Origin: Kribbella amoyensis
GTDB lineage: Bacteria > Actinomycetota > Actinomycetes > Propionibacteriales > Kribbellaceae
NCBI RefSeq assembly: GCF_007828865.1
Contig: NZ_VIVK01000004.1
Coordinates: 1 to 64,000, forward strand
Direction: 5' to 3'
DNA: 64,000 nt
Shown here: one piece after another, positions 1 to 64,000 of the stretch
Numbering within the stretch: position 1 is the first letter of the stretch
How the letters are laid out: each line of letters opens with the position of its first letter
Notes under the pieces: generated by a model
What the model was told of the DNA's origin: nothing
The model's database searches: none
What the model saw: the letters and a program-made list of their open reading frames with translations, nothing else
Made by a program: the position numbers and the translations under genes

Positions 1-1072
1 GTCGTCGGCGTTCGCGATCGGGCTGCTGATCGTGGCGGCCGTCGGTCCGTTCGTCCTGCGCTCGGACGCGCGCATGCTCGTACTGCGGGCCGGCGCGCTC
101 GTCTGCGCGAGTGGCGCGGTGCTGCTCGCCGTGGCGCCGAGTCTGGTGATCGCGTTGCTCGGCGGCCTGCTGATCGGGCTCGGTGGGGCCCTGATGCTGC
201 TGGTCGTCCCGCTGATGCTGAACGGCCCGGACGCCGCGAGCCGGATCGCCCGGGCCAACGCGATCTCCAGCAGTCTGAGCATCTTCGCCCCGCTCATCAT
301 CGGAGCCGTCGACGCCTTCGCGCCGACCGGTCGCCTGGCACTCCTGCTGACCCCGCCGCCCCTCATCCTCCTCACCTTCCTCTGCGGCAGAGTCTCAACG
401 GTCGGCGTTGCTGGAGCGGACGCCGACCGTACGGTCTACGCGACTCCCGCGCCGGACGGATCGGTCTCGGCCAGCCCGGCACCCTCAAGGCAGCGGCGGA
501 TGCGTACTCCGGCCGGTACAGCGTTCACCCGGTGGTCACGGGTGGTCCTGGCGGTGAGTGTCGAGTTCTGCTTCGTCATCTGGGCGGTGGCCCGGCTTGT
601 CGACGCGGGCTTGCCGGCTCCGACGGCCGCGGTGCTCGGCAGCGCCTTCCCGCTCGGTATGGCAGTCGGCCGGTTGATCGGTCCCGTACAGCTCGGCCGC
701 TGGCCTGCAGTCGCTCCCGGGGTCGCGGTGGCCGCGGTGGGGACGGTGATCGTCTGCGCGAGCGACTCGGCCGCGCTCGTCACGGTCGGGCTTGCCCTGG
801 CCGGGCTGGGCGTCGCCACGCTCTACCCGATCACCGTCGCCGACCTGATCGGTACTCCCGGCGTGCGGCCCGCGCAGCTCGCGTCGTTGAGCGCGTTCGC
901 CTCCGGTACGGCGATCCTCGTGGCTCCCGCTGTGCTGGCCGCGTTGGCGGGGGTGGTGGACCTGCGGACCGCCTTCCTGTTCGCGCTTCCGCTGTTGGCG
1001 GTGCTGCTGGTGATCCGGGTCCACCACCCCGCGTCGGCGGCTACGGGCGAGCGTTGCGGCCAAGCATCCTGA
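1..1072 (+). CDS. MFS transporter, C-terminal part (5' end outside window)
   Basis: The reading frame is already open at base 2, so the gene starts upstream; about 356 codons are visible. The protein is a run of Leu/Val/Ala/Gly-rich membrane segments split by a Ser/Pro/Arg-rich loop (around 410-510) into two blocks, which fits a major facilitator superfamily carrier with its central cytoplasmic loop. No substrate can be read from the sequence. The stop lies inside the convergent neighbour: the last 32 bases overlap the 3' end of the GxGYxYP gene. The N-terminal half and any signature motif are missing, so the family call rests on topology. Confidence 0.7.
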   Translation, partial: SSAFAIGLLIVAAVGPFVLRSDARMLVLRAGALVCASGAVLLAVAPSLVIALLGGLLIGLGGALMLLVVPLMLNGPDAASRIARANAISSSLSIFAPLIIGAVDAFAPTGRLALLLTPPPLILLTFLCGRVSTVGVAGADADRTVYATPAPDGSVSASPAPSRQRRMRTPAGTAFTRWSRVVLAVSVEFCFVIWAVARLVDAGLPAPTAAVLGSAFPLGMAVGRLIGPVQLGRWPAVAPGVAVAAVGTVIVCASDSAALVTVGLALAGLGVATLYPITVADLIGTPGVRPAQLASLSAFASGTAILVAPAVLAALAGVVDLRTAFLFALPLLAVLLVIRVHHPASAATGERCGQAS

Positions 1073-2651
1073 CCAGGGTGTCGGGCGGGATCACCTTGAC
1101 GTGCGGGGCCAGGCCGTCGACCACGGTCATCACGTCGTCGAGGGTCTTGCTCCACGCGTGCCAGAGGACGATCGAGTACCCGGCGGTCGAGGACGGGTCA
1201 CGGGGCGCCGCGTTGAGTTCGGCCGTCACGCTCGCCTCGTCCGCGCCGGGCAGGCCGTCCCACAGCATCGTCCGCGCCGACACGACCGGCTTTCCTTCGG
1301 CCCAGACCACCTTGCCCTTGTGCTGGTCGTACCGCGAGTACTCCAGATAGATCAGCCCGTCGATCTCCGGCTGCCGCAGGTACGACGACCAGAGCCGGGT
1401 GTCCGGGAACGAGTCGAAGTCGATGATCTGCACCACGGACAGATCGGCTCGCGCCATCGACCGGCCCAGGGTGCTCGTGTGCTTGCGCAGTTCGGCCTCC
1501 GGGTACCGGCTCGGGTACACGTAGCCGCCACCGGAGGGGCCGACGACGAAGCGGTCCTTCGGCGACCGGTCGTAGTACCAGCGCAGGACCGTCGGGGCCA
1601 GGTCGGTGAGCGAAGGGGAGACCGCCCAGCCCAGGTCGAGTTCGCCGCGGCGCGGGCTGCCGAACCACCGCTGGTCGGTCGGGAAGTCGCCCAGCATCCA
1701 CTGGATGTTGTCGCCGTCGGTGATCAGGAAGCTGACGTAGTGCGCGTCCGGGTCGGGCTTGGGCAGGTCGCCCTGGGCGGCCAGCGCCGGATCGAACAGC
1801 CGGCCGCGCTGCTGGAACCGTTCCTCGCGGATCCCGGACAGCACCGACAGGTTGCGGGCGTGGTCGGCCGGGATCGCCTTCACCCCGGCGTCGGAGTTCG
1901 GGCCGACGAACCGGTCCTCGCCGTTCGCCGCGTCACCCCAGCCGATCACCGCGGCGTCGTCGTCGAGTTTGCCGACCACCTCGGCCCGGAACGCGGAGTT
2001 GCCGTCGAAGAACGCGAACGCGCCCGCCATCGTCGCGTAGTCGCGCAGCCGCTCGGCGATGTCGGCGCGCTGCTCGATCACGACGTCGTGGCGGAGCCGG
2101 TGCCAGTACCGGTCCAGGACCCAGCGGTCGTCCTTGCCCCGGACGTCCATCACCTTGCGCAGCCCGGTCCGGATGGCGGTCGCCTCGAGGCTCTCCTCGA
2201 CGGCCACGGCGCCGGTCAGTCCAGCGAGACTGGTGGCCACGTTCACCGACGGCGTGCCCTGCTTGTACAGCAGATACCCGTCGATCCGCGATCGGCCGAG
2301 CAGCTTCCACAGGTCACCGGTCTGCAGGCGGACGCCGTACCTATCGGCGAGGTCGCCGAGCCAGAGGTTGTAACCGAGTGACGGAAGATTCAGGTACAGG
2401 CCCTCGGTGCCAGTGCGGGCCAGGAGGCCTTGCAGGGTGGTGGCGAGGGTGCGTTCCGGCAGGGAGAGCGTGCTCTCGTCGAAGACGGTGAGCAGCCGGG
2501 GCTTCAGGCCTTTCGGGTACCCGGCGGCGGCCGCGGTGGCGCCGGTGGCGAAGGCGGTGGACGGTGCGGTCTGGGTGAGGGCGGTCAGGCCGAGCGCGGC
2601 ACCGAGTCCGAGGGCGTGCCTGCGGGTGAGTCGGGGATTTCGTGCGGACAT
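1041..2651 (-). CDS. Secreted GxGYxYP-family putative glycoside hydrolase
   Basis: 536 aa. The N-terminus has a twin-arginine pattern (TRRHALGLG) followed by a hydrophobic stretch and an AFA-type cleavage site near residue 35, so export through Tat is likely. The name-giving motif GGGYVYP is present (around residue 370, reading GPSGGGYVYPSRYP). Members of this family have a TIM-barrel-like domain and are predicted carbohydrate-active enzymes of unproven substrate. Start ATG at 2651 is preceded by CTGGAGG. It converges on and overlaps the MFS gene by 32 bases. The sugar importer downstream gives a plausible but unproven link to carbohydrate uptake. Confidence 0.8.
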   Translation of the reverse strand: MSARNPRLTRRHALGLGAALGLTALTQTAPSTAFATGATAAAAGYPKGLKPRLLTVFDESTLSLPERTLATTLQGLLARTGTEGLYLNLPSLGYNLWLGDLADRYGVRLQTGDLWKLLGRSRIDGYLLYKQGTPSVNVATSLAGLTGAVAVEESLEATAIRTGLRKVMDVRGKDDRWVLDRYWHRLRHDVVIEQRADIAERLRDYATMAGAFAFFDGNSAFRAEVVGKLDDDAAVIGWGDAANGEDRFVGPNSDAGVKAIPADHARNLSVLSGIREERFQQRGRLFDPALAAQGDLPKPDPDAHYVSFLITDGDNIQWMLGDFPTDQRWFGSPRRGELDLGWAVSPSLTDLAPTVLRWYYDRSPKDRFVVGPSGGGYVYPSRYPEAELRKHTSTLGRSMARADLSVVQIIDFDSFPDTRLWSSYLRQPEIDGLIYLEYSRYDQHKGKVVWAEGKPVVSARTMLWDGLPGADEASVTAELNAAPRDPSSTAGYSIVLWHAWSKTLDDVMTVVDGLAPHVKVIPPDTLVRMLGRNARP

Positions 2652-2763
2652 GATGCCTCCAGGGCGGATGGGGTCACTGTCCTACGTTGTCAACCGGCCG
2701 TGACGATGCCACAGGCGGCGAGCCCCGACAAGACCTCGGCCGCCTCGAATACCAGGAGAACTG

Positions 2764-3378
2764 TCAGCCGAGCGGGAGACCGTGGCTCGTCAGCAGGGTG
2801 CGGAGTGCGGCCGGACCGGTGTCCAGGTCGTACTGCTCCGCGTGCAGGCCGGCCTCGCGCGCACCCTCGATGTTGGCCGCGTTGTCATCGACGAACAGCA
2901 CCTCGCCCGCGGGCCGGTCGATCGCGGTCAGGATCGCCTTGAAGTACGCCGGGTCCGGCTTCGCCACCCCGAGGTCGCAGGAGTAGAAGGTCTGGTCGAA
3001 CCAGGCCCCGTACTGCCGTTCGTCGTGCATGATCGCGCGCCGGTACGGCTGCTGGTTGGTCGCCAGATGGCAGCTGATCCCGGCCGCGCGGAGCTCCTGG
3101 ATCATCGCGACCACGGTGTCGTCGGCCGCGAACCGGTGCCACAGATCGAGGACCTGGTCGAGCTCGGCCGTCGACTCCCAGCGGGCCAGCACCTCGGCCA
3201 TCGCGGTCCGGAAGTCGCCCTTGCCGACCAGCGACGGCTGCTCGGCCGCCATCAGGTCGAGGAAGAACTCCTCGGCCGGCCGGCCCGGCGGGACGTACGA
3301 GGCCAGCGTGCTCCGCCAGTCCACGGTCGGGCGCTGGATCACGCCGTCGGCGTCGAAGAGCACGGTCGTGAGAGTCAT
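2764..3378 (-). CDS. HAD-superfamily hydrolase
   Basis: About 204 aa from the chosen start MTLTTVLFDADGV (an in-frame ATG four codons upstream at 3390 is possible). Motif I is FDADGV, with the nucleophile Asp and acid/base Asp; motif II is the Thr in HLATNQQ; a conserved Lys lies in GVAKPDPAYF and motif III is the Asp pair in VLFVDDNAANIEGA. These are the full catalytic set of a haloacid-dehalogenase-like phosphatase with an alpha-helical cap between motifs I and II. Substrate is unknown. It is divergent from the sugar ABC operon, sharing a 200-base upstream region. Confidence 0.88.
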   Translation of the reverse strand: MTLTTVLFDADGVIQRPTVDWRSTLASYVPPGRPAEEFFLDLMAAEQPSLVGKGDFRTAMAEVLARWESTAELDQVLDLWHRFAADDTVVAMIQELRAAGISCHLATNQQPYRRAIMHDERQYGAWFDQTFYSCDLGVAKPDPAYFKAILTAIDRPAGEVLFVDDNAANIEGAREAGLHAEQYDLDTGPAALRTLLTSHGLPLG

Positions 3379-3488
3379 GGCGTCATCCAATCAGGGCCGG
3401 ACAACCGGACGGGCCTGGCCTACCGTGACTACGGACCGCTCCCGGTCAGTCGACGCAGCGGCAGCTTGACCCCTTGACCGGTTCAGTT

Positions 3489-3502
3489 GGTATGCGCTTA
3501 CC
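3489..3502. promoter_or_regulatory. LacI-type operator upstream of sugar ABC operon
   Basis: GGTATGCGCTTACC is a near-perfect dyad centred on CG (GGTA-TGCGCT-TACC), the form typical of LacI/GalR-family operators. It sits 75-88 bases before the binding-protein start. The surrounding bases add an outer GTTCAG...CTGAAC dyad (3481-3486 and 3513-3518). No LacI gene is adjacent; the only one in the window is at 18175, so the regulator is unidentified. Confidence 0.5.
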
Positions 3503-3520
3503 TTAGGCCAGGCTGAACAT

Positions 3521-3530
3521 TTGTGGACAA
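3521..3530. promoter_or_regulatory. DnaA-box-like sequence TTGTGGACAA
   Basis: TTGTGGACAA is the reverse complement of TTGTCCACAA, the high-GC actinobacterial form of the DnaA box. It lies singly, 47 bases before the sugar-binding lipoprotein gene, so it may be chance or a transcriptional site rather than part of an origin. Confidence 0.3.
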
Positions 3531-3576
3531 CTTCTGGCGTAAACGAACACACAGAGAGAGCCGCGGGTGAGGCGTC

Positions 3577-4860
3577 ATGACAGTGACGAGACGGAAGTTC
3601 CTGGCCCTGTCCGCCGGTGGCGCCGCTGCCGCCACGGGCCTCACCGGGTGCGGTGGCTCCCGGAGTTCGCTCGGCGCGGCCGACGAGCTGAGTATGTGGG
3701 CGTGGACCGGGTCGGTCAACGACGACCTGATCGCCCAGGCCGCCAAGGGCATCCAGGGCACCGACAAGAAGATCGCGCTGACCCGGGTCGGCGGTGATTA
3801 CAAGACCAAGCTGCTGACCTCGCTGGCCGGCAAGTCGATGGTGCCCGACATCGTCGGCCTGAACGACGACGTGGCCACCTACTTCCCGAACGCCGACCAG
3901 TTCCACGACCTGCACGAACTCGGCGCGGACAAGTTCAAGGGCGACTTCCTGGAGTGGAAGTGGAAGCTCGGCATCACCCCGGAGAACCGGATGATGGCGT
4001 ACCCGATGGACACCGGGCCGACCGCGTTGTTCTACCGTCGCGACCTCTTCGAGAAGGCCGGTCTGCCGACCGAGCCCGCGGACGTCGCCGCCGCCGCGCC
4101 CGGGTGGAACGAGTACATCGAGCTCGGCAAGAAGCTCAAGCAGGCGATCCCCGGCTCGGCGATCACCGACAACATCACCTCGGTGTTCCAGTACGCGCTG
4201 GCCCAGTTGCCGAAGCGGTACATGACGCCCGAGGGCGAGTACATCGGCGATGGCGACCACATCAGGCAGGCCTGGGACCTGGCGGTGCGGGTGGTCAAGG
4301 AGGGGCTGTCCGCGAACGCGCAGGACGGCAGTACCGATGCCAACGCCGTGGTCACGAACGGCCGGCTGGTCGCCTTCGTCGCCGCGGTCTGGTGGGCCCA
4401 GCTCGGCCCGAAGAACGCCGCGCCCAAGACGAAGGGGATGTGGCGGGTGACCCCGGCCCCCGGCGGTCCCGGCAACCGGGGCGGGTCGTTCCTGGCGATC
4501 ACCAAGTACTGCAAGGATCCCGAGGCCGCGTTCGCCTTCATCACCTGGCTGGAGTCGGCGAAGAACCAGGCCCAGTCCTTCCTCGACCCGGTCCTGTTCC
4601 CGTCGACGCCGGCCAGCTACGACGACCCGAAGATGACCGGTCCGGACGCATTCTTCGGCGGCCAGAAGATCGTCGACGTGTTCGCCGAGTCCGCGAAGAA
4701 GTACCCGGGCACGTACTTCAGCCCGTACGACTCGACCATCGGTGACCCGATCAAGGCCGAGCTGGTCAACGTCGAGATCGGTGCCAAGTCGTCGGACCAG
4801 GCCTGGCGGGACGCGCAGAGGCTGATCGACCGCGAGCTGACCAGGGTGGGGGCGATCTGA
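3577..4860 (+). CDS. Sugar ABC transporter substrate-binding lipoprotein (family 1)
   Basis: 427 aa. The N-terminus combines a twin-arginine motif (TRRKFLAL) with a lipobox ending in LTGC (Cys at about residue 27), so it is an exported, lipid-anchored protein. Length and the periplasmic-binding fold pattern (e.g. AYPMDTGPTALFYRRDLFEKAGL, a typical MalE-like segment, shown here only by its key residues Tyr-Pro...Leu-Phe-Tyr-Arg) match extracellular solute-binding family 1. It precedes two permease genes by 1 base and overlap, forming an importer whose ATPase is not encoded here, as is common in actinobacteria that share one MsiK-type ATPase. The ligand is probably a mono- or oligosaccharide. 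Confidence 0.9.
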   Translation: MTVTRRKFLALSAGGAAAATGLTGCGGSRSSLGAADELSMWAWTGSVNDDLIAQAAKGIQGTDKKIALTRVGGDYKTKLLTSLAGKSMVPDIVGLNDDVATYFPNADQFHDLHELGADKFKGDFLEWKWKLGITPENRMMAYPMDTGPTALFYRRDLFEKAGLPTEPADVAAAAPGWNEYIELGKKLKQAIPGSAITDNITSVFQYALAQLPKRYMTPEGEYIGDGDHIRQAWDLAVRVVKEGLSANAQDGSTDANAVVTNGRLVAFVAAVWWAQLGPKNAAPKTKGMWRVTPAPGGPGNRGGSFLAITKYCKDPEAAFAFITWLESAKNQAQSFLDPVLFPSTPASYDDPKMTGPDAFFGGQKIVDVFAESAKKYPGTYFSPYDSTIGDPIKAELVNVEIGAKSSDQAWRDAQRLIDRELTRVGAI

Positions 4861-4861
4861 G

Positions 4862-5896
4862 ATGGCCGTCAGCGACGCGGTACGTCCGGCCACCACGGTG
4901 CGCGGCAGCGACACCGATCCGGCCAAGCGCCCGAACAAGTTCCGGCAGGCCTTCCCGCAGTACGTCGCGGTGTCGCCGTTCTTCATCCTGTTCGCGATCT
5001 TCGGCGCGTTCCCGGTGTTCTTCTCGATCTGGCTGTCGTTCCACTCCTGGGACGGCATCGGCCAGCTGAAGTGGGTCGGGCTGGAGCAGTACAGCTACCT
5101 GTTCACCGACCCGACGTTCTGGAAGTCGATCACCAACACCCTGATCATCTGGGTGCTCTCGACCGTTCCGATGCTGCTGCTGGCCCTGGTGATCGCGAAC
5201 GCGTTGCACAACGCGACGCGGTTCCGCAGCTTCTACCGGATCGCCTACTTCATCCCCAACATCACCTCCGTCGTCGCGGTGACGATGGTGTTCGGCTCGG
5301 TCTTCAGCAACAACTTCGGCCTGCTGAACGCGTTCCTGACCTCGATCGGGCTGGACAAGATCGAGTGGCTCAGCCAGCCGTGGGGGATCAAGGTCGCGAT
5401 CGCCACCATCGTCGCCTGGCGCTGGACCGGGTACAACGCGATCATCTTCCTGGCCGGCCTGCAGGCGATCTCGTCCGACATCTACGAGGCCGCCAAGGTC
5501 GACGGCGCGTCACCGCGACAGCAGTTCTGGCAGATCACCGTGCCGCTGCTCCGCCCGGTGATCCTCTTCACCGCGGTCACCTCGACGATCGGTGGTCTGC
5601 AGATCTTCACCGAGTCGCAGGTGCTGTTCGGTGCCAGCGGCTCGATCGGCGGGCCGGGCGACGGCGGTCTGACCATCGTGTCCTACCTGTACGACAACGC
5701 CTTCGGCTCCAACCAGTTCGGCTACGGCGCGGCGATCGGCTGGGCCCTGTTCATCCTGATCGTGCTGTTCTCGATCATCAACTGGCGGCTGATCGGCGGG
5801 TCCGACGACGAGCGCCTGACCAAGCGCGCGGCCCGCCGGGCGCAGCGCAAGATCGCCGCCGAGCGGGCCGGGAAGGAGTACGCCGATGCGCACTGA
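4862..5896 (+). CDS. Sugar ABC transporter permease, MalF/LacF type
   Basis: 344 aa. A polar 30-residue N-terminus is followed by six hydrophobic segments. The cytoplasmic EAA loop reads EAAKVDGASPRQQFWQITVP (around residue 205-224), which docks onto the ATPase. It starts 1 base after the binding-protein stop and overlaps the second permease by 11 bases, so the three are translated as one operon. The C-terminus is long, basic and Ala/Arg-rich, which is common in actinobacterial MalF-like permeases. Together with the next gene it forms the membrane channel of a CUT1-type carbohydrate importer. Confidence 0.92.
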   Translation: MAVSDAVRPATTVRGSDTDPAKRPNKFRQAFPQYVAVSPFFILFAIFGAFPVFFSIWLSFHSWDGIGQLKWVGLEQYSYLFTDPTFWKSITNTLIIWVLSTVPMLLLALVIANALHNATRFRSFYRIAYFIPNITSVVAVTMVFGSVFSNNFGLLNAFLTSIGLDKIEWLSQPWGIKVAIATIVAWRWTGYNAIIFLAGLQAISSDIYEAAKVDGASPRQQFWQITVPLLRPVILFTAVTSTIGGLQIFTESQVLFGASGSIGGPGDGGLTIVSYLYDNAFGSNQFGYGAAIGWALFILIVLFSIINWRLIGGSDDERLTKRAARRAQRKIAAERAGKEYADAH

Positions 5897-6713
5897 ACGA
5901 GTTCGTGAGGTGACCAGCCACGTCGTCCTGATGCTCGGGGTCCTGGTCTCGCTCTTCCCGTTCTACTGGATGCTGGTGATGGCCTCGAACACCACGCCGG
6001 ACATCTTCGCCTACCCACCGAAGCTGCTGATCGGCTCGCACCTGTGGGAGAACATGGGCAACGTGCTGGACAACATCGACTTCTTCGGCGCGATGCTGCT
6101 CACGTTGTTCGCCTCGCTCGGCGTCACCGTGCTGGTGCTGTTCTTCGACTCGCTGGCCGCGTTCGCGTTCGCCAAGTACGAGTTCCCCGGCCGGAACCTG
6201 CTGTTCGGGATCCTGCTGGTCACCTTCATGATCCCGTCCCAGCTCGCGCTCGTTCCGCAGTTCGTCACGCTGGCCGAGTTCGGCTGGATCGGGTCGCTGA
6301 AGGCGCTCATCATCCCGGGCGCGGCGAACGCGTTCGGGATCTTCTGGATGCGCCAGTACGCCAAGGGCGCGATCCCCGACGAACTCATCTCGGCCGCCAA
6401 GGTCGACGGCGCCGGCTTCTTCCGGCAGTACCTCACCGTCGGCCTGCCGGTGCTCCGGCCCGGTCTGGCCTTCCTGGGCATCTTCACCTTCATCAACGTC
6501 TGGAACGACTACCTCTGGCCGCTGATCGTGATGACGGACCCGAACCGGCTCACCCTGCAGGTCGCCCTGCAGCAGCTGAACGGTGTCTACGGCACCGACT
6601 ACAGCATGGTGATGGCCGGCGCCCTGATGAGCGTGATCCCGCTGATCGGGGTCTTCATCATCGGCGGCCGGCACTTCATCGCCGACATCGCCGCCGGCGC
6701 CATGAAGTTCTGA
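5886..6713 (+). CDS. Sugar ABC transporter permease, MalG/LacG type
   Basis: 275 aa, the usual length for the shorter CUT1 permease. About six membrane segments are visible and the EAA loop reads ISAAKVDGAGFFRQYLTVGLP (around 180-200, with the Gly of the motif conserved). Its ATG lies inside the 3' end of the preceding permease gene (11-base overlap), showing translational coupling. It should pair with the MalF-type protein to move sugar delivered by the lipoprotein. The oxidoreductase fusion follows after 22 bases and is probably co-transcribed. Confidence 0.92.
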   Translation: MRTERVREVTSHVVLMLGVLVSLFPFYWMLVMASNTTPDIFAYPPKLLIGSHLWENMGNVLDNIDFFGAMLLTLFASLGVTVLVLFFDSLAAFAFAKYEFPGRNLLFGILLVTFMIPSQLALVPQFVTLAEFGWIGSLKALIIPGAANAFGIFWMRQYAKGAIPDELISAAKVDGAGFFRQYLTVGLPVLRPGLAFLGIFTFINVWNDYLWPLIVMTDPNRLTLQVALQQLNGVYGTDYSMVMAGALMSVIPLIGVFIIGGRHFIADIAAGAMKF

Positions 6714-6735
6714 CCACTCCTTCGAAGGGAACACC

Positions 6736-8733
6736 TTGACCTCCACTGCGCCTGGAACCAAACTCCGCTGGGGCATCCTCGGCACCGGCAACATCGCGTC
6801 CCGGTTCGCCAGTCAGGTGCCGCACTCGGCGACCGGCGAGGTGGTCGCGGTGGGCAGCCGCAGCCAGGCCTCGGCCGACGAGTTCGGGGACAAGTACGGC
6901 ATCGCGCACCGGCACGGCTCGTACGCCGACCTGCTCGCCGACGACACCGTGGACGCCGTCTACATCGCCACCCCGCACCCGCTGCACCCGGAGTGGGCGA
7001 TCCGGACGGCGGACGCGGGCAAGCACGTGCTCTGCGAGAAGCCGCTCGCGATCAACCGGGCCTGGGCCGAGGCGATGATCGAGGCCGCGGTCCGCAACGA
7101 CGTCTTCCTGATGGAGGCGTACATGTACCGGTGCCTGCCGCAGACCAAGCTGATCACCCAGCTGGTCCGCGACGGCGAGATCGGGACGGTGCACCAGATC
7201 CAGGCCTCGTTCGCGTTCCGGTCCCAGTTCCGGCCGGAGAGCCGGTTGTTCGCCGACGACCTGGCCGGCGGCGGCATCCTCGACGTCGGCGGGTACCCGG
7301 TCTCGATCGCGCGGCTGCTCGCGGGCGCGGCGATCGGCCAGCCGTACGCCGATCCGGCCGCGGTGACCGCCGTCGGACAGGTCGGCGACACCGGCGCGGA
7401 CGAATGGGCCGTGGCGACGTTGTTCTTCGACAGCGGGATGACCGCCCAGGTCAGTACCGGCGTCCGGCTGTCCGACGAGAACCGGGTCCGCGTGCTGGGC
7501 TCGGAGGGGTACCTGGTGATCGAGGACCCGTGGTTCGGCGGCGACGGCAAGCCGACCCACGTCACCCTGCACAAGGTGGGCGAGGAGCCGCGCGACATCT
7601 CCGCCGAGCCGGCCTACATCTACGCGGCCGAGGCGGACGCGGTGGCGGCGGCGATCGAGCAACGGCAGGCCCCGGAGATGTCGTGGGACGACACGCTCGG
7701 CAACCTGACCGTCCAGGACGCCTGGCGCAAGGCGATCGGCCAGCAGTACGCGAGCGAGCGGGAGGACGCGAAGATCCCGACCGCCACGGGTGCGCCGCTG
7801 ACCCGTCGTGCCGACGCGCCGATGACGTACGGCGAGGTCGCGGGCGTGGACAAGCAGGTGTCGCGGCTGGTGATGGGCGTCGACAACCAGGAGACGCTCA
7901 CGCATGCCGCGGTGATGTTCGACGACTTCGTGGAGCGCGGTGGGACCACGTTCGACACGGCGTACATCTACGGCGGTGGGCGTGGTGAGGAGCTGCTCGG
8001 TCAGTGGATGAGCTCGCGGGGCAACCGGGACGAGGTCGTTGTCATCGGCAAGGGTGCGCACACGCCGTACTGCGACCCCGAGTCGATCACCCGGCAGCTG
8101 TCCGAGAGCCTGGACCGGCTGCAGACCGATCACGTGGACCTCTACCTGATGCACCGGGACAACGAGGAGATCCCGGTCGGCGAGTTCGTCGACGTGATGG
8201 ACGAGCACTTCCGGGCCGGGCGGATCAAGGCGTTCGGCGGCTCGAACTGGTCCACCGAGCGCTTCGACGAGGCGAACGAGTACGCCAAGGCGAACGGCAA
8301 GCAGCCGCTCACCCTGCTGAGCAACCACCTCAGCCTGGCCCGCGCGTACGACGTCCCGTGGAAGGGCTGCCGGCACGTGTCCGACGACGACTCGCAGGCG
8401 TGGTTGCGGGATCGTCAGGTCGCGCTGTTCCCGTGGTCGAGCCAGGCCCGCGGCTTCTTCACCGGCCGTGCCAAGCCGGAGGACACCTCCGACGAAGAGC
8501 TGGTCCGCTGCTTCTACTCCGACGAGAACTTCGAAAGGTTGCGCCGGGCCCGCGAACTGGCGAAGAAGAAGGGCGTCGAGCCGACCGCGATCGCGCTGGC
8601 CTGGCTGCTGCACCAGCCGTACCCGGTCTTTCCCCTCATCGGCCCCCGCCACATCGCCGAAACCCGCACCTCCCTCCCAGGCCTCTCGGTCGAGCTGACC
8701 GACGAGGAAGTCACCTGGCTGACGGAGCACTGA
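6736..8733 (+). CDS. Gfo/Idh/MocA oxidoreductase fused to aldo/keto reductase
   Basis: 665 aa from a TTG start with GAAGGGA just upstream. Residues 1 to about 345 form a Gfo/Idh/MocA dehydrogenase: Rossmann motif GILGTGNIAS at 13-22 and the CEKPLA lysine motif. Residues about 360-665 form an aldo/keto reductase with all four catalytic residues in place: Asp407 and Tyr412 (FDTAYIYG), Lys439 (IGKG) and His473 (LMHRD). Both halves use NAD(P)(H), so the protein may run two successive redox steps on a sugar. It lies 22 bases after the permease genes, which suggests that it acts on the imported sugar. Whether both halves are active is unknown. Confidence 0.88.
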   Translation: MTSTAPGTKLRWGILGTGNIASRFASQVPHSATGEVVAVGSRSQASADEFGDKYGIAHRHGSYADLLADDTVDAVYIATPHPLHPEWAIRTADAGKHVLCEKPLAINRAWAEAMIEAAVRNDVFLMEAYMYRCLPQTKLITQLVRDGEIGTVHQIQASFAFRSQFRPESRLFADDLAGGGILDVGGYPVSIARLLAGAAIGQPYADPAAVTAVGQVGDTGADEWAVATLFFDSGMTAQVSTGVRLSDENRVRVLGSEGYLVIEDPWFGGDGKPTHVTLHKVGEEPRDISAEPAYIYAAEADAVAAAIEQRQAPEMSWDDTLGNLTVQDAWRKAIGQQYASEREDAKIPTATGAPLTRRADAPMTYGEVAGVDKQVSRLVMGVDNQETLTHAAVMFDDFVERGGTTFDTAYIYGGGRGEELLGQWMSSRGNRDEVVVIGKGAHTPYCDPESITRQLSESLDRLQTDHVDLYLMHRDNEEIPVGEFVDVMDEHFRAGRIKAFGGSNWSTERFDEANEYAKANGKQPLTLLSNHLSLARAYDVPWKGCRHVSDDDSQAWLRDRQVALFPWSSQARGFFTGRAKPEDTSDEELVRCFYSDENFERLRRARELAKKKGVEPTAIALAWLLHQPYPVFPLIGPRHIAETRTSLPGLSVELTDEEVTWLTEH

Positions 8734-8749
8734 CGGAAGAAGGTGCCGG

Positions 8750-8788
8750 GCCGGCGGAGGCATGATTCTCTCCGCCGGCAACCGGCGG
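8750..8788 (+). terminator. Alternative hairpins downstream of the oxidoreductase fusion
   Basis: GCCGGCGGA (8750-8758) can pair with TCCGCCGGC (8771-8779), and the same CCGCCGG (8772-8778) can instead pair with CCGGCGG (8782-8788) across a 3-base loop. The two stems exclude each other. They sit 17 bases after the stop codon and before a convergent operon, so termination is the likely role; no U-tract follows. Confidence 0.5.
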
Positions 8789-8793
8789 GACCA

Positions 8794-8906
8794 CGAGCGA
8801 GCTCGCGGCTGTGGTTAGGGTGCTGTAACCCCGGACCCCGGCGTGGGCCTGCGGCCGCCCTCGGGGGCGAACACCGCCTGCCCCACCACAGCTGCGAGCT
8901 CGCTCG
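8794..8906. repeat. 22-bp inverted repeat with 69-base spacer
   Basis: Arms 8794-8815 and 8885-8906 are reverse complements with one mismatch (core GAGCGAGCTCGC-GCTGTGGT). The 69-base spacer is GC-rich. This lies in the 351-base gene-free gap between the convergent sugar and peptide operons and could be a strong bidirectional terminator, a structured RNA or a remnant of a repeat element. No protein fits here. Confidence 0.7.
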
Positions 8907-8971
8907 CGTTCCTGACCAGGCAGGTGCCAAGCTGCCTGTTGGGGCAGCGGCGGTGGTCGGTGGAAGCGGAC

Positions 8972-9074
8972 CTGCACCACTCACCAACCCCCTGACCACA
9001 CCGCCACGCAACGCCCTCCACGCCTACTCCAGCCCGACCAAGCGGCCGGCCGCGCACGCTGGTGAGTGGTGCAG
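8972..9074. repeat. 15-bp perfect inverted repeat with 73-base spacer
   Basis: CTGCACCACTCACCA at 8972-8986 has an exact reverse complement at 9060-9074, just before the 3' end of the peptide-binding lipoprotein gene. It is the second long-spacer foldback in the same gap; the two arms-and-spacer layouts are alike (69 and 73 bases) although their sequences differ. Confidence 0.65.
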
Positions 9075-9084
9075 CTCCGCCTTC

Positions 9085-10599
9085 TCAGTTGGAGGAGACG
9101 GTGACCTTGGTGAAGAGGGGGCGGCCGCTCGGGGGCATCTTGAAGTTTTGGACGCGGTCTCGGTGGGCGCTGTTGCTGGCCAGGTCGGCCGGGAAGACTC
9201 CTACCGCGTCGTCCCAGAGGATTTGGCCCGCCTGTGTGTAGAGCTTGGCTCGCTCGCCTTGGTCGATCGTGGTGCGCGCGTCGAGGAGGAGCTTGTCGAG
9301 GTTCGGGTTGCAGTAGCCGTTGCGTTTGGCGGTGCAGAGGTAGAGGCGGGCGAGGGTGTAGTCGGCGTCGCCGGTGCCGGTGACGTTGGTCTGCAGGTTC
9401 ATGTCCCAGTTGAGTTTGCCGAAGTCCTCCAGCCACTGGGCGCGTTCCTTCTCCAGCGGCTGGACCTTCACGCCGACCTTGGCCCAGTCGGAGATCATCG
9501 CCTGCGCCAGCGCCCGGATGTTCGGCCCGCCCTCCAGCGGCCACTGCATCGACGTGCTGAACCCGTTCGGGTACCCCGCCTCGGCCAGCAGCTGCTTCGC
9601 CTTCGCCGGGTCGTAGCTATACGGCGACAACTTCGGTGCGCCGATCACCCCTTGCGCGAGTGGTGCCTGCGCGACCGAGGCTAGGTCGCCGTAGAGGTCC
9701 TTGACGGTGCCGTCCAGGTTCAGCGCGTACCAGAGCGCCTGCCGGACCCGCTTGTCGTTGAACGGCTTGCGGTTGTGGTTGAACCAGTCGAAGTAGTACG
9801 TCCAGCTCGGCGTGGTCGAGTACGCGATGCCCTTGCTGTCCTTGACCTGGGCGACCTGGTCCGGCGGGATCTGGGTGAGCACGTCCACCTCACCGTTCTC
9901 CAGTCCGGTGATCCGGCCCGCGACCTCAGGGATGTTGACGAACTCCAGCTTGCTCAGCGCCGGCGCCCCGTCCCAGTACTCCGGGTTCGCGGCCAGTTCG
10001 AGCTTCTCGTCCGGCAGGAACGCGCTGACCGTGAACGGCCCGGTCCCGATCGGCTTGGTGAAGAACCCGTCCGCGTCGACCTTGCCGGCCGGCCCGATGA
10101 ACAGCAGGGTCAGCGAGCTGAGCAAGGTACCGAGCGGCTTGCTGGTCTTCACCGTGACGGTGCCGTCGTCGGTCGCGGTGAACGCGGTGACGCTCGCGTA
10201 CAACGGGACCAGCGGGCCGTCCAGCTTCTGGTGCCGCTGGTACGACGCGACCACGTCCTTGGCGGTGAACGGGGTGCCGTCGGAGAACTTGACGCCCTGG
10301 CGCAGTTTGAAGACCCAGGTGTTCGGGTCGGGGTTCTGCCAGGACTCGGCGAGCACCGGGACCACCTTGCCGTCCTCGACCCGGACCAGCGGTTCCATGA
10401 TCTGCTGGATCGCGGTCTGGACGGCCTCCTCCCCGGCGTACTTGTGGGTGTCCAGCGAGACCGGGAACATCGCCGGCGCGTACCGCAGGGCCTGGTCGCC
10501 GGCGGCCGGCTCGCTGGCCGGCGAGCAGGCACTCAGCCCGGTCGCCAGCGCGGTCACGGCGACCAGCGCCGCCACGACCAGCTTTCGCTTCCTCAACAC
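9085..10599 (-). CDS. ABC transporter substrate-binding lipoprotein (family 5, peptide/nickel)
   Basis: 504 aa from GTG at 10599 (VLRKRKLVVAALV), chosen because AAGGAGAAC precedes it and the signal peptide starts there; a longer open frame upstream is only the shadow of the next gene. The lipobox is LSAC. The mature protein has family-5 features: the 'RQGVKFSDGTPFTAKDV' region (around residue 90) and a long two-lobe layout. Family members bind oligopeptides, dipeptides, nickel or sugars. It is the last gene of the leftward importer operon headed by the IclR regulator, separated from its permeases by a phosphatase and an endonuclease-like gene. Confidence 0.9.
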   Translation of the reverse strand: MLRKRKLVVAALVAVTALATGLSACSPASEPAAGDQALRYAPAMFPVSLDTHKYAGEEAVQTAIQQIMEPLVRVEDGKVVPVLAESWQNPDPNTWVFKLRQGVKFSDGTPFTAKDVVASYQRHQKLDGPLVPLYASVTAFTATDDGTVTVKTSKPLGTLLSSLTLLFIGPAGKVDADGFFTKPIGTGPFTVSAFLPDEKLELAANPEYWDGAPALSKLEFVNIPEVAGRITGLENGEVDVLTQIPPDQVAQVKDSKGIAYSTTPSWTYYFDWFNHNRKPFNDKRVRQALWYALNLDGTVKDLYGDLASVAQAPLAQGVIGAPKLSPYSYDPAKAKQLLAEAGYPNGFSTSMQWPLEGGPNIRALAQAMISDWAKVGVKVQPLEKERAQWLEDFGKLNWDMNLQTNVTGTGDADYTLARLYLCTAKRNGYCNPNLDKLLLDARTTIDQGERAKLYTQAGQILWDDAVGVFPADLASNSAHRDRVQNFKMPPSGRPLFTKVTVSSN

Positions 10600-10628
10600 A
10601 GTCGTTCTCCTTCTTGCGGGCAGGGCCG

Positions 10629-11426
10629 TCACGCCGTGGGGCGGGTGAACGTGTAGGTGGCGGCCACCGGGTGGTGGTCGGACGGCGCGCGGCCGTCCCG
10701 GAAGTACTCGACGACCTCGCTGCTCCGGGCCGCGAGCGGGCCGCGGCCGAAGATCCAGTCGATCGCCTTGGGTGGTGAGGCGAGCGGCGACAGCTTGGTC
10801 CCGATCGGGCCGGGTGCCACCGTGGGAACCACCGGATGGGTGACCGGTGAATGCCGGCCGAGCGCGGTGAAACTGTCCAGGAACCCGGCGTTGCCGAGCT
10901 CCCACTGCGGCGGGCCGATGTCGTTGATGTCGACGGTGAACAGGCAAGCGCCCTGCCCGGCCAGCCGTTCCAGCTGTTCGCCGATCGCGCGGGCCTGGGT
11001 GACCCGGCGGTTGCCGAGGTCGGCGCGCTCGTCCGGGTGCCCGGGCCAGGTCAGGTGCGCGGTACTGAACACCAGCTCGGGGCAGGACTCGTCGGCCGGC
11101 CGCAGCCGGACCCAGAACAGGCGCGCGCCGGGGGACAGGATGCCGACGTCCTCGGCCCCGGACTCGACCAGCTCGAACAGGTCGCGCCGCCACCACAGGT
11201 TGCTCTGCGTCTCCCAGCCGTCGTCGCCCTGGACCCGGTCGTGGCCGGGCAGCAGGTCGTCGAGCAACTTGCGGGTACTGCCGCGCAGCTCCTGGACGGC
11301 GAGCAGGTCGGGCGGCCGGGTCTCGAACAGTCCGGTGATCGCGTCGCGGCGCTGGTCCAGGTGGTAGTCGGCCCACAGGTTGTAGGTCATCGCGACGAAG
11401 CTGAAGGTGCTCAAGGCAACGGTCAT
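10629..11426 (-). CDS. Endonuclease/exonuclease/phosphatase-family protein
   Basis: 265 aa. Motifs of the DNase I-like fold are in order: TYNLW near residue 15, LAVQE (Glu metal ligand, around 44), TAHL, DINDI (Asp/Asn catalytic pair), AIDWIFG and the terminal SDHHPV (Asp-His). Members cleave phosphodiesters in nucleic acids or act on phosphoinositides and sphingomyelin; substrate is not predictable. No clear signal peptide, so probably cytoplasmic. It overlaps the upstream phosphatase gene by 4 bases and lies 29 bases before the binding-lipoprotein gene, indicating co-transcription with the importer. Confidence 0.85.
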   Translation of the reverse strand: MTVALSTFSFVAMTYNLWADYHLDQRRDAITGLFETRPPDLLAVQELRGSTRKLLDDLLPGHDRVQGDDGWETQSNLWWRRDLFELVESGAEDVGILSPGARLFWVRLRPADESCPELVFSTAHLTWPGHPDERADLGNRRVTQARAIGEQLERLAGQGACLFTVDINDIGPPQWELGNAGFLDSFTALGRHSPVTHPVVPTVAPGPIGTKLSPLASPPKAIDWIFGRGPLAARSSEVVEYFRDGRAPSDHHPVAATYTFTRPTA

Positions 11427-12067
11427 GCCGGCTGCTCCTCGGCGGGCTCGGTGGCGGTGGAGGTCGGGACGTTGTACGTGCTGAGGCTGCTCGTGGTGAG
11501 CTCCGGATCGACCCGCAGCGTGGTGATCGAGCAGTTCACCGGCGGATCCAGCAGGACGTGGCCACCCGGCGGCAACCGCAACGCCGCCGCGGCCGCGACC
11601 CGGATCGGCCCCCCATGTGTCCCGACCAGGACCTGGCGAGCCCCGGTGGCCGCGAGGTCACCGATTGCCGTCCAGATCCGGCTCCGCAGTTGGGCGACCG
11701 TCTCACCGCCGCCTCGGGCCACGTCCTCGCCCCGAGCGAAGGCGGCGACCACCTCAGGCTCCTCGGCGAGCACCTCGGTGAAGGTCCGGCCGCCCCACGT
11801 CCCGACGTCGATCTCGCGCCACCGCGGATCCACCGTGACGGCCGGGCAGCCGCCGTCGACGTACGGCTTGAGGGTCTCGGTGACGCGCTGCAGATCGCTG
11901 GCGACCACGGCGTCGAAGGTCATGCCGCGCAGGTACTCCGCGGCCAGCTTGGCCTGGTGCTGACCGAGCGGGCTGAGTCCGGTGCCCTGCTGGCCCTGGT
12001 ACCGGTCCTCGGCGTTCCACAGCGACTCGCCGTGCCGGAGCAGGACGAGTTCGACGGTTCGGCTCAT
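11423..12067 (-). CDS. Histidine phosphatase (phosphoglycerate-mutase-like)
   Basis: 214 aa from ATG at 12067 (MSRTVELVLLRHGESLWN). The RHGE motif (Arg11-His12-Gly-Glu) carries the phosphohistidine; the second histidine is in GTHGG (around 160) and the additional Arg is in SDLQRVTET. The length suits branch-1 histidine phosphatases that remove phosphate from small molecules. Its start overlaps the stop of the ABC ATPase gene (ATGA), so it is translationally coupled to the peptide importer, hinting at a phosphorylated imported compound. An open frame continuing upstream belongs to the shadow of the ATPase gene. Confidence 0.88.
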   Translation of the reverse strand: MSRTVELVLLRHGESLWNAEDRYQGQQGTGLSPLGQHQAKLAAEYLRGMTFDAVVASDLQRVTETLKPYVDGGCPAVTVDPRWREIDVGTWGGRTFTEVLAEEPEVVAAFARGEDVARGGGETVAQLRSRIWTAIGDLAATGARQVLVGTHGGPIRVAAAAALRLPPGGHVLLDPPVNCSITTLRVDPELTTSSLSTYNVPTSTATEPAEEQPA

Positions 12068-13080
12068 CGCACCGCCTCCACCAGGTCGGTGGCGAAGTGG
12101 CAGGCGACGGGGTGCCTGTCCAGCCTTGGTTCGAGAGCGGGGTCGGTCGTGGCGCACACGTCGTCGGCCTTCCAGCAGCGGGTCCGGAAGCGGCAACCGG
12201 ACGGTGGATCGGCGGGGGACGGGACGTCGCCGCCGATGATGATGGGTTCGCGCGGCGGCCGGTTCCACGGCTTCGGGTCCGGGACCGCGGACAGCAGCGC
12301 CTGCGTGTACGGGTGCAACGGCCGGCTGAACAGCTCGTCCTGCGTCGCCGTCTCGACCACCCGGCCGAGGTACATCACCGCGACCCGGTCGGAGATGTGC
12401 CGGACCACGGACAGGTCGTGGGCGATGAACAGGTACGCCAGGCCGAGATCGCGGCGCAGGTCCTCCAGCAGGTTGAGCACCTGGGCCTGGACGGACACGT
12501 CGAGCGCCGACACCGCCTCGTCGCAGATCACCAGCTTCGGCCGGAGCGCGAGCGCCCGGGCGATCCCGATCCGTTGCCGTTGGCCCCCGGAGAACTGGTG
12601 CGGGTACCGGCTCGCGTGGTCGGGGTTGAGCCCGACGCGCTCGAGCAACTCGCGGACCTCGGTCCGGAACCGGGCCCGCGGGACCACGTCCGGGTGGATC
12701 TCCCAGGCCTCGGTGACGATCTGCTCGACGGTGGCCCGCGGGTTCAGCGAGGCGTACGGGTCCTGGAAGATCATCTGCAGCTGCCGGCGGACCCGCCGCA
12801 TCGAGGCCGGTGGCAACGAGGTCAGCTCCTCGCCGTCGAACCGGATGCTGCCGGACCGCGCCTTCTCCAGCCCGACGATGGTCCGCGCCACGGTGGACTT
12901 GCCGGATCCGGACTCGCCGACCAGGCCGAGCGTTCCGCCGGCGGAGACGTCGAACGAGACCCCGGCGACGGCCTGGATCTGCCCGACCGTCCGGCGCAGC
13001 AACGAGGACCGCAACGGGAAGCTGGTGTGCAGGTCGCGGACCGACAACAGCGGCTCGGCGGAGTTGGTTGCTTCAGGCAT
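12064..13080 (-). CDS. Oligopeptide/dipeptide ABC transporter ATPase, OppF/DppF type
   Basis: 338 aa. Walker [10 protein letters not shown] (about 55-63), signature SGGQRQR (about 164), Walker B LVICDEAVSALD, and an H-loop in IAHDLSVV. The C-terminal oligopeptide-transporter domain has the Cys-rich cluster seen in OppD/F proteins (CRFRTRCWKADDVC). With the next gene it forms the heterodimeric ATPase of the importer. Overlaps the phosphatase (4 bases) and the other ATPase (8 bases). Confidence 0.93.
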   Translation of the reverse strand: MPEATNSAEPLLSVRDLHTSFPLRSSLLRRTVGQIQAVAGVSFDVSAGGTLGLVGESGSGKSTVARTIVGLEKARSGSIRFDGEELTSLPPASMRRVRRQLQMIFQDPYASLNPRATVEQIVTEAWEIHPDVVPRARFRTEVRELLERVGLNPDHASRYPHQFSGGQRQRIGIARALALRPKLVICDEAVSALDVSVQAQVLNLLEDLRRDLGLAYLFIAHDLSVVRHISDRVAVMYLGRVVETATQDELFSRPLHPYTQALLSAVPDPKPWNRPPREPIIIGGDVPSPADPPSGCRFRTRCWKADDVCATTDPALEPRLDRHPVACHFATDLVEAVR

Positions 13081-14080
13081 CGTGCAGTACTCCCTCGGCG
13101 TCGCGCAGCACGTGCTCGGTGCGATGACAGGCGGCCCGGTGACCGTCGGGACGTCCGGGGGCCGCGAGCAGTACCGGCTCCCGCTCGGCGCAGACGGACT
13201 CGGCGTACCGGCACCGTGGCCGGAACGAGCAGCCGGACGGCAGCGCGAGCAGATCCGGTGGTGCGCCCTGGATCGGGGTGAGGCGTTCGCGCGGACCGTC
13301 GATGACAGGGACCGACCCCATCAAGCCGCTCGTGTACGGATGTGCGCTGTGCTCGTACACCTCACGGATCGGGCCCGTCTCGACCACGCGGCCGGCGTAC
13401 ATCAGCACGACCCGGTCGGCCACGTCGGCGACGACGCCGAGGTCGTGGGTGATCAGGACCAGCGACATGCCCTCCTCGGCCTGGAGCCGGGCGAGCAGTT
13501 CCATGATCTGCGCCTGCACGGTGACGTCGAGGGCCGTGGTCGGTTCGTCGGCGATCAGCAGCTTGGGGGACAGCGCGAGCGCCATCGCGATCATCACTCG
13601 TTGCCGCATCCCGCCGGAGAACTGGTGCGGGTAGTCGTCCAGCCGCTTCTCGGCCGCCGGGATCCCGACCCGGCGCATCAGCTCCAGCGCCTCGGCCCGG
13701 GCCTCCTTGCGGGACGCGCCGCGGTGCCGGCGGAACATCTCGCCGATCTGGGTCCCGACCCGGAACACCGGGTTCAGCGAGCTCAGCGGATCCTGGAACA
13801 CCATCGCGATCTCCCGGCCGCGCAGCTTCCCCGCCGTCCCGGGAGCGAGCAGGTCGCGGCCGTCGTACTCGACGCTGCCGCCGGTGATCCGGCCGGCCGG
13901 CTTCGGCACGATGCCCAGGACCGCCTGCGCGGTGACGCTCTTGCCGCTGCCGGACTCGCCGAGCAGCGCGACGGTCTCGCCGGGCGCGACGTCGAACGAG
14001 GCGCCGTCGACGGCGGTCACCGTCCCGGCGGACGTGGTGAACTCGACCCGCAGGTCCCGGACACTCAGCAACGCGCTCAT
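13073..14080 (-). CDS. Oligopeptide/dipeptide ABC transporter ATPase, OppD/DppD type
   Basis: 335 aa from ATG at 14080 ([14 protein letters not shown]). Walker [10 protein letters not shown], signature FSGGMRQRV, Walker [15 protein letters not shown]-loop ITHDLGVV, and the C-terminal Cys cluster ([14 protein letters not shown]) with the PLTPIQG-like region of OppD. A much longer open frame extends upstream but it only mirrors the DppC gene in another frame. ATGA overlap with the permease upstream and an 8-base overlap with the downstream ATPase gene. Confidence 0.93.
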
Positions 14081-14979
14081 CACAGGCTCCTCAGCCGCGG
14101 GTCGTACCGGTCCCGCAGCGCGTCGCCGAGAACGCCGAGCGAGACCACCAGGAAGGCCAGCGCGATCCCGGGCACAGTGGAGATCCACCACGCGTCGGCC
14201 AGGTAGTTGCGGCCGTTCGCGATCGTCACGCCCCAGCTCGGCGTACTGGCCGGGGTGCCGAGGCCGAGGAAGCTGAGCGACGCCTCGGCCAGGATCACGT
14301 GCCCGATCTCGACCGTCGCGACCACCAGCACCGGCGCGATCGAGGCGGGCAGCACACACCGGCGGATCAGCCGCCAGGTCCCGGCGCCGAGGGTCCGGGA
14401 CGCGTCGACGAACTCGCGCCGCCGGGTGGCCAGCGCCTGGCCGCGGGCGACCCGGGCGAACGTCACCCAGTTCGACACGGCCAGCACGATCACGACGTTG
14501 ACCACGCTCGGCCCGAGCAGCGCGGCGATGAAGATGGCCAGCAGGATCGACGGGAACGCCAGCTGGATGTCGGCCAGCCGCATCAGCACCCCGTCCAGCC
14601 AGCCGCCGAAGTACCCGGCCGCGATCCCGATCGTGACGCCGATGGTGCCGGCCAGCACCAGGGTGGCGAGCCCGACGGCGATCGAGATCCTTGCCCCCTG
14701 CAACATCTGGGCGAGCAGGTCCTGGCCGACCTGGTCGGTACCGAGGAGCGCCAGCGAGCCGTCGGACAACCGGGTACCGGGTGGTTTCAGCCGGTCCTGG
14801 GTCCGGGTCGCGACCGAGTCGTAGCGGACCAGCCAGGGCCCGATCGCCGCGGCGACGACGTACACGCCGATCACGATCAGGCCGAACCGGATCCGCGCGG
14901 TCCCGGCCCGGGACTTGCGGGGGCGTACCGCGGCCGGCGCGACGGCCGGGGTACTGAGGTCGAGGTCGGTCGAGGTCAT
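14080..14979 (-). CDS. Peptide/nickel ABC transporter permease, DppC type
   Basis: 299 aa. After a 25-residue basic cytoplasmic tail the first membrane segment is followed by the DppC-specific N-terminal domain with HPLGTDQ-like LLGTDQVGQDLLAQ (around residue 77). Five further membrane segments and the EAA-like loop VARGQALATRRREFVDASR... (Gly near 'LGAG') are present. It pairs with DppB. Start 14979 overlaps the end of the DppB gene by 4 bases. Confidence 0.92.
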   Translation of the reverse strand: MTSTDLDLSTPAVAPAAVRPRKSRAGTARIRFGLIVIGVYVVAAAIGPWLVRYDSVATRTQDRLKPPGTRLSDGSLALLGTDQVGQDLLAQMLQGARISIAVGLATLVLAGTIGVTIGIAAGYFGGWLDGVLMRLADIQLAFPSILLAIFIAALLGPSVVNVVIVLAVSNWVTFARVARGQALATRRREFVDASRTLGAGTWRLIRRCVLPASIAPVLVVATVEIGHVILAEASLSFLGLGTPASTPSWGVTIANGRNYLADAWWISTVPGIALAFLVVSLGVLGDALRDRYDPRLRSL

Positions 14980-15905
14980 CGGTCACCAGCCAGGCGGACC
15001 CGCGGGTCCAGGAAGCCGTAGAGCAGGTCCACGAGCAGGTTGATCAGGACGAAAATGGTGGCCACCAGCAGGATCGACGCCTGCACGACGCCGTAGTCGC
15101 GGCGGCTGATCGAGTCGATCAGCAACCGGCCGACACCGGGCCAGGCGAACACCGTCTCGACGATCACGGTGCCGCCGAGCAGCGCGCCGAACTGCAGACC
15201 GACCACGGTGACGATCGGGATCAGCGCGTTCCGCAGCGCGTGGACGAGGATCACCAGGCTCTCGCCGAGTCCCTTCGCCCGCGCGGTCTGGACGTACCCC
15301 TCGTGCACCACCTCGAGCAGCCCGCTGCGGGTCAGCCGGACCAGGATCGCGAGGAACGGCAGCGCGAGCGTGACGGTCGGCAGCACCAGGTGGGACCAGG
15401 TCCCCGAGCCCGCGCTCGGCAGCACCTGCAGGCCCCGGGCGAAGACCAGGATCAGCACGATGCCGAGCCAGAACGACGGCGTCGACTGACCGAGCAACGA
15501 GAACACCGAGATCGACCGGTCGACCCAGCTGTTCGCCTTGAGCGCGGCCATCACCCCGAGCGGCAGGCCGATCACGAGCGACAGCAGCAACGCGGTGGCG
15601 GCGAGCTGGATGGTGGCCGGGACCCGTTGCAGGACCAGGCTCATCGAGTCCGCGTTGAGCCGGAACGACTGGCCGAAGTCCAGGTGCACGACGTTCGCGA
15701 GGTACGTGGCGTACTGCTGCGCGAGCGAGTGGTCCAGGCCGAGCTGGGCCCGGAGCGCGTCCACCTGCGCCTGGTCCGCATCCGGCCCGAGCATGATGTA
15801 CGCCGGATCGCCGGGCACCAGCCGGAGGACGACGAAGATGATCGTGACGGCACCCCAGAGCACGAACAACGAGAAGAACAACCGCCGGACGACATAAGCC
15901 CCCAT
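14976..15905 (-). CDS. Peptide/nickel ABC transporter permease, DppB type
   Basis: 309 aa from ATG at 15905 (MGAYVVRRLFFSLFVLW). Typical DppB start: a basic YVVRR before the first membrane segment, then the periplasmic LVPGDPA motif at about residue 34. Six membrane segments and an EAA loop (VQTARAKGLGES, around 195) are visible. Its first base pair overlaps the stop of the IclR gene, so the regulator and transporter are coupled in one operon. The frame remains open far upstream only because it mirrors the IclR gene. Confidence 0.93.
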   Translation of the reverse strand: MGAYVVRRLFFSLFVLWGAVTIIFVVLRLVPGDPAYIMLGPDADQAQVDALRAQLGLDHSLAQQYATYLANVVHLDFGQSFRLNADSMSLVLQRVPATIQLAATALLLSLVIGLPLGVMAALKANSWVDRSISVFSLLGQSTPSFWLGIVLILVFARGLQVLPSAGSGTWSHLVLPTVTLALPFLAILVRLTRSGLLEVVHEGYVQTARAKGLGESLVILVHALRNALIPIVTVVGLQFGALLGGTVIVETVFAWPGVGRLLIDSISRRDYGVVQASILLVATIFVLINLLVDLLYGFLDPRVRLAGDR

Positions 15906-16669
15906 CAGGCGCCCCGCCGCCCCACCACGGTCACCGGTTCGGTCGTGTGCTCGATCCGCAGCCCATCCCGGTGGCCGTGTCGCCGCCTGGGCGCGAGCTG
16001 GTGGGCCGCACGGCGGAGGGCCGGGACGACGCGGCGGATCTGGTCGATCGAGATCGGTTCGGTCAGTTCGGCGCCGAGCGCACCCGTGCACCGGCCGTCG
16101 CCGTCGAGCACCGGAACGGCAACCATGCGGGGGAGTGCGGCGACCTGCCGTGCGTTGTGGGCGAACCCGGTCTCCCGGATGCGCCGCAGTGCCTCGTGGA
16201 GATCCGGAGTGCCGTCCACCTCGTCGACGGGAAGCGCAGAGAGGTACGCACGACCGAGCGCGCTCCCACGCAGGGACACCGCGCATCCCTGCCGTACCTC
16301 CGGGCCAGCCGCTCGGGTCGGGCCTCTGCCTTCGCCTGCGACCGTGGCGACCTCCAGGACCGTTCCTGTGGTGCGGCGGAGCGGGCGGGCGAGGACGACC
16401 AGGCAGGCGAGCCTGGTACTGACCGTGGTGAGGAGCTGGTCGGGACCTGGTTGCGGGGGAGTGGCACGGAGGACGGCGAGGCCGTCGGCGGCCGAGTACA
16501 GGTGGTCGTCGACGCGACGGGCCAGCCCGTGATCGCAGAAGGTGGCGAGGATCCGGTGCACGGTGCTCTTGTGCAGCCCGACCGCCACGGCCAGCTCGGT
16601 CACGCCGTAGGCCCGGTCCTGCCGGTTCAGCTCGGCCAGCACGGTGAGGGCTCGGCTCAGCGACTGCAT
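15905..16669 (-). CDS. IclR-family transcriptional regulator
   Basis: 254 aa. An N-terminal winged helix-turn-helix covers about residues 1-60 (SLSRALTVLAEL, YGVTELAVAVGLHKSTVHRIL, the usual IclR recognition helix). The C-terminal effector domain carries the family pattern ALGRAYLSALP and GFAHNARQVAALPRMVAVPV. IclR proteins respond to small organic acids or sugars. It is the first gene of the leftward dpp-type operon, overlapping dppB by 1 base, so it probably controls its own importer from the 200-base divergent region. The tail after about residue 230 is short, basic and not conserved in the family. Confidence 0.88.
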   Translation of the reverse strand: MQSLSRALTVLAELNRQDRAYGVTELAVAVGLHKSTVHRILATFCDHGLARRVDDHLYSAADGLAVLRATPPQPGPDQLLTTVSTRLACLVVLARPLRRTTGTVLEVATVAGEGRGPTRAAGPEVRQGCAVSLRGSALGRAYLSALPVDEVDGTPDLHEALRRIRETGFAHNARQVAALPRMVAVPVLDGDGRCTGALGAELTEPISIDQIRRVVPALRRAAHQLAPRRRHGHRDGLRIEHTTEPVTVVGRRGA

Positions 16670-16717
16670 GGCGACCTCGTTTCAGACGGAAGAGGTGGGG
16701 ACGCGGCCGTGTTACAT

Positions 16718-16739
16718 GAACGTTAACGGTAGCGTTAAT
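16718..16739. promoter_or_regulatory. Paired CG-centred palindromes (LacI-like operators)
   Basis: TGAACGTTAACG (16717-16728) and, centred 12 bases further, TAGCGTTAATG. Both have a central CG flanked by half-sites TTAAC/GTTAA, the form of LacI-family operators; TAACG-GTAG-CGTTA also gives a perfect inner dyad (16724-16737). They lie 49-70 bases before the IclR gene, on its promoter side, in the divergent region shared with the 16870 operon that ends in a LacI regulator gene. Confidence 0.5.
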
Positions 16740-16820
16740 GCACCGTAGAAGCGTGATATTTCCGTGTCAATAGACCGCCGTTCCAGAGAGCGCAACCGTC
16801 GATTGACGGTAAAATCCCGT

Positions 16821-16832
16821 GAACGTTAACGT
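16821..16832. promoter_or_regulatory. Second copy of the GAACGTTAACG operator
   Basis: GAACGTTAACG recurs exactly at 16821-16831, 38 bases before the GTG of the rightward operon and 103 bases from the first copy. Repetition of the same 11-mer on the two sides of one divergent promoter region supports a looping repressor; the LacI protein at 18175 is the natural candidate. Confidence 0.5.
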
Positions 16833-16869
16833 CGGCCTCCATTCACCCCACCACTTCTGGGAGGCACGC

Positions 16870-17814
16870 GTGACAACGTCCGACGTCCGGGCCGCGCTGC
16901 TGTCGGCCGACCCGCGTCTGTCCAAGTTCTCGCCGCTGAAGCGCATCCTGGCGTTCGACGACTTCGACAGCGGGACGCACGGCTGGTGCGAGCTGCTCGG
17001 CAACTACAACGGCCGCGGCGACCTCAGTACGGTCGACGCCCACATGCGCGACTTCCGGCCGCCGCAACTGTCGGCCTGCAACTTCTTCGACATCGGGACC
17101 CACGGCGCGCTCAGCGGGACGTACGCGCTGAAGCTGGCGACCCGGCCGTACAAGGGCCACACCGCGGTCGCGATCCGCCGGCTCACGATGAGCGGTCGCG
17201 GCCTGGTCCAGCTGGAGACCTACTTCGCCTTCAAGTCCGAGGCGACGCTGGGCGGCGGACCGGAGCTGGACACCTTCGGCGACGTCCAGTGGGACGGCAA
17301 CACGCACCCGTCCGAGGCGCAGTTCGGCGCGTTCACCGTCGCGACCGACCTGTGCGGCGACGGCGGCCTGCGGTACCACACGGTCGCGCGGTACCAGAAC
17401 ACCGATCTGGACAACCGGTTCACCCGGCAGTGGGTCGCACCGACCGTGCCGGAGCCGACGCCCCGCGAGCACTTCGAGGGCAAGGTCAAGCTGGAGTACG
17501 CCGCGGACTTCACCGCGCCGAACCCGGAGGACTGGAAGCCGTTCGGCGAGCCGCAGGAGCTCTGCTACAACGAGGTGCCGACCAAGGTGAACTGGCACTA
17601 CCTGCGCTGGCTGGTCGACACCGATGCGCGCCGCAACGTCGAGCTCCAGGTCAACGACCGGGTGATGGACATGCGCGACGTCCCGGTGCCGCCGTACGAG
17701 GAACGGTACGAGACGCTCGAGAACCTGCTGAACTTCTACTTCTCGGTCCGGACCCACTCGGCGGTGCGCAACTTCCTGTTCCTGGACTCGGTCCTCATCT
17801 CGGTGGATTGGTAG
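16870..17814 (+). CDS. Unrecognised protein, probably beta-sandwich
   Basis: 314 aa from GTG at 16870, chosen because GGGAGGCACGC precedes it; an in-frame ATG at 16819 lies inside the operator region and is unlikely. No signal peptide or membrane segment. The sequence is rich in aromatic residues and short alternating strands (FDDFDSGTHGWCELLGNYNG near the N-terminus, LQVNDRVMDMRDVPVPP near the C-terminus), as in concanavalin-like or jelly-roll carbohydrate-binding folds. I do not recognise the family. It is 5 bases from the next gene and, with the LacI regulator, forms a three-gene rightward operon opposite the IclR-importer operon, suggesting a carbohydrate-related role. Confidence 0.7.
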   Translation: MTTSDVRAALLSADPRLSKFSPLKRILAFDDFDSGTHGWCELLGNYNGRGDLSTVDAHMRDFRPPQLSACNFFDIGTHGALSGTYALKLATRPYKGHTAVAIRRLTMSGRGLVQLETYFAFKSEATLGGGPELDTFGDVQWDGNTHPSEAQFGAFTVATDLCGDGGLRYHTVARYQNTDLDNRFTRQWVAPTVPEPTPREHFEGKVKLEYAADFTAPNPEDWKPFGEPQELCYNEVPTKVNWHYLRWLVDTDARRNVELQVNDRVMDMRDVPVPPYEERYETLENLLNFYFSVRTHSAVRNFLFLDSVLISVDW

Positions 17815-17819
17815 GCGAC

Positions 17820-18137
17820 ATGCGACAGTCGATGACCGCGGTGCTGGAACGCGACACCGAGTTCCAGAAAGACTTCGAGACCGAGCCGTACGAGGTGGCG
17901 TGGGCGGGCGAGGCGCGCTGGTTCGTCCAGCACGTCGGCGGCGACGGCACCGCGCGGTACGTCACCCAGGTGTCGCCGGACGGCATCACCTGGTGCGACC
18001 TGGACGGGGACGAGCACGTCGCCGCGCCTGGTGCGCTGGTCTCCTGGCCGGCCAGCGGGTTCGGTCACTGGCTGCGGTTGCGCGCCGTGGTCGAGGGCAC
18101 CGCGGTGGTGCGGATCCATCTGGCGGTGAAGGCATAG
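17820..18137 (+). CDS. Unrecognised 105-aa protein
   Basis: Starts MRQSMTAVLERDTEF with ATG at 17820, 5 bases after the preceding stop; stop at 18135. A longer open frame through here mirrors the upstream gene and is not used. The composition (many Trp, Phe, Val and Gly in short strands: EVAWAGEARWFVQHVG, RYVTQVSPDGITWCDLDGDE) suggests a small all-beta domain. No signal peptide, membrane segment or catalytic motif. The tight spacing implies it works with the 314-aa protein before it. Function unknown. Confidence 0.7.
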   Translation: MRQSMTAVLERDTEFQKDFETEPYEVAWAGEARWFVQHVGGDGTARYVTQVSPDGITWCDLDGDEHVAAPGALVSWPASGFGHWLRLRAVVEGTAVVRIHLAVKA

Positions 18138-18174
18138 TGTTCTCTGCCTGAACGGCGGGCTACGGGGAGGTCTG

Positions 18175-19221
18175 ATGGTGGAGGCGCGGCGTCCGACGTT
18201 GCGCGACATCGCCGCGGCGCTGGGGTTGTCGATCAACACCGTGTCGCGGGCGCTGGGCGACAAGGACAGCGTCAGCGCGGCGACGCGGTCCGCGGTGCAG
18301 GCCGAGGCGGCCCGGATCGGCTACGTGCCGAACTCGCTGGCCCGGTCGCTCGTGCTCGGTTCGGCGATGACGCTCGGCCTGGTCATCACCAACCCGTCCA
18401 ACCCGTTCTACGCCCAGCTGATCAGCAGTATCGAGCTCCGGGTCCGCGCCCAGGGGTACTCGCTGCTGTTGCTGGTCACCGACGAGAGCGTGGAGAACGA
18501 GAAGCGGGCGACCGACGCGCTGCTGCGTTCCGCGGTCGACGGCGCCGTGGTGGTCCCGGTCCAGGCCGACTGGGACCACTGGCGCCGGGTCCGCGACTCC
18601 GGGATCCCGATGGTGTTCGTCAACCGTGACGTGCCCGAGCTCGACTGCGACATGGTCGGCGTGGACAACGAACGCGGTGGCTACGAGGCGACCTCCCACC
18701 TGATCTCCGGCGGCGCCCGGAAGCTGCTGGTGCTGGAGGAGGACCTGCCGATCACCACCACCGCGGACCGGGTGGCCGGATTCCGCCGGGCGATGGCGGA
18801 CGCGGGACTCGAGGTCTCCGCGGCCACCGTCCGCGCCGTACCGACCAAGCGGTACGAGTCGCTGGCGTTGCCGTGGCAGCCGGAAGAGGCGTACCGGTTC
18901 GCGTCGTCGTTGCTGGCCGAGGGGGATCGGCCGGACGGGATCGTGACCGGGAACGACTACTTCGCGCTCGGTCTGCTCCGGGTGCTGGCGGAGCTCGGTC
19001 TGGCGGTCCCGGGCGACGTAGCGGTGACCGGGTACGGCGACCATCCGTACGCGGGGTATCTTCAGACACCACTGACGACCGTGCGGCTCCCCGCGGCGGA
19101 AGTCGGTACGACCGCGGTGGACCTGTTGCTGCGGCGCATCCGGGAAGGCAGTGGCGGCCGGCCACGCAAGACGTTGATCCGGCCGGAACTCGTCGTCCGG
19201 GCGTCGTCGGCGACCGGCTGA
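18175..19221 (+). CDS. LacI-family transcriptional regulator
   Basis: 348 aa. The N-terminal helix-turn-helix reads TLRDIAAALGLSINTVSRALG (residues 6-26; key T-x-x-D-I-A...S-x-x-T-V-S-R-A), followed by the hinge helix NSLARSL. The rest is a periplasmic-binding-protein-like effector domain of full length ending in a typical LLLRRI...LVVR region. Start ATG 18175 has GGGGAGG 6 bases upstream. It follows two unknown genes by 37 bases and probably represses its own operon, and perhaps the divergent importer, through the GAACGTTAACG palindromes at 16.7-16.8 kb. Confidence 0.92.
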   Translation: MVEARRPTLRDIAAALGLSINTVSRALGDKDSVSAATRSAVQAEAARIGYVPNSLARSLVLGSAMTLGLVITNPSNPFYAQLISSIELRVRAQGYSLLLLVTDESVENEKRATDALLRSAVDGAVVVPVQADWDHWRRVRDSGIPMVFVNRDVPELDCDMVGVDNERGGYEATSHLISGGARKLLVLEEDLPITTTADRVAGFRRAMADAGLEVSAATVRAVPTKRYESLALPWQPEEAYRFASSLLAEGDRPDGIVTGNDYFALGLLRVLAELGLAVPGDVAVTGYGDHPYAGYLQTPLTTVRLPAAEVGTTAVDLLLRRIREGSGGRPRKTLIRPELVVRASSATG

Positions 19222-19262
19222 TCGGCGGCCGGCGTGGCGTGGCTCACGCGGCCGGGACCGAA

Positions 19263-19291
19263 TTGGTCGTGCTCGCAGCCCTGTGTAACAT
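19263..19291 (+). promoter_or_regulatory. Probable rpmB promoter
   Basis: TTGGTC (19263-19268) and TAACAT (19286-19291) with a 17-base spacer, 37 bases before rpmB. The hexamers match the vegetative sigma-70 pattern (TTGACA/TATAAT) in 4 and 4 positions. Confidence 0.45.
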
Positions 19292-19327
19292 GGTCTGTCG
19301 GTGCCACGACCCTGAACACGGAGAATC

Positions 19328-19549
19328 ATGTCTAAGAAGTGCGATGTTTGCGGCAAGCAGCCGACGTTCGGCAACAGTGTTGCGCGGCTGGGTAAGGGCG
19401 CGATGATCCGCCGGGTCAAGGCGCGTACGCCGCGGCGGTTCAACCCGAACATCCAGCCCGTGCGGGCGATCATCAAGGGCACGCCCACCAAGCTGAAGGT
19501 GTGCACCTCCTGCATCAAGGCCAACAAGGTCCAGCGCGTCGTCGGCTAG
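19328..19549 (+). CDS. rpmB: 50S ribosomal protein L28
   Basis: 73 aa. Begins MSKKCDVCGKQPTFGNSV and contains the hallmark TPRRFNPNIQPVR. Cys pairs CDVC near the N-terminus and CTSC near the C-terminus mark the zinc-binding form of L28. It is longer than the common 61-64-aa actinobacterial form, with a few extra residues around ARLGKGAMIRRVKA. Monocistronic: own promoter and strong terminator. Confidence 0.97.
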   Translation: MSKKCDVCGKQPTFGNSVARLGKGAMIRRVKARTPRRFNPNIQPVRAIIKGTPTKLKVCTSCIKANKVQRVVG

Positions 19550-19594
19550 TTCTTCCGGCCGTTCCTGACGGCCGGTCCTCCGTACAGGGCCTTT

Positions 19595-19630
19595 CAGTAG
19601 GCGCTCGGGCATCGTCCCGGGCGCCTACTG
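19595..19630. terminator. Terminator between rpmB and the convergent methyltransferase gene
   Basis: CAGTAGGCGCTCGGG (19595-19609) pairs with CCCGGGCGCCTACTG (19616-19630) around a 6-base loop, with one G-T pair, giving a 15-bp stem. CTGTTTGCT follows on the + strand. It serves rpmB and, being symmetrical, possibly the leftward gene as well. Confidence 0.85.
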
Positions 19631-19641
19631 CTGTTTGCTGC

Positions 19642-20658
19642 CTACGGCCGGCGGCCGATGACGGTGAGCTCGCGGCGGTTGTGGTGCAGCTGGCGGGCGT
19701 GCAGGATGTCGTACTCCTTGGCGAGGACGTCGAGACCGCGCCGGGCCGAGTCCAGCGGATTGCGGCCGCCGCCCTTCAACGTGACGACGGCGAGCGCGCC
19801 GCGACGCAGGTGCGGTACGGCGTCGAGCATCACCCGGGCACTCAGTACCTGATCCATCCGCATGTCGTTCACCACGACGTCGAAGCGGACCTGGTTCCGC
19901 CGGAAGAACTCGCCGGCCGTGGTCCCGACGTGGTGGATCCGCCGGTCCCCGCGCAACCGCGGATCCAGCGACCCCGGATCGACCGACCACACCTCCTGGT
20001 CGTGCTGCCGCAGGATCCTGGTCCAGCCACCCGGACTGGCCCCGAGGTCGAGCGCCTTCCCACCGGGACGAAGGTCCAGCCCGAAGGTCGCGATCGCCTC
20101 CTCCAGCTTGAACTCCGACCGCGATACCCGCTCCTCCGCCCGAGCCAGCCGCATCCGCCCCCCGGGCCAGTCCGACAAGCTGTGCTGCCGTTCGTTGAGC
20201 CCGAGCAGGACGACCTTGTCGGTGACGAAACAGGAAACGATGTTGTCCTGCCCGGACCTGGTGACCTCGACTCCCCGAGCCCCGAGGCCTTCAGCCAACA
20301 GGTGGTAGTACGAACCGCCCGTCCCCGCGCCGTCGGTCCACGTCTGCACGGCGAGCACCGACGGATGCCGCGGTACCTCGGCCAGTACCAGCTCGGCCAG
20401 CTCGTACGGCGGCGGAACGTCGTCGGGCGCGAAACTCGCGATCTCCCGGGTGAGGTGGCGGACGAACATGATCCGGCCCTCGTCGCAGCAGACAGCGAGC
20501 TCGGCGATCGGGGGAGCACCTTCGACGATCCGGCCGAGGTCGGCGCTCACCCGCTCACACCGCAGGTCCCGGCCGAACTCCTCGCGAAGCTCCCGCACCA
20601 CCAACTCGTAACTGTCGGTCGCCACCGAGAAGAGGACCCCCGCACCCGTCACGCGCAA
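19642..20658 (-). CDS. SAM-dependent RNA 2'-O-methyltransferase, FtsJ/RlmM-like
   Basis: 338 aa. The C-terminal half has an FtsJ-type Rossmann methyltransferase: SAM motif LDLGASPGGW (around 204-213), with the K-D-K-E catalytic tetrad readable as Lys in SRSEFKLEEA, Asp in VVVNDMRMD, Lys in VVTLKGGG and Glu in NRRELTVIG. The N-terminal half (about 1-170) resembles the extra RNA-binding domain of RlmM, which 2'-O-methylates a cytidine of 23S rRNA. Actinobacteria normally lack a well-studied RlmM, so the exact target is open. Convergent with rpmB; the repeat array begins about 100 bases upstream of its start. Confidence 0.8.
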   Translation of the reverse strand: MRVTGAGVLFSVATDSYELVVRELREEFGRDLRCERVSADLGRIVEGAPPIAELAVCCDEGRIMFVRHLTREIASFAPDDVPPPYELAELVLAEVPRHPSVLAVQTWTDGAGTGGSYYHLLAEGLGARGVEVTRSGQDNIVSCFVTDKVVLLGLNERQHSLSDWPGGRMRLARAEERVSRSEFKLEEAIATFGLDLRPGGKALDLGASPGGWTRILRQHDQEVWSVDPGSLDPRLRGDRRIHHVGTTAGEFFRRNQVRFDVVVNDMRMDQVLSARVMLDAVPHLRRGALAVVTLKGGGRNPLDSARRGLDVLAKEYDILHARQLHHNRRELTVIGRRP

Positions 20659-20761
20659 AGCAACCCCTCACCTCGAGTCCCAACCACAGCCCGTCGATCG
20701 TAACCGCCCCCACCCCGACCCCACGCCCACGCTCCCACCAACAACCTCCCGCCCCTGAACA

Positions 20762-21722
20762 CTTTGAGCACGCATCAGCCACCCGCGCGCCTCCGTACCT
20801 CGACTTTGGGCACGCACCAGCCACCTCCCGCCCCTCGGACCTCGACCTTGAGCACCCGTCAGCTACGGATCGCTGCGGTGGGTGACCGGCTGGTGCACAA
20901 GGTGGGCCGCGTGCTGCCACGGCTGCTGCGTACTTCCTTCCGGTACCGGGCCGGCGCGGGCCTCGTGCGCGGCGGGGCTGGCGTCACTGGACTTTGGGCA
21001 CGCACCAGGCAGTTGCGGCCCGAGTACGTCGACTTTGAGCACCCGGCAGCTACGGATCGCTGCGGTGGGTGACCGGCTGGTGCACAAGGTGGGCCGCGTG
21101 CTGCCACGGCTGCTGCCTACTTCCGGTACCGCGGGCTGCGGGAACCTCCGCCGGGTAACGGGGGGACGGCCGGTGAGGTGGGTTGACCTTGTGCGCCCAC
21201 CGACCACGTTCGTCGCCCAGCACCTCGACTTTGGGCACGTGCCAGCCACCTCGCGCCCCATGGACCTCGACCTTGAGCACCCGTCAGCCAGGGAGCGCCG
21301 GGATGGGTGACCGGCCGGCGCACAAAGTGGCGGGTTTCGGTGTACTGCGGGCCTGCTCGGGGGCTCGTGCGTTGTGGGGCTGAGGTCGCTGGACTTTGGG
21401 CACGCACCAGCCAGTTGCGGCCCGAGTACGTCGACTTTGAGCACCCGGCAGCCGCGGATCGCCGCGGTGGGTGACTGGCTGGTGCACAAGGTGGCGGGTT
21501 GGGTGTACTGCGGGCCCGCTCGAGGCTCGTGCGTTGTGGGGCTGGACTTTGAGCACGCACCAGCCAGCCGGCGCCCCAGCTCGTCGACTTTGAGCACCCC
21601 TCAGCCACCGAGCGACCTGGTGGGTGACCGGCCGGTGCACAAAGTGGCGGGGGTGGGGGACATTGTGCGCGGGCTGGTCGTGGGTGGGTGGTGGCTTTGG
21701 TTGGTGCGTGCTCAAAGAGGTG
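20762..21722. repeat. Array of five fixed-geometry repeat modules
   Basis: Gene-free stretch with at least 18 copies of a degenerate core, CTTTGRGCAC forward or GTGCACAARG inverted. Five modules have the same layout: forward core A, forward core B 40-42 bases on, inverted core C 47-48 bases after that. A/B/C start positions are 20804/20846/20893, 20992/21033/21080, 21229/21271/21319, 21394/21434/21482 and 21547/21588/21635. Additional single cores lie at 20762, 21187 and 21708 (inverted). A is usually followed by GCACCAGCC and C is preceded by GGCTG, so A and C can fold into a long hairpin around B. Modules 1/2 and 2/4 share near-identical blocks over 60-80 bases, showing recent duplication. 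Spacers are conserved and unequal, so this is not CRISPR. Confidence 0.85.
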
Positions 21723-21988
21723 ACGTGGCCGGCGGGGCGGCGGGGCGGGGGGACGCGAGTGGGTTGGGTACGCGAGCCCCCAGCGGGGGACGCGAGCCCG
21801 CGGGGTTGGCGAGTGGATGTGGTGCACGGGGTTCGCCGGGTGCCCGGGGCGTCGGGTCGCGAGGGCATGAGGGTGCACGGCGCCGCGGGGGCGCGGGGGC
21901 GCGGGGGCGCGTACGCGCGGTACGCGAGCGGGCGCGGGGGCGAGGCGCGGGGGGAGAGGTATGTGGGGGAGCGGCTAGCCTTCCGGGC
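21723..21988. other. G-rich low-complexity stretch
   Basis: Between the repeat array and the DAK2-domain gene the + strand is extremely G-rich with short repeated words (GGCGGGGC, GGGGACGCGAG, GCGCGGGGGCG). It could form G-quadruplex or other structure on the coding strand of the downstream gene. No promoter or gene is discernible. Confidence 0.5.
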
Positions 21989-23620
21989 GTGGATGTGCTG
22001 ACGGTGGGGGTGCTGCGGGCTTGGGCTCGGGTTGCGCTGGTGGAGTTGGGGCGGGCGCGGGCCGAGATCGACGAGCTGAACGTGTACCCGGTGCCGGACG
22101 GGGACACCGGGACGAACCTCTACCTGACCTGGGAGGCGGCTTGTGAGGCGTTGCCCGAGGGGGAGCTGACTTTTGCCGAGGCCGTGCAGGCGTTCGGGCG
22201 AGGGGCGCTGCTCGGGGCCCGGGGGAACTCGGGCGTGATCACCTCGGAGCTCGTGCGGGCTTGTGGTTTGCGGCTGGCCGAGAATCTGCCGCGGGACCAG
22301 GTGGATGCGCCGGGTTCGGTGCTCGCGGATCCGCCGATGAGTGAGCCGGTCGCGTTCGCGGATGCGCTCGTGTTCGCGGCCGACGCGGCGTACGGGGCGG
22401 TGGCGCAGCCGGTCGAGGGGACGATGTTGACGGTCGCGCGGGCTGCCGCCGATGCCGCTCTGGCTGCCGCGAACGAGGGCAAGACGCTGGCCGAGGTCTG
22501 CCTGGTCGCGGTCGCGTCGGCGCGGCAGGCGTTGACGAGGACGACCGAGCAGCTCGAGGTACTCCGGCGCGCGGGCGTGGTGGATGCCGGGGGCGCCGGG
22601 CTCGTCGTGATCCTCGGTGCGATGGAATCGGTACTGTCCGGCCGAGCGCCCGGGGAGAGTACCGGCGTACCGGTCCGGCAGCCCGTCGCGGCGGAGAACG
22701 GGACCGACCTCGGTCCGGACGGGCCGGCGTACGAGGTGATGTACCTGCTGGACGCGCCGGACGAGGCGATCGGGGCGTACCGGCGGGCGCTGGCCGGGCT
22801 CGGGGATTCGGTGGTCGTGGTCGGTGGGGACGGGCTGTGGAATGTCCACGTGCACACCGACGACGTGGGGGCCGCGATCGAGCTCGGGATCGGGATCGGG
22901 CGGCCGCATCGGATCCGGGTCACGCACTTCGCCGACCTCGTACCGCATCCGCAGGCCCCAGGACGGGCCGTGATCACGGTCGCCGCCGGGGACGGGTTGG
23001 CCGCGTTGTTCGCCGAGGCCGGGGCCGTGGTCATCCGGGGCGGACCGGGCCGGCGGTGTTCGACCGGGGAGCTGCTGACCGCGATCGAGGAGTCGAAGGC
23101 GCCCGAGATCGTGCTGCTGCCGAACGACCGGGATTCGATCGCGGTCGCGGAGGCGGCGGCGACGGTGGCCCGGCAGGACGGGATCCGGGTCGCGGTGATC
23201 CCGACCCGCGCGCAGGTGCAGGGGCTGGCCGCACTCGCCGTCCACGATCCCGGCCGCAGCTTCGAGGACGACGTGGTGCACCTGTCCGCGGCGGCCGGCC
23301 AGACCCGGCACGGGGCCGTCACGATCGCGGTCAAGGACGCCTGGACGATGGCCGGGACCTGCCGGATCGGCGACGCGCTCGGCGTGGTGGACGGCGACTT
23401 CGCGCTGATCACCGCGGACCTGACCGCGGCCGCGACCGGCGTGGTCGACCGGCTGCTCGGCGGCGGTGGTGAGCTCGTCACGATCGTGACGGGTCAGGAA
23501 GCCGGGGCCGAGTTGGTCGACGCGGTGGTGCGGCACGTGCGCCGGCACCGCAAAGATGTCGACGTCGTGGTGTACGACGGAGGACAGCAGAGGTACCCGT
23601 TGCTGATCGGGGTGGAATGA
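21989..23620 (+). CDS. DAK2-domain protein (fatty-acid kinase FakA-like)
   Basis: 543 aa from GTG at 21989. The N-terminal DhaL/DAK2 domain has the nucleotide and Mg-binding motif LNVYPVPDGDTGTN (around 29-42), GARGNSGVI (around 80) and the VEGTMLTV segment. The remaining C-terminal domain matches the FakA/YloV type. FakA phosphorylates fatty acids presented by a FakB (DegV) protein; no fakB is in this window. Position just before recG is the usual one. The stop overlaps the recG start (ATGA). The start codon is uncertain, because only a weak GGGGGAG lies upstream and the frame is open through the repeat array. Confidence 0.85.
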   Translation: MDVLTVGVLRAWARVALVELGRARAEIDELNVYPVPDGDTGTNLYLTWEAACEALPEGELTFAEAVQAFGRGALLGARGNSGVITSELVRACGLRLAENLPRDQVDAPGSVLADPPMSEPVAFADALVFAADAAYGAVAQPVEGTMLTVARAAADAALAAANEGKTLAEVCLVAVASARQALTRTTEQLEVLRRAGVVDAGGAGLVVILGAMESVLSGRAPGESTGVPVRQPVAAENGTDLGPDGPAYEVMYLLDAPDEAIGAYRRALAGLGDSVVVVGGDGLWNVHVHTDDVGAAIELGIGIGRPHRIRVTHFADLVPHPQAPGRAVITVAAGDGLAALFAEAGAVVIRGGPGRRCSTGELLTAIEESKAPEIVLLPNDRDSIAVAEAAATVARQDGIRVAVIPTRAQVQGLAALAVHDPGRSFEDDVVHLSAAAGQTRHGAVTIAVKDAWTMAGTCRIGDALGVVDGDFALITADLTAAATGVVDRLLGGGGELVTIVTGQEAGAELVDAVVRHVRRHRKDVDVVVYDGGQQRYPLLIGVE

Positions 23621-25863
23621 AGACAGACACCGAGCGGAAGCTGCGCGACTTCCTCGGGGCGCGGACGGCCAAGACGTTCGCCGAGGTGCTCGGCATCGAG
23701 ACCGTCGGCGAGCTGCTGCGGCACTATCCGCGGCGCTACCTGAAGAAGGGCGAGCTGACGCCGTTCGACGAGCTCGAGCTGGGCGACCAGGCGACCGTCA
23801 GCGGCCGCGTCAAGAAGGTCACCGTGCGCTCGCTGGACTCCAAGCAGGAGATCCGGCCGGACGAGATCGGCAGGTTCCGGCGGCACCGGACCATCACCAA
23901 GGTGGTGGTCACCGACGGCCGCAACGACCTGGAGCTGGCGTTCTTCAACCAGCCCTGGCTGGCGAACAAGCTGACCCCGGGGACGGCCGCGCTGTTCTGG
24001 GGCGAGGTGACGAAGTTCCGCGACATCCTGCAGCTGAAGGGCCCCGGCACCGAGATCCTCGACGAGGAGGACCTCAGCGAGGCCGAGATCGAGCGCCGGG
24101 CCCGCCCGTTCCGGCCGCTCTACCCGGCCAGCGCGAAGCTGCCGACGGCAACGATCGAGCGCAGCATCAAGATCGTGCTGGACAGCCTGGACGACGTCGA
24201 GGACCCGATCCCCGAGCTGATCCTGCGCAAGGAGAAGTTGCTCGGGCTGCGGGACGCGCTGCAGAAGATCCACCTGCCGGAGACCGAGAAGGACTGGGAC
24301 AGCGCGCAGCGCCGGTTCCGGTTCGAGGAGGCGCTGGTGATGCAGACGGTACTGGCCCAGCGCCGGGCCGTCACCGACTCGCTCAGCGCGATCCCGCGGG
24401 CCCGGACCACGGGCGGGCTGCTGGACGACTTCGACGCCCGGTTGCCGTTCGAGCTGACCGAGGGACAGGCCGAGGTGTGCGAGGAGATCTTCGCCGACCT
24501 GGCCCGTGAGCACCCGATGCACCGGCTGCTGCAGGGCGAGGTCGGGTCCGGCAAGACCGTCGTCGCGCTGCGGGCGATGCTGTCGGTGGTGGACTCCGGC
24601 GGGCAGGCGGTCCTGCTCGCGCCGACCGAGGTCCTGGCGACGCAGCACCACAAGACGCTGACCAAGATGCTCGGCGAACTGGCCGAGGAGGGCATGCTCG
24701 GTGGCGCCGAGCGGGCCACCCGCGTCGGTCTGCTGACCGGCTCGCTGAACGCGGCGGCCCGGCGGGCGGCGATGCTGGACGCGGCGAGCGGCGCGGCCGG
24801 GATCGTGGTGGGCACGCACGCTCTGCTGGAGGACAAGGTCCAGTTCGCCGATCTCGGCCTGGTCGTGGTGGACGAGCAGCACCGGTTCGGCGTCGAGCAG
24901 CGGGCCGCGCTGAGCCAGAAGTCCGGCGACAACACCCCGCACGTCCTGGTGATGACGGCGACCCCGATCCCGCGGACGGTCGCGATGACCGTGTTCGGCG
25001 ACCTGGCCGTGTCGACGCTGACCGAGCTGCCGGCCGGCCGGTCGCCGATCAAGTCCTCGGTGGTCCCGGCCAAGGAGCGGCCGGCCTGGCTGGAGCGGGC
25101 CTGGGAGCGGGTCCGCGAGGAGGTCGGCAAGGGCCACCAGGTGTACGTGGTCTGCCCGCGGATCGGCGACGACGTGAAGAACGCCGCCGACGAGGAGGGC
25201 GAGTTCGCCGCCGGGGGCGAGGACGCGGACGCCGAGGCGAAGGGCAAGCCGCGGCCGGCGATCTCGGTCCTGCAGGTGGCCGAGGTGCTCGAGCAGGTCC
25301 TGGCCGGGCTGCGGATGGAGATCCTGCACGGGCGGCTGCCGGCCGAGGAGAAGGACGCGGTGATGACACGGTTCGCGGCCGGTGAGGTGGACGTGCTGAT
25401 CGCGACCACGGTGATCGAGGTCGGCGTCGACGTCCCGAACGCGTCGACGATGGTGGTGATGGACGCGGACCGGTTCGGCATCTCCCAGCTGCACCAGTTG
25501 CGCGGCCGGGTCGGCCGGGGCAAGGTCCCTGGGCTCTGCCTGCTGGTCACCGACAGCTGGCCCGCCTCGAAGTCGCGCGAGCGCCTGGACGCGGTCGCCT
25601 CCACCACGGACGGGTTCGAGCTGTCCCGGATCGACCTGGAGAACCGGCGCGAGGGCGACGTGCTCGGCGTGGCCCAGTCCGGCCGCCGGACCAGCCTCAA
25701 GCTGCTCAGCGTGCTCCGCGACGAAGACGTCATCTACACCGCCCGGCACGTGGCGAACTCGATCGTCTCCGTCGACGCCGACCTCGCCGGGTACCCGGAG
25801 CTCCGCGCGGTGGTCCGGAGCGCGCTGGAGTCCGAGACCACCGAGTACCTGGAGAAGACATGA
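23617..25863 (+). CDS. recG: ATP-dependent DNA helicase RecG
   Basis: 748 aa. N-terminal wedge/OB domain followed by a superfamily-2 helicase: motif I GEVGSGKT (about 306), motif II VVDEQHRFG (about 418), motif III TATPIPRT, and motif VI QLRGRVGRG. RecG remodels stalled replication forks and Holliday junctions. An acidic insert (EEGEFAAGGEDADAE, about 528-542) between helicase motifs lengthens it, as often seen in actinobacteria. It overlaps the DAK2 gene and rsmD by 4 bases each, so all three are coupled. Confidence 0.97.
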   Translation: MKTDTERKLRDFLGARTAKTFAEVLGIETVGELLRHYPRRYLKKGELTPFDELELGDQATVSGRVKKVTVRSLDSKQEIRPDEIGRFRRHRTITKVVVTDGRNDLELAFFNQPWLANKLTPGTAALFWGEVTKFRDILQLKGPGTEILDEEDLSEAEIERRARPFRPLYPASAKLPTATIERSIKIVLDSLDDVEDPIPELILRKEKLLGLRDALQKIHLPETEKDWDSAQRRFRFEEALVMQTVLAQRRAVTDSLSAIPRARTTGGLLDDFDARLPFELTEGQAEVCEEIFADLAREHPMHRLLQGEVGSGKTVVALRAMLSVVDSGGQAVLLAPTEVLATQHHKTLTKMLGELAEEGMLGGAERATRVGLLTGSLNAAARRAAMLDAASGAAGIVVGTHALLEDKVQFADLGLVVVDEQHRFGVEQRAALSQKSGDNTPHVLVMTATPIPRTVAMTVFGDLAVSTLTELPAGRSPIKSSVVPAKERPAWLERAWERVREEVGKGHQVYVVCPRIGDDVKNAADEEGEFAAGGEDADAEAKGKPRPAISVLQVAEVLEQVLAGLRMEILHGRLPAEEKDAVMTRFAAGEVDVLIATTVIEVGVDVPNASTMVVMDADRFGISQLHQLRGRVGRGKVPGLCLLVTDSWPASKSRERLDAVASTTDGFELSRIDLENRREGDVLGVAQSGRRTSLKLLSVLRDEDVIYTARHVANSIVSVDADLAGYPELRAVVRSALESETTEYLEKT

Positions 25864-26447
25864 CCCGGATCGTCGGGGGAGCGGCGGGCGGCCGGCGGAT
25901 CGCGGTGCCGCCGGGGAGCGGGACCAGGCCGACCGCGGACCGGGTCCGGGAGGCGCTGTTCTCGTCGCTGGAGTCGGAGTTCGGCAGTCTGCACGGGCTC
26001 GCGGTGCTCGACCTGTACGCGGGGTCCGGCGCGATCGGGCTGGAGGCGTTGTCCCGTGGCGCCGGCCGGGCGGTCCTGGTCGAGGCGGACCGGAAGGCGG
26101 CCGACGTGATCGCCGCGAACATCCGTACCCTCGGCCTGCCTGGCGCGACGTTGCTCGTCCGGCCCGCCGAGAAGGTTGCCCAGGGCGACGGTTCCGGTGA
26201 TCCCTTCGACCTGGTCTTCGCCGACCCGCCGTACGCGCTGGAGACGCTGGAACTGCAGGAGGTACTGCTGGCGCTGGTCGAGCACGGCCGGCTGGCCGAG
26301 GACGCGGTCGTCGTGGTCGAACGCGGCAAGCGGGAGCCGTGGGAGTGGCCGGCCGGGTTCGCGGCGCTGCGGGACCGCAAGTACGGCGAGGCCCGGCTTT
26401 GGTACGGTCACCGCCATGATCCCCGGACGGGTGGAGTAGCCGAATGA
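25860..26447 (+). CDS. rsmD: 16S rRNA (guanine-966-N2)-methyltransferase RsmD
   Basis: 195 aa. Starts MTRIVGGAAGGRRI, has TRPTADRVREALF, SAM motif LDLYAGSGAIGLEALSRGA and the catalytic N6/N2-type motif DPPY (FADPPYAL). It methylates G966 of 16S rRNA during 30S assembly. ATGA overlaps link it to recG upstream and coaD downstream, the usual actinobacterial arrangement. Confidence 0.95.
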   Translation: MTRIVGGAAGGRRIAVPPGSGTRPTADRVREALFSSLESEFGSLHGLAVLDLYAGSGAIGLEALSRGAGRAVLVEADRKAADVIAANIRTLGLPGATLLVRPAEKVAQGDGSGDPFDLVFADPPYALETLELQEVLLALVEHGRLAEDAVVVVERGKREPWEWPAGFAALRDRKYGEARLWYGHRHDPRTGGVAE

Positions 26448-26914
26448 GCCGAGCCGTGTTCCCGGGGACCTTCGACCCGCCGACGAACGGGCACCTGGAC
26501 GTGATCGCCCGGGCCGCCGTCGCGTTCGACGAGGTGATCGTCGGCGCCGGGGTGAACCAGGCCAAGCAGCGGTTGTTCAGCGACGCCGAGCGGGTCGAGA
26601 TGCTGACCGAGATCGCCGCGCCGTTCGGCAACGTCACGATCGGCACCTTCGACGGGCTGCTGGTCGACTTCTGCCGGTCGGTGGACGCGCCGGTGATCGT
26701 CAAGGGCCTGCGCTCGGGCAGCGACTACGACTACGAGCTGCGGATGGCCCAGATGAACCACAAGCTCACCGGGGTGGACACGGTGTTCCTGCCGACGGCG
26801 CCGGAGAACGGTTATGTCTCGTCCAGCCTGATCAAGGAAATTGCGAGACTCGGCGGTCCGGTCGACGCCTTTCTGCCGCCGGCCGTGCACGCACGGTTGC
26901 TGGACAAGCTCTAG
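26444..26914 (+). CDS. coaD: Phosphopantetheine adenylyltransferase
   Basis: 156 aa, normal length. The nucleotidyltransferase motif is GTFDPPTNGHLD (T/HxGH with His17), followed by VKGLRSGSDYDYE and the C-terminal YVSSSLIKEIARLGG motif. It transfers AMP from ATP to 4'-phosphopantetheine, the penultimate step of coenzyme A synthesis. Overlaps rsmD by 4 bases. Confidence 0.97.
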   Translation: MSRAVFPGTFDPPTNGHLDVIARAAVAFDEVIVGAGVNQAKQRLFSDAERVEMLTEIAAPFGNVTIGTFDGLLVDFCRSVDAPVIVKGLRSGSDYDYELRMAQMNHKLTGVDTVFLPTAPENGYVSSSLIKEIARLGGPVDAFLPPAVHARLLDKL

Positions 26915-26949
26915 TCCTGCGCTCCGCGCCACGCTAGGGTCACCCCGGA

Positions 26950-26979
26950 TTGGGCGAGCGGTGCCGGAGTTGCTAATGT
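26950..26979 (+). promoter_or_regulatory. Probable promoter for the DUF177-rpmF operon
   Basis: TTGGGC (26950-26955) and TAATGT (26974-26979), 18-base spacer, 66 bases before the DUF177 start. Reasonable sigma-70 hexamers in the only gap of this gene cluster. Confidence 0.4.
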
Positions 26980-27045
26980 TGACCCTCGGTCTCGACGAGA
27001 CCGAGATTCAGCCTGCCCACGCCTGAAAGGGATGTCCTGAGCGCC

Positions 27046-27588
27046 TTGGACCCGCGGTCCCCACTCGTGATCGACACCCACGAGCTGACACGCCGCGCCG
27101 GGTCCCAGCGCGAGATCTCCTTCACGGCGGCGGCACCGGCCGATCTCGGAATCGACGTGATCGGCGTCCCCGAGGACGACCCGATCCAGTTCGATCTGCG
27201 ACTGGAGTCGGTCGTCGAAGGGGTGCTCGTCACCGGTACGGCCCGTGGCCGGCTGGTCGGGGAGTGCGCGCGGTGCCTGGTAGACATCGAGGACGAGTTC
27301 CTCGCCGACTTCCAGGAGCTGTACGTCTACCCGGAGAGTGACGCCGAGCCCGATGAGGCCAGCCGGATGGAGGGCGATCTGATCGACCTCGAGCCGGTGC
27401 TGAGGGACCAGGTGGTGCTCGCACTGCCGTTCCAGCCGTTGTGTACGGACGACTGTCCGGGTCTGTGTCCCGAGTGCGGGACACGCCTGGCGGACGCCCC
27501 GGGACACCGGCACGAGGACGGCGTCGATCCCCGCTGGTCGGCGCTCAGCGGCCTGCTCCGGCAGGATGAAGGACCGCAGGACCAGTAG
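27046..27588 (+). CDS. DUF177 (YceD) domain protein
   Basis: 180 aa from TTG at 27046. The DUF177 pattern [11 protein letters not shown] and the C-terminal Cys motif [13 protein letters not shown] (four Cys, likely a zinc site) are present. YceD proteins are nearly always encoded just before rpmF, as here, and have been linked to 23S rRNA or ribosome assembly. Start is uncertain: a good ribosome-binding site AAAGGGATG lies 10-15 bases before the TTG, but the ATG next to it opens only the two-codon frame ATG-TCC-TGA. The in-frame CTG at 27037 is an alternative start. Confidence 0.88.
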
Positions 27589-27655
27589 TAGTTACCGACA
27601 ACGTCAGCCAGCCGGCCGGGTCACCAGCCACCGGCCGAACCGAGGAGTCATAACC

Positions 27656-27847
27656 GTGGCCGTTCCGAAGCGGAAGATGTCGCGCAGCAACACCCGCAGC
27701 CGCCGGGCCCAGTGGAAGACCACTGCCCCGTCGCTGGTCACCTGCGTGAACCCGGCCTGCCGCGCGAAGCACCTGCAGCACACCGTCTGCCCGACCTGCG
27801 GTCAGTACGGCGCCAAGGGCGAGCGTCGCCAGGTCGTCGAGAGCTGA
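27656..27847 (+). CDS. rpmF: 50S ribosomal protein L32
   Basis: 63 aa from GTG at 27656 with CGAGGAGTC upstream ([20 protein letters not shown]). CVNPAC and CPTC form the four-Cys zinc site of this L32 type. A frame open further upstream is not used. It follows DUF177 by 67 bases. Confidence 0.97.
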
Positions 27848-27881
27848 GCGACAGCTCACCAGTGAATTCGGTCAACGCTCT

Positions 27882-28613
27882 ATGAATTCGCCAGAACACG
27901 GGGGCCTCTACGCCGAGCTGAACCAGCGGCTCGGCGTATCGCTGGCTGACGAGTTATTGGAGCACGCCTTCACCCACCGTTCGTTCGCGTACGAGAACGG
28001 TGGGTTGCCGACGAACGAGCGGCTGGAGTTCCTCGGGGACTCCGTGCTCGGCGTCATCGTCACGGAGTCGCTGTTCCGCAATCACCCGGACCTGTCCGAG
28101 GGCCGTCTCGCCAAGCTGCGCGCCGCTGTGGTCAACATGCGCGCGCTCGCCGGGGTGGCCCGGGAGCTCAAGCTCGGCAAGTACCTCCGGCTCGGCCGGG
28201 GCGAAGAGGCCACCGGCGGCCGGGACAAGTCCTCGATCCTCGCGGACTGCGTGGAGGCGCTGATCGGCGCCGTCTACCTGGACCGCGGCTTCGAGGTCGC
28301 CGGCCGCGTCGTGCACACGTTGTTCGACGACCTGATGGAGTCGTCGGCACGGCTCGGCGCCGGGCTGGACTGGAAGACGTCGCTGCAGGAGCTGGTCGCC
28401 CAGCTCGGCGTCGGCGTCCCGGAGTACGTGATCGCCGAGTCCGGGCCGGACCACGCCAAGACGTTCGAGGCGCGGGTCCGGATCGGGTCGGACACCTACG
28501 GGCACGGCATCGGCCGCAGCAAGAAGGAAGCCGAGCAACAGGCCGCCGAGACGGCCTGGAAGGCCCTGCGCGCGGCGCATCCCGACAGCATCGATCCGTC
28601 GCAGCAGCCCTAG
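27882..28613 (+). CDS. rnc: Ribonuclease III
   Basis: 243 aa. The RNase III signature [13 protein letters not shown] lies at residues 45-57 with catalytic Glu/Asp residues, and [13 protein letters not shown] supplies the remaining metal-binding acids. The C-terminal double-stranded RNA-binding domain (about 165-232) ends with the typical [16 protein letters not shown] helix. It processes rRNA precursors and duplex RNAs. The stop codon directly abuts the GTG of mutM. Confidence 0.96.
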
Positions 28614-29468
28614 GTGCCAGAGCTCCCTGAGGTAGAGGTCGTTCGCCGCGGGCTCGCGGATTTCACCACCGGGCGGACGATCGACGCCGTCGAGGTGCTG
28701 CACCCGCGGCCGGTCCGGCGGCACCTGGCCGGGCCGGACGACTTCGTGGCCCGGCTCAAGGGGCAGACGTTCGCCGAGCCGGCCCGCCGCGGCAAGTACC
28801 TGTGGCTGCCGCTCGCGTCGGGTGACGCGGTGCTGACCCACCTCGGGATGAGCGGGCAGTTCCGCGTCCAGCCGGTCGGGGCGCCGGACGAGAAGCACCT
28901 GCGGGTGCGGTTCCGGTTCGCCGACGACGGCGGCGAGGTGCGGTTCGTCGACCAGCGGATGTTCGGCGGGCTGTCGTACTCCGAGGGCGGTGCCGAGTTG
29001 CCCGCCGAGATCGCCCACATCGCCAGGGATCCGTTCGATCCGCTGTTCGATCCCGACCTGTTCGTCGCGAACGTGCGGCGGCGCAAGACCGGGTTGAAAC
29101 GGGCGTTGCTGGACCAGACGGTGATCTCCGGGGTCGGCAACATCTACGCCGACGAAGCCTTGTGGCGTTCGAAGCTGCACTACGCCCGGGCCACCGAAAC
29201 GCTGAAACCCCAGCAGATCAAGGGGATTCTCGCCGACGCGCGCGCCGTGATGGCCGAGGCGCTGGACGTCGGCGGCACCAGCTTCGACGCGCTGTACGTC
29301 AACGTGAACGGGGAATCCGGGTACTTCGAGCGGGGTCTGGCGGTCTACGGCCAGGAGGGTTCGCCGTGCCGCCGCGACGGCCGCCCGATTCGTCGCGAAC
29401 CGTTCATGAACCGTTCCTCGTTCCGCTGCCCGAAGTGCCAGCCGGTCCCGCGACACGCCCGGTGGTGA
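28614..29468 (+). CDS. mutM: Formamidopyrimidine-DNA glycosylase with altered zinc finger
   Basis: 284 aa from GTG at 28614, immediately after the rnc stop. The mature N-terminus is [13 protein letters not shown] (Pro2 nucleophile, Glu3), Lys57-region GKYLWLPL is present, and the H2TH motif ([14 protein letters not shown]) is intact, so it excises oxidised purines. The C-terminal zinc finger reads C252-RR-D255 ... C272-PK-C275: the second of the usual four Cys is Asp. Asp might still hold zinc; otherwise the finger is weakened. GDR-type arginine (RSSFRC) needed for DNA contact remains. Confidence 0.93.
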
Positions 29469-29607
29469 GCGGGAAATCGTGAAGTGGCGTAGCTCAGGTT
29501 GACCCCTGGCCTCACCGGTGACACCCTGAAAGGCGGCACACATCTTTTTGGAGGCGCTCCTCGGACCAGGAGCGCAAGGCCAGAAAACCCTTCCGGAGGA
29601 CAGCACA

Positions 29608-29808
29608 ATGGCCAAGGCTCTTCTAGGGCACCTTGGAGGCACTGACCCGCGCTTGGTGGAGCAGGTTCGTCTGCTCAACCGACGTGTCGCCGATCTGGAG
29701 GCGCACGTGATGCGCCTGCAGGCAGAGAACGACCACCTGGTCGCGGCCGTTCACGACGGCCGTCTGCTCACCGTGGACGAGGCACTGACCGCCCCGGCCT
29801 CAGTCTGA
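29608..29808 (+). CDS. Small conserved actinobacterial coiled-coil protein
   Basis: 66 aa from ATG at 29608 with CGGAGGACAGC upstream; a longer open frame has no ribosome-binding site. It starts MAKALLGHLGG and continues with a heptad-rich amphipathic helix (VEQVRLLNRRVADLEAHVMRLQAEN, shown by the Leu/Val positions). I recognise the MAKALLGxxGGxDPR start as a short protein found near these genes in Streptomyces and relatives; its function is not known. Confidence 0.8.
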   Translation: MAKALLGHLGGTDPRLVEQVRLLNRRVADLEAHVMRLQAENDHLVAAVHDGRLLTVDEALTAPASV

Positions 29809-29870
29809 GGACCCGAGCCACAGCACAAGCACCACCCATCAGCAGTACCCGTACCGTCCGCACCACCCAC

Positions 29871-29899
29871 GGCGGCGGCCCCTGTTCGGGCCACCGCCG
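29871..29899 (+). terminator. Terminator after the small coiled-coil gene
   Basis: GGCGGCGGCCC pairs with GGGCCACCGCC around CTGTTC, an 11-bp stem with one mismatch, followed by GTTTCAT. It lies in the 348-base gene-free gap before smc; apart from this stem and the TAGACT box at 30051, I see nothing else in the gap. Confidence 0.75.
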
Positions 29900-30050
29900 G
29901 TTTCATGTCCGCACCGACATCGCGCCGCGGCCGCTCCCGTCGAGCCGGCTCCCGCGGCGGTGCCCCGCCTGACCCGGGGCCGGACGTGGGGCCGGGAGCC
30001 GTCCACCGGCTGACCGGCCCCGCCTCCCGAGGATCGGCAGCGGCGCTCGG

Positions 30051-30056
30051 TAGACT
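30051..30056 (+). promoter_or_regulatory. TAGACT -10-like box upstream of smc
   Basis: CGGTAGACTC at 30048-30057, a common -10 form in actinobacteria, 101 bases before the smc start. The same CGGTAGACT word precedes ffh at 63733-63741. No good -35 is visible, so this is tentative. Confidence 0.35.
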
Positions 30057-30156
30057 CCGAGACGGAACGACTTCCCCCGGGTAGCGGCAGCGTCACCAGC
30101 AGTCACGACGGTTCCCTTCGGTATCGTCTGTCCTTTCACGGGTTGGGAGCAACGCT

Positions 30157-33100
30157 TTGTACCTGAAGAGCATGACGCTCCGAGGTTTCAAGTCGTTCGC
30201 ATCGGCCACGACGATGAACTTCGAACCAGGGATCACCTGCATCGTCGGCCCGAACGGCTCCGGCAAGTCCAACGTCGTCGACGCGCTCGCCTGGGTGATG
30301 GGCGAGCAGGGCGCGAAGTCGCTGCGCGGCGGCAAGATGGAGGACGTCATCTTCGCCGGGACGTCCGGCCGCTCCCCGCTCGGCCGCGCCGAGGTCGTGC
30401 TCACCATCGACAACACCGACGGCGCGCTGCCGATCGAGTACTCCGAGGTGACGATCTCGCGGACGATGTTCCGCAACGGCGGCTCGGACTACCAGATCAA
30501 CGGGCAGAACTGCCGCCTGCTGGACGTCCAGGAACTGCTCAGCGACTCCGGCATCGGCCGGGAGATGCACGTCATCGTCGGCCAGGGCCAGCTCGACTCG
30601 ATCCTGCGCGCCACCCCCGAGGGCCGCCGCGGCTTCGTCGAGGAGGCCGCCGGGGTGCTGAAGCACCGCAAGCGCAAGGAGAAGGCGCTGCGGAAGCTGG
30701 AGGCGACCGAGGGCAACCTGCACCGGCTCGGCGACCTGATCACCGAGATCCGCCGTCAGCTCAAGCCGCTCGGCCGCCAGGCGGAGGTGGCCCGCCGGGC
30801 GGTGACGATCCAGTCCGAGGTCCGCGACGGCCGGTCCCGGCTGCTCGCCGACGACATCGTCCAGGCCCAGTCCGCGCTCGAGGCCGAGCTGAAGGACGAG
30901 GCGCTGCTGACCCAGCGGCGGACCGAGATCGAGGCCGCGCTCCGGGAGGCCCGCGAGCTGGAGGCCGAGCTGGAGGAGGCGCTGCGCGAGGACGCGCCGG
31001 CGCTGCAGGCCGCGCAGGACACCTGGTATCAGCTGTCCGGCTTCGGGGAGCGGATCAAGGGCACCGCGCGGATCGCCGCGGACCGGATCCGTTCGCTCAA
31101 CGACGAGGCCGAGGAGCCGCGGGCCGGCCGGGACCCGGAGGAGCTGGAGCTGGAGGCCGCCCGGGTCCGGGAGACCGAGGCGCAGATCGAGGCCGAGGTC
31201 GAGGCGCACTCCGAGCTGCTCGCCGAGTCGATCGAGCGGCGCCAGCAGCTGGAGGCGCAGCACGCCGAGGAGGAGCGCCGGGTCGCCGCGCTCGTCCGGG
31301 CCGCCGCCGACCGCCGCGAGGGCCTGGCCCGGCTGACCGGCCAGGTGAACGTGCTGAAGAGCCGCGCGTCCGCCGCCGAGTCCGAGATCGGCCGGCTGGA
31401 GACCAACAAGCGGGAGGCCGAGGCCCGGGCCGCGAAGGCGCAGCACGACTTCACCGCGCTGGAGACCCAGGTGGCCGGCCTGGACGCGGGCGAGCGGGGC
31501 CTCGACGAGGAGTACGAGGCCGCGCAGAGCGTGCTCGACGAGCTGGACGAGCGGCTCGCCAAGCTGCGCGCCGAGGAGCGCGACGCCGAGCGGGAGCGCA
31601 CCGGTCTGGCCGCGCGCAAGGAGGCGCTGGAGCTGGGCCTGAACCGCAAGGACGGCGCCGGCGCCTTGCTGGCCGCCTCCGAGCAGGTCACCGGCCTGAT
31701 GGGCTCCGTTGCCGCCCTGCTGAGCGTGCGCGCGGGGTACGAGACCGCCATCGCTGCCGCTCTCGGTGAGGCCGCTGACGCGGTCGCCGTGACGCACACC
31801 GCCGCGGCCGTCGAGGCGGTCGGGCACCTCAAGGAGCACGACCTCGGCCGGGCCGGGATGCTGCTCGGCGACGCCCCGGCCGACGACTACCCGTCCTGGC
31901 CGCAGCTGCCGTTCGGCGCGAAGTACGCGGTCGACGTGGTGGACTGCCCGGACAAGCTGCGGGCCGCGCTGCGCCGGTTGCTCCGCAAGGTCGCCGTGGT
32001 CGACGACGTACCCGCCGCGCAGTCGCTGGTCCAGCACCTCCCTGACGTGACCGCGACGACGCGGGCGGGTGACGTCCTCGGTGCGCACTTCGCGTACGGC
32101 GGGTCGGACGCGGCGCCGAGCCTCATCGAGGTGCAGTCCGCCGTCGACGAGGCGGCCGAGAAGCTCACCGAGGCCACCGCGCGGAGCGAGCGGCTGCGGT
32201 TCGAGCTGGCCACGATGGAGCAGGACCGGACCCGGCAGAAGGAGTCCGTCGAGATCACCCTGGCCCGGCTGCACGAGTCGGACGCGGCGATGGCCGCGGT
32301 GGCCGAGCAACTGGCCCAGTTCGGGTCCTTGGCGAAGGCGTCACGCGGTGAGGCGCAGCGGATGGCCGAGGCGATCGCGGCGGCCGAGGAGGAGCGCGAC
32401 CGCAACCTGGCCGGCCTCGCCGACCTCGAGGAGCGGCTGACCGAGGCCGAGCAGTTCGAGGACGACGGCGACGAGCCGGACGCGGTCGAGCGGGACCGGC
32501 TGGGCGAGGAGGCGAAGGCCGGTCGCGCGGCCGAGATGGAGGCGCGGCTCGCCCTGCGGACCACCGAGGAGCGGGCCCGGGCGCTGTCCGGCCGGGCCGA
32601 CTCGCTGGAGCGCGCGGCCCGGCAGGAGCGGGAGGCCAGGGCCAGAGCGGTCGCCCGGGCGGCCCGGCGGGCGCGTCAGGCCGAGGCGGCGCAGGCGGTC
32701 CACCTGGCCGCGGGCCACGTCCTCGCCCGGCTCGAGCAGTCGCTGCAGCTGGCGGCGACCGAGCGTTCGGCGATCCAGGCGCAGCGGTCCGACCGGGAGC
32801 AGGCGCTGGCCGAGGCCCGGTCCGCGACCCGCAACCTGAGCTCCGAGCTGGAGCAGCTGACCAACACGGTGCACCGCGACCAGCTCGCCCGGGCGCAGCA
32901 GAAGATGCGGCTCGAGCAGCTGTACGAGAAGGCGCTGGGGGAGCTCGGGACCGAGGTCGACGCGCTGATCACCGAGTACGGCCCGGACCAGCTGGTCCCG
33001 CCGCTCGCCAAGGACGGCCAGGACCCGGCCGAGCTCGAGGGCGAGCCGTTCGACCGGGCGAAGGTGGAGAAGCGGCTCAAGCAGGCCGAGCGCGCGCTGA

Positions 33101-33714
33101 ACCAGCTCGGCAAGATCAACCCGCTCGCGCTCGAGGAGTTCGAGGCGATGGAGGAGCGGCACCGGTTCCTGTCCGAGCAGCTGGACGACCTGAAGAAGTC
33201 CCGGCGCGACCTGATGGACATCGTCAAGGAGGTCGACGACCGGGTCGAGCAGGTCTTCACCGAGGCGTACCGCGACGTCGAGGTCGCCTTCGAGCACGTC
33301 TTCAGCCGGTTGTTCCCCGGCGGTGAGGGCCGGCTGGTACTGACCGACCCGAGCGATATGCTCGGCACCGGGATCGACGTCGAGGCCCGGCCGCCCGGCA
33401 AGAAGGTCAAGCGGTTGTCGCTGCTGTCCGGTGGTGAGCGCTCGCTGGTCGCGGTCGCGTTCCTGGTCGCGCTGTTCAAGGCCCGGCCGTCGCCGTTCTA
33501 CATCCTCGACGAGGTCGAGGCAGCGCTCGACGACACGAACCTGGGCCGCCTGCTGGAGATCTACGAGGAGCTGCGCGAGAACAGCCAGCTGCTGGTGATC
33601 ACCCACCAGAAGCGCACGATGGAGGTCGCCGACGCGCTGTACGGCGTCACGATGCGCGGCGACGGCGTCTCCGCGGTCATCTCCCAGCGCATCCGCGAGG
33701 CCGAGCCGGCCTGA
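30157..33714 (+). CDS. smc: Chromosome segregation protein SMC
   Basis: 1185 aa from TTG at 30157, giving the canonical MYLKSMTLRGFKSFA start with GGGAGC upstream. Walker A GPNGSGKSN (about 32-40), two long coiled coils (about 165-490 and 670-1030) around a Gly-containing hinge, ABC signature LSGGERSL (about 1090) and Walker B FYILDEVEAALDD. The protein dimerises through the hinge and, with ScpA/ScpB, organises and separates the chromosome. Full length. It is transcribed alone: a gap of 348 bases precedes it and a terminator follows. Confidence 0.98.
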   Translation: MYLKSMTLRGFKSFASATTMNFEPGITCIVGPNGSGKSNVVDALAWVMGEQGAKSLRGGKMEDVIFAGTSGRSPLGRAEVVLTIDNTDGALPIEYSEVTISRTMFRNGGSDYQINGQNCRLLDVQELLSDSGIGREMHVIVGQGQLDSILRATPEGRRGFVEEAAGVLKHRKRKEKALRKLEATEGNLHRLGDLITEIRRQLKPLGRQAEVARRAVTIQSEVRDGRSRLLADDIVQAQSALEAELKDEALLTQRRTEIEAALREARELEAELEEALREDAPALQAAQDTWYQLSGFGERIKGTARIAADRIRSLNDEAEEPRAGRDPEELELEAARVRETEAQIEAEVEAHSELLAESIERRQQLEAQHAEEERRVAALVRAAADRREGLARLTGQVNVLKSRASAAESEIGRLETNKREAEARAAKAQHDFTALETQVAGLDAGERGLDEEYEAAQSVLDELDERLAKLRAEERDAERERTGLAARKEALELGLNRKDGAGALLAASEQVTGLMGSVAALLSVRAGYETAIAAALGEAADAVAVTHTAAAVEAVGHLKEHDLGRAGMLLGDAPADDYPSWPQLPFGAKYAVDVVDCPDKLRAALRRLLRKVAVVDDVPAAQSLVQHLPDVTATTRAGDVLGAHFAYGGSDAAPSLIEVQSAVDEAAEKLTEATARSERLRFELATMEQDRTRQKESVEITLARLHESDAAMAAVAEQLAQFGSLAKASRGEAQRMAEAIAAAEEERDRNLAGLADLEERLTEAEQFEDDGDEPDAVERDRLGEEAKAGRAAEMEARLALRTTEERARALSGRADSLERAARQEREARARAVARAARRARQAEAAQAVHLAAGHVLARLEQSLQLAATERSAIQAQRSDREQALAEARSATRNLSSELEQLTNTVHRDQLARAQQKMRLEQLYEKALGELGTEVDALITEYGPDQLVPPLAKDGQDPAELEGEPFDRAKVEKRLKQAERALNQLGKINPLALEEFEAMEERHRFLSEQLDDLKKSRRDLMDIVKEVDDRVEQVFTEAYRDVEVAFEHVFSRLFPGGEGRLVLTDPSDMLGTGIDVEARPPGKKVKRLSLLSGGERSLVAVAFLVALFKARPSPFYILDEVEAALDDTNLGRLLEIYEELRENSQLLVITHQKRTMEVADALYGVTMRGDGVSAVISQRIREAEPA

Positions 33715-33718
33715 CCTC

Positions 33719-33740
33719 GCCGCCGGTGTACTCCGGCGGT
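33719..33740. terminator. Terminator between smc and the convergent SnoaL-like gene
   Basis: GCCGCCGG-TGTACT-CCGGCGGT, an 8-bp stem with a G-T pair, directly after the smc stop and 8 bases from the end of the opposing gene; it can serve both directions. Confidence 0.7.
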
Positions 33741-33747
33741 GCCAGGG

Positions 33748-34071
33748 TCAGGCGGTGATCGTCATCGAGGCGATCCGGTCGCCCTGGACGTCGAAGGTGA
33801 AGTGCGACGGGCCGTTGAAGCCGTCGCCGCCGACCTGGGTGAGCAGGGTGATCGGATTGCCCGGGGTGGACACCTCGGTGCCGGTGAAGGTGGCTCGTTT
33901 GCCGATCAGTTCGTTGTCGCTCCAGGACCGGATCTGGCCGTGGCCGCGGAACTGCCGGCCCCAGTCGTCCACGTAGCCGTCCTCGGCGAAGGCGGCCGCG
34001 AAGGCGTCGTTGTCGAGCTGGTCGATGGCGTCGAGGGCGCGGCGGACCGCGGCCGGAATGTCGGTGCTCAT
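33748..34071 (-). CDS. SnoaL/NTF2-like fold protein
   Basis: 107 aa from ATG at 34071 (MSTDIPAAVRRALDAID). The pattern of an N-terminal helix pair, 'NDAFAAAFAEDGYVDDWGRQFRG' and alternating strands ending in DRIASMTITA is that of a cone-shaped NTF2-like domain (SnoaL-like). Such proteins may be small hydrolases, isomerases or ligand binders; no substrate is predictable. The frame stays open to 34221 but the upstream part reads into the lipoprotein promoter region. Confidence 0.8.
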   Translation of the reverse strand: MSTDIPAAVRRALDAIDQLDNDAFAAAFAEDGYVDDWGRQFRGHGQIRSWSDNELIGKRATFTGTEVSTPGNPITLLTQVGGDGFNGPSHFTFDVQGDRIASMTITA

Positions 34072-34165
34072 GCCGCGACGATAACGCGGTCGCGAGGGTT
34101 GAACCGGTGGCCGCTCGCAGCCGTATGGGTGGTGTCGGATGTCCCGAGACCCGAGGGAGCCACCC

Positions 34166-34708
34166 ATGAAACGCATCCTGTCCGTCCTCGGCGCGGTCGT
34201 GCTCGGCGCCGCGGTGCTCACCGCCTGCGGGGGCGGCAGCGGTAACGGTTACGGCGGTGGCGGTTCGTCCGCGCCGTCCAGCAGCGGCCCGACGACGGCG
34301 CCTGCGAACGGTGCGGCCGCCGGTCCGGCGAAGCTGGGCACCGCGGACATCGGGGCCCTTGGCAAGGTCGTTGTCAACGGCAACGGCCGGACCGTCTACG
34401 TGTTCGACGAGGACACCGCGAAGCCGTCGATGTCAAGCTGTGTGGCCAGCTGCGCCGCCCTGTGGCCACCGGTACCGGCCGGGTCGGGCACGCCGCGGCT
34501 GAGCGGTGTCGACGCCACCCTGGTCGGCACCGTCACCCGGCCGGACGGCAGCAAGCAGCTCACCCTCGCCGGGTGGCCGCTGTACGAGTACGCGAAGGAC
34601 AGCAAGGCCGGCGAGGCCGACGGCCAGGCGGTCGGCGGTACTTGGTGGGTGATCGCTCCGGACGGCGCCAAGAACACGTCCGTGCCGGCCTCCTCGGAGG
34701 GCTACTGA
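34166..34708 (+). CDS. COG4315-type secreted repeat lipoprotein
   Basis: 180 aa from ATG at 34166 (MKRILSVLG) with GAGGGAGCC upstream; the frame opens earlier at 34139 but lacks a site there. Lipobox LTAC at about residue 21, then a Gly/Ser-rich linker. Two copies of the 'secreted repeat of unknown function' follow: GRTVYVFDEDTAKPSMSSC...CAALWPP (about 78-110) and a partner repeat with LAGWPLYEYAKDSKAGEADGQ (about 140-162). This domain occurs in many surface proteins and often lies near sigK/rskA-like pairs, as here. Confidence 0.85.
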   Translation: MKRILSVLGAVVLGAAVLTACGGGSGNGYGGGGSSAPSSSGPTTAPANGAAAGPAKLGTADIGALGKVVVNGNGRTVYVFDEDTAKPSMSSCVASCAALWPPVPAGSGTPRLSGVDATLVGTVTRPDGSKQLTLAGWPLYEYAKDSKAGEADGQAVGGTWWVIAPDGAKNTSVPASSEGY

Positions 34709-34740
34709 CGGCCGATGGGTCCCCTCGAGTCCCTCCTGCT

Positions 34741-34770
34741 GGGCCCCGGCGTGGCAAGCGCCGAGGGCCC
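34741..34770 (+). terminator. Terminator after the lipoprotein gene
   Basis: GGGCCC-CGGCG and CGCCG-A-GGGCCC form an 11-bp stem with a one-base bulge around TGGCAAG, 33 bases after the lipoprotein stop. It separates the lipoprotein from the sigma-factor operon. Confidence 0.7.
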
Positions 34771-34846
34771 GGCGGGGCTGTCGCCTGCCGCGGCCGGATC
34801 GCCTATCGTACGAACGACGGCGACAACCGAGGCCGGGAGGACAGCG

Positions 34847-35404
34847 GTGGCTGGGATCGACCGCCGCCCGGACAGCGCGGAGGCCTTGGTCCGCGCGCTC
34901 TACGCCGAACACGGTCGCAGCCTGCTCGCGTACGCCACCCGGCTCACCGGGGACCGGGCCGCGGCCGAGGACGTGGTCCAGGAGACGTTGGTGCGAGCGT
35001 GGAAACACGCGGACGACCTCAGCACCGGCCGGGGGTCGGTCCGGGGCTGGCTGCTCACGGTCGCTCGCAATCTCGCCACCGACCGGGCCCGGGCCCGCGC
35101 GGTCCGGCCGGCCGAGGTGGCCGAGGTCGAGGACTTCCCGCCGGTCGAGGGTGACCACGCCGAGACGGTGGTGAACTCCATGGTCGTCCTGAGCGCGCTC
35201 GACCAGGTGTCGGCGGAGCACCGCGACGTCCTGGTGGAGCTGTACTACCGCGGCCGGTCCGTGACCGAGGCCGCGAAGGAACTGGGCATCCCGCCCGGTA
35301 CCGTGAAGTCGAGGTCGTTCTACGCCCTGCGCGCGCTGCGGGCCGTGCTGGGCGGGCCGGGCAACAACCCCGGGGACGGTACGGGAGCGGAGGTGACCGG
35401 ATGA
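34847..35404 (+). CDS. ECF sigma factor (SigK/SigL-like)
   Basis: 185 aa from GTG at 34847 (VAGIDRRPDSAEALVR), chosen for GGGAGGACAGC upstream. Region 2 is ALVRALYAEHGRSLLAYATRLTGDRAAAEDVVQETLVRAWKH (about 12-53) and region 4 is the helix-turn-helix VTEAAKELGIPPGTVKSRSFYALRAL (about 138-165). It directs RNA polymerase to stress promoters under control of the co-translated anti-sigma. ATGA overlap with the next gene. Confidence 0.92.
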   Translation: MAGIDRRPDSAEALVRALYAEHGRSLLAYATRLTGDRAAAEDVVQETLVRAWKHADDLSTGRGSVRGWLLTVARNLATDRARARAVRPAEVAEVEDFPPVEGDHAETVVNSMVVLSALDQVSAEHRDVLVELYYRGRSVTEAAKELGIPPGTVKSRSFYALRALRAVLGGPGNNPGDGTGAEVTG

Positions 35405-36087
35405 CCGAGCACGACCGCTCGCAGCTCGGTGCCTATGCGCTCGGCGCCCTGGAGCCGGACGAGGCCCGCGAGGTCGAGCAGCATCTGGCCGGATGCGCGG
35501 AGTGCCGCACGGAGCTGGCCGAGCTGGAGGAGCTGAAGGCGTACTTGGGCGAGGTCCCGCCCGAGGCGTTCCTGGACGGCCCGCCGCCGGACGGTGACCT
35601 GCTGCTGCAACGGACGCTGCGCGAGGTACGGGACGCGGAGACGCCGCCGCCGGTACCGGTGCGGAAGAGGTCCAGGTGGCTCGCGGTGGCAGCGGCTGTC
35701 GTGGTGCTGATGAGCGCGGTCGGTGGTGGTGTGGTGGTCGGGCGGCAGTCGGTCGAGCAGGTGGCCGAGGCGCCGTCGGCCGGGGCCAGGCAGGTCACCG
35801 CGACCGATGCCGTGACCGGGGCGAAGATGGCGACCACCGTGGAACCGCGCAGCGGCTGGAGCTGGATCGATGTCCAGATCAACGGTCTGACCGCCGGGGC
35901 GGAGTGCAAGCTGCTCGTCACCGACACCAGCGGCAAGGTGTGGACGGCCGGCAGCTGGGTGGTCTCGGAGAAGGCGGCGCAGGACGGGAGCAGGTTCGGC
36001 GGCGGCGTGCTGGTCCCGCTGGACCAGGTGAAGTCGGTGGAGATCCAGACCCTGCAGGGGGAGCACGTCGTCACGACCCAGCTGTGA
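35401..36087 (+). CDS. Anti-sigma factor, RskA-like, zinc-binding ZAS type
   Basis: 228 aa. The N-terminal anti-sigma domain holds the zinc motif HLAGCAECR (His-x3-Cys-x2-Cys, about 31-39). One membrane segment follows (WLAVAAAVVVLMSAVGGGVVVG, about 97-118), then an extracytoplasmic RskA domain that senses the outside. It should bind the ECF sigma encoded by the overlapping gene until proteolysis releases it. Together they form a sigma/anti-sigma switch. Confidence 0.9.
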   Translation: MTEHDRSQLGAYALGALEPDEAREVEQHLAGCAECRTELAELEELKAYLGEVPPEAFLDGPPPDGDLLLQRTLREVRDAETPPPVPVRKRSRWLAVAAAVVVLMSAVGGGVVVGRQSVEQVAEAPSAGARQVTATDAVTGAKMATTVEPRSGWSWIDVQINGLTAGAECKLLVTDTSGKVWTAGSWVVSEKAAQDGSRFGGGVLVPLDQVKSVEIQTLQGEHVVTTQL

Positions 36088-36119
36088 GCGGCCGGTCATG
36101 TCGGAGGGAGGATGGAGCC

Positions 36120-37220
36120 GTGGCTTACTCGACCAGTTCCTCCGAAGATCTCCGGGCGCGGCGCAAGGCGGCGGCCGCCGAGTGCACGCGCTGGCTGTCC
36201 GGGAAGCGGCCGTCCGTGGCCGACACCCTGCGGCAGTTGGCCGAGGTGGCGACCGCGGACGAGCGGGACGGGTACGGCAACGGCGGTGAGGTCGCCCTGC
36301 TCGAGCAGGAGGTCGCCGAACTGCTCGGGAAGCCCGCGGCCGTGTTCATGCCGACCGGGATCGCCGCCCAGCAGAGTGTGTTGCGCGTCCACGCAGAACG
36401 CGCCGGAACGCAGCGCGTCGCATTGCACGGGCTGTCCCACTTCCTGCAGCACGAGCTGAACGCGCTGGAGGAGGTCCACGACCTGCGGATCGAGCGGCTC
36501 ACGTCGGAGCGCCGTCAACCGCGCCCCGACGAGCTGGCCGCGATCCCCGGTCACCTGGCCGCCGTGTCGCTGGAGCTGCCGCTGCGGGACGCCGGGTTCG
36601 TCCTGCCGAGCTGGGACGAGCTGGTGATCTTCGCGGAGGCGTGCGCGGACCGCGGTGTACCGCTGCACCTGGACGGGGCACGGTTGTGGGAGAGCACGCC
36701 GTACCTGGAGCACAGCCTGGCCGAGGTCGCCGCGCTGGCGTCGACGGTGTACGTGTCGTTCTACAAGGGACTCGGCGGGCTCAGTGGAGCCGCGGTCGCC
36801 GGTCCGGCCGATGTGATCGCGGAGGTACGCCGCTGGCAGCGCCGGCTCGGTGGCAACGTGTACACCCTTTTCCCGTACGCGGTGTCGGCGCGGGAGGGGA
36901 TCCGCAAGGTGCTGCCGTTGATGGGCGACCTGCACCAGCGCGCCGTGGAACTGGCGGCCTCGTTGCAGGCGGCCGGATTCCGGGTGTTCCCGGAGCCGCC
37001 GCACACGAACTCGTTCCGCGTGTACGCCCCGCTGCCGGCCGAGCGGATCGAGCTCGCGACCGTTCGCCGGATGGAGCAGACCCGCGAGTCGATCGCCTAC
37101 ACCTGGCAGCCGGCGGACGTTCCCGGCTGGTCCTGGGTCGAGCTGGTGGTGACTCCGGACACGCTGGCCTGGCCGGTCGAGGAAGTCGGTAAGGCGTTCG
37201 CGGAACTTCTGGAACAATGA
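36120..37220 (+). CDS. Threonine-aldolase/beta-eliminating-lyase family PLP enzyme
   Basis: 366 aa from GTG at 36120 with GGAGGGAGG upstream. The PLP fold type I features are HLDGARLWE (Asp-Gly-Ala-Arg, ring-nitrogen Asp) and the probable Schiff-base Lys216 in SFYKGLGGLSGA. The early DGYGNGGEVALLEQEVAELLGKPA segment is typical of low-specificity threonine aldolases, which cleave threonine to glycine and acetaldehyde. Function is inferred from family; specificity is unknown. It starts 33 bases after the anti-sigma gene. Confidence 0.85.
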   Translation: MAYSTSSSEDLRARRKAAAAECTRWLSGKRPSVADTLRQLAEVATADERDGYGNGGEVALLEQEVAELLGKPAAVFMPTGIAAQQSVLRVHAERAGTQRVALHGLSHFLQHELNALEEVHDLRIERLTSERRQPRPDELAAIPGHLAAVSLELPLRDAGFVLPSWDELVIFAEACADRGVPLHLDGARLWESTPYLEHSLAEVAALASTVYVSFYKGLGGLSGAAVAGPADVIAEVRRWQRRLGGNVYTLFPYAVSAREGIRKVLPLMGDLHQRAVELAASLQAAGFRVFPEPPHTNSFRVYAPLPAERIELATVRRMEQTRESIAYTWQPADVPGWSWVELVVTPDTLAWPVEEVGKAFAELLEQ

Positions 37221-37273
37221 GGTCGTAAGACCCAGTGAGGTCGGAAATTCAAGGCGGGGAGAGATGTAGTTCA

Positions 37274-37369
37274 GTGCTGACTTTCGTCATCACCATGGTG
37301 GTTCTGCTGGTTCTGTCGGGGCTCGTTCTGCTGGCTGTCGCCCGGGGTGAGGGCAGACACTTCGGGTAG
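37274..37369 (+). CDS. Candidate 31-aa membrane microprotein
   Basis: Too short for normal ORF listing. GTG at 37274 opens MLTFVITMVVLLVLSGLVLLAVARGEGRHFG, shown here only by its pattern: a 23-residue unbroken hydrophobic helix followed by a charged tail and stop at 37369. GGGGAGAG lies 10 bases upstream. Such one-helix proteins are common in actinobacteria. It is 54 bases after the PLP enzyme gene. No homologue was checked, so it is a candidate only. Confidence 0.5.
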   Translation: MLTFVITMVVLLVLSGLVLLAVARGEGRHFG

Positions 37370-37373
37370 GACG

Positions 37374-38279
37374 TCAATCGAGTGCGGTCGCCAACGCCTC
37401 GAGGATCGGCGCGGCCACGGTCACCGTGGGGACGATCAGCAAGGCGGCGGCGACCGCGTATGTAGTTGCTGCAAGCAACGGATAGTTGGGGGCCGGGTCG
37501 GCCAGTCGCTGGACCCGCAGCACGGTGGAGGACCGGGCGGCCGCGAGACCGGCCTCCGGGGCGGGGGCACCGGCCAGGGCGACCAGCGCCCGGGCCAGGG
37601 GAAGCGGGCCGTTCCGGCGGCGCGCGTCGTCGTCGGCAAGCAGCTCCACGAGCGTCCGCGCCTGTTCCAGCGCCACGTCACTCCGGACGAACCGCGGGAA
37701 CGCCATGTGCAGTGCCGTGAACGCCTCCAGGACCAGGTCGTGCCTGGCTCGGAGGTGCGCTTGCTCGTGCGCGAGAACGGCGCGCAGCTCACTCTCGTCG
37801 AGGCGGTCGAGCGCGCCCACCGACACGACCACTCGGGCACCGCGGATCGCGGGCAGGCAGTACGCGAGCGGTGTCTCCTCGGAGAGCACGCGCAGACCGG
37901 GAATCAGGCCGTCCGGCGTGGCCAGGATGTCCACCAGGTCACGATGCCGGCGACGGCGTGCTCTGGTCCCGACGGCGACGCGGCCGGCAGCCCAGAGCAG
38001 CCGGATGCCGACCATGGCGGTCAGGGCGAGGACGGCGGCCGCCGCGAGATCACGGGGTGCGGTCGGGTCGAACCGTGGCTCACCGGGCTCACCCGCGGTC
38101 GAGTACGACAGCGCGATGCCCGCGCCGAGGGCGGCCAGTACCGCCGCCAGTGAGATCGCCTGCCACAGCGCGACGGCCGCGCGCGGGATCCGGTACGGCC
38201 AGGTCGAGCGGGCCAGCAACGCCGGGGCCGGTCCGGTCAGCACCAGCGCCAACGCGGCCAGCAGGAGCGGCGTGATCAC
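37374..38279 (-). CDS. M56-family (BlaR1-like) membrane metallopeptidase
   Basis: 301 aa. Membrane segments at the N-terminus and two near residues 90 and 265-290 surround a cytoplasmic/peptidase domain with HEQAH (about 169, HExxH, zinc site) followed by conserved Glu/Asp later. BlaR1/MecR1-like peptidases sense a signal and cleave the partner BlaI repressor. It overlaps the blaI-like gene by 4 bases, and here lacks the C-terminal penicillin-binding sensor domain of BlaR1, so its signal is probably not a beta-lactam. No beta-lactamase is in the window. Confidence 0.88.
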   Translation of the reverse strand: MITPLLLAALALVLTGPAPALLARSTWPYRIPRAAVALWQAISLAAVLAALGAGIALSYSTAGEPGEPRFDPTAPRDLAAAAVLALTAMVGIRLLWAAGRVAVGTRARRRRHRDLVDILATPDGLIPGLRVLSEETPLAYCLPAIRGARVVVSVGALDRLDESELRAVLAHEQAHLRARHDLVLEAFTALHMAFPRFVRSDVALEQARTLVELLADDDARRRNGPLPLARALVALAGAPAPEAGLAAARSSTVLRVQRLADPAPNYPLLAATTYAVAAALLIVPTVTVAAPILEALATALD

Positions 38280-38680
38280 CCGTCCCGAGCCTCCGCCTCG
38301 CCACCGGCCTCCAGCCGGCTGAGCGCCTCGCGGAGCAGGGCGGCCTCCTCGTCGGAGACCTGCCCGACGAACCGGACCAGGGCCTCCCGGCGGTCGCCGG
38401 CCCGGTCGAGGGCGTCGCGCATCAGGTCGGCGGCCAGCTCCTCGCGCGGCGCGGCCGCCCGGTACCGCCAGGCCTTGCCGTCGCGTTCGCGCTCGGTCAG
38501 CTTCTTCTTGGCCAGCCGGTCCAGCACGGTCATCACGGTCGTGTAGGCGAGGTCGCGGCTGATCGAGAGGCGGTCGTGCACCTCGCGCACGGTGAGGGCG
38601 CCGGGGGCGGCCCAGAGCTGCTCCATCACCAGCCGCTCCAGGTCGCCGAGCGGCCGCGGGGCCTTGGGGTCGGTGCTCAC
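38276..38680 (-). CDS. BlaI/MecI-type transcriptional repressor
   Basis: 134 aa. A winged helix domain spans about 11-75 with the BlaI recognition pattern LTVREVHDRLSISRDLAYTTVMTVLDRLAKK; the C-terminal helices form the dimer interface. It is divergent from cydA. The dyads at 38.69-38.74 kb would repress both itself and the cytochrome bd operon. The paired M56 peptidase gene overlaps by 4 bases (downstream) and should cleave this repressor. Confidence 0.92.
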   Translation of the reverse strand: MSTDPKAPRPLGDLERLVMEQLWAAPGALTVREVHDRLSISRDLAYTTVMTVLDRLAKKKLTERERDGKAWRYRAAAPREELAADLMRDALDRAGDRREALVRFVGQVSDEEAALLREALSRLEAGGEAEARDG

Positions 38681-38692
38681 GTGACCAGTATA

Positions 38693-38742
38693 ACTACGCG
38701 TTGTAGTAGATCCACGCTAGCATCTACTACGTAACGTCGTAG
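38693..38742. promoter_or_regulatory. Overlapping BlaI-type dyads between blaI and cydA
   Basis: ACTAC-GCGTT-GTAGT (38693-38707), GTAGTAGAT...ATCTACTAC (38703-38711 with 38722-38730) and CTAC-GTAACGTC-GTAG (38727-38742) overlap in 50 bases. The CTAC/GTAG half-sites suit the TACA/TGTA-like operators bound by BlaI-family repressors. They cover the whole gap between the two divergent genes. Confidence 0.75.
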
Positions 38743-38763
38743 ACGGCTCGGGAGGGCTCGCGC

Positions 38764-40182
38764 GTGGACACCCTGGATCTGGCCCGATGGCAGTTCGCCA
38801 TCACCACCGTGTACCACTTCTTCTTCGTCCCGGTGACGCTGTCCCTGGTCGCGATCACGGCCGGGCTGCAGACCGCGTGGTACCGCACCGGCAAGGACAA
38901 GTACCTGCGGCTGACCAAGTTCTACGGGAAGCTGTTCCTGATCAACATCGCGCTCGGCGTCGTCACCGGCCTCGTCCAGGAGTTCCAGTTCGGGATGAAC
39001 TGGAGCACCTACTCGCGGTTCGTCGGCGACGTGTTCGGCGCCCCGCTCGCGCTGGAGGGGCTGCTCGCGTTCTTCCTCGAGTCCACCTTCATCGGGCTGT
39101 GGATCTTCGGCTGGGACCGGCTGCCGAAGAAGGTCCACCTGGCCTGCATCTGGATGGTCGTGCTGGGCACCCAGCTGTCGGCGTACTTCATCCTGGCCGC
39201 GAACTCGTGGATGCAGAACCCGGTCGGCTTCCGGTACAACGCCGAGCGCGGCCGCGCGGAGCTGACCGACATCGGCGCGGTGCTGACGAACAAGGTCGTG
39301 CTGGTCACCTACCCGCACACCATCTTCGCGGCGTTCATGGTCGGTGGCGCGTTCGTCGCCGCGGTCGCGCTGTGGCACCTGCTCCGCCGGCCCGGGACCG
39401 ACACGGACGTGTTCCGGACGGCGCTGAAGCTCGGCGCGGTGATCGTGATCGCGGCCGGCGCCGGGGTGGCGGTCAGCGGGGACCTGCAGGGCAAGGTGAT
39501 GACCGAGGTTCAGCCGATGAAGATGGCGGCGGCCGAGGCGTTGTACGAGACCGAGAAGCCGGCCGCGTTCTCGGCGTTCACCGTCGGCACCCTGGACGGG
39601 TCCCGGGAGATCTTCTCGGTCAAGGTGCCGTACCTGCTGTCGTTCCTGGCCACCGGCACGTTCGACGGCGAGGTGAAGGGCATCAACTCGCTGCAGCAGG
39701 CGTACGAGGAACTGTACGGACCCGGGTCCTACAAGCCGAACATCCCGCTGACCTACTGGACCTTCCGGTTGATGATCGGGGTCGGGATGGCGGCCGCGGC
39801 GGTCTCCCTGTGGTTGCTCTGGGCAACCAGGAAGGGCCGGGCCCCGGCGCGCTGGCTGGCCTGGCTGGTGGTGCCGCTGCCGCTGTTGCCGCTGGTGGCG
39901 AACTGCTTCGGCTGGATCTTCACCGAGACGGGCCGGCAACCCTGGCTGGTGTTCGGGCTGTTACGGACCGCGGACGGGGTCTCGCCCGGGACCACCACGG
40001 CCGAGGTGCTCACCTCGCTGATCGGCTTCACCGCCCTGTACGGCGTGCTCGCGGTGGTCGAGGTGAAGCTGCTGACCAAGTCGATCCGGGCCGGTCTGCC
40101 GGAGGTCGGCGGCGACGCCGGCCGGGACGGACCGGACACACCCGAGGACGACGAGTCCAAGCCACTGTCGTTCGCGTACTGA
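38764..40182 (+). CDS. cydA: Cytochrome bd oxidase subunit I
   Basis: 472 aa from GTG at 38764 with GGGAGGGCTCGC upstream. The b595/d haem ligands are recognisable: His18 (YHFFF), the His in TYPHTIFAAF and Met in EVQPMKMAAAEA; the Q-loop has ETGRQPW. It forms, with CydB, the quinol oxidase that reduces oxygen at high affinity. First gene of cydABDC; promoter region carries the BlaI-type dyads. Confidence 0.98.
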   Translation: MDTLDLARWQFAITTVYHFFFVPVTLSLVAITAGLQTAWYRTGKDKYLRLTKFYGKLFLINIALGVVTGLVQEFQFGMNWSTYSRFVGDVFGAPLALEGLLAFFLESTFIGLWIFGWDRLPKKVHLACIWMVVLGTQLSAYFILAANSWMQNPVGFRYNAERGRAELTDIGAVLTNKVVLVTYPHTIFAAFMVGGAFVAAVALWHLLRRPGTDTDVFRTALKLGAVIVIAAGAGVAVSGDLQGKVMTEVQPMKMAAAEALYETEKPAAFSAFTVGTLDGSREIFSVKVPYLLSFLATGTFDGEVKGINSLQQAYEELYGPGSYKPNIPLTYWTFRLMIGVGMAAAAVSLWLLWATRKGRAPARWLAWLVVPLPLLPLVANCFGWIFTETGRQPWLVFGLLRTADGVSPGTTTAEVLTSLIGFTALYGVLAVVEVKLLTKSIRAGLPEVGGDAGRDGPDTPEDDESKPLSFAY

Positions 40183-40192
40183 GGGGACCGAG

Positions 40193-41188
40193 ATGGAACT
40201 CACCACCTTGTGGTTCGTGGTCATCGCGTTTCTGTGGATCGGCTACTTCGTGCTGGAGGGGTTCGACTTCGGCGTCGGCATCCTGCTCCGGGTGCTCGGT
40301 CGCGACGAGCCCGAGCGGCGTGCCGTGGTCACCACGATCGGCCCGGTCTGGGACGGCAACGAGGTCTGGCTGATCGTGGCCGGTGGTGCCACCTTCGCCG
40401 CCTTCCCGGAGTGGTACGCGACCTTGTTCAGCGGGTTCTACCTGCCGTTGTTCGCGATCCTGGTCGCGCTGATCCTGCGTGGTGTCGCCCTGGAGTACCG
40501 AGGCAAGCGGGACGACCTGCTCTGGCGGGGACGGATGGACACGCTCATCACGGTCGGCTCGGTGATCCCCGCGCTGCTGTGGGGCATCACGTTCGCCAAC
40601 CTGGTCCGCGGGGTCCCGCTGGACGCGGACCACGAGTACGTCGGAAGCCTCGGCGATCTCCTGAGCCCGTTCGCGTTGCTGGGCGGGGTCGCCTTCACCG
40701 CGGTCTTCGTGGCGCACGGCGCGATCTTCCTGGCCCTGCGGACCACGGACGAACTGCGGCAACGGGCGAACCGCCTCGCCGCGCGGACCGGCCTCGTGGC
40801 GGCCGTGCTCGTCGTCGCCTTCCTCCTCTGGGCGCTGAACCTTCGCGGTGACACCGCGTCGGCCGTCGTGGCCGGTGCGGCCGTGGTCGCGCTGGTGGCC
40901 GCGCTGGTCGCGAACAAGTACCGCCGGGAGGGCTGGGCGTTCACGGGGACCGCATTGGCGATCGCGCTGGCCGTGACGGCGCTGTTCGTCGCGATGTTCC
41001 CTGCGGTGATGCCGTCGACGGACCCGGCCACGACACTGACCGCGGTCGAAGCGGCGTCCACGCCGTACACGTTGAAGGTGCTGACCTGGATCGCGGGGAT
41101 CTTCACGCCGCTGGTGATGCTGTACCAGGGCTGGACGTACTGGGTGTTCCGTAAGCGCGTCACGGTCGAACCGGTCGCGGTCGCATGA
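40193..41188 (+). CDS. cydB: Cytochrome bd oxidase subunit II
   Basis: 331 aa. Begins with the family-typical FLWIGYFVLEGFDFGVGIL segment and contains the GxxWDGNEVWL region (about 49). Eight or so membrane segments. Subunit II supports the haem groups of CydA and the proton channel. It lies 10 bases after cydA and overlaps cydD by 4 bases. Confidence 0.97.
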   Translation: MELTTLWFVVIAFLWIGYFVLEGFDFGVGILLRVLGRDEPERRAVVTTIGPVWDGNEVWLIVAGGATFAAFPEWYATLFSGFYLPLFAILVALILRGVALEYRGKRDDLLWRGRMDTLITVGSVIPALLWGITFANLVRGVPLDADHEYVGSLGDLLSPFALLGGVAFTAVFVAHGAIFLALRTTDELRQRANRLAARTGLVAAVLVVAFLLWALNLRGDTASAVVAGAAVVALVAALVANKYRREGWAFTGTALAIALAVTALFVAMFPAVMPSTDPATTLTAVEAASTPYTLKVLTWIAGIFTPLVMLYQGWTYWVFRKRVTVEPVAVA

Positions 41189-42837
41189 AGCCGCTCGACC
41201 CGCGGCTGCTGCGCCGGGCCCGCCCGGCCCGGGTGTTCCTGGCCGGGTCGGTGCTGATCGGGGTGGCGACCGGCCTCCTGGTCATCGTTCAGTCCGTCCT
41301 GCTTGCCCGGGGGATCACCGACGTCGTACTGCGGGACGCGGGGATCGGTACGGTCGCGTGGTTGCTCGCTGCCGTGGTCGCGGCGCGGGCCGGGCTGGTA
41401 TGGCTGCAGGAGGTGGTCGCGCAGCGGGCGGCGGCCGCGGTGAAGTCGACGCTGCGCCGGCAGGTCCTGGAGCACGCGCTGAAGCTCGGTCCGGCGTGGC
41501 TGGGTGGCGAGCGGAGTAGCCGGTTGACCACTTTGCTGACCAAGGGCCTGGACGACCTGGACCCGTACTTCGCCCGGTACCTGCCGCAGTTGGTGCTCGC
41601 GGCAACGGTTCCGGCGGGCGTGGTCGGCTGGATGGCGACCGGGGACCTGATCGCGGCCGGGACGGTGCTGGTGACGCTGCCGTTGATCCCGGTGTTCATG
41701 GCCCTGGTCGGCTGGGCGACGCAGGCGCACAGCCGACGGCGGCAGCGGGCGCTCGACGTGCTGGCGCATCACTTCGCCGACGTGGTCGCGGGGATGCCGA
41801 CGCTGAAGCTGTTCGGCCGGGCGAAGGGGCAGGCGGCCGCGGTCGAGCGGGTGACCGACGAGCACCGGGTGGCGTCGATGTCGAGTCTGCGGCTGGCGTT
41901 CCTGTCGTCGCTGGTGCTGGAACTGCTGGCGAGCATCTCGGTCGCGCTGGTCGCGGTCGGCGTCGGCCTGCGCCTGGTGGAGGGACAGCTCGGACTGGAG
42001 ACGGCGCTGCTGGTGCTGATCCTGGCCCCGGAGGCGTACCTGCCGCTGCGGCAGGTGGGCGCGCAGTTCCACGCGAGTGCGGACGGGGTCGCGGCGAGCG
42101 AAGAGGTACTGCGCGTCCTGGACACGCCGCTGCCCACCACCGGGGAACGGACCGACGTACCGGATCTCCGGCGCGTGCCGCTGTACTTGCACGATCTGAC
42201 GGTGCGGTACCCGGATCGGGACGCCGCCGCGGTGGACGGGTTCGACCTGGAGCTGTGGCCCGGTGAGGTGGTGGCGCTGACCGGGCCGAGTGGCGTCGGC
42301 AAGTCCACGGTGCTCGCGGCGATCCTCGGCTTCGTCGTACCCGAGCGGGGCGTGGTCGTGGCTGGTGGGAGTGCGGCCGACGAGTTCGTTCCCGAGTTGT
42401 GGCGGAAGCAGTTCGGCTGGGTACCGCAGCGGCCCGGACTGCGGGCGGGAACGATCGCGGCCAACGTGCGGCTCAGCCGACCGGACGCGACCGACGAGCA
42501 GGTACGCCGCGCGCTGGACGAGGCCGGTGCGGGCGAACTCGCGTTGGACACGGCCGTCGGTGAGCAGGGGCAGCTCTTGTCGGGCGGACAGGGGCGCCGG
42601 GTCGCGTTGGCACGGGCGCTGCTGACCGAGGCGCCGGTCCTACTGCTCGACGAACCGACGGCCGGCCTGGACGCGGACACCGAGGCCGCGGTCGTCGCCG
42701 GACTGCGGGCAACCGGGCGCACAGTACTGCTGGTCGCGCACCGTCCCGCGTTGATCGAGGCCGCGGACCGCGTTGTGCAGGTGGGGACGGAACACGTTGG
42801 ACCCGAGCGACAGCGAGCGGAGTTGGTGACGTCATGA
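41185..42837 (+). CDS. cydD: Thiol reductant ABC exporter subunit CydD
   Basis: 550 aa. Membrane domain about 1-310, then ATPase with Walker A GPSGVGKST, ABC signature LSGGQGRRVALARAL and Walker B VLLLDEPTAGLD. With CydC it exports glutathione/cysteine-type thiols needed for cytochrome bd assembly. Overlaps cydB and cydC by 4 bases each. Normal length. Confidence 0.95.
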   Translation: MKPLDPRLLRRARPARVFLAGSVLIGVATGLLVIVQSVLLARGITDVVLRDAGIGTVAWLLAAVVAARAGLVWLQEVVAQRAAAAVKSTLRRQVLEHALKLGPAWLGGERSSRLTTLLTKGLDDLDPYFARYLPQLVLAATVPAGVVGWMATGDLIAAGTVLVTLPLIPVFMALVGWATQAHSRRRQRALDVLAHHFADVVAGMPTLKLFGRAKGQAAAVERVTDEHRVASMSSLRLAFLSSLVLELLASISVALVAVGVGLRLVEGQLGLETALLVLILAPEAYLPLRQVGAQFHASADGVAASEEVLRVLDTPLPTTGERTDVPDLRRVPLYLHDLTVRYPDRDAAAVDGFDLELWPGEVVALTGPSGVGKSTVLAAILGFVVPERGVVVAGGSAADEFVPELWRKQFGWVPQRPGLRAGTIAANVRLSRPDATDEQVRRALDEAGAGELALDTAVGEQGQLLSGGQGRRVALARALLTEAPVLLLDEPTAGLDADTEAAVVAGLRATGRTVLLVAHRPALIEAADRVVQVGTEHVGPERQRAELVTS

Positions 42838-44450
42838 CCGCGTTGACGATGGCTCTCCCGGACCGGCGACTCGCGGGGCGGCTCGGACTCGCGCTGCTCG
42901 CCGGCGTGCTGGCGTCCGCGTCCTCGGTGGCGCTGCTGGCGACGGCGGCTTGGCTGATCGTTACCGCCGCAGCCCAGCCGCCGGTGCTGACGTTGATGGT
43001 GGCGATCGTCGCGGTCCGCGCGTTCGGGGTGGGCCGCGGGGTCTTCCGGTACGTGGAGCGGCTCGCGGGCCACGACGCGGCGTACCGGGTGCTGGGGAAG
43101 ACGCGATCGCAGATGACCGAACGGATCGAGCGACTGGCTCCCGCCGGCTTGTCCCTTCGTCGCGGCGACCTGCTGACGCGATTGCTGCTCGACGTGGACG
43201 CCGTACTGGACCTGTGGTTGCGCGTGGTCCTGCCCGTGTTGGTCGCTGCGGTGACCGCGACGGCGACCGCTGCGCTGATCGTCGTACTGCTCCCGTCCGC
43301 CGGGGTCGTGGTCGCGTTGGCGGTGCTGGTGGCTTGCACGATCGTGCCGTGGTTGACCGCGAGGACGGCGCGTCGGGCAGAGCGGTCGATCGCGGGTGCC
43401 CGGGGCGACGTGGCCGCGCACTCCACGGAGGACCTGCTGACCGCGGCCGACGTGGTGGCCTTCGACGCGGTGGACGATGTGCTCGACGCGTTCGCTGCCG
43501 CGGACGCACGGCTCGCCGCCGCGGAAAGGCGCTCGGCGTGGAGCGCGGGACTGGGCAACGCGCTTCTCGTGGTGTGCGTCGGCGGTGCCGCCCTGGCCGG
43601 ATTGGTGCTGGGCAGCCAGGCCGACCTGGCCGGGCCGACGTTCGCGGTCATCGTCCTGACACCGCTCGCGTTGGCGGACGTCCTCGGCGGAGTACCGCTG
43701 GCCGCGCAGCTCGCGATCCGGGTCCGTGGCTCGTTCGACCGGCTCCAGGAGATCCTCACCACCCCGGTACCGGTACGGGAGCCGGACGAGCCGGTCGAAC
43801 TCCCGCCGGGCCGAGGTCTGCGGGTCCATGGTCTGCGCGCTGGATACGGCGACGGCCCCGACGTCCTGCGGGACCTGGAGCTCGACATCCCCGAGGGGAG
43901 CCGGGTGATCGTGACCGGGGCGAGCGGATCGGGCAAGAGCACGCTGGCAGCCGTGTTGCTGCGGTTCCTCGACCAGCGGGACGGCGAGGTCCTGCTCGAC
44001 GGGGTGCACGTGACCGCGCTCGGCGGCGACCGGATCCGGTCCACGGTCGGTCTGCTCACCCAGGAGAGCCACGTGTTCGACACGAGCATCCGGGAGAACC
44101 TGCTGCTCGCCGAACCGGACGCGAGCGACCTGCGGCTGTGGAACGCGCTCTACCGCGCTCGCCTCGGTGACCTGGTCGAGCGGTTGCCGAAGGGGCTGGA
44201 CACGCTGGTGGGGGAGCACGGCGCCCGGTTGTCCGGCGGGGAGCGGCAGCGGCTCGCGTTCGCCCGGCTCCTGCTCGCGGACCACGACGTCCTGGTCCTG
44301 GACGAGCCCACCGAGCACCTGGACGAGGAGACGGCCCGGGTCCTGCTGACCGACCTGTTCGCCGCCGCGGGCAACCGAACGGTCGTTCTGCTGACCCATC
44401 GACCGGAGCTGGCTCCTCACCCAACGCGACCGGTGGTTCGCCTGCAGTGA
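42834..44450 (+). CDS. cydC: Thiol reductant ABC exporter subunit CydC
   Basis: 538 aa. Membrane domain about 1-315, then Walker A GASGSGKST, signature LSGGERQRLAFARLL and Walker B VLVLDEPTEHLD. The Glu-His in the Walker B region replaces the usual T-A of CydD, a common CydC difference. Partner of CydD in cytochrome bd maturation. It is the last gene of the operon. Confidence 0.95.
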   Translation: MTALTMALPDRRLAGRLGLALLAGVLASASSVALLATAAWLIVTAAAQPPVLTLMVAIVAVRAFGVGRGVFRYVERLAGHDAAYRVLGKTRSQMTERIERLAPAGLSLRRGDLLTRLLLDVDAVLDLWLRVVLPVLVAAVTATATAALIVVLLPSAGVVVALAVLVACTIVPWLTARTARRAERSIAGARGDVAAHSTEDLLTAADVVAFDAVDDVLDAFAAADARLAAAERRSAWSAGLGNALLVVCVGGAALAGLVLGSQADLAGPTFAVIVLTPLALADVLGGVPLAAQLAIRVRGSFDRLQEILTTPVPVREPDEPVELPPGRGLRVHGLRAGYGDGPDVLRDLELDIPEGSRVIVTGASGSGKSTLAAVLLRFLDQRDGEVLLDGVHVTALGGDRIRSTVGLLTQESHVFDTSIRENLLLAEPDASDLRLWNALYRARLGDLVERLPKGLDTLVGEHGARLSGGERQRLAFARLLLADHDVLVLDEPTEHLDEETARVLLTDLFAAAGNRTVVLLTHRPELAPHPTRPVVRLQ

Positions 44451-44493
44451 AGGATGCGGGTCCGTGCCTTGGCTTCTGTCAAGATGGGGAACC

Positions 44494-45675
44494 GTGTTGA
44501 CTTCTCAGCTCGTCCCTCTGCTCGCCGACGCGGTTCTGTACGCCATCATCGCGGTGGCCGTCGTCCTGGTTGCCGGTACCGCCGGCCTGGTCGTCACCCG
44601 GCGACGCCGGTCCGAGCTGCCCGCGCCGGCCAAGCCCGCCCCGCTGGACACCGCGGCGCCGGAGGCCGAGCCGACGGTCGGCGAGGACGCGGAGGAGCCG
44701 CGGGACACGCCGACCCGGACGCTCGAGGACACCGAGCTGCCGACGCTGGAGAAGCCCGAGTCCGCGCAGGGCCGGCTGGTCCGGCTGCGGTCCCGGCTGG
44801 CCCGGTCGCAGGGCTCGCTCGGCAAGGGCCTGCTCGCACTGCTGTCCCGGGACAAGCTGGACGAGGAGGCGTGGGAGGACATCGAGACCACGCTGATCAC
44901 CGCCGACGTCGGTGTCGCCCCGACCCAGGAGCTGGTCGAGCGGCTGCGGACCCGGCTGCGGGTCGAGGGCGGGGGCGGCGACCAGGCCCGCGCGGTCCTG
45001 CGCGAGGAGCTGATCGACCTGGTCGACCCGAAGCTGGACCGCTCGCTGAAGGTCGACCGCAAGGACGACCAGCCGGCCGTCGTGCTCGTCGTCGGCGTGA
45101 ACGGCACCGGCAAGACCACTACCGTCGGCAAGCTCGCCCGCGTGCTGGTGGCCGAGGACAAGCAGGTCGTGCTCGGCGCGGCCGACACCTTCCGCGCCGC
45201 CGCGGCGGACCAGCTGCAGACGTGGGGCGAGCGGGTCGGCGTACCGACCGTGCGCGGTCCCGAGGGCGGAGACCCGGCGAGTGTCGCGTTCGACGCGGTG
45301 AAGCAGGGCGTCGCCGAGTCCGCCGACGTGGTGCTGGTGGACACGGCCGGCCGGCTGCACACCAAGACCGGATTGATGGACGAGCTCGGCAAGGTCAAGC
45401 GGGTGATCGAGAAGGCCGCCGAGGTGGACGAGGTGCTGCTCGTCATCGATGCCACCACCGGGCAGAACGGACTCACCCAGGCCCGGGTGTTCGCCGAGGT
45501 GATCGACGTGACCGGCCTGGTGCTGACCAAGCTGGACGGCACCGCCAAGGGCGGCATCGTGATCGCGGTCCAGCGCGAACTCGGTGTCCCGGTCAAGCTC
45601 GTCGGTCTCGGCGAGGGCGCGGACGACATGGCCCCGTTCGACGCTGAGCAGTTCGTCGACGCGCTGCTCGACTGA
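44494..45675 (+). CDS. ftsY: Signal recognition particle receptor FtsY
   Basis: 393 aa from GTG at 44494 with GATGGGGAACC directly upstream; an earlier in-frame GTG at 44464 is less well placed. An N-terminal membrane segment (about 7-30), an acidic A-domain (about 40-85), the N domain helix bundle and the GTPase G domain: GVNGTGKTTT (G1), DTAGR (G3), TKLDGTAKGG (G4 and closing loop). It docks the ribosome-SRP complex at the membrane; ffh at the window end supplies the partner. Confidence 0.97.
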   Translation: MLTSQLVPLLADAVLYAIIAVAVVLVAGTAGLVVTRRRRSELPAPAKPAPLDTAAPEAEPTVGEDAEEPRDTPTRTLEDTELPTLEKPESAQGRLVRLRSRLARSQGSLGKGLLALLSRDKLDEEAWEDIETTLITADVGVAPTQELVERLRTRLRVEGGGGDQARAVLREELIDLVDPKLDRSLKVDRKDDQPAVVLVVGVNGTGKTTTVGKLARVLVAEDKQVVLGAADTFRAAAADQLQTWGERVGVPTVRGPEGGDPASVAFDAVKQGVAESADVVLVDTAGRLHTKTGLMDELGKVKRVIEKAAEVDEVLLVIDATTGQNGLTQARVFAEVIDVTGLVLTKLDGTAKGGIVIAVQRELGVPVKLVGLGEGADDMAPFDAEQFVDALLD

Positions 45676-45731
45676 CCCCCGGGATCGGGCCGAGCCCGTT
45701 TGGAGCCGGCCGGATCTGGTACCCAGGGGGT

Positions 45732-47033
45732 ATGAGCCGACCGAGGATCGTCATCGTCGGGGCCGGGTTCGCCGGTTTCCACGCGGCCCGGAAGCTGAGC
45801 CGGCTGGCCGGTGGGCGGGCCGAGATCGTGCTGGTCAGTCCGACCGACTACTTCCTGTACGTGCCGCTGCTGCCCGAGGTCGCGACCGGGATCCTGGAGC
45901 CGCGCCGGATCACCGTGTCGCTCGCGGACACCCTGCCCGGGGTCCGGCTGGTCCTCGGAGAGGTGGACGCCTTCGACCTGGACGGGCACGCGGTGTCGTA
46001 CCGCGATCCCGACGACCGGCCCGGCCGGCTCGGGTACGACCGGCTGATCATCGCCGCCGGCAGTGTGAACAAGCTGCTGCCGATCCCGGGCGTCGCGGAG
46101 TACGCCCACGGGTTCCGCGGCATCCCCGAGGCCGTGTTCCTGCGCGACCACCTGACTCAGCAGATCGAGCTGGCGGACGCCACGGACGATCCTGCCGAGC
46201 GGGACGCGCTGTGTACCTTCGTCGTGGTCGGCGCGGGGTACACGGGGACGGAGGTCGCCGCGCACGGTGTGCTCTACACGGACCTGCTGAGGAAGCAGCG
46301 GCCCCGGCTGCGTGACCAGCGGATCCGGTGGATGCTGCTGGACGTGGCGGATCGGGTACTGCCCGAGCTGGACCAACGGCTGTCCCGTACGGCCGACATG
46401 GTGCTGACCGAGCGGGACGTCGAGGTGCGGATGGGGACGTCGGTCGAGGAGGCGGCGCCGGACTGCGTGCGGCTGACCGACGGTACCGAGGTCTCGACAC
46501 GCACGCTGGTCTGGTGCGTCGGGGTCCGGCCCGACCCGGTGGTCCAGGCGCTCGGGCTGAAGACCGAGAAGGGCCGGCTGGTCGTCGACAAGTACCTGAA
46601 CGTGCCCGGGCATCCGGACGTGTTCGCGTGCGGCGACGCGGCCGCGGTCCCGGACCTGGCCCGGCCGGGGGAGATCACCCCGATGACGGCCCAGCACGCC
46701 GAACGCCAGGGCAAGCAGGCCGCGCACAACGTCGCGGCGACCTTCGGCCACGGACAGCGGGAGCCTTACTTCCACAAGGACCTCGGGTTCGTCGTCGATC
46801 TCGGCGGGACCCAGGCCGCCGCCAACCCGCTGCACCTCCCGCTCTCCGGGTTCCCCGCCAAGGTGGTCACCCGCGGGTACCACCTGATGTCGATGCCCGG
46901 GAACCGGATCCGGACCGCCACCGAGTGGGTGTTCGACGCCGTCCTCGGTCGCCAGAGCACGCATCTCGGCGTCATCCCGGCCGACGACGTCCCGCTGGAG
47001 ACGGCGAGCCCGGAACGGGTCCGGCGCCACTAG
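45732..47033 (+). CDS. FAD/NAD(P)-dependent dehydrogenase, NDH-2-like
   Basis: 433 aa. FAD motif VIVGAGFAGFHAARKL (residues 6-21), NAD motif FVVVGAGYTGTEVA (about 162-175) and the C-terminal FAD motif VFACGDAAAV. The layout, length and final hydrophobic amphipathic stretch match type II NADH:quinone oxidoreductases, which feed electrons to the quinone pool without pumping protons. This would suit the nearby cytochrome bd oxidase. A function on another substrate cannot be excluded. Its GTG/ATG start at 45732 follows ACCCAGGGGGT. Confidence 0.8.
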   Translation: MSRPRIVIVGAGFAGFHAARKLSRLAGGRAEIVLVSPTDYFLYVPLLPEVATGILEPRRITVSLADTLPGVRLVLGEVDAFDLDGHAVSYRDPDDRPGRLGYDRLIIAAGSVNKLLPIPGVAEYAHGFRGIPEAVFLRDHLTQQIELADATDDPAERDALCTFVVVGAGYTGTEVAAHGVLYTDLLRKQRPRLRDQRIRWMLLDVADRVLPELDQRLSRTADMVLTERDVEVRMGTSVEEAAPDCVRLTDGTEVSTRTLVWCVGVRPDPVVQALGLKTEKGRLVVDKYLNVPGHPDVFACGDAAAVPDLARPGEITPMTAQHAERQGKQAAHNVAATFGHGQREPYFHKDLGFVVDLGGTQAAANPLHLPLSGFPAKVVTRGYHLMSMPGNRIRTATEWVFDAVLGRQSTHLGVIPADDVPLETASPERVRRH

Positions 47034-47102
47034 GGATGTCCACTCCCGGTCACCCGGTGGTAGGCCATGATCAGGGGGACCCGGACGACAGGGAGGGGCG
47101 CG

Positions 47103-48302
47103 GTGAGCGGTACGAGCCGGCTGGAGGATCTGCTGCGGGAGCTGGCACCGCGGGTACTCGGCGCGGTGGTCCGGCGGACCGGTGACTTCACGGCCGCTGA
47201 GGACGCCGTCCAGGAGGCGTTGCTGGCCGCGGCCAGGACGTGGCCGCGGGACGGGACGCCGGACAACCCGCGCGGCTGGCTGATCCAGACCGCGCACCGG
47301 AAGGTGATCGACGAGATCCGGCAGGAGCAGGCGCGCCGCCGCCGGGAGGAACTGGCGGCCCACCGCGAGGTCCCGGCCGGTGAGGTCGAGGACACCGACG
47401 ACACCCTCCGGCTGCTCTTCCTGTGCTGCCACCCGGACCTCACCCCGGCGTCCGCGATCGCGTTGACGCTGCGGGCCGTCGGCGGTCTGACCACGACCGA
47501 GATCGCGGCGGCGTACCTGGTCCCCGAGACGACGATGGCGCAGCGGATCAGCCGGGCGAAGCAGAAGATCAAGGGCGCCGCGTTCGAGCTGGACCCGAGC
47601 GACGAGCGGCTGCGCAACGTCCTGCACGTGCTGTACCTGATGTTCAACGAGGGGCACACCAGTACCAGCGGGCCGGAGTTGCACCGCAGTGACATCGCCA
47701 CCGAGGCGATCCGCCTGACCCGGATGGTGCACGGGCTGCTGCCGGACAACGCCCAGGTCACCGCGTTGCTCGCGTTGATGCTGCTGAACGACGCGCGCCG
47801 CGATGCCCGGACCGGGGACAGCGGCGAGCTCGTCCCGCTCGCCGAGCAGGACCGGTCGAAGTGGAACCAGGAGTACATCGCCGAAGGCGTCGCGCTCGCT
47901 GTGGAGGCGTTCGACCAGCCGCCGATCGGTGAGTACCAGCTGCAGGCCGCGATCGCCGCGCTGCACGACGAGGCGGAACGACCCGAGGACACCGACTGGC
48001 CGCAGATCCTCGCGCTCTACGGTCTGCTGGAGCAGTTGTCGGGCAACCCGATGGTGACGTTGAACCGGGCCATCGCCGCGGCCATGGTGGACGGCCCGAA
48101 GGTGGGCCTGACGATGCTCGAACCGCTCGACGCGAAGCTCGCCGGGCACTACCGCCTGGACGCCGTCCGCGGCCACCTGTACGAGTTGCTCGGCGAACCG
48201 GGGACCGCGGCCGAGCACTTCCAGGCCGCGGCGCAACGGACCACCAGCCTGCCGGAACGCGAGTACCTGACCACGAAGGCGGCCGCGGCCCGGGCCTCGT
48301 AA
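47103..48302 (+). CDS. ECF sigma factor with C-terminal TPR-like extension (ECF42-like)
   Basis: 399 aa from GTG at 47103, chosen for GGGAGGGGCGC upstream; an in-frame ATG lies at 47067. Sigma region 2 (DFTAAEDAVQEALLAAARTW) and region 4 (LTTTEIAAAYLVPETTMAQRISRAKQKI) occupy the first 175 residues. The remaining 220 residues form the helical, DUF6596-type repeat extension, with NEGHTSTSGPELHR, typical of group ECF42. ECF42 genes normally sit beside a YCII/DGPF-domain gene; none is visible in this window. Confidence 0.9.
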   Translation: MSGTSRLEDLLRELAPRVLGAVVRRTGDFTAAEDAVQEALLAAARTWPRDGTPDNPRGWLIQTAHRKVIDEIRQEQARRRREELAAHREVPAGEVEDTDDTLRLLFLCCHPDLTPASAIALTLRAVGGLTTTEIAAAYLVPETTMAQRISRAKQKIKGAAFELDPSDERLRNVLHVLYLMFNEGHTSTSGPELHRSDIATEAIRLTRMVHGLLPDNAQVTALLALMLLNDARRDARTGDSGELVPLAEQDRSKWNQEYIAEGVALAVEAFDQPPIGEYQLQAAIAALHDEAERPEDTDWPQILALYGLLEQLSGNPMVTLNRAIAAAMVDGPKVGLTMLEPLDAKLAGHYRLDAVRGHLYELLGEPGTAAEHFQAAAQRTTSLPEREYLTTKAAAARAS

Positions 48303-48347
48303 GGACGACGCGGGCGAATCCTGCTGTCGGAACCGGCCGCCGCAGGT

Positions 48348-48926
48348 CTATTTGGACCGGGCCCGGACGTGCATGCGCTCGCCCTGCGGCCCGAACAGGC
48401 TCAGCGTCTCCACCGGTCCGGGCCCCGGATTGCCGAACCAGTGCGGGATCCGGGTGTCGAACTCGGCCACCTCACCGGCCTTGAGGACGAAGTCCTTGTC
48501 GGCGAGCACCAGCCGTAGCTGCCCGGACAGCACGTAGACCCAGTCGTACCCCTCGTGGACCTGCTGGTTCACCTCGCCACCCGGCCAGCCCGCCGGCGAG
48601 ATCTGCTTGTACGCCTGCAGTCCACCCGGCCGCCGGCTCAACGGGATGATCACCGAGCCGTTGCTCCGGATCGGTCGCGAATGCACCCGGGGATCGCCGG
48701 TCGGCGGCGCGTCCACCAACTCGTCCAGCTGGACCTGGTGCGCCCGGGCCAGCGGCAGCAGCAGCTCCAACGTCGGCCGCCGCTGCCCGGACTCCAGCCG
48801 GGACAGCGTGCTGACCGAGATCCCGGTGGCCTCGGACAACTCGCTCAGCGTCGTGCCGCGATCCTGCCGGAGCTTGCGCAGCCGCGGTCCGACCGCCTCC
48901 AGTACCGCGTCGAAGGATTCCGTCAT
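48348..48926 (-). CDS. XRE-family regulator with cupin sensor domain
   Basis: 192 aa from ATG at 48926; the longer frame upstream mirrors the divergent gene. An N-terminal helix-turn-helix (RLRKLRQDRGTTLSELSEATGISVSTLSRLESG, key residues only) is followed by a cupin domain (about 105-185) with the GYDWVYVLSGQLRL...GEVAEFDTRIPHWFGN pattern. Such proteins repress or activate a nearby gene in response to a small molecule. The TTGCCATTGTGGCAA palindrome directly before its start is a likely operator shared with the divergent oxidoreductase. Confidence 0.88.
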   Translation of the reverse strand: MTESFDAVLEAVGPRLRKLRQDRGTTLSELSEATGISVSTLSRLESGQRRPTLELLLPLARAHQVQLDELVDAPPTGDPRVHSRPIRSNGSVIIPLSRRPGGLQAYKQISPAGWPGGEVNQQVHEGYDWVYVLSGQLRLVLADKDFVLKAGEVAEFDTRIPHWFGNPGPGPVETLSLFGPQGERMHVRARSK

Positions 48927-48927
48927 C

Positions 48928-48942
48928 TTGCCATTGTGGCAA
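48928..48942. promoter_or_regulatory. Palindrome between the XRE-cupin and oxidoreductase genes
   Basis: TTGCCA-TTG-TGGCAA is a perfect dyad, 2 bases before the regulator's start codon in the divergent gap with the thioredoxin-reductase-like gene. Its position suggests an autoregulatory operator. Confidence 0.6.
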
Positions 48943-49005
48943 AGAAACTTGTCGATCCGGCCAGAACTGCGGACGCTCGGGTCAGGAGAAGCGAGAGGAG
49001 ACGAC

Positions 49006-49962
49006 ATGTACGACGTGATCGTGGTCGGCGGGGGCGCCGCGGGACTGGCGGGCGGCCTCGCGCTGGCCCGGGCCCGGCGGTCTGTGCTGGTGGTCGACCA
49101 GGGGGACCCGCGGAACGCGCCCGCCGGGCACGTGCACAACTACCTGACCCGCGACGGCGTACCACCGGCCGAGCTGTACGCGCTGGGCCGGGCCGAGATC
49201 ACCGGGTACGGCGGTGAGGCGATCACCGGGTCGGTGGTGTCGGCGAGGTCGATCGATACGTCTCCGGACGCACCGCGGTTCGCGGTCGAGCTGGCGGACG
49301 GGCGGACGTACGAGGCGCGCCGGCTGCTGGTGACGACCGGGGTGACCGACCAGCTGCCCGAGGTCGAAGGACTGGCTGAGCGATTCGGGCGCGACGTGCT
49401 GCACTGCCCGTACTGCCACGGCTGGGAGGTGCGGGACCAGGCGATCGGTGTAATGCAGAGCGGGCCGATGGGGATCCACCAGGCGCAGTTGTTCCGGCAG
49501 TGGAGCGAGGACGTGACCCTGTTCCTGCACAACGGTCCGGAGCCGACGGACGACGAGTGGGAGGAGCTCGCGGCTCGCGGGATCTCCGTGGTCCAGGGCG
49601 AGGTCGAAGCCGTGGAGACCGACGGCGACCAGCTCACCGGAGTACGGCTACGGGGCGGCAGGGTGATCCCGCGGCAGGCGGTGGTCGTGCAGACCGTCCT
49701 GAGTGCGCGGGCCGGGTTCCTGGCCGAGCTGGGGCTCAAGGCGGTCGAGCGGGAGGCGCGTGGTGTGACCATCGGGACCGCGGTCGAGGCGGGACCGACC
49801 GGAGCGACCCAGGTACCGGGAGTGTGGGTGGCGGGCAACGTGACCGAGCCGATGGTCCAGCTGATCACCGCGGCGGCGAGCGGACTCGCGGCCGGTGCGG
49901 CGATCAACGCGGACCTGATCGCCGAGGAGGTCCGGGAGGCGGTGGCCGTGCGGCGCGGATGA
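49006..49962 (+). CDS. Thioredoxin-reductase-like FAD/NAD oxidoreductase
   Basis: 318 aa from ATG at 49006 with GAGAGGAGACGAC upstream. FAD motif VIVVGGGAAGLAGGLAL (about 4-20), a CPYCHGWE redox-type Cys pair (about 130) and a C-terminal GNV-TEP motif binding FAD. The Cys-x-x-Cys placement matches thioredoxin-reductase-like proteins (bacillithiol/other disulphide reductases included). Substrate unknown; the divergent XRE-cupin regulator probably controls it. Confidence 0.85.
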   Translation: MYDVIVVGGGAAGLAGGLALARARRSVLVVDQGDPRNAPAGHVHNYLTRDGVPPAELYALGRAEITGYGGEAITGSVVSARSIDTSPDAPRFAVELADGRTYEARRLLVTTGVTDQLPEVEGLAERFGRDVLHCPYCHGWEVRDQAIGVMQSGPMGIHQAQLFRQWSEDVTLFLHNGPEPTDDEWEELAARGISVVQGEVEAVETDGDQLTGVRLRGGRVIPRQAVVVQTVLSARAGFLAELGLKAVEREARGVTIGTAVEAGPTGATQVPGVWVAGNVTEPMVQLITAAASGLAAGAAINADLIAEEVREAVAVRRG

Positions 49963-49989
49963 GGGGTTCAATGGGGGTGGGGAGGGTGG

Positions 49990-50442
49990 ATGCGCGACCT
50001 TGTCGACCCCGAGTTCGCCTCGTTCGTCGATGCGCGCCAGGCCAAGTGGCTCCGCGAGGCGTACTTGGTCTACGGCGAGCGGCATCGGGCCGAGAGGGAA
50101 CTGCTGCGCGCCTTCGCCCGGCTCGCGACCCGGTGGGACAAGGTGGACGACCCGGACGTGTTCGTCCAGCGGCTGCTGTTCCAGCCCGCCTTGTCCCGTT
50201 GGCATCCGCCGAAGCGGTACCCACCGAGTGACGACGCGGTGCGCAGTGCGCTGGCCGCGTTGTCGCCCGCGCAGCGCACCGTGTTCGTGCTGCTGCACTA
50301 CGAGGAGCTCACCGAGTTCGAGGTCGCGGACGTGCTCGTACTGTCGCATCACACGGTGCACGGCCTCTCCCGTTCGGCGCTGACCGCGTTCCGTACCTCG
50401 CTCGGGCTGGGCCGGTGGAAGGCCGCGGGGGACCGGCCGTGA
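49990..50442 (+). CDS. SigE-family RNA polymerase sigma factor
   Basis: 150 aa. Region 2 resembles the SigE family (FASFVDARQAKWLREAYLVYGERHRAERELLRAFARLA, key residues only) and region 4 is a helix-turn-helix (LTEFEVADVLVLSHHTVHGLSRSAL, about 109-133). The alphabet of region 2 is more divergent than usual. It overlaps the next gene (GTGA), so they form a sigma/partner pair. Promoter targets unknown. Confidence 0.8.
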   Translation: MRDLVDPEFASFVDARQAKWLREAYLVYGERHRAERELLRAFARLATRWDKVDDPDVFVQRLLFQPALSRWHPPKRYPPSDDAVRSALAALSPAQRTVFVLLHYEELTEFEVADVLVLSHHTVHGLSRSALTAFRTSLGLGRWKAAGDRP

Positions 50443-51683
50443 AGGTCGACGAGGTCCGGCCGCTGCTCGAACGGGTCACCGAGGACCTGCCCGAGCCGGA
50501 GCTCACCGACGCCGCCTGGGCGAACGGACGCGGGCTGCACCGCCGCCAGGTTCGTGGGACGGCTTTGCTCGCCTTGCTGGTCGCGTTGGCGATCGTCGCG
50601 ATCGGGCTACTCGCGTCTTCGGGTGGGCGGCTCCGGTTCGTCCCGCCCGACACACCGCCGACGCACCCGCCCGGGTACGTGGCGCCGACCGGGCAGATCG
50701 CGGGGATCGACTTCTGGACGGCTCCACCGAGCGGTAGCGAGCGGTTCCTCGACCGGTTGGAGACGCCGCTTGGGGACCTGCTGCGGCTGCCGGACCACCC
50801 GGACGAGCTCACCACCGAGCCGATCGACCGGATCGCGGCCGTCGTACTGGCGCGGCGCGAGGGCGGGTACGAGCCGCTCCTGCTCGCACCGAACGGCCTG
50901 TGGGCGCGGACCGACATGCTGCTCGCGCCGATCACGACCGGTTCGCCGCTGAGCGCCGGTGCGGTCTCGCCGAACGGCCGGATGGCGGCGTTCCCGCAAC
51001 CCGGTCACGTCGCGGTGATCGACGCGACGACCGCGGAGGTCCGGCGACTCCCGCTGCCGGTGCAAGACATCCGCAGCGTCTCCTGGACGCCGGACTCCGA
51101 ACACTTGCTCGCCGGCGCCCCGACCACGACGTACCGCGTGCTGGTCGGCCACGGGGACGAGCCGTTCACCGTGGTCGAACCGACGCGGGACCCGGACTCG
51201 GCCACCGCGCCGTACCGGCTGGACGGGACCGAGGGCCAGGTGGCGGTCCGCCGGTTCACCGCCGGTGGGTGGATCGTCGAGACGATGCCGGACCTGCCGG
51301 TGAGCCAGTGGAACGGGCAGACGTTCACCGGCGACGACGTCATGGCACGGTTGTTCGTGGCCCGGCACCTGGTCCAGGTCCGCACAGTCGCGTCCGTGCC
51401 GCAGATCGTGGCCGCGATGTCGACGGTCCAGCGCGAACCGAGCCGGCTCCTGGTGCTGGGCGAAACCCCGGCCGCGACTCCGGCACCGGTACCCGAACCG
51501 TCGCCGCCCGACGCGATCCGGACGCTGGGCTGCTGCTCCGTGCTCGGCTGGTACGACGGGGACACGGTGCTGTTCCAGGTCACCGGATGGGTGCTCGCGT
51601 GGGACCTGCCGACCGGCCAGGTCCGCCGGGTCACCGAGCTCGAGGTCCCCGGACTCGCGATCGGCGCGGGCATCCGCGGCTGA
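50439..51683 (+). CDS. Membrane-anchored partner of the SigE-family sigma factor
   Basis: 414 aa from GTG at 50439, translated in overlap with the sigma gene. A short cytoplasmic N-terminus (about 1-36), one membrane segment (LLALLVALAIVAIGLLA, about 43-60) and a long outer domain rich in short beta-strand repeats (residues about 90-400; APNGLWARTD, SPNGRMAAFPQ, SWTPDSEHLLAG), which look like propeller blades. Co-translated membrane proteins of this kind often act as anti-sigma or sensory partners. I do not recognise the family. Confidence 0.75.
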   Translation: MKVDEVRPLLERVTEDLPEPELTDAAWANGRGLHRRQVRGTALLALLVALAIVAIGLLASSGGRLRFVPPDTPPTHPPGYVAPTGQIAGIDFWTAPPSGSERFLDRLETPLGDLLRLPDHPDELTTEPIDRIAAVVLARREGGYEPLLLAPNGLWARTDMLLAPITTGSPLSAGAVSPNGRMAAFPQPGHVAVIDATTAEVRRLPLPVQDIRSVSWTPDSEHLLAGAPTTTYRVLVGHGDEPFTVVEPTRDPDSATAPYRLDGTEGQVAVRRFTAGGWIVETMPDLPVSQWNGQTFTGDDVMARLFVARHLVQVRTVASVPQIVAAMSTVQREPSRLLVLGETPAATPAPVPEPSPPDAIRTLGCCSVLGWYDGDTVLFQVTGWVLAWDLPTGQVRRVTELEVPGLAIGAGIRG

Positions 51684-51692
51684 CGGCCGTGA

Positions 51693-52289
51693 TCACTCGA
51701 GGATGCAGCGCAGCGTCATCTCGGCCAGGTGGTCGGCGTCCTCGACCGCGGGCATCGGATCCCCGGTGAGGGTGCGGACGATCAGCAGCCCCGCGAGCCA
51801 CTGGACCATCAGCACCGGATCCGCGGTCGCGCGGACCGGTTCGCCGCGCTCGCGGGCCCGGTCCAGCGCGGCCCGGGTGAGCTCGATCCGCCGGTCCAGG
51901 AACGACCGGTACAGCCCGGCGATCTGCGGGTCCCGGGTCGCCTCGGTCACCGCCAGCCGGATCAGCGCGATGCCCTCCTTGGCGCTCACGAAGGCGAGCG
52001 CGTCGCGGTACACCTGCCGCAGGTCGCCGCCGATCGAGCCGGTGTCGGCGTCCGGGATCTCGATGTCGAACAGCTCCGCCATCGCGTCGTTGGCCAGCTC
52101 TTCCTTGCTGGCCCAGCGCCGGTAGATGGTGGCCTTGCCGACGCCGGCCGCCTCGGCCACGTCGTCCACGGTCATCCCGTCGAAGCCGCGTTCCAGCAGC
52201 AACCGGACGGCGTACCGGCGGATCCGCGGCTCGGCGTCCGGGTCGCGCGGCCGGCCCCGGCGCGGTCTCTCCCCGTCTTTCGTCCCCAT
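51693..52289 (-). CDS. TetR-family transcriptional regulator
   Basis: 198 aa. N-terminal helix-turn-helix VDDVAEAAGVGKATIYRRWASKEELAND (about 41-68), preceded by a basic GRPRDPDAE stretch. The C-terminal ligand domain is divergent. Divergent from amt, but the 262-base gap carries a GlnR-type box closer to amt, so a link to nitrogen genes is not implied. Regulated gene unknown. Confidence 0.9.
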   Translation of the reverse strand: MGTKDGERPRRGRPRDPDAEPRIRRYAVRLLLERGFDGMTVDDVAEAAGVGKATIYRRWASKEELANDAMAELFDIEIPDADTGSIGGDLRQVYRDALAFVSAKEGIALIRLAVTEATRDPQIAGLYRSFLDRRIELTRAALDRARERGEPVRATADPVLMVQWLAGLLIVRTLTGDPMPAVEDADHLAEMTLRCILE

Positions 52290-52403
52290 CAGAAAGCTTC
52301 CCCAGGTCGGACGGGCGCAGTGGCGCAGCTGCGGCCCGTGTGATCAGGCCAGAGTGCCACATCCGGGCCGATGTCACCTGGATGTCACTTGGGAAGTTGC
52401 TTT

Positions 52404-52441
52404 GTCACATCCCCGAAACATCGCGACCGATCGGTTGAAAC
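52404..52441 (+). promoter_or_regulatory. GlnR-type binding site upstream of amt
   Basis: Pattern GTCAC-n6-GAAAC-n6-ACCGA-n6-GAAAC (52404-52408, 52415-52419, 52426-52430, 52437-52441), with exact six-base gaps. It matches the actinobacterial GlnR box gTnAC-n6-GaAAc in tandem; the third element is the weakest. A further GTCAC-n6-GTCAC lies at 52373-52388. GlnR turns on amt-glnK-glnD under nitrogen limitation. The sites end 111 bases before the amt start. Confidence 0.82.
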
Positions 52442-52551
52442 CGCGCGCCGACACCGTGTCCGGTGTGGCCAGGCGCGGGCTTCCCGGCGTTGTGGAGTTC
52501 ACCCCGATGAGGACGCCGGCCACCCCCAGATCGATGGAAGGGATGACGTTG

Positions 52552-54233
<1,682 letters not shown>

Positions 54234-56492
54234 ATGGTGGATCGGGCAGAGCAGCGGCGCGCTCGTGCCGAGGAGGCCGACGCGCTGCTGTACCTGCTCC
54301 TCTCGAAAGCCTGTGACGCCCTCGGTGTTCCCACCGAGGGCGTTGCCCTGGTCGCCGTTGGCGGCTACGGCCGGGAGGAGCTGTCGCCGTACAGCGATCT
54401 CGACGTGATGCTCGTGCACGCCGAGGGGTACCCACAGGTGGACGAGCTCGCCGCGCAGATCTGGTACCCGCTGTGGGACTCGCGGACCAAGCTGGACCAC
54501 AGCGTCCGCACGATCGCGCAGGCACAGGAGGCCGCGGCCGGTGACGTCCGGGTGGCGCTCGGCCTGCTGGACGCACGGCACGTTGCCGGGGACTCCCACC
54601 TCACATTGCAACTGCGGTCCGTACTGATGGCCGACTGGCGCCGTACTGCGAAGACACGGCTGCCCGCACTCGCCGAGGCCTGCAGGGATCGCGCGCACAC
54701 GGTCGGGGAGCTCGCCCATCTCGCGGAGCCCGACCTGAAGGAGGCGTACGGCGGCCTGCGCGACGCCGTGGTTCTCCGGGCCTTGGTGGCTTCCTGGTTG
54801 GTCGACGTACCGCATCCCGTGGTGGAGCGGGCGCGGCTGGACCTGCTGAACATCCGGGACGAGCTGCACACCGTTGCGGGGCGTTCCACTGATCGGTTGA
54901 TCGCGGACGTGGCGAAGGATGTGGCCGCCGGGCTGGGCCTGTCCGGCCGGGACGAGCTGTTGCGGCACGTGTACGCGACCGGCCGCACGCTGGCCCACGT
55001 GTGCGACGTGTCCTGGCGGCGGATCGAGAGCCTGATGGCGAAGCCGCCACGATCCCGGCGCCGCCAGCGCACCGGTGGACCGTTGCTGCTGGCCCTGGAC
55101 GAGGGGGTCGGCCAGCACGAGGGCGAGGTCGTGCTGATGCCCGACGCGCGACCCGAACGCGATGCCGCCCTCGGTCTGCGGGCCGCGGCCGTAGCCGCCG
55201 ATCGCGAGCTCGTGCTCTCACCCGCTGTCTGCGCACGGCTTGCCACGTCGGCTGCGGAGTTGCCGGACCCGTGGCCGGGGGAGGCGCGTCGGTTGTTCTG
55301 CGCGTTGCTCGGTGCGGGGCAGGGACTGCTCGAGGTGTGGGAGGCGATGGACCAAGCGGGGTACGTCTCGCGCCTGCTGCCCGAGTGGGACACGGTGCGC
55401 TTCCGTCCACCGCAGTCCGCATTGCACCGCTACACCGTTGACCGGCACCTGCTGGAGACTTGTGTAGCCGCGTCCACCATGGTGCGCGACGTACGACGGC
55501 CCGACCTGCTCCTGGTTGCCGCGCTGCTGCACGACCTGGGCAAGGCCGTCGAGGGGGACCACAGTGTCACCGGTGCGGTCATCGCTGCCGACGTCGCTCG
55601 GCGGCTCGGATTCACCGAGGCGGACGCGGACACGATCACGTTGCTGGTCCGGCAGCACCTGGTTCTCGCGCAGGTGGCGACCCGGCGGGATCTGGACGAC
55701 CCGATGACGGTCGAGCTGATGGCCGGCATCGTCGGCGACACGGACACCCTGGATCTGCTGGAGGCGCTCACGTACGCCGATGCGCGTGCGGCCGGTCCGG
55801 CAGCGTCCTCGCCTTGGCGGATGCGGCTGGTGGGGGAGTTGTCCCGGCGGGTCCGGGCCGAGCTGTCCGGGGGAGGTGCGGCACTGTGGACCGAAGCGCC
55901 GCCGATCCCGGTACCGGAGTTGCACCAGGTGGTCGGGGTCGGGCGACTCGGGGTGAGCGTTGCCGAGCACCACGGCGACCTGCAGGTCAACGTCGCCGTA
56001 CCGGACCAGGTCGGCACGCTGTCCACGGTGGCCGGGGTGTTGGCGATCGAGCGGCTCGCCGTACGGTCCGCGGTGATTACTTCGGTCGAGGGGCTGGGGA
56101 TCTCGCAGTGGACGGTCGCTGGTTCGCCGCCGGATCCGGTGCGGTTGCGGGACCGGCTGGCGGTGGCGTTGCGGGACGACGGTGATCTGGTCCGGCGATT
56201 GGCGGCGCGCGACTCGTCGGTCCGCAAGGGGGTTCCGAGCCGGGTCGACCTGTTGCCCGAGGCATCCGAAACGGCGACGGTGATCCAGGTCCGCGCCCAC
56301 GACCGGCCCGGGCTGCTGTACGACGTGACGGCCGCTCTCGCCGCGACCGGGGCGGACATCCGCTCGGCCCACGTGAGCACACTCGGTGCAGAGTGCGTGG
56401 ACGTGTTCTACCTGACCGACTCGCACGGCTCCCCGCTGGAAGAGGAGGACGCGCGGGTAACAGCGAAGTCGGTGCTCGACCGGTTGTCCTAA
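54234..56492 (+). CDS. glnD: PII (de)nucleotidylating enzyme GlnD
   Basis: 752 aa. The nucleotidyltransferase motif GGYGREELSPYSDLDVMLVH (about 43-62), an HD hydrolase domain (LLHDLGKAVEGDHS, about 430) and two ACT domains at the C-terminus (VAVPDQVGTLSTVAG and VRAHDRPGLLYDVTAAL). It modifies and de-modifies PII depending on glutamine. Starts immediately after the glnK stop. Complete length for the family's shorter actinobacterial form. Confidence 0.95.
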   Translation: MVDRAEQRRARAEEADALLYLLLSKACDALGVPTEGVALVAVGGYGREELSPYSDLDVMLVHAEGYPQVDELAAQIWYPLWDSRTKLDHSVRTIAQAQEAAAGDVRVALGLLDARHVAGDSHLTLQLRSVLMADWRRTAKTRLPALAEACRDRAHTVGELAHLAEPDLKEAYGGLRDAVVLRALVASWLVDVPHPVVERARLDLLNIRDELHTVAGRSTDRLIADVAKDVAAGLGLSGRDELLRHVYATGRTLAHVCDVSWRRIESLMAKPPRSRRRQRTGGPLLLALDEGVGQHEGEVVLMPDARPERDAALGLRAAAVAADRELVLSPAVCARLATSAAELPDPWPGEARRLFCALLGAGQGLLEVWEAMDQAGYVSRLLPEWDTVRFRPPQSALHRYTVDRHLLETCVAASTMVRDVRRPDLLLVAALLHDLGKAVEGDHSVTGAVIAADVARRLGFTEADADTITLLVRQHLVLAQVATRRDLDDPMTVELMAGIVGDTDTLDLLEALTYADARAAGPAASSPWRMRLVGELSRRVRAELSGGGAALWTEAPPIPVPELHQVVGVGRLGVSVAEHHGDLQVNVAVPDQVGTLSTVAGVLAIERLAVRSAVITSVEGLGISQWTVAGSPPDPVRLRDRLAVALRDDGDLVRRLAARDSSVRKGVPSRVDLLPEASETATVIQVRAHDRPGLLYDVTAALAATGADIRSAHVSTLGAECVDVFYLTDSHGSPLEEEDARVTAKSVLDRLS

Positions 56493-56502
56493 TGTCTGCG
56501 GT

Positions 56503-57546
56503 GTGGACCTTGTAGAGGCGTTCCAGCGGCAGGCGGTGGCGTGCGAGCAGCTCGGCTCGGAGCTGTACGCGGACCTGCTGCGGCAGGTGGTGGACGACTA
56601 CGAACGCGGAGGTGTGTCGACGCGGGTGCTGGCCGGCCACGAGGAGGATTCGGGACCGTCGGCGCTGGCGTTGCGGTTGCTGGGTTCCGTGCATCGGCTG
56701 GTGCTCGCCCGGGAGGCGCCCGAGCTGGCGGCTTTCTACCCGAGCACGGGTGGCGAGTGGGACCCGGTGCTCGGCTGGGAGGCGTTCGAGCAGGTACTGC
56801 AATCCCGTGGCCCCGAACTGGCCATCCTGCTCACCCAGCCACCGCAGACGAACGAGGTGGGCCGCTCCACCGCGCTGTACGGCGGCCTGCTCCGCCTGGC
56901 CGAGACGGTCGACCTCCCGATCCGGCTGTTGGAGATCGGCGCGAGTGGGGGACTCAACCTCCGCGCCGACCACTTCCACTACGCCCTCGCCGACGGCACC
57001 AGCTTCGGCCGGCCGGGCAGCCCGGTCGTCTTCGCCGACGCGTGGTCCGGGCGACCGTTGCGGCCGGCCCCCGGACTGCGGATCGCGGAACGCATCGGCA
57101 GCGACATCAACCCGGTGAACCCACTGACGTCCGAGGGCGCGCTCACTCTCACGTCGTACGTCTGGCCCGACATGACCGCGCGACTGGCCCGGCTCCGTGG
57201 CGCGCTCGAGGTGGCGCGGGAGGTACCGGCCGATGTTCGTCGTGAGGACGCGGTGTCGTTCCTGCGCAACGTGGAGCTGTCCGAGGGCCACGTGACGGTG
57301 ATCTGGCATTCGGTGATGTGGCAGTACCTGTCCGCCGCCGACAAGGCGACGGCGGACGGGCTCCTCGAGGATCTCGGTGCGCGGGCTACGGCGTCTTCGC
57401 CTTTGGCCCGGCTCTGTTTGGAACCGATGCGCCGGGATGCCGATGCGCCGCACGAGTTCCTGGTCGCGTTGCAGGTCTGGCCGACCGGGGAACGCCGGAT
57501 CCTCGGTCGCGCCGAACCGCACGGGGTGCCTGCTGTCTGGTTCTAG
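56503..57546 (+). CDS. DUF2332 protein
   Basis: 347 aa from GTG at 56503 (VDLVEAFQRQAVACEQLGS), 10 bases after glnD. The two DUF2332 hallmarks are TNEVGRSTAL (about 125) and LEIGASGGLNLRADHF (about 144), the latter similar to a SAM-binding loop. Members are common in actinobacteria and of unknown function; a methyltransferase-like fold has been suggested by sequence pattern only. Probably in the tail of the glnK-glnD transcript. Confidence 0.85.
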   Translation: MDLVEAFQRQAVACEQLGSELYADLLRQVVDDYERGGVSTRVLAGHEEDSGPSALALRLLGSVHRLVLAREAPELAAFYPSTGGEWDPVLGWEAFEQVLQSRGPELAILLTQPPQTNEVGRSTALYGGLLRLAETVDLPIRLLEIGASGGLNLRADHFHYALADGTSFGRPGSPVVFADAWSGRPLRPAPGLRIAERIGSDINPVNPLTSEGALTLTSYVWPDMTARLARLRGALEVAREVPADVRREDAVSFLRNVELSEGHVTVIWHSVMWQYLSAADKATADGLLEDLGARATASSPLARLCLEPMRRDADAPHEFLVALQVWPTGERRILGRAEPHGVPAVWF

Positions 57547-57569
57547 GGTTGGCCGTTGATCTTCTTGGG

Positions 57570-58463
57570 TCAGCCGTTGATCGCGGCAACCAGCGTGTCG
57601 GTCAACGCCGCGGCATACCGGCCGTCGGGATCGAGGTCCGGGTCGAAGATGCCGATGTCGACACCGCGACATGTCGGTGCCTTGAGCAACGGTTCGAGCA
57701 GGGCGCGCAGGTGCTCGTGCTGGATCCCACCAGGATCAGGGCTGTCCACCGCCGGCATCACCTCGGCATCGAGGATGTCGACGTCCAGGTGCACCCAGTA
57801 CCCGTCCAGCTCGTCCCGCGCGACGTGCCGCAGTACCCCCTCGGCCGCCTTCACGGGATCCTCGGCGATGGTGAGCGCGGACCAGACAGGGATCCCGGCC
57901 GCCTCGACATCGGTGGCGTAGTCGTCGTCCTCCCGAATCCCGAGCAACGCGGCATCACCGTCGAGGACGTACGGCCCCTGTCCCTCCAGATCGGTGAGGT
58001 CGTCCTGCCCCCGCCCGGTCACCAGGGCCAGCGCCTCACCACCGGCGGCCCCGACGTACGGCGAGTTCCCGGTGGTGCGGTAGTCCGAGTGCCCGTCGAG
58101 ATACACGACCCCGTACCGCCCACGCCGCTTGAGGGCCAGCGTGGGCCCGAGCAAGTTGCTGCACTCACCACCGAGCAGTACGACGAAGCTGTCGTCCTCG
58201 ATCAAGGGGGCGAGCCGATCCGCAAGCCGCACGCTGTACTCGGCGATGGCGGCCGCGTTGAAGACCCCGTCCCCAGGCTCCCAATCCCCGCGGTCGTACC
58301 GAGGCGGCGTCACACACCCGGCATCCTCAGCCCCGATCCGCCTCACGAAGCCCTGATCCCGCAAGGCCCCGGCCAGCTTGTAACACCCAGGCACAGTCCC
58401 CACCTCGGGCGGCCGAAGCCCCAGATTGGAAGGCCCATCCACCACCACAACCCGCCGAGCCAT
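57570..58463 (-). CDS. Arginase/agmatinase-like protein with altered metal site
   Basis: 297 aa. Ureohydrolase fold motifs: GGEC (where arginase has GGDH), YLDGHSDY (DGHxD, a His/Asp pair of metal ligands) and HLDVDILD (final DxD pair) at about 95, 119 and 221. The first His ligand is replaced by Cys, so at least one manganese ligand differs; related bacterial arginase-like proteins with GGDCS exist. Substrate is uncertain (guanidino compound). Convergent with the DUF2332 gene, with 23 bases between them. Confidence 0.8.
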   Translation of the reverse strand: MARRVVVVDGPSNLGLRPPEVGTVPGCYKLAGALRDQGFVRRIGAEDAGCVTPPRYDRGDWEPGDGVFNAAAIAEYSVRLADRLAPLIEDDSFVVLLGGECSNLLGPTLALKRRGRYGVVYLDGHSDYRTTGNSPYVGAAGGEALALVTGRGQDDLTDLEGQGPYVLDGDAALLGIREDDDYATDVEAAGIPVWSALTIAEDPVKAAEGVLRHVARDELDGYWVHLDVDILDAEVMPAVDSPDPGGIQHEHLRALLEPLLKAPTCRGVDIGIFDPDLDPDGRYAAALTDTLVAAING

Positions 58464-58541
58464 CCACCACTCCTAACCAAAAAATGGAAGCCAACAGGTT
58501 AGATCCTCGCGGTCGGCCCACCCTGTGTCAACGACAATCCG

Positions 58542-58982
58542 TCAGCGCCCATCACGGGAAGAGTCCAACCACGGCGGCCCTTCCTCGAGCGCCCGCTCGA
58601 CGCTGTCGAGACCCCGGGTCAGGCCGCGAATGCGCGCACTGTCCTCGCCGGCGCGATCAGCGATCTCCCAAACCTGCCGCCGCACGACCGCCACCATCGC
58701 CATCCGCTGCTCGACAGTTCCGGAATCGAAGTCCGCCACGTCCATCAGCCGAGCCGCCTCCTTCATCTCCGGACTCCACCCGGCACTGACCGACAACACC
58801 GACTCCACCTGTCCCGCCAGCATCTCGATCTGCCCCACCGCCCGCTCACGTCCGGGCGGGTCGCCAATCCCCTCAGCCAACAACCCCAACTGCCGCCGCG
58901 CCTCCTCGACCCCACCACCTTCAGCCCGTATCACCAGCTCGCGCAGAGCCCGGTACACAGCCATGAACTCATCGAACTCCAT
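58542..58982 (-). CDS. Fourth A-family member (orphan), helical
   Basis: 146 aa from ATG at 58982 with GGAAGGGCGAT upstream. It is the last gene of the leftward A/B island. The C-terminal half (RRQVWEIADRAGEDSARIRGLTRGLDSVERAL, about 99-130) matches the A proteins of the three cassettes, but the N-terminal half differs (MEFDEFMAVYRALREL) and no B gene follows it. Mostly helical, no signal peptide. It lies 27 bases after B1, so A1, B1 and this gene likely form one transcript. Function unknown. Confidence 0.75.
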   Translation of the reverse strand: MEFDEFMAVYRALRELVIRAEGGGVEEARRQLGLLAEGIGDPPGRERAVGQIEMLAGQVESVLSVSAGWSPEMKEAARLMDVADFDSGTVEQRMAMVAVVRRQVWEIADRAGEDSARIRGLTRGLDSVERALEEGPPWLDSSRDGR

Positions 58983-59009
58983 ATCGCCCTTCCTCCAAGA
59001 AGACCCTGA

Positions 59010-60032
59010 TCAGTCCAGTTCGCGCACGCCCGTCGAGCGATGGTGCTTGCCGCCGGCACCCCGTTCACCCTGACCGAGCAACGGCGCGGACTTGGTCGCA
59101 CCGGTCGCCGGTGCGAGGCCGGTCAAGAAGCGCATCTCAGACGCGGCGGACGTGCCGGCTTGGGCGGATGTTGTAGCTGCGGCCTCGGGCTTTTCGGTTC
59201 GTGCCGTTCGTACTGCGAGCTGGTTCGGTGACTCGGCCGGGAAGGGGCGGTTCTGGCCGGGGGCGTAGTGCTGGCGGATCTCGTCGATCTTCGCGTTGAG
59301 GTGCTGGCGGATCTCGTTGCCGAGGGCTTCCCCGGCCGAGGCTGGGCGACCGGCGATAGTTTGCCAGAGGTCGTGGCGCATCGCATGGATCAGGGTTGCT
59401 CTGACCTGCTCACGTTCTGCAGGGCGAAAGGGAACCACGTCGCCAAGGCGGTTGCGCAGTACGGCGTCGGCCAGTTGGTCGAAGTGCATGACGGCCGGTC
59501 CCTCGGTGATGACGTCGAAGAGGGCTCCTCTTGTCTTCGACGGCCCGGTTGCCTGAGTGATGAGGCTCTCGGCGGCTGCATAGGCTCCCGGGTATTTCGG
59601 CTGGGGCAAGCTGAGGTTCCGGTACCCGGTCCTGGCCGCGAAGGCTCGGAAGTCCTGAAGGGCCCGCGCTTCGGCGAGGCCTTCCATCAGGTTCTGTGAG
59701 TGGGTCGTCCGGACGGCGTTGAGCTCGTCAGGAGCGTCGATCCACATGCCAGCGTGTGTTGCTTCATGCAGGACCGTGGCCAATGCTTCAGCCTGACCCG
59801 CCGGATCAATTGGTCCGGCCGAACCTTTCAGTTGCTGCAGGACTACGTGCTTGGAGACCCGGATGTCACCGGACTTCGCCTGAAATCCACCCCAGAGCTC
59901 GCTGTCGGTCGCGTAGAGATCGCCGTTCCACCGGTCCACCGCCGAGGGGCGAAGGGAACGGGCCGCGCGGTACAGACGGGCGAACTCCAGGTAGGCGGCC
60001 GAGTCGCGAGGGATCAGCTGGTCGGCCGCCAT
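59010..60032 (-). CDS. B-family HExxH protein, copy 1 (B1)
   Basis: 340 aa. Gluzincin-type site: LHEATHAG (HExxH with His89, Glu90, His93) followed 24 residues later by GLAEA, whose Glu is the probable third ligand. N-terminal conserved DRWNGDLYAT (33-42), middle MHFDQLADAVLRNRLGDVVP, and the tail MRFLTGLAPA...LGQGERGAG...HR...RELD. No signal peptide. The C-terminal ~90 residues are Ala/Pro/Gln-rich and poorly conserved among copies except for the tail. Start is 3 bases after the A1 stop. Probable metallopeptidase of unknown target. Confidence 0.75.
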   Translation of the reverse strand: MAADQLIPRDSAAYLEFARLYRAARSLRPSAVDRWNGDLYATDSELWGGFQAKSGDIRVSKHVVLQQLKGSAGPIDPAGQAEALATVLHEATHAGMWIDAPDELNAVRTTHSQNLMEGLAEARALQDFRAFAARTGYRNLSLPQPKYPGAYAAAESLITQATGPSKTRGALFDVITEGPAVMHFDQLADAVLRNRLGDVVPFRPAEREQVRATLIHAMRHDLWQTIAGRPASAGEALGNEIRQHLNAKIDEIRQHYAPGQNRPFPAESPNQLAVRTARTEKPEAAATTSAQAGTSAASEMRFLTGLAPATGATKSAPLLGQGERGAGGKHHRSTGVRELD

Positions 60033-60035
60033 CGA

Positions 60036-60467
60036 TCAGTCGGTCCGAGTCGTTCGTTCGTCCAGTGGCCAGCTGGGGTCACGCAGTTCGTTCTCAAGAT
60101 GTTCGAGAACTCGGGTCATGGCGCGGATGTGCGGTGCCTCGTCCTGCGGCGCGCGGTCGGCGATCTCCCAGATCCGGCACCGCGCACTTTCGAGGGCCGC
60201 GATCTTCTCCCCGGTGGTGCCGTCGACGTAGGCGCTGGCATGAATCTGTCCGGCTTCGTCGTAGAGCGAACTCCATTGCCGAGGTGGGGGCGGGGGTTCG
60301 GCGAGCGACTCGATCAGCTCAGAGGCCCACTCGCGATCCGCTGGCGGATCCTCTTCGGAGAGCAGCCCACGTAAGCGATTCTGTTCACCCGCGACGTCGA
60401 AGTCGGGTTCCGTTCTCCGCCGATGGTCCGCATCGGAGAACGCCGAGTTGAACTTGGCGATGTCCAC
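60036..60467 (-). CDS. A-family small protein, copy 1 (A1)
   Basis: 143 aa from GTG at 60467, with AGGAGGTCATAC upstream (the earlier open frame mirrors other genes). Starts VDIAKFNSAFSDADHRRRTEPDFD and ends with the A-family C-terminus IWEIADRAPQDEAPHIRAMTRVLEHLENEL. Predicted mostly helical; no signal peptide or catalytic motif. Placed directly before the B1 metalloprotease-like gene with a 3-base gap, as in a toxin/antitoxin or chaperone/effector pair. Which protein controls which is not readable from the sequence. Confidence 0.72.
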   Translation of the reverse strand: MDIAKFNSAFSDADHRRRTEPDFDVAGEQNRLRGLLSEEDPPADREWASELIESLAEPPPPPRQWSSLYDEAGQIHASAYVDGTTGEKIAALESARCRIWEIADRAPQDEAPHIRAMTRVLEHLENELRDPSWPLDERTTRTD

Positions 60468-60484
60468 GTATGACCTCCTGTGGT

Positions 60485-60537
60485 GACTAGCCGTAACGAT
60501 ATCGACGCTGCCGCATCCACGTCGGGACTTATCCACA
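60485..60537 (-). promoter_or_regulatory. Cassette-1 promoter with TGTGGATAA element
   Basis: On the minus strand: TGTGGATAA (60529-60537), 3 bases, CCGACG (-35, 60520-60525), 18 bases, TATCGT (-10, 60496-60501). Its start codon A1 is 29 bases further. The same three-part order and spacing recurs before A2 and A3. Confidence 0.65.
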
Positions 60538-60714
60538 GGCCCGGTTGGCGGAATCCGCGGGCGGTCAGTCCAGTTCGCGTTCTGTGGTGGGGCCGCGGTG
60601 GTTGCTGCCGGCGCCTTTTTGGCCCTGGCCGAGCGACGGCGCCTTTCGGGTTGCGCCGGCGGCGGGGGCGAGGCCGGTGAGGAAGCGCATCTCCGGCGCG
60701 GTGGATGTTCCGGC
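60520..60714. repeat. Direct repeat, copy 1 (195 bases)
   Basis: This stretch, covering the promoter upstream part and the end of B2, matches 62106-62300 with only a few mismatches at an offset of 1586 bases, one cassette length. It marks a recent tandem duplication or gene conversion of the cassettes. Confidence 0.85.
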
Positions 60715-61611
60715 ACGTGCCGGTGCCGCCGCCTCAGCGTCCGGTTTGGTTTTCGGTGCTTCGCTCTGTGCGGCTGGTTGGGCTGCCTGTACTGCGAGCT
60801 GGTTCGGCGATTCGGCCGGGAAGGGCTGGGTCTGGCCGGGGGAGTAGTGCTGGCGGATCTCGTCGATCTTCGCATTGAGGTGCTGGCGGATCTCGTTGCC
60901 GAGGGATTCCCCGGCCGAGGCTGGTCGGTGCTGGATCGTCGGCCAGTACACGTGGGTCATGGTGCTGATCAGAGCCGCGCGGACCGCTTGCTGATCCGCG
61001 GCTCGGTCAGGTACGACGTCGCGGAGGCGGTTTTGTACGGCGGCGTTCGCGAACTGGTCGAAGTGCATGACTCCCGGGCCGCGAATGGCTTCGTCGAGGA
61101 GGGTCCTGCGGGTCATCGCCGGACCGGTCACCTGGCTGAGGAGATCTGACGTCGCCGCGTACGCGCCGGGGTACGTCGGAATCGGGGTTGGCAGATCTGG
61201 ATAGCCGGCTCGTTCGGCGAAGGCTTCGAAGTTCTCCATCGCGTGGACCTCGGCGACGCCTTCCATCAACCCCACCGATTGGCTGGACCGTACCGCGTTG
61301 GGCTCGCCCGGCGCGTCGGTCGCCAGTCCGGCATGGGTGCTTTCGTGGAGGACCGTGGCTATCGCCTCGGACCGCGCGCTGGGGGTAGTCCTAGGCGGCG
61401 CTCCGGTCAGGTGGCGCAGTACTCGCTCGTCCGACAGCCGCATGTCCCCCGACTTCGGTTTGAAGCCACCCATCAGCTCGTCGTCGGTGGCGTAGAGGTT
61501 CCCGTTCCAGCGGTCCACCGTCGTACCGCTCATCCGCTGGGCCAGGTAGTACAGCCGCGCGAACTCCTGATAGGTCGGCGAGTCGCGTGGTACGGGTCGG
61601 TCGCCCGGCAT
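60565..61611 (-). CDS. B-family HExxH protein, copy 2 (B2)
   Basis: 348 aa. HExxH at LHESTHAG (His89, Glu90, His93) with GVAEV as the candidate third-ligand Glu region (about 118-122). Same DRWNGNLYAT and MHFDQFANAAVQNRLRDVVP blocks as B1 and B3. The C-terminal half is nearly the same as in B3 (PSLGQGQKGAGSNHRG). 3-base gap after A2. No signal peptide. Same proposed function as B1. Confidence 0.75.
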   Translation of the reverse strand: MPGDRPVPRDSPTYQEFARLYYLAQRMSGTTVDRWNGNLYATDDELMGGFKPKSGDMRLSDERVLRHLTGAPPRTTPSARSEAIATVLHESTHAGLATDAPGEPNAVRSSQSVGLMEGVAEVHAMENFEAFAERAGYPDLPTPIPTYPGAYAATSDLLSQVTGPAMTRRTLLDEAIRGPGVMHFDQFANAAVQNRLRDVVPDRAADQQAVRAALISTMTHVYWPTIQHRPASAGESLGNEIRQHLNAKIDEIRQHYSPGQTQPFPAESPNQLAVQAAQPAAQSEAPKTKPDAEAAAPARAGTSTAPEMRFLTGLAPAAGATRKAPSLGQGQKGAGSNHRGPTTERELD

Positions 61612-61614
61612 CGG

Positions 61615-62049
61615 TCAGGTCGACGGAGTCGGTGGAGTGCCGTGCGGGAAGGTGGGGTCGCGGAGCTCGTTCTCGAGGTGTTCGAGGACGCGGGTCATGC
61701 CGCGGATCGACGGTGCTTCCTCTTCGGATGCTCGGTCGGCGAGCTGCCAGATCTGGCGCCGCGCCTGGACGAGTGCCTCGATCTGTTCCTCGACCGTGCC
61801 TTCGATGGGGTAGGCGGCCGCGTGGATTCGGCCGGCCTCTTCGTACAGCGGGCTCCGTTCGGGCGGCGCCTGGAGCGGCTCGGCCAGCTTCTCGATCATT
61901 CGGTAAGCCCAGGCACGGTCTTCGTCGTCGGGCTCGCCGGTCAGGAGGTCGCGGAGCTGGGTCTGGGCCGCCTCGGTGTCGAAGTCCTGTTCGGTTCGCT
62001 GACGGTGCCGGGCGTCGGAGAACGCCGAGCTGAAGCGGGCGATATCCAT
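61615..62049 (-). CDS. A-family small protein, copy 2 (A2)
   Basis: 144 aa from ATG at 62049 with GAGGAGGCTCGA upstream. Starts MDIARFSSAFSDARHRQRTEQDFD; C-terminal IWQLADRASEEEAPSIRGMTRVLEHLENEL. Similar to A1 and A3 across the whole length. Helical, no signal peptide. Directly precedes B2. Confidence 0.75.
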   Translation of the reverse strand: MDIARFSSAFSDARHRQRTEQDFDTEAAQTQLRDLLTGEPDDEDRAWAYRMIEKLAEPLQAPPERSPLYEEAGRIHAAAYPIEGTVEEQIEALVQARRQIWQLADRASEEEAPSIRGMTRVLEHLENELRDPTFPHGTPPTPST

Positions 62050-62069
62050 TCGAGCCTCCTCGACTGATG

Positions 62070-62123
62070 TGACTGACGGTCACGATAGCGATTGGGGCGG
62101 TGGGTCGTCGGGACTTATCCACA
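62070..62123 (-). promoter_or_regulatory. Cassette-2 promoter with TGTGGATAA element
   Basis: TGTGGATAA (62115-62123), 3 bases, CCGACG (62106-62111), 18 bases, TATCGT (62082-62087), A2 start 33 bases on. The spacing between all three parts equals that of cassettes 1 and 3. Confidence 0.65.
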
Positions 62124-62300
62124 GGCCCGGTTGGCGGAATCCGCGGGCGGTCAGTCCCGTTCGCGTTCGGTGGTCGGGCCGCGGTGGTTGCTGCCGGCGC
62201 CTTTCTGGCCCTGGCCGAGCGACGGTGCCTTTCGGGTCGCGCCGGCGGCGGGGGAGAGACCGGTGAGGAAGCGCATCTCCGGCGCGGTGGATGTTCCGGC
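62106..62300. repeat. Direct repeat, copy 2 (195 bases)
   Basis: Partner of 60520-60714. It covers the promoter of A2 and the 3' end of B3, confirming that the unit duplicated is an A-B cassette of 1586 bases. Confidence 0.85.
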
Positions 62301-63188
62301 GTTCGCCGCCGCCTCCGGTATGGCTTTCGGTGCTTCGTTCTGTGCGGGTGGTTGGGCTGCCTGTACTGCGAACTGGTTCGGGGACTCGGCCGGGAAGGGC
62401 TGGGTTTGGCCGGGGGAGTAGTGGTGGCGGATCTGGTCGACCTTGGCGTCGAGGTGCTGGCGGACTTCGCCTGCGAGGGAGTGGCCGGCGTCGGCTGGGC
62501 GGTGATGAATGGTCGGCCAGTAGGCGTGGGTCATCGTGGAGATGAGTGCAGCGCGGACGGCTTGTTGGTCCTCGGGGCGGGCGGGGACGATGTCGTGGAG
62601 GCGGTTCTTGACGACGGCGTCGGCGAACTGGTCGAAGTGCATGGCACCGGGACCACGGACGGCCTCGGCAAGGAGGGCCTTTGAGGTCTTGCGCGGCCCA
62701 GAGACCTGGTCGAGGAGGTCGTCTGTAGCTGTGAAGGCGCCTGGGTACTGCGGTTCGGTCAGGACCAGGCCTGGGTAGCCGGCGCCCTCGGTGAAGACGT
62801 CGAAGTCGGCGAAGGTGCGTACCTCGGCGACACCTTCCATCAGACCGAGCGAGTGTGGCGACCGAACCGCGTTCGGCTCGTTCGGTGCATCGGTCGGCAT
62901 GCCCCCGTGGGTCGCTTCATGAAGCACGGTGGCCAGTGCCTGTGCCTGCCCACGCCGCTCCGTCAGGGAGACAGCGCCGGTGAGATGGCGCAGGACGCGC
63001 TCGGTGGAGAGGCTGATGGCGCCCGACGCGGGATCGAAGCCGCCGAGCGTGTCCTCGGGAGTGGCGTACAGATCGCCGTTCCAGCGGTCGATCCCGGTAG
63101 GACGGACACGTTGTGCTGCTCGATACAGACGGACGAACTCTTGGTAAAGCGTCGACTCACGCGGTACCAGGTAGGTCCCGCCAGTCAT
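62151..63188 (-). CDS. B-family HExxH protein, copy 3 (B3)
   Basis: 345 aa. HExxH at LHEATHGG (His90, Glu91, His94) and GVAEV with the candidate third Glu (about 119-123). DRWNGDLYAT near 34-43, MHFDQFADAVVKNRLHDIVP near 190, and the tail MRFLTGLSPA...LGQGQKGAG. Start 16 bases after the A3 stop, a looser gap than in the other two cassettes. No signal peptide. Probable peptidase of unknown target. Confidence 0.75.
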   Translation of the reverse strand: MTGGTYLVPRESTLYQEFVRLYRAAQRVRPTGIDRWNGDLYATPEDTLGGFDPASGAISLSTERVLRHLTGAVSLTERRGQAQALATVLHEATHGGMPTDAPNEPNAVRSPHSLGLMEGVAEVRTFADFDVFTEGAGYPGLVLTEPQYPGAFTATDDLLDQVSGPRKTSKALLAEAVRGPGAMHFDQFADAVVKNRLHDIVPARPEDQQAVRAALISTMTHAYWPTIHHRPADAGHSLAGEVRQHLDAKVDQIRHHYSPGQTQPFPAESPNQFAVQAAQPPAQNEAPKAIPEAAANAGTSTAPEMRFLTGLSPAAGATRKAPSLGQGQKGAGSNHRGPTTERERD

Positions 63189-63204
63189 TCGTCAGCCGAA
63201 TCCA

Positions 63205-63624
63205 TCAGTGTTGCTCGCTCGGCCAGTTCGGATTACGCAGGGCCCTCTCGATGTGCTCGAGCGACCTGGTCATGGCGCGGATGTCGGGCCCTTCGTCGTC
63301 CGAGGCCCGGTCGGCGATGGCCCAGATGCGGCGGCGTGCTTCCTCGAGTGCGGCGATCTGCTCGTCCACGGATCCCTCGATGGGGTACGCCGCGGCGCTG
63401 ACCCGGCCCGCCTCTTCGTAGAGGGCGCTCCGTTCGGGCGCGATCGGCAGCGGTTCGGCCAAGCGCTCGATCATGCGCAGGGCCCAGGAACGTTCCTCGG
63501 CATCGGTCTCGTCGGCGATCAGCTCACGCAGTTCCGCCTGAACGGTGGTGACGTCGACCCCAGGGTCCCTGCGTTGGCGGAGACGGGCATCTGAGTACAG
63601 CGAGTTGAACTGGACGATGTCCAT
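63205..63624 (-). CDS. A-family small protein, copy 3 (A3)
   Basis: 139 aa from ATG at 63624 with GGAGGCCGGC upstream; the open frame extends further but mirrors nothing useful. Starts MDIVQFNSLYSDARLRQRRDPGVD; C-terminal IWAIADRASDDEGPDIRAMTRSLEHIERAL. First gene of the island, next to the ffh promoter. Helical, no signal peptide. Confidence 0.75.
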   Translation of the reverse strand: MDIVQFNSLYSDARLRQRRDPGVDVTTVQAELRELIADETDAEERSWALRMIERLAEPLPIAPERSALYEEAGRVSAAAYPIEGSVDEQIAALEEARRRIWAIADRASDDEGPDIRAMTRSLEHIERALRNPNWPSEQH

Positions 63625-63644
63625 GCCGGCCTCCGGGGTTGCTG

Positions 63645-63700
63645 GGTAACTAACCGTCACGATAGCGATCGGGGCTGCGGGGTGTCGGTGGTTATCCACA
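63645..63700 (-). promoter_or_regulatory. Cassette-3 promoter with TGTGGATAA element
   Basis: TGTGGATAA (63692-63700), 3 bases, CCGACA (63683-63688), 18 bases, TATCGT (63659-63664), A3 start 35 bases on. Sequence outside the elements is different from cassettes 1 and 2, so the conserved parts are probably functional. Confidence 0.65.
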
Positions 63701-63735
63701 GGAGGCGGGCGGGTGGGGGCGGTCCGGGTGGCCGG

Positions 63736-63741
63736 TAGACT
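63736..63741 (+). promoter_or_regulatory. TAGACT -10-like box upstream of ffh
   Basis: CCGGTAGACTC at 63732-63742, 63 bases before the ffh start; the same word precedes smc. No convincing -35. Confidence 0.35.
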
Positions 63742-63803
63742 CTCGGAGTTGCCTTGGGATTCGGGTGACGATCTGTTTAACCCAGAGAAACGGACTGTTC
63801 CTC

Positions 63804-64000
63804 GTGTTCGACACGCTTTCCGATCGGCTTTCCGCTGCTTTCAAGAACTTGCGGGGGAAGGGCAAGCTGACCGACGCCGACATCGACGCGACCACCCGGG
63901 AGATCCGGATCGCGTTGCTGGAGGCCGATGTCGCGCTGCCGGTGGTGAAGGAGTTCATCGCGGCGGTGCGGGAACGGGCCACCGGGGCCGAGGTGCGCGG
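63804..64000 (+). CDS. ffh: Signal recognition particle protein Ffh, N-terminal part (3' end outside window)
   Basis: First 65 codons from GTG at 63804, reading MFDTLSDRLSAAFKNLRGKGKL and then the N-domain helix with DVALPVVKEFI. This is the canonical N-terminus of SRP54/Ffh, the GTPase that binds signal sequences and pairs with FtsY (44494). The frame runs off the window, so the GTPase and M domains are not seen. Confidence 0.93.
   Translation, partial: MFDTLSDRLSAAFKNLRGKGKLTDADIDATTREIRIALLEADVALPVVKEFIAAVRERATGAEVR

What the first reader, a model, noticed from the sequence alone, without database searches (positions are those of the whole stretch)
58542..63700. Triplicated two-gene A/B system: small helical protein plus HExxH gluzincin
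Three tandem cassettes, each an A gene (139-144 aa) followed after 3-16 bases by a B gene (340-348 aa) with HExxH and a downstream Glu, plus an orphan A-like gene. All are leftward and lack secretion signals. A/B proximity and co-duplication suggest an interacting pair, for example an intracellular toxin with its antidote or a regulated protease with its partner. I do not recognise either family; the whole array may be an undescribed system. Seen: tandem layout, HExxH, conserved tails. Inferred: pairing and function.
Basis: partly seen in the sequence, partly recalled or inferred. Interest (0 to 1): 0.93.

Follow-up and report, generated by a model that had tools for sequence, protein, structure and literature searches.

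The report
Kribbella-only protease–partner gene pairs
This soil bacterium carries three copies of a two-gene unit (a small helical protein and a zinc-protease-like protein) that belong to previously unnamed families found only in the genus Kribbella, and in some species the protease part has lost its active site yet is still preserved, so it probably works as a regulated protein pair rather than as a plain toxin and antidote.

Summary
In detail: three A–B cassettes plus one orphan A at 58542-63624, all leftward, gaps of 3-16 nt. B is a cytosolic gluzincin: HExxH-x23-E-G-x-A-E, a confident AlphaFold core, and best PDB resemblance to M1 aminopeptidase catalytic domains. A is a six-helix acidic protein with no known fold. 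Neither matches Pfam, NCBIfam, PADLOC, PHROGs or PDB sequences. Both families were found only in Kribbella (37-38 of 38 genomes; 0 of 256 other Propionibacteriales).
The array sits at one fixed site between ffh and an arginase-like gene. It varies in copy number, and 8 of 9 array-less genomes show a clean empty site. Here every intact B has its A immediately upstream, and A and B paralogues diverge in step. Each paired A promoter carries a DnaA-box-like sequence 36 nt before the -10 hexamer.
Against a simple toxin/antidote: at other loci 17 of 38 active B genes lack a neighbouring A; A-like proteins also stand alone; the array is vertically inherited; and a whole clade of B has lost its zinc-site residues yet stays under purifying selection. 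Best reading: a genus-specific regulated protease/pseudoprotease–partner module, mechanism unproven.

The parts
63659..63700 (-). promoter of the A3-B3 cassette: TGTGGATAAC box, N26, TATCGT
   Evidence: fixed 36-nt spacing conserved in 36 of 41 boxes across the genus; genome-wide the bipartite pattern occurs 9 times, 3 being these cassettes
63205..63624 (-). A3, 139 aa acidic helical protein
   Evidence: (model of A1)
62151..63188 (-). B3, 345 aa gluzincin-like protein
62907..62921 (-). HExxH of B3 (HEATH)
62082..62123 (-). promoter of the A1-B2 cassette: TGTGGATAAG box, N26, TATCGT
61615..62049 (-). A1, 144 aa acidic helical protein (the modelled A)
60565..61611 (-). B2, 348 aa gluzincin-like protein (the modelled B)
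61333..61347 (-). HExxH of B2 (HESTH)
61249..61269 (-). LMEGVAE of B2: third-ligand Glu (E117) and the EGxAE motif
60496..60537 (-). promoter of the A2-B1 cassette: TGTGGATAAG box, N26, TATCGT
60036..60467 (-). A2, 143 aa, GTG start
59010..60032 (-). B1, 340 aa gluzincin-like protein
59754..59768 (-). HExxH of B1 (HEATH)
58542..58982 (-). orphan A of the second subtype; no promoter box, partner B absent

Best explanation
Each cassette encodes a cytosolic two-protein module. The acidic six-helix protein A is made first and binds the gluzincin B translated right behind it. B has an M1-like zinc peptidase core followed by a disordered basic linker and a conserved C-terminal motif. A acts as B's dedicated regulatory subunit (folding partner, inhibitor or substrate adaptor). 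In HExxH-containing copies B cleaves an intracellular peptide or protein when the promoter carrying the DnaA-box-like element fires. In copies that lost the zinc site the A-B complex still does a binding or regulatory job. Shown: gene pairing, co-divergence, zinc-site motif, predicted B fold, genus restriction, fixed locus, conserved promoter, selection on dead copies. Inferred: physical A-B binding, zinc binding, peptidase activity, substrate, and the identity of the promoter regulator.
For: Strict A-then-B order with 3-nt gaps or 8-nt overlaps in most of 36 pairs; 40 of 40 intact ffh-type B genes have A; within-genome A and B divergence r = 0.83, n = 15. H-E-H-E zinc-site residues kept in 45 of 54 full-length B. 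B model has pLDDT above 90 for 249 of 348 residues, best aligned to M1 peptidases with Z up to 9.6, rmsd 4.2 A over 185 residues. A pI about 4.65 against B tails of 9.5-10.2. Dead B clade monophyletic (support 1.0) with B dN/dS 0.20-0.43. Promoter box with fixed spacing in 36 of 41.
Against: No complex prediction or interaction test was possible. Seventeen active B genes elsewhere lack an adjacent A and A-like proteins occur without B, so the partnership may be confined to some subfamilies. Co-divergence in a tandem array also arises by co-duplication without binding. The Foldseek E-value for B is weak (0.14).
Confidence: 0.5

Rival explanations
1. Toxin-antitoxin: B is an intracellular proteolytic toxin that damages the host cell and A is its antidote.
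For: Small acidic gene first, close coupling, orphan A genes in many arrays (11 of 64 A genes without adjacent B), no intact B without A at ffh-type loci, copy-number variation and clean empty sites.
Against: Active B without adjacent A at other loci (17 of 38). Dead B kept under purifying selection together with A. No plasmid, phage or viral-contig copies. Vertical inheritance at one site. No PADLOC match.
Confidence: 0.2
2. Signalling protease of the ImmA/IrrE logic: B cleaves its partner A (or a repressor bound by A) on a signal, switching gene expression.
For: Protease and small helical partner co-transcribed; conserved promoter element suggests regulated expression; works-like precedent IrrE-DdrO (abstract of PMC7907104).
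Against: A has no recognisable HTH or Pfam DNA-binding domain and is strongly acidic; B does not match the ImmA/IrrE Pfam or NCBIfam models; dead B copies keep A.
Confidence: 0.12
3. Lineage-specific expanded families of independent function: A and B are merely co-transcribed and each works alone.
For: Standalone A at the pmm locus and standalone active B at the ino1-like and ABC-F loci.
Against: Complete pairing at ffh-type loci, conserved order and coupling, parallel divergence of paralogues.
Confidence: 0.13
4. Secreted or polymorphic toxin with immunity protein.
For: HExxH peptidase domains are common toxin tips (general knowledge); tandem cassettes and orphan partner genes resemble immunity arrays.
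Against: No hydrophobic signal and no trafficking, RHS, WXG or LXG domain in the array proteins; partner precedes rather than follows the peptidase; neighbours are ffh and an arginase-like gene.
Confidence: 0.03

Closest known systems
M1 aminopeptidases (gluzincins: tricorn factor F3, IRAP, ERAP1/2, APN)
   Same: Predicted fold of B residues about 2-240 aligns best to their catalytic domain (Z 7-9.6); HExxH plus Glu of an EG motif.
   Different: About 10% identity; HExxH-x23-E instead of the x18 spacing of M1; no GxMEN motif seen in the alignments; no flanking M1 domains; 340-348 aa instead of 600-900 aa; disordered tail; partner A.
ImmA/IrrE (COG2856) protease with XRE-type repressor (ImmR, DdrO)
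   Same: Small intracellular HExxH protein encoded next to a small partner.
   Different: No Pfam/NCBIfam match for B; A lacks a recognisable HTH and is acidic; chromosomal at a fixed site, genus-restricted.
Type II toxin-antitoxin modules, including ZnMP/HTH-Xre pairs (PMC10538038)
   Same: Two-gene operon, small acidic first gene, orphan first genes.
   Different: Not mobile, fixed site, dead effector copies retained, effectors without partner at other loci, toxicity untested.

Membership tests
Gluzincin-type zinc peptidase (clan MA(E)) | HExxH motif | tested here: met
   All three window B copies and 45 of 54 full-length B; lost in one clade and at one second locus
Gluzincin-type zinc peptidase (clan MA(E)) | Downstream Glu third ligand in an EGxx-type helix | tested here: met
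   MEG[VL]AE in the window copies, EG[LVFI][AT]E or EAFAE/ESLTE in other active copies; in the model it lies in the helix after the HExxH helix
Gluzincin-type zinc peptidase (clan MA(E)) | Zincin fold | tested here: inconclusive
   VIA-align Z 9.6 to M1 catalytic domains, but Foldseek E 0.14
Gluzincin-type zinc peptidase (clan MA(E)) | Zinc binding and peptidase activity | not testable with these tools
   needs biochemistry
Peptidase family M1 | HExxH-x18-E spacing and GxMEN motif | tested here: not met
   Spacing is x23 in B1/B2/B3; no GxMEN upstream of HExxH in the alignments; no Pfam M1 hit
ImmA/IrrE (COG2856) | Match to the family profile and an HTH partner | tested here: not met
   No Pfam or NCBIfam match for B, none for an HTH in A
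Type II toxin-antitoxin | Two-gene operon with effector always accompanied by partner | tested here: not met
   Met at ffh-type loci (40 of 40) but 17 of 38 active B elsewhere have no adjacent A
Type II toxin-antitoxin | Effector toxic alone, neutralised by partner | not testable with these tools
   needs expression assay
Type II toxin-antitoxin | Horizontal mobility | tested here: not met
   Fixed ffh/arginase site in nearly all carriers; none in plasmid, phage or IMG/VR collections
Known anti-phage defence systems | PADLOC model match | tested here: not met
   No significant PADLOC hit

The most novel reading that the evidence does not exclude
A genus-specific protease/pseudoprotease regulatory network whose ffh-locus modules are switched by DnaA (or another factor reading a DnaA-box sequence at a fixed distance from the -10), tying expression of the A-B modules to the replication cycle, with repeated conversion of B from enzyme to pseudoenzyme.
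Probability: 0.12. Interest if true: 0.85.

Novelty: new variant of a known kind. Interest (0 to 1): 0.6.

Why it matters
It adds two undescribed, genus-restricted protein families that form a conserved two-gene module. The genus also provides a natural experiment: active, inactive, partnered, partner-less, half-partnered and fused B copies side by side. That makes it a tractable system for asking how intracellular proteases acquire partners and how they turn into pseudoenzymes, and possibly for DnaA-linked transcription in Actinobacteria.

Tried and rejected
Family searches (Pfam, NCBIfam, PADLOC, PHROGs; single proteins and alignments) gave nothing above cut-offs that fits the family. PDB sequence profiles gave only chance hits. 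A's fold search gave only common helical-bundle matches, top Z 8.1 to a designed repeat. B matches outside Kribbella at E about 3e-4 in four class-level genomes covered only the helical C-terminal part and were discounted; a phylum-wide sample found none. tblastn of plasmids and phages and a scan of viral contigs were empty. A secreted or polymorphic toxin was rejected on anatomy. The idea that B always requires A was tested and rejected for the family as a whole. A functional link between the core standalone A and its neighbouring Zn_peptidase was considered; a terminator-like hairpin between them (read by eye) argues against an operon. A cluster of DnaA-like boxes at C1:1.576 Mb was tested as oriC and was not; dnaA lies at C1:1.731 Mb.

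Full report
What is there. The window end carries, leftward, A3-B3, A1-B2, A2-B1 and an orphan A. B2 and B3 are 61% and 56% identical to B1 and 70% identical to each other. The three paired A proteins are about 58-59% identical to A1 and the orphan A 30-33% identical to them. B2 and B3 share a much more similar tail and following intergenic region than the rest, which points to recent local gene conversion or partial duplication. In the B tree the three window copies group together with one copy from another strain, so the triplication is a recent tandem expansion.

Where it comes from. The assembly is an 8.1-Mb genome whose family, as held, contains one genus. Related loci found in genome contigs are Kribbella, plus one record labelled Streptomyces. 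B relatives occur in 37 of 38 genomes of this genus and in none of 256 other genomes of the order. A relatives occur in 38 of 38 and none of 256. A class sample gave only four weak partial matches and a phylum sample none. Sensitivity of the first-look filter limits this statement.

Locus. In nearly all carriers the array lies between ffh and an arginase-like gene, with one to four cassettes plus fragments. Nine genomes without a full array were examined: eight have ffh directly beside the arginase-like gene, and one keeps an A and a truncated B. The module is therefore dispensable, inherited at this site and gained or lost in place. A few cassettes lie elsewhere (L045, L046, L073; L070 is on a short contig without the flanking genes), and diverged A/B relatives sit at other fixed loci: beside an ABC-F-like ATPase, beside an inositol-phosphate-synthase-like gene, and between a TatD-like and an RpfB-like gene (these neighbour names are by eye).

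Pairing. Counting all B genes in the fetched loci, 33 of 33 intact active and 7 of 7 inactive B at ffh-type loci have A immediately upstream; the only other 'active' hit without A there is a 58-residue fragment. At other loci 21 active B have A and 17 do not. A without adjacent B occurs in 11 of 64 cases in one survey. An A-like gene without B lies at a conserved locus next to a phosphomannomutase-like gene in the five loci read, with matching hits in many genomes. Spacing between A and B at ffh-type loci is 3 nt in most pairs and an 8-nt overlap in eight. Within single genomes the divergence of A paralogues tracks that of their B paralogues (r = 0.83, 15 pairs). This is what co-duplication gives and is compatible with, but not proof of, binding.

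B as a gluzincin. The AlphaFold model of B2 (17-sequence alignment) has pLDDT above 90 for 249 of 348 residues and a disordered tail from about residue 290. Its order of elements (helix, three short strands, HExxH helix, glutamate helix, helical C-terminal part) and the VIA-align comparison (Z 9.6 to tricorn factor F3, 9.6 to IRAP, rmsd about 4.2 A over 185 residues) point to the M1-like gluzincin core. Foldseek alone is weak (E 0.14), so the fold claim rests on motif plus the second aligner. The tail ends in a conserved motif (RFL.G.APA..A....P.LG.G.R) that is recognisable in part even in distant relatives.

A. The A1 model has six helices (pLDDT 89) and no convincing fold match. A is acidic (pI about 4.65) while the B tails are basic. 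At the ABC-F locus a 69-residue version containing only the second half of A precedes a catalytically dead B, suggesting that the C-terminal three helices are a unit.

Loss of the active site. Of 54 full-length B, nine lack the H-E-H-E set. Seven form one clade with support 1.0 whose closest relative is active. Within this clade B dN/dS is 0.20-0.43 and A dN/dS 0.16-0.47, so constraint persists after catalysis was lost. A second, independent loss occurred at the ABC-F locus, where some genomes also carry proteins with two inactive B modules fused. These facts are hard to fit to a pure proteolytic toxin.

Promoter. Each of the three paired A genes is preceded by TGTGGATAA(C/G) exactly 36 nt before a TATCGT hexamer. 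Across the genus 36 of 41 such boxes keep this spacing to a TANNNT hexamer. In the window's genome TGTGGAYAAS occurs 90 times against 13 for the reversed control. The bipartite pattern occurs nine times, three of them here, and only these three have TATCGT. The box equals the DnaA-box consensus TT(A/G)TCCACA on the other strand (consensus from general knowledge), and the region upstream of dnaA contains TGTGGACAAC and related boxes. No -35 hexamer is obvious, so an activator bound at about -48 to -39 is the simplest reading. Binding of DnaA is inferred only.

Conclusion. The finding is real and the families are undescribed in every library searched. The toxin-antidote idea is possible at this locus but is disfavoured for the family as a whole. 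The best-supported reading is a genus-specific cytosolic gluzincin with a dedicated helical partner, under a conserved regulated promoter, that has repeatedly evolved into a pseudoprotease-partner module. The physical complex, zinc binding, substrate and regulator remain to be tested.

Noticed in passing
L184:4520-4981, L185:4752-5201, L186:4526-4975, L187:4185-4640, L188:4806-5234: A conserved standalone A-like gene (142-153 aa) next to a phosphomannomutase-like gene; in four of five loci a secreted-looking PF04228 Zn_peptidase-like gene lies just upstream with a terminator-like hairpin between them.
   Followed up: partly
L164:5286-5495, L167:5270-5479, L068:5835-6044, L069:7741-7950: A 69-aa half-A gene sits between an active and a catalytically dead B at the ABC-F locus.
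   Followed up: partly
L166:311-2122, L182:251-2086, L182:2119-3621: Proteins of 500-611 aa made of two fused, inactive B modules.
   Followed up: partly
L136:6209-6740 (G000:C1 about 1,576,200-1,576,740): Cluster of DnaA-box-like TGTGGA sequences away from oriC, in part just upstream of a gene that looks like an Lrp/AsnC regulator.
   Followed up: no
L004:18696-19599 (G000:C4:77095-77998, beyond the window): A small gene followed by one with a caspase-like N-terminus (VALVVANDRYAD...), possibly an effector-associated component plus caspase pair; judged by eye only.
   Followed up: no
L139:1230-1859: An active B without A is preceded by an overlapping gene that looks weakly LigT/2H-phosphoesterase-like (Pfam E 0.14).
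   Followed up: no
L106 (record NZ_JAAGLV010000014.1): Record titled Streptomyces sp. SID13031 carries the Kribbella-type array; its contig has the same length as contig C41 of a genome placed in the window's genus, so it is probably mislabelled.
   Followed up: no
L050:7088-10296: Array decaying by frameshifts: several broken B genes with A genes still present.
   Followed up: partly
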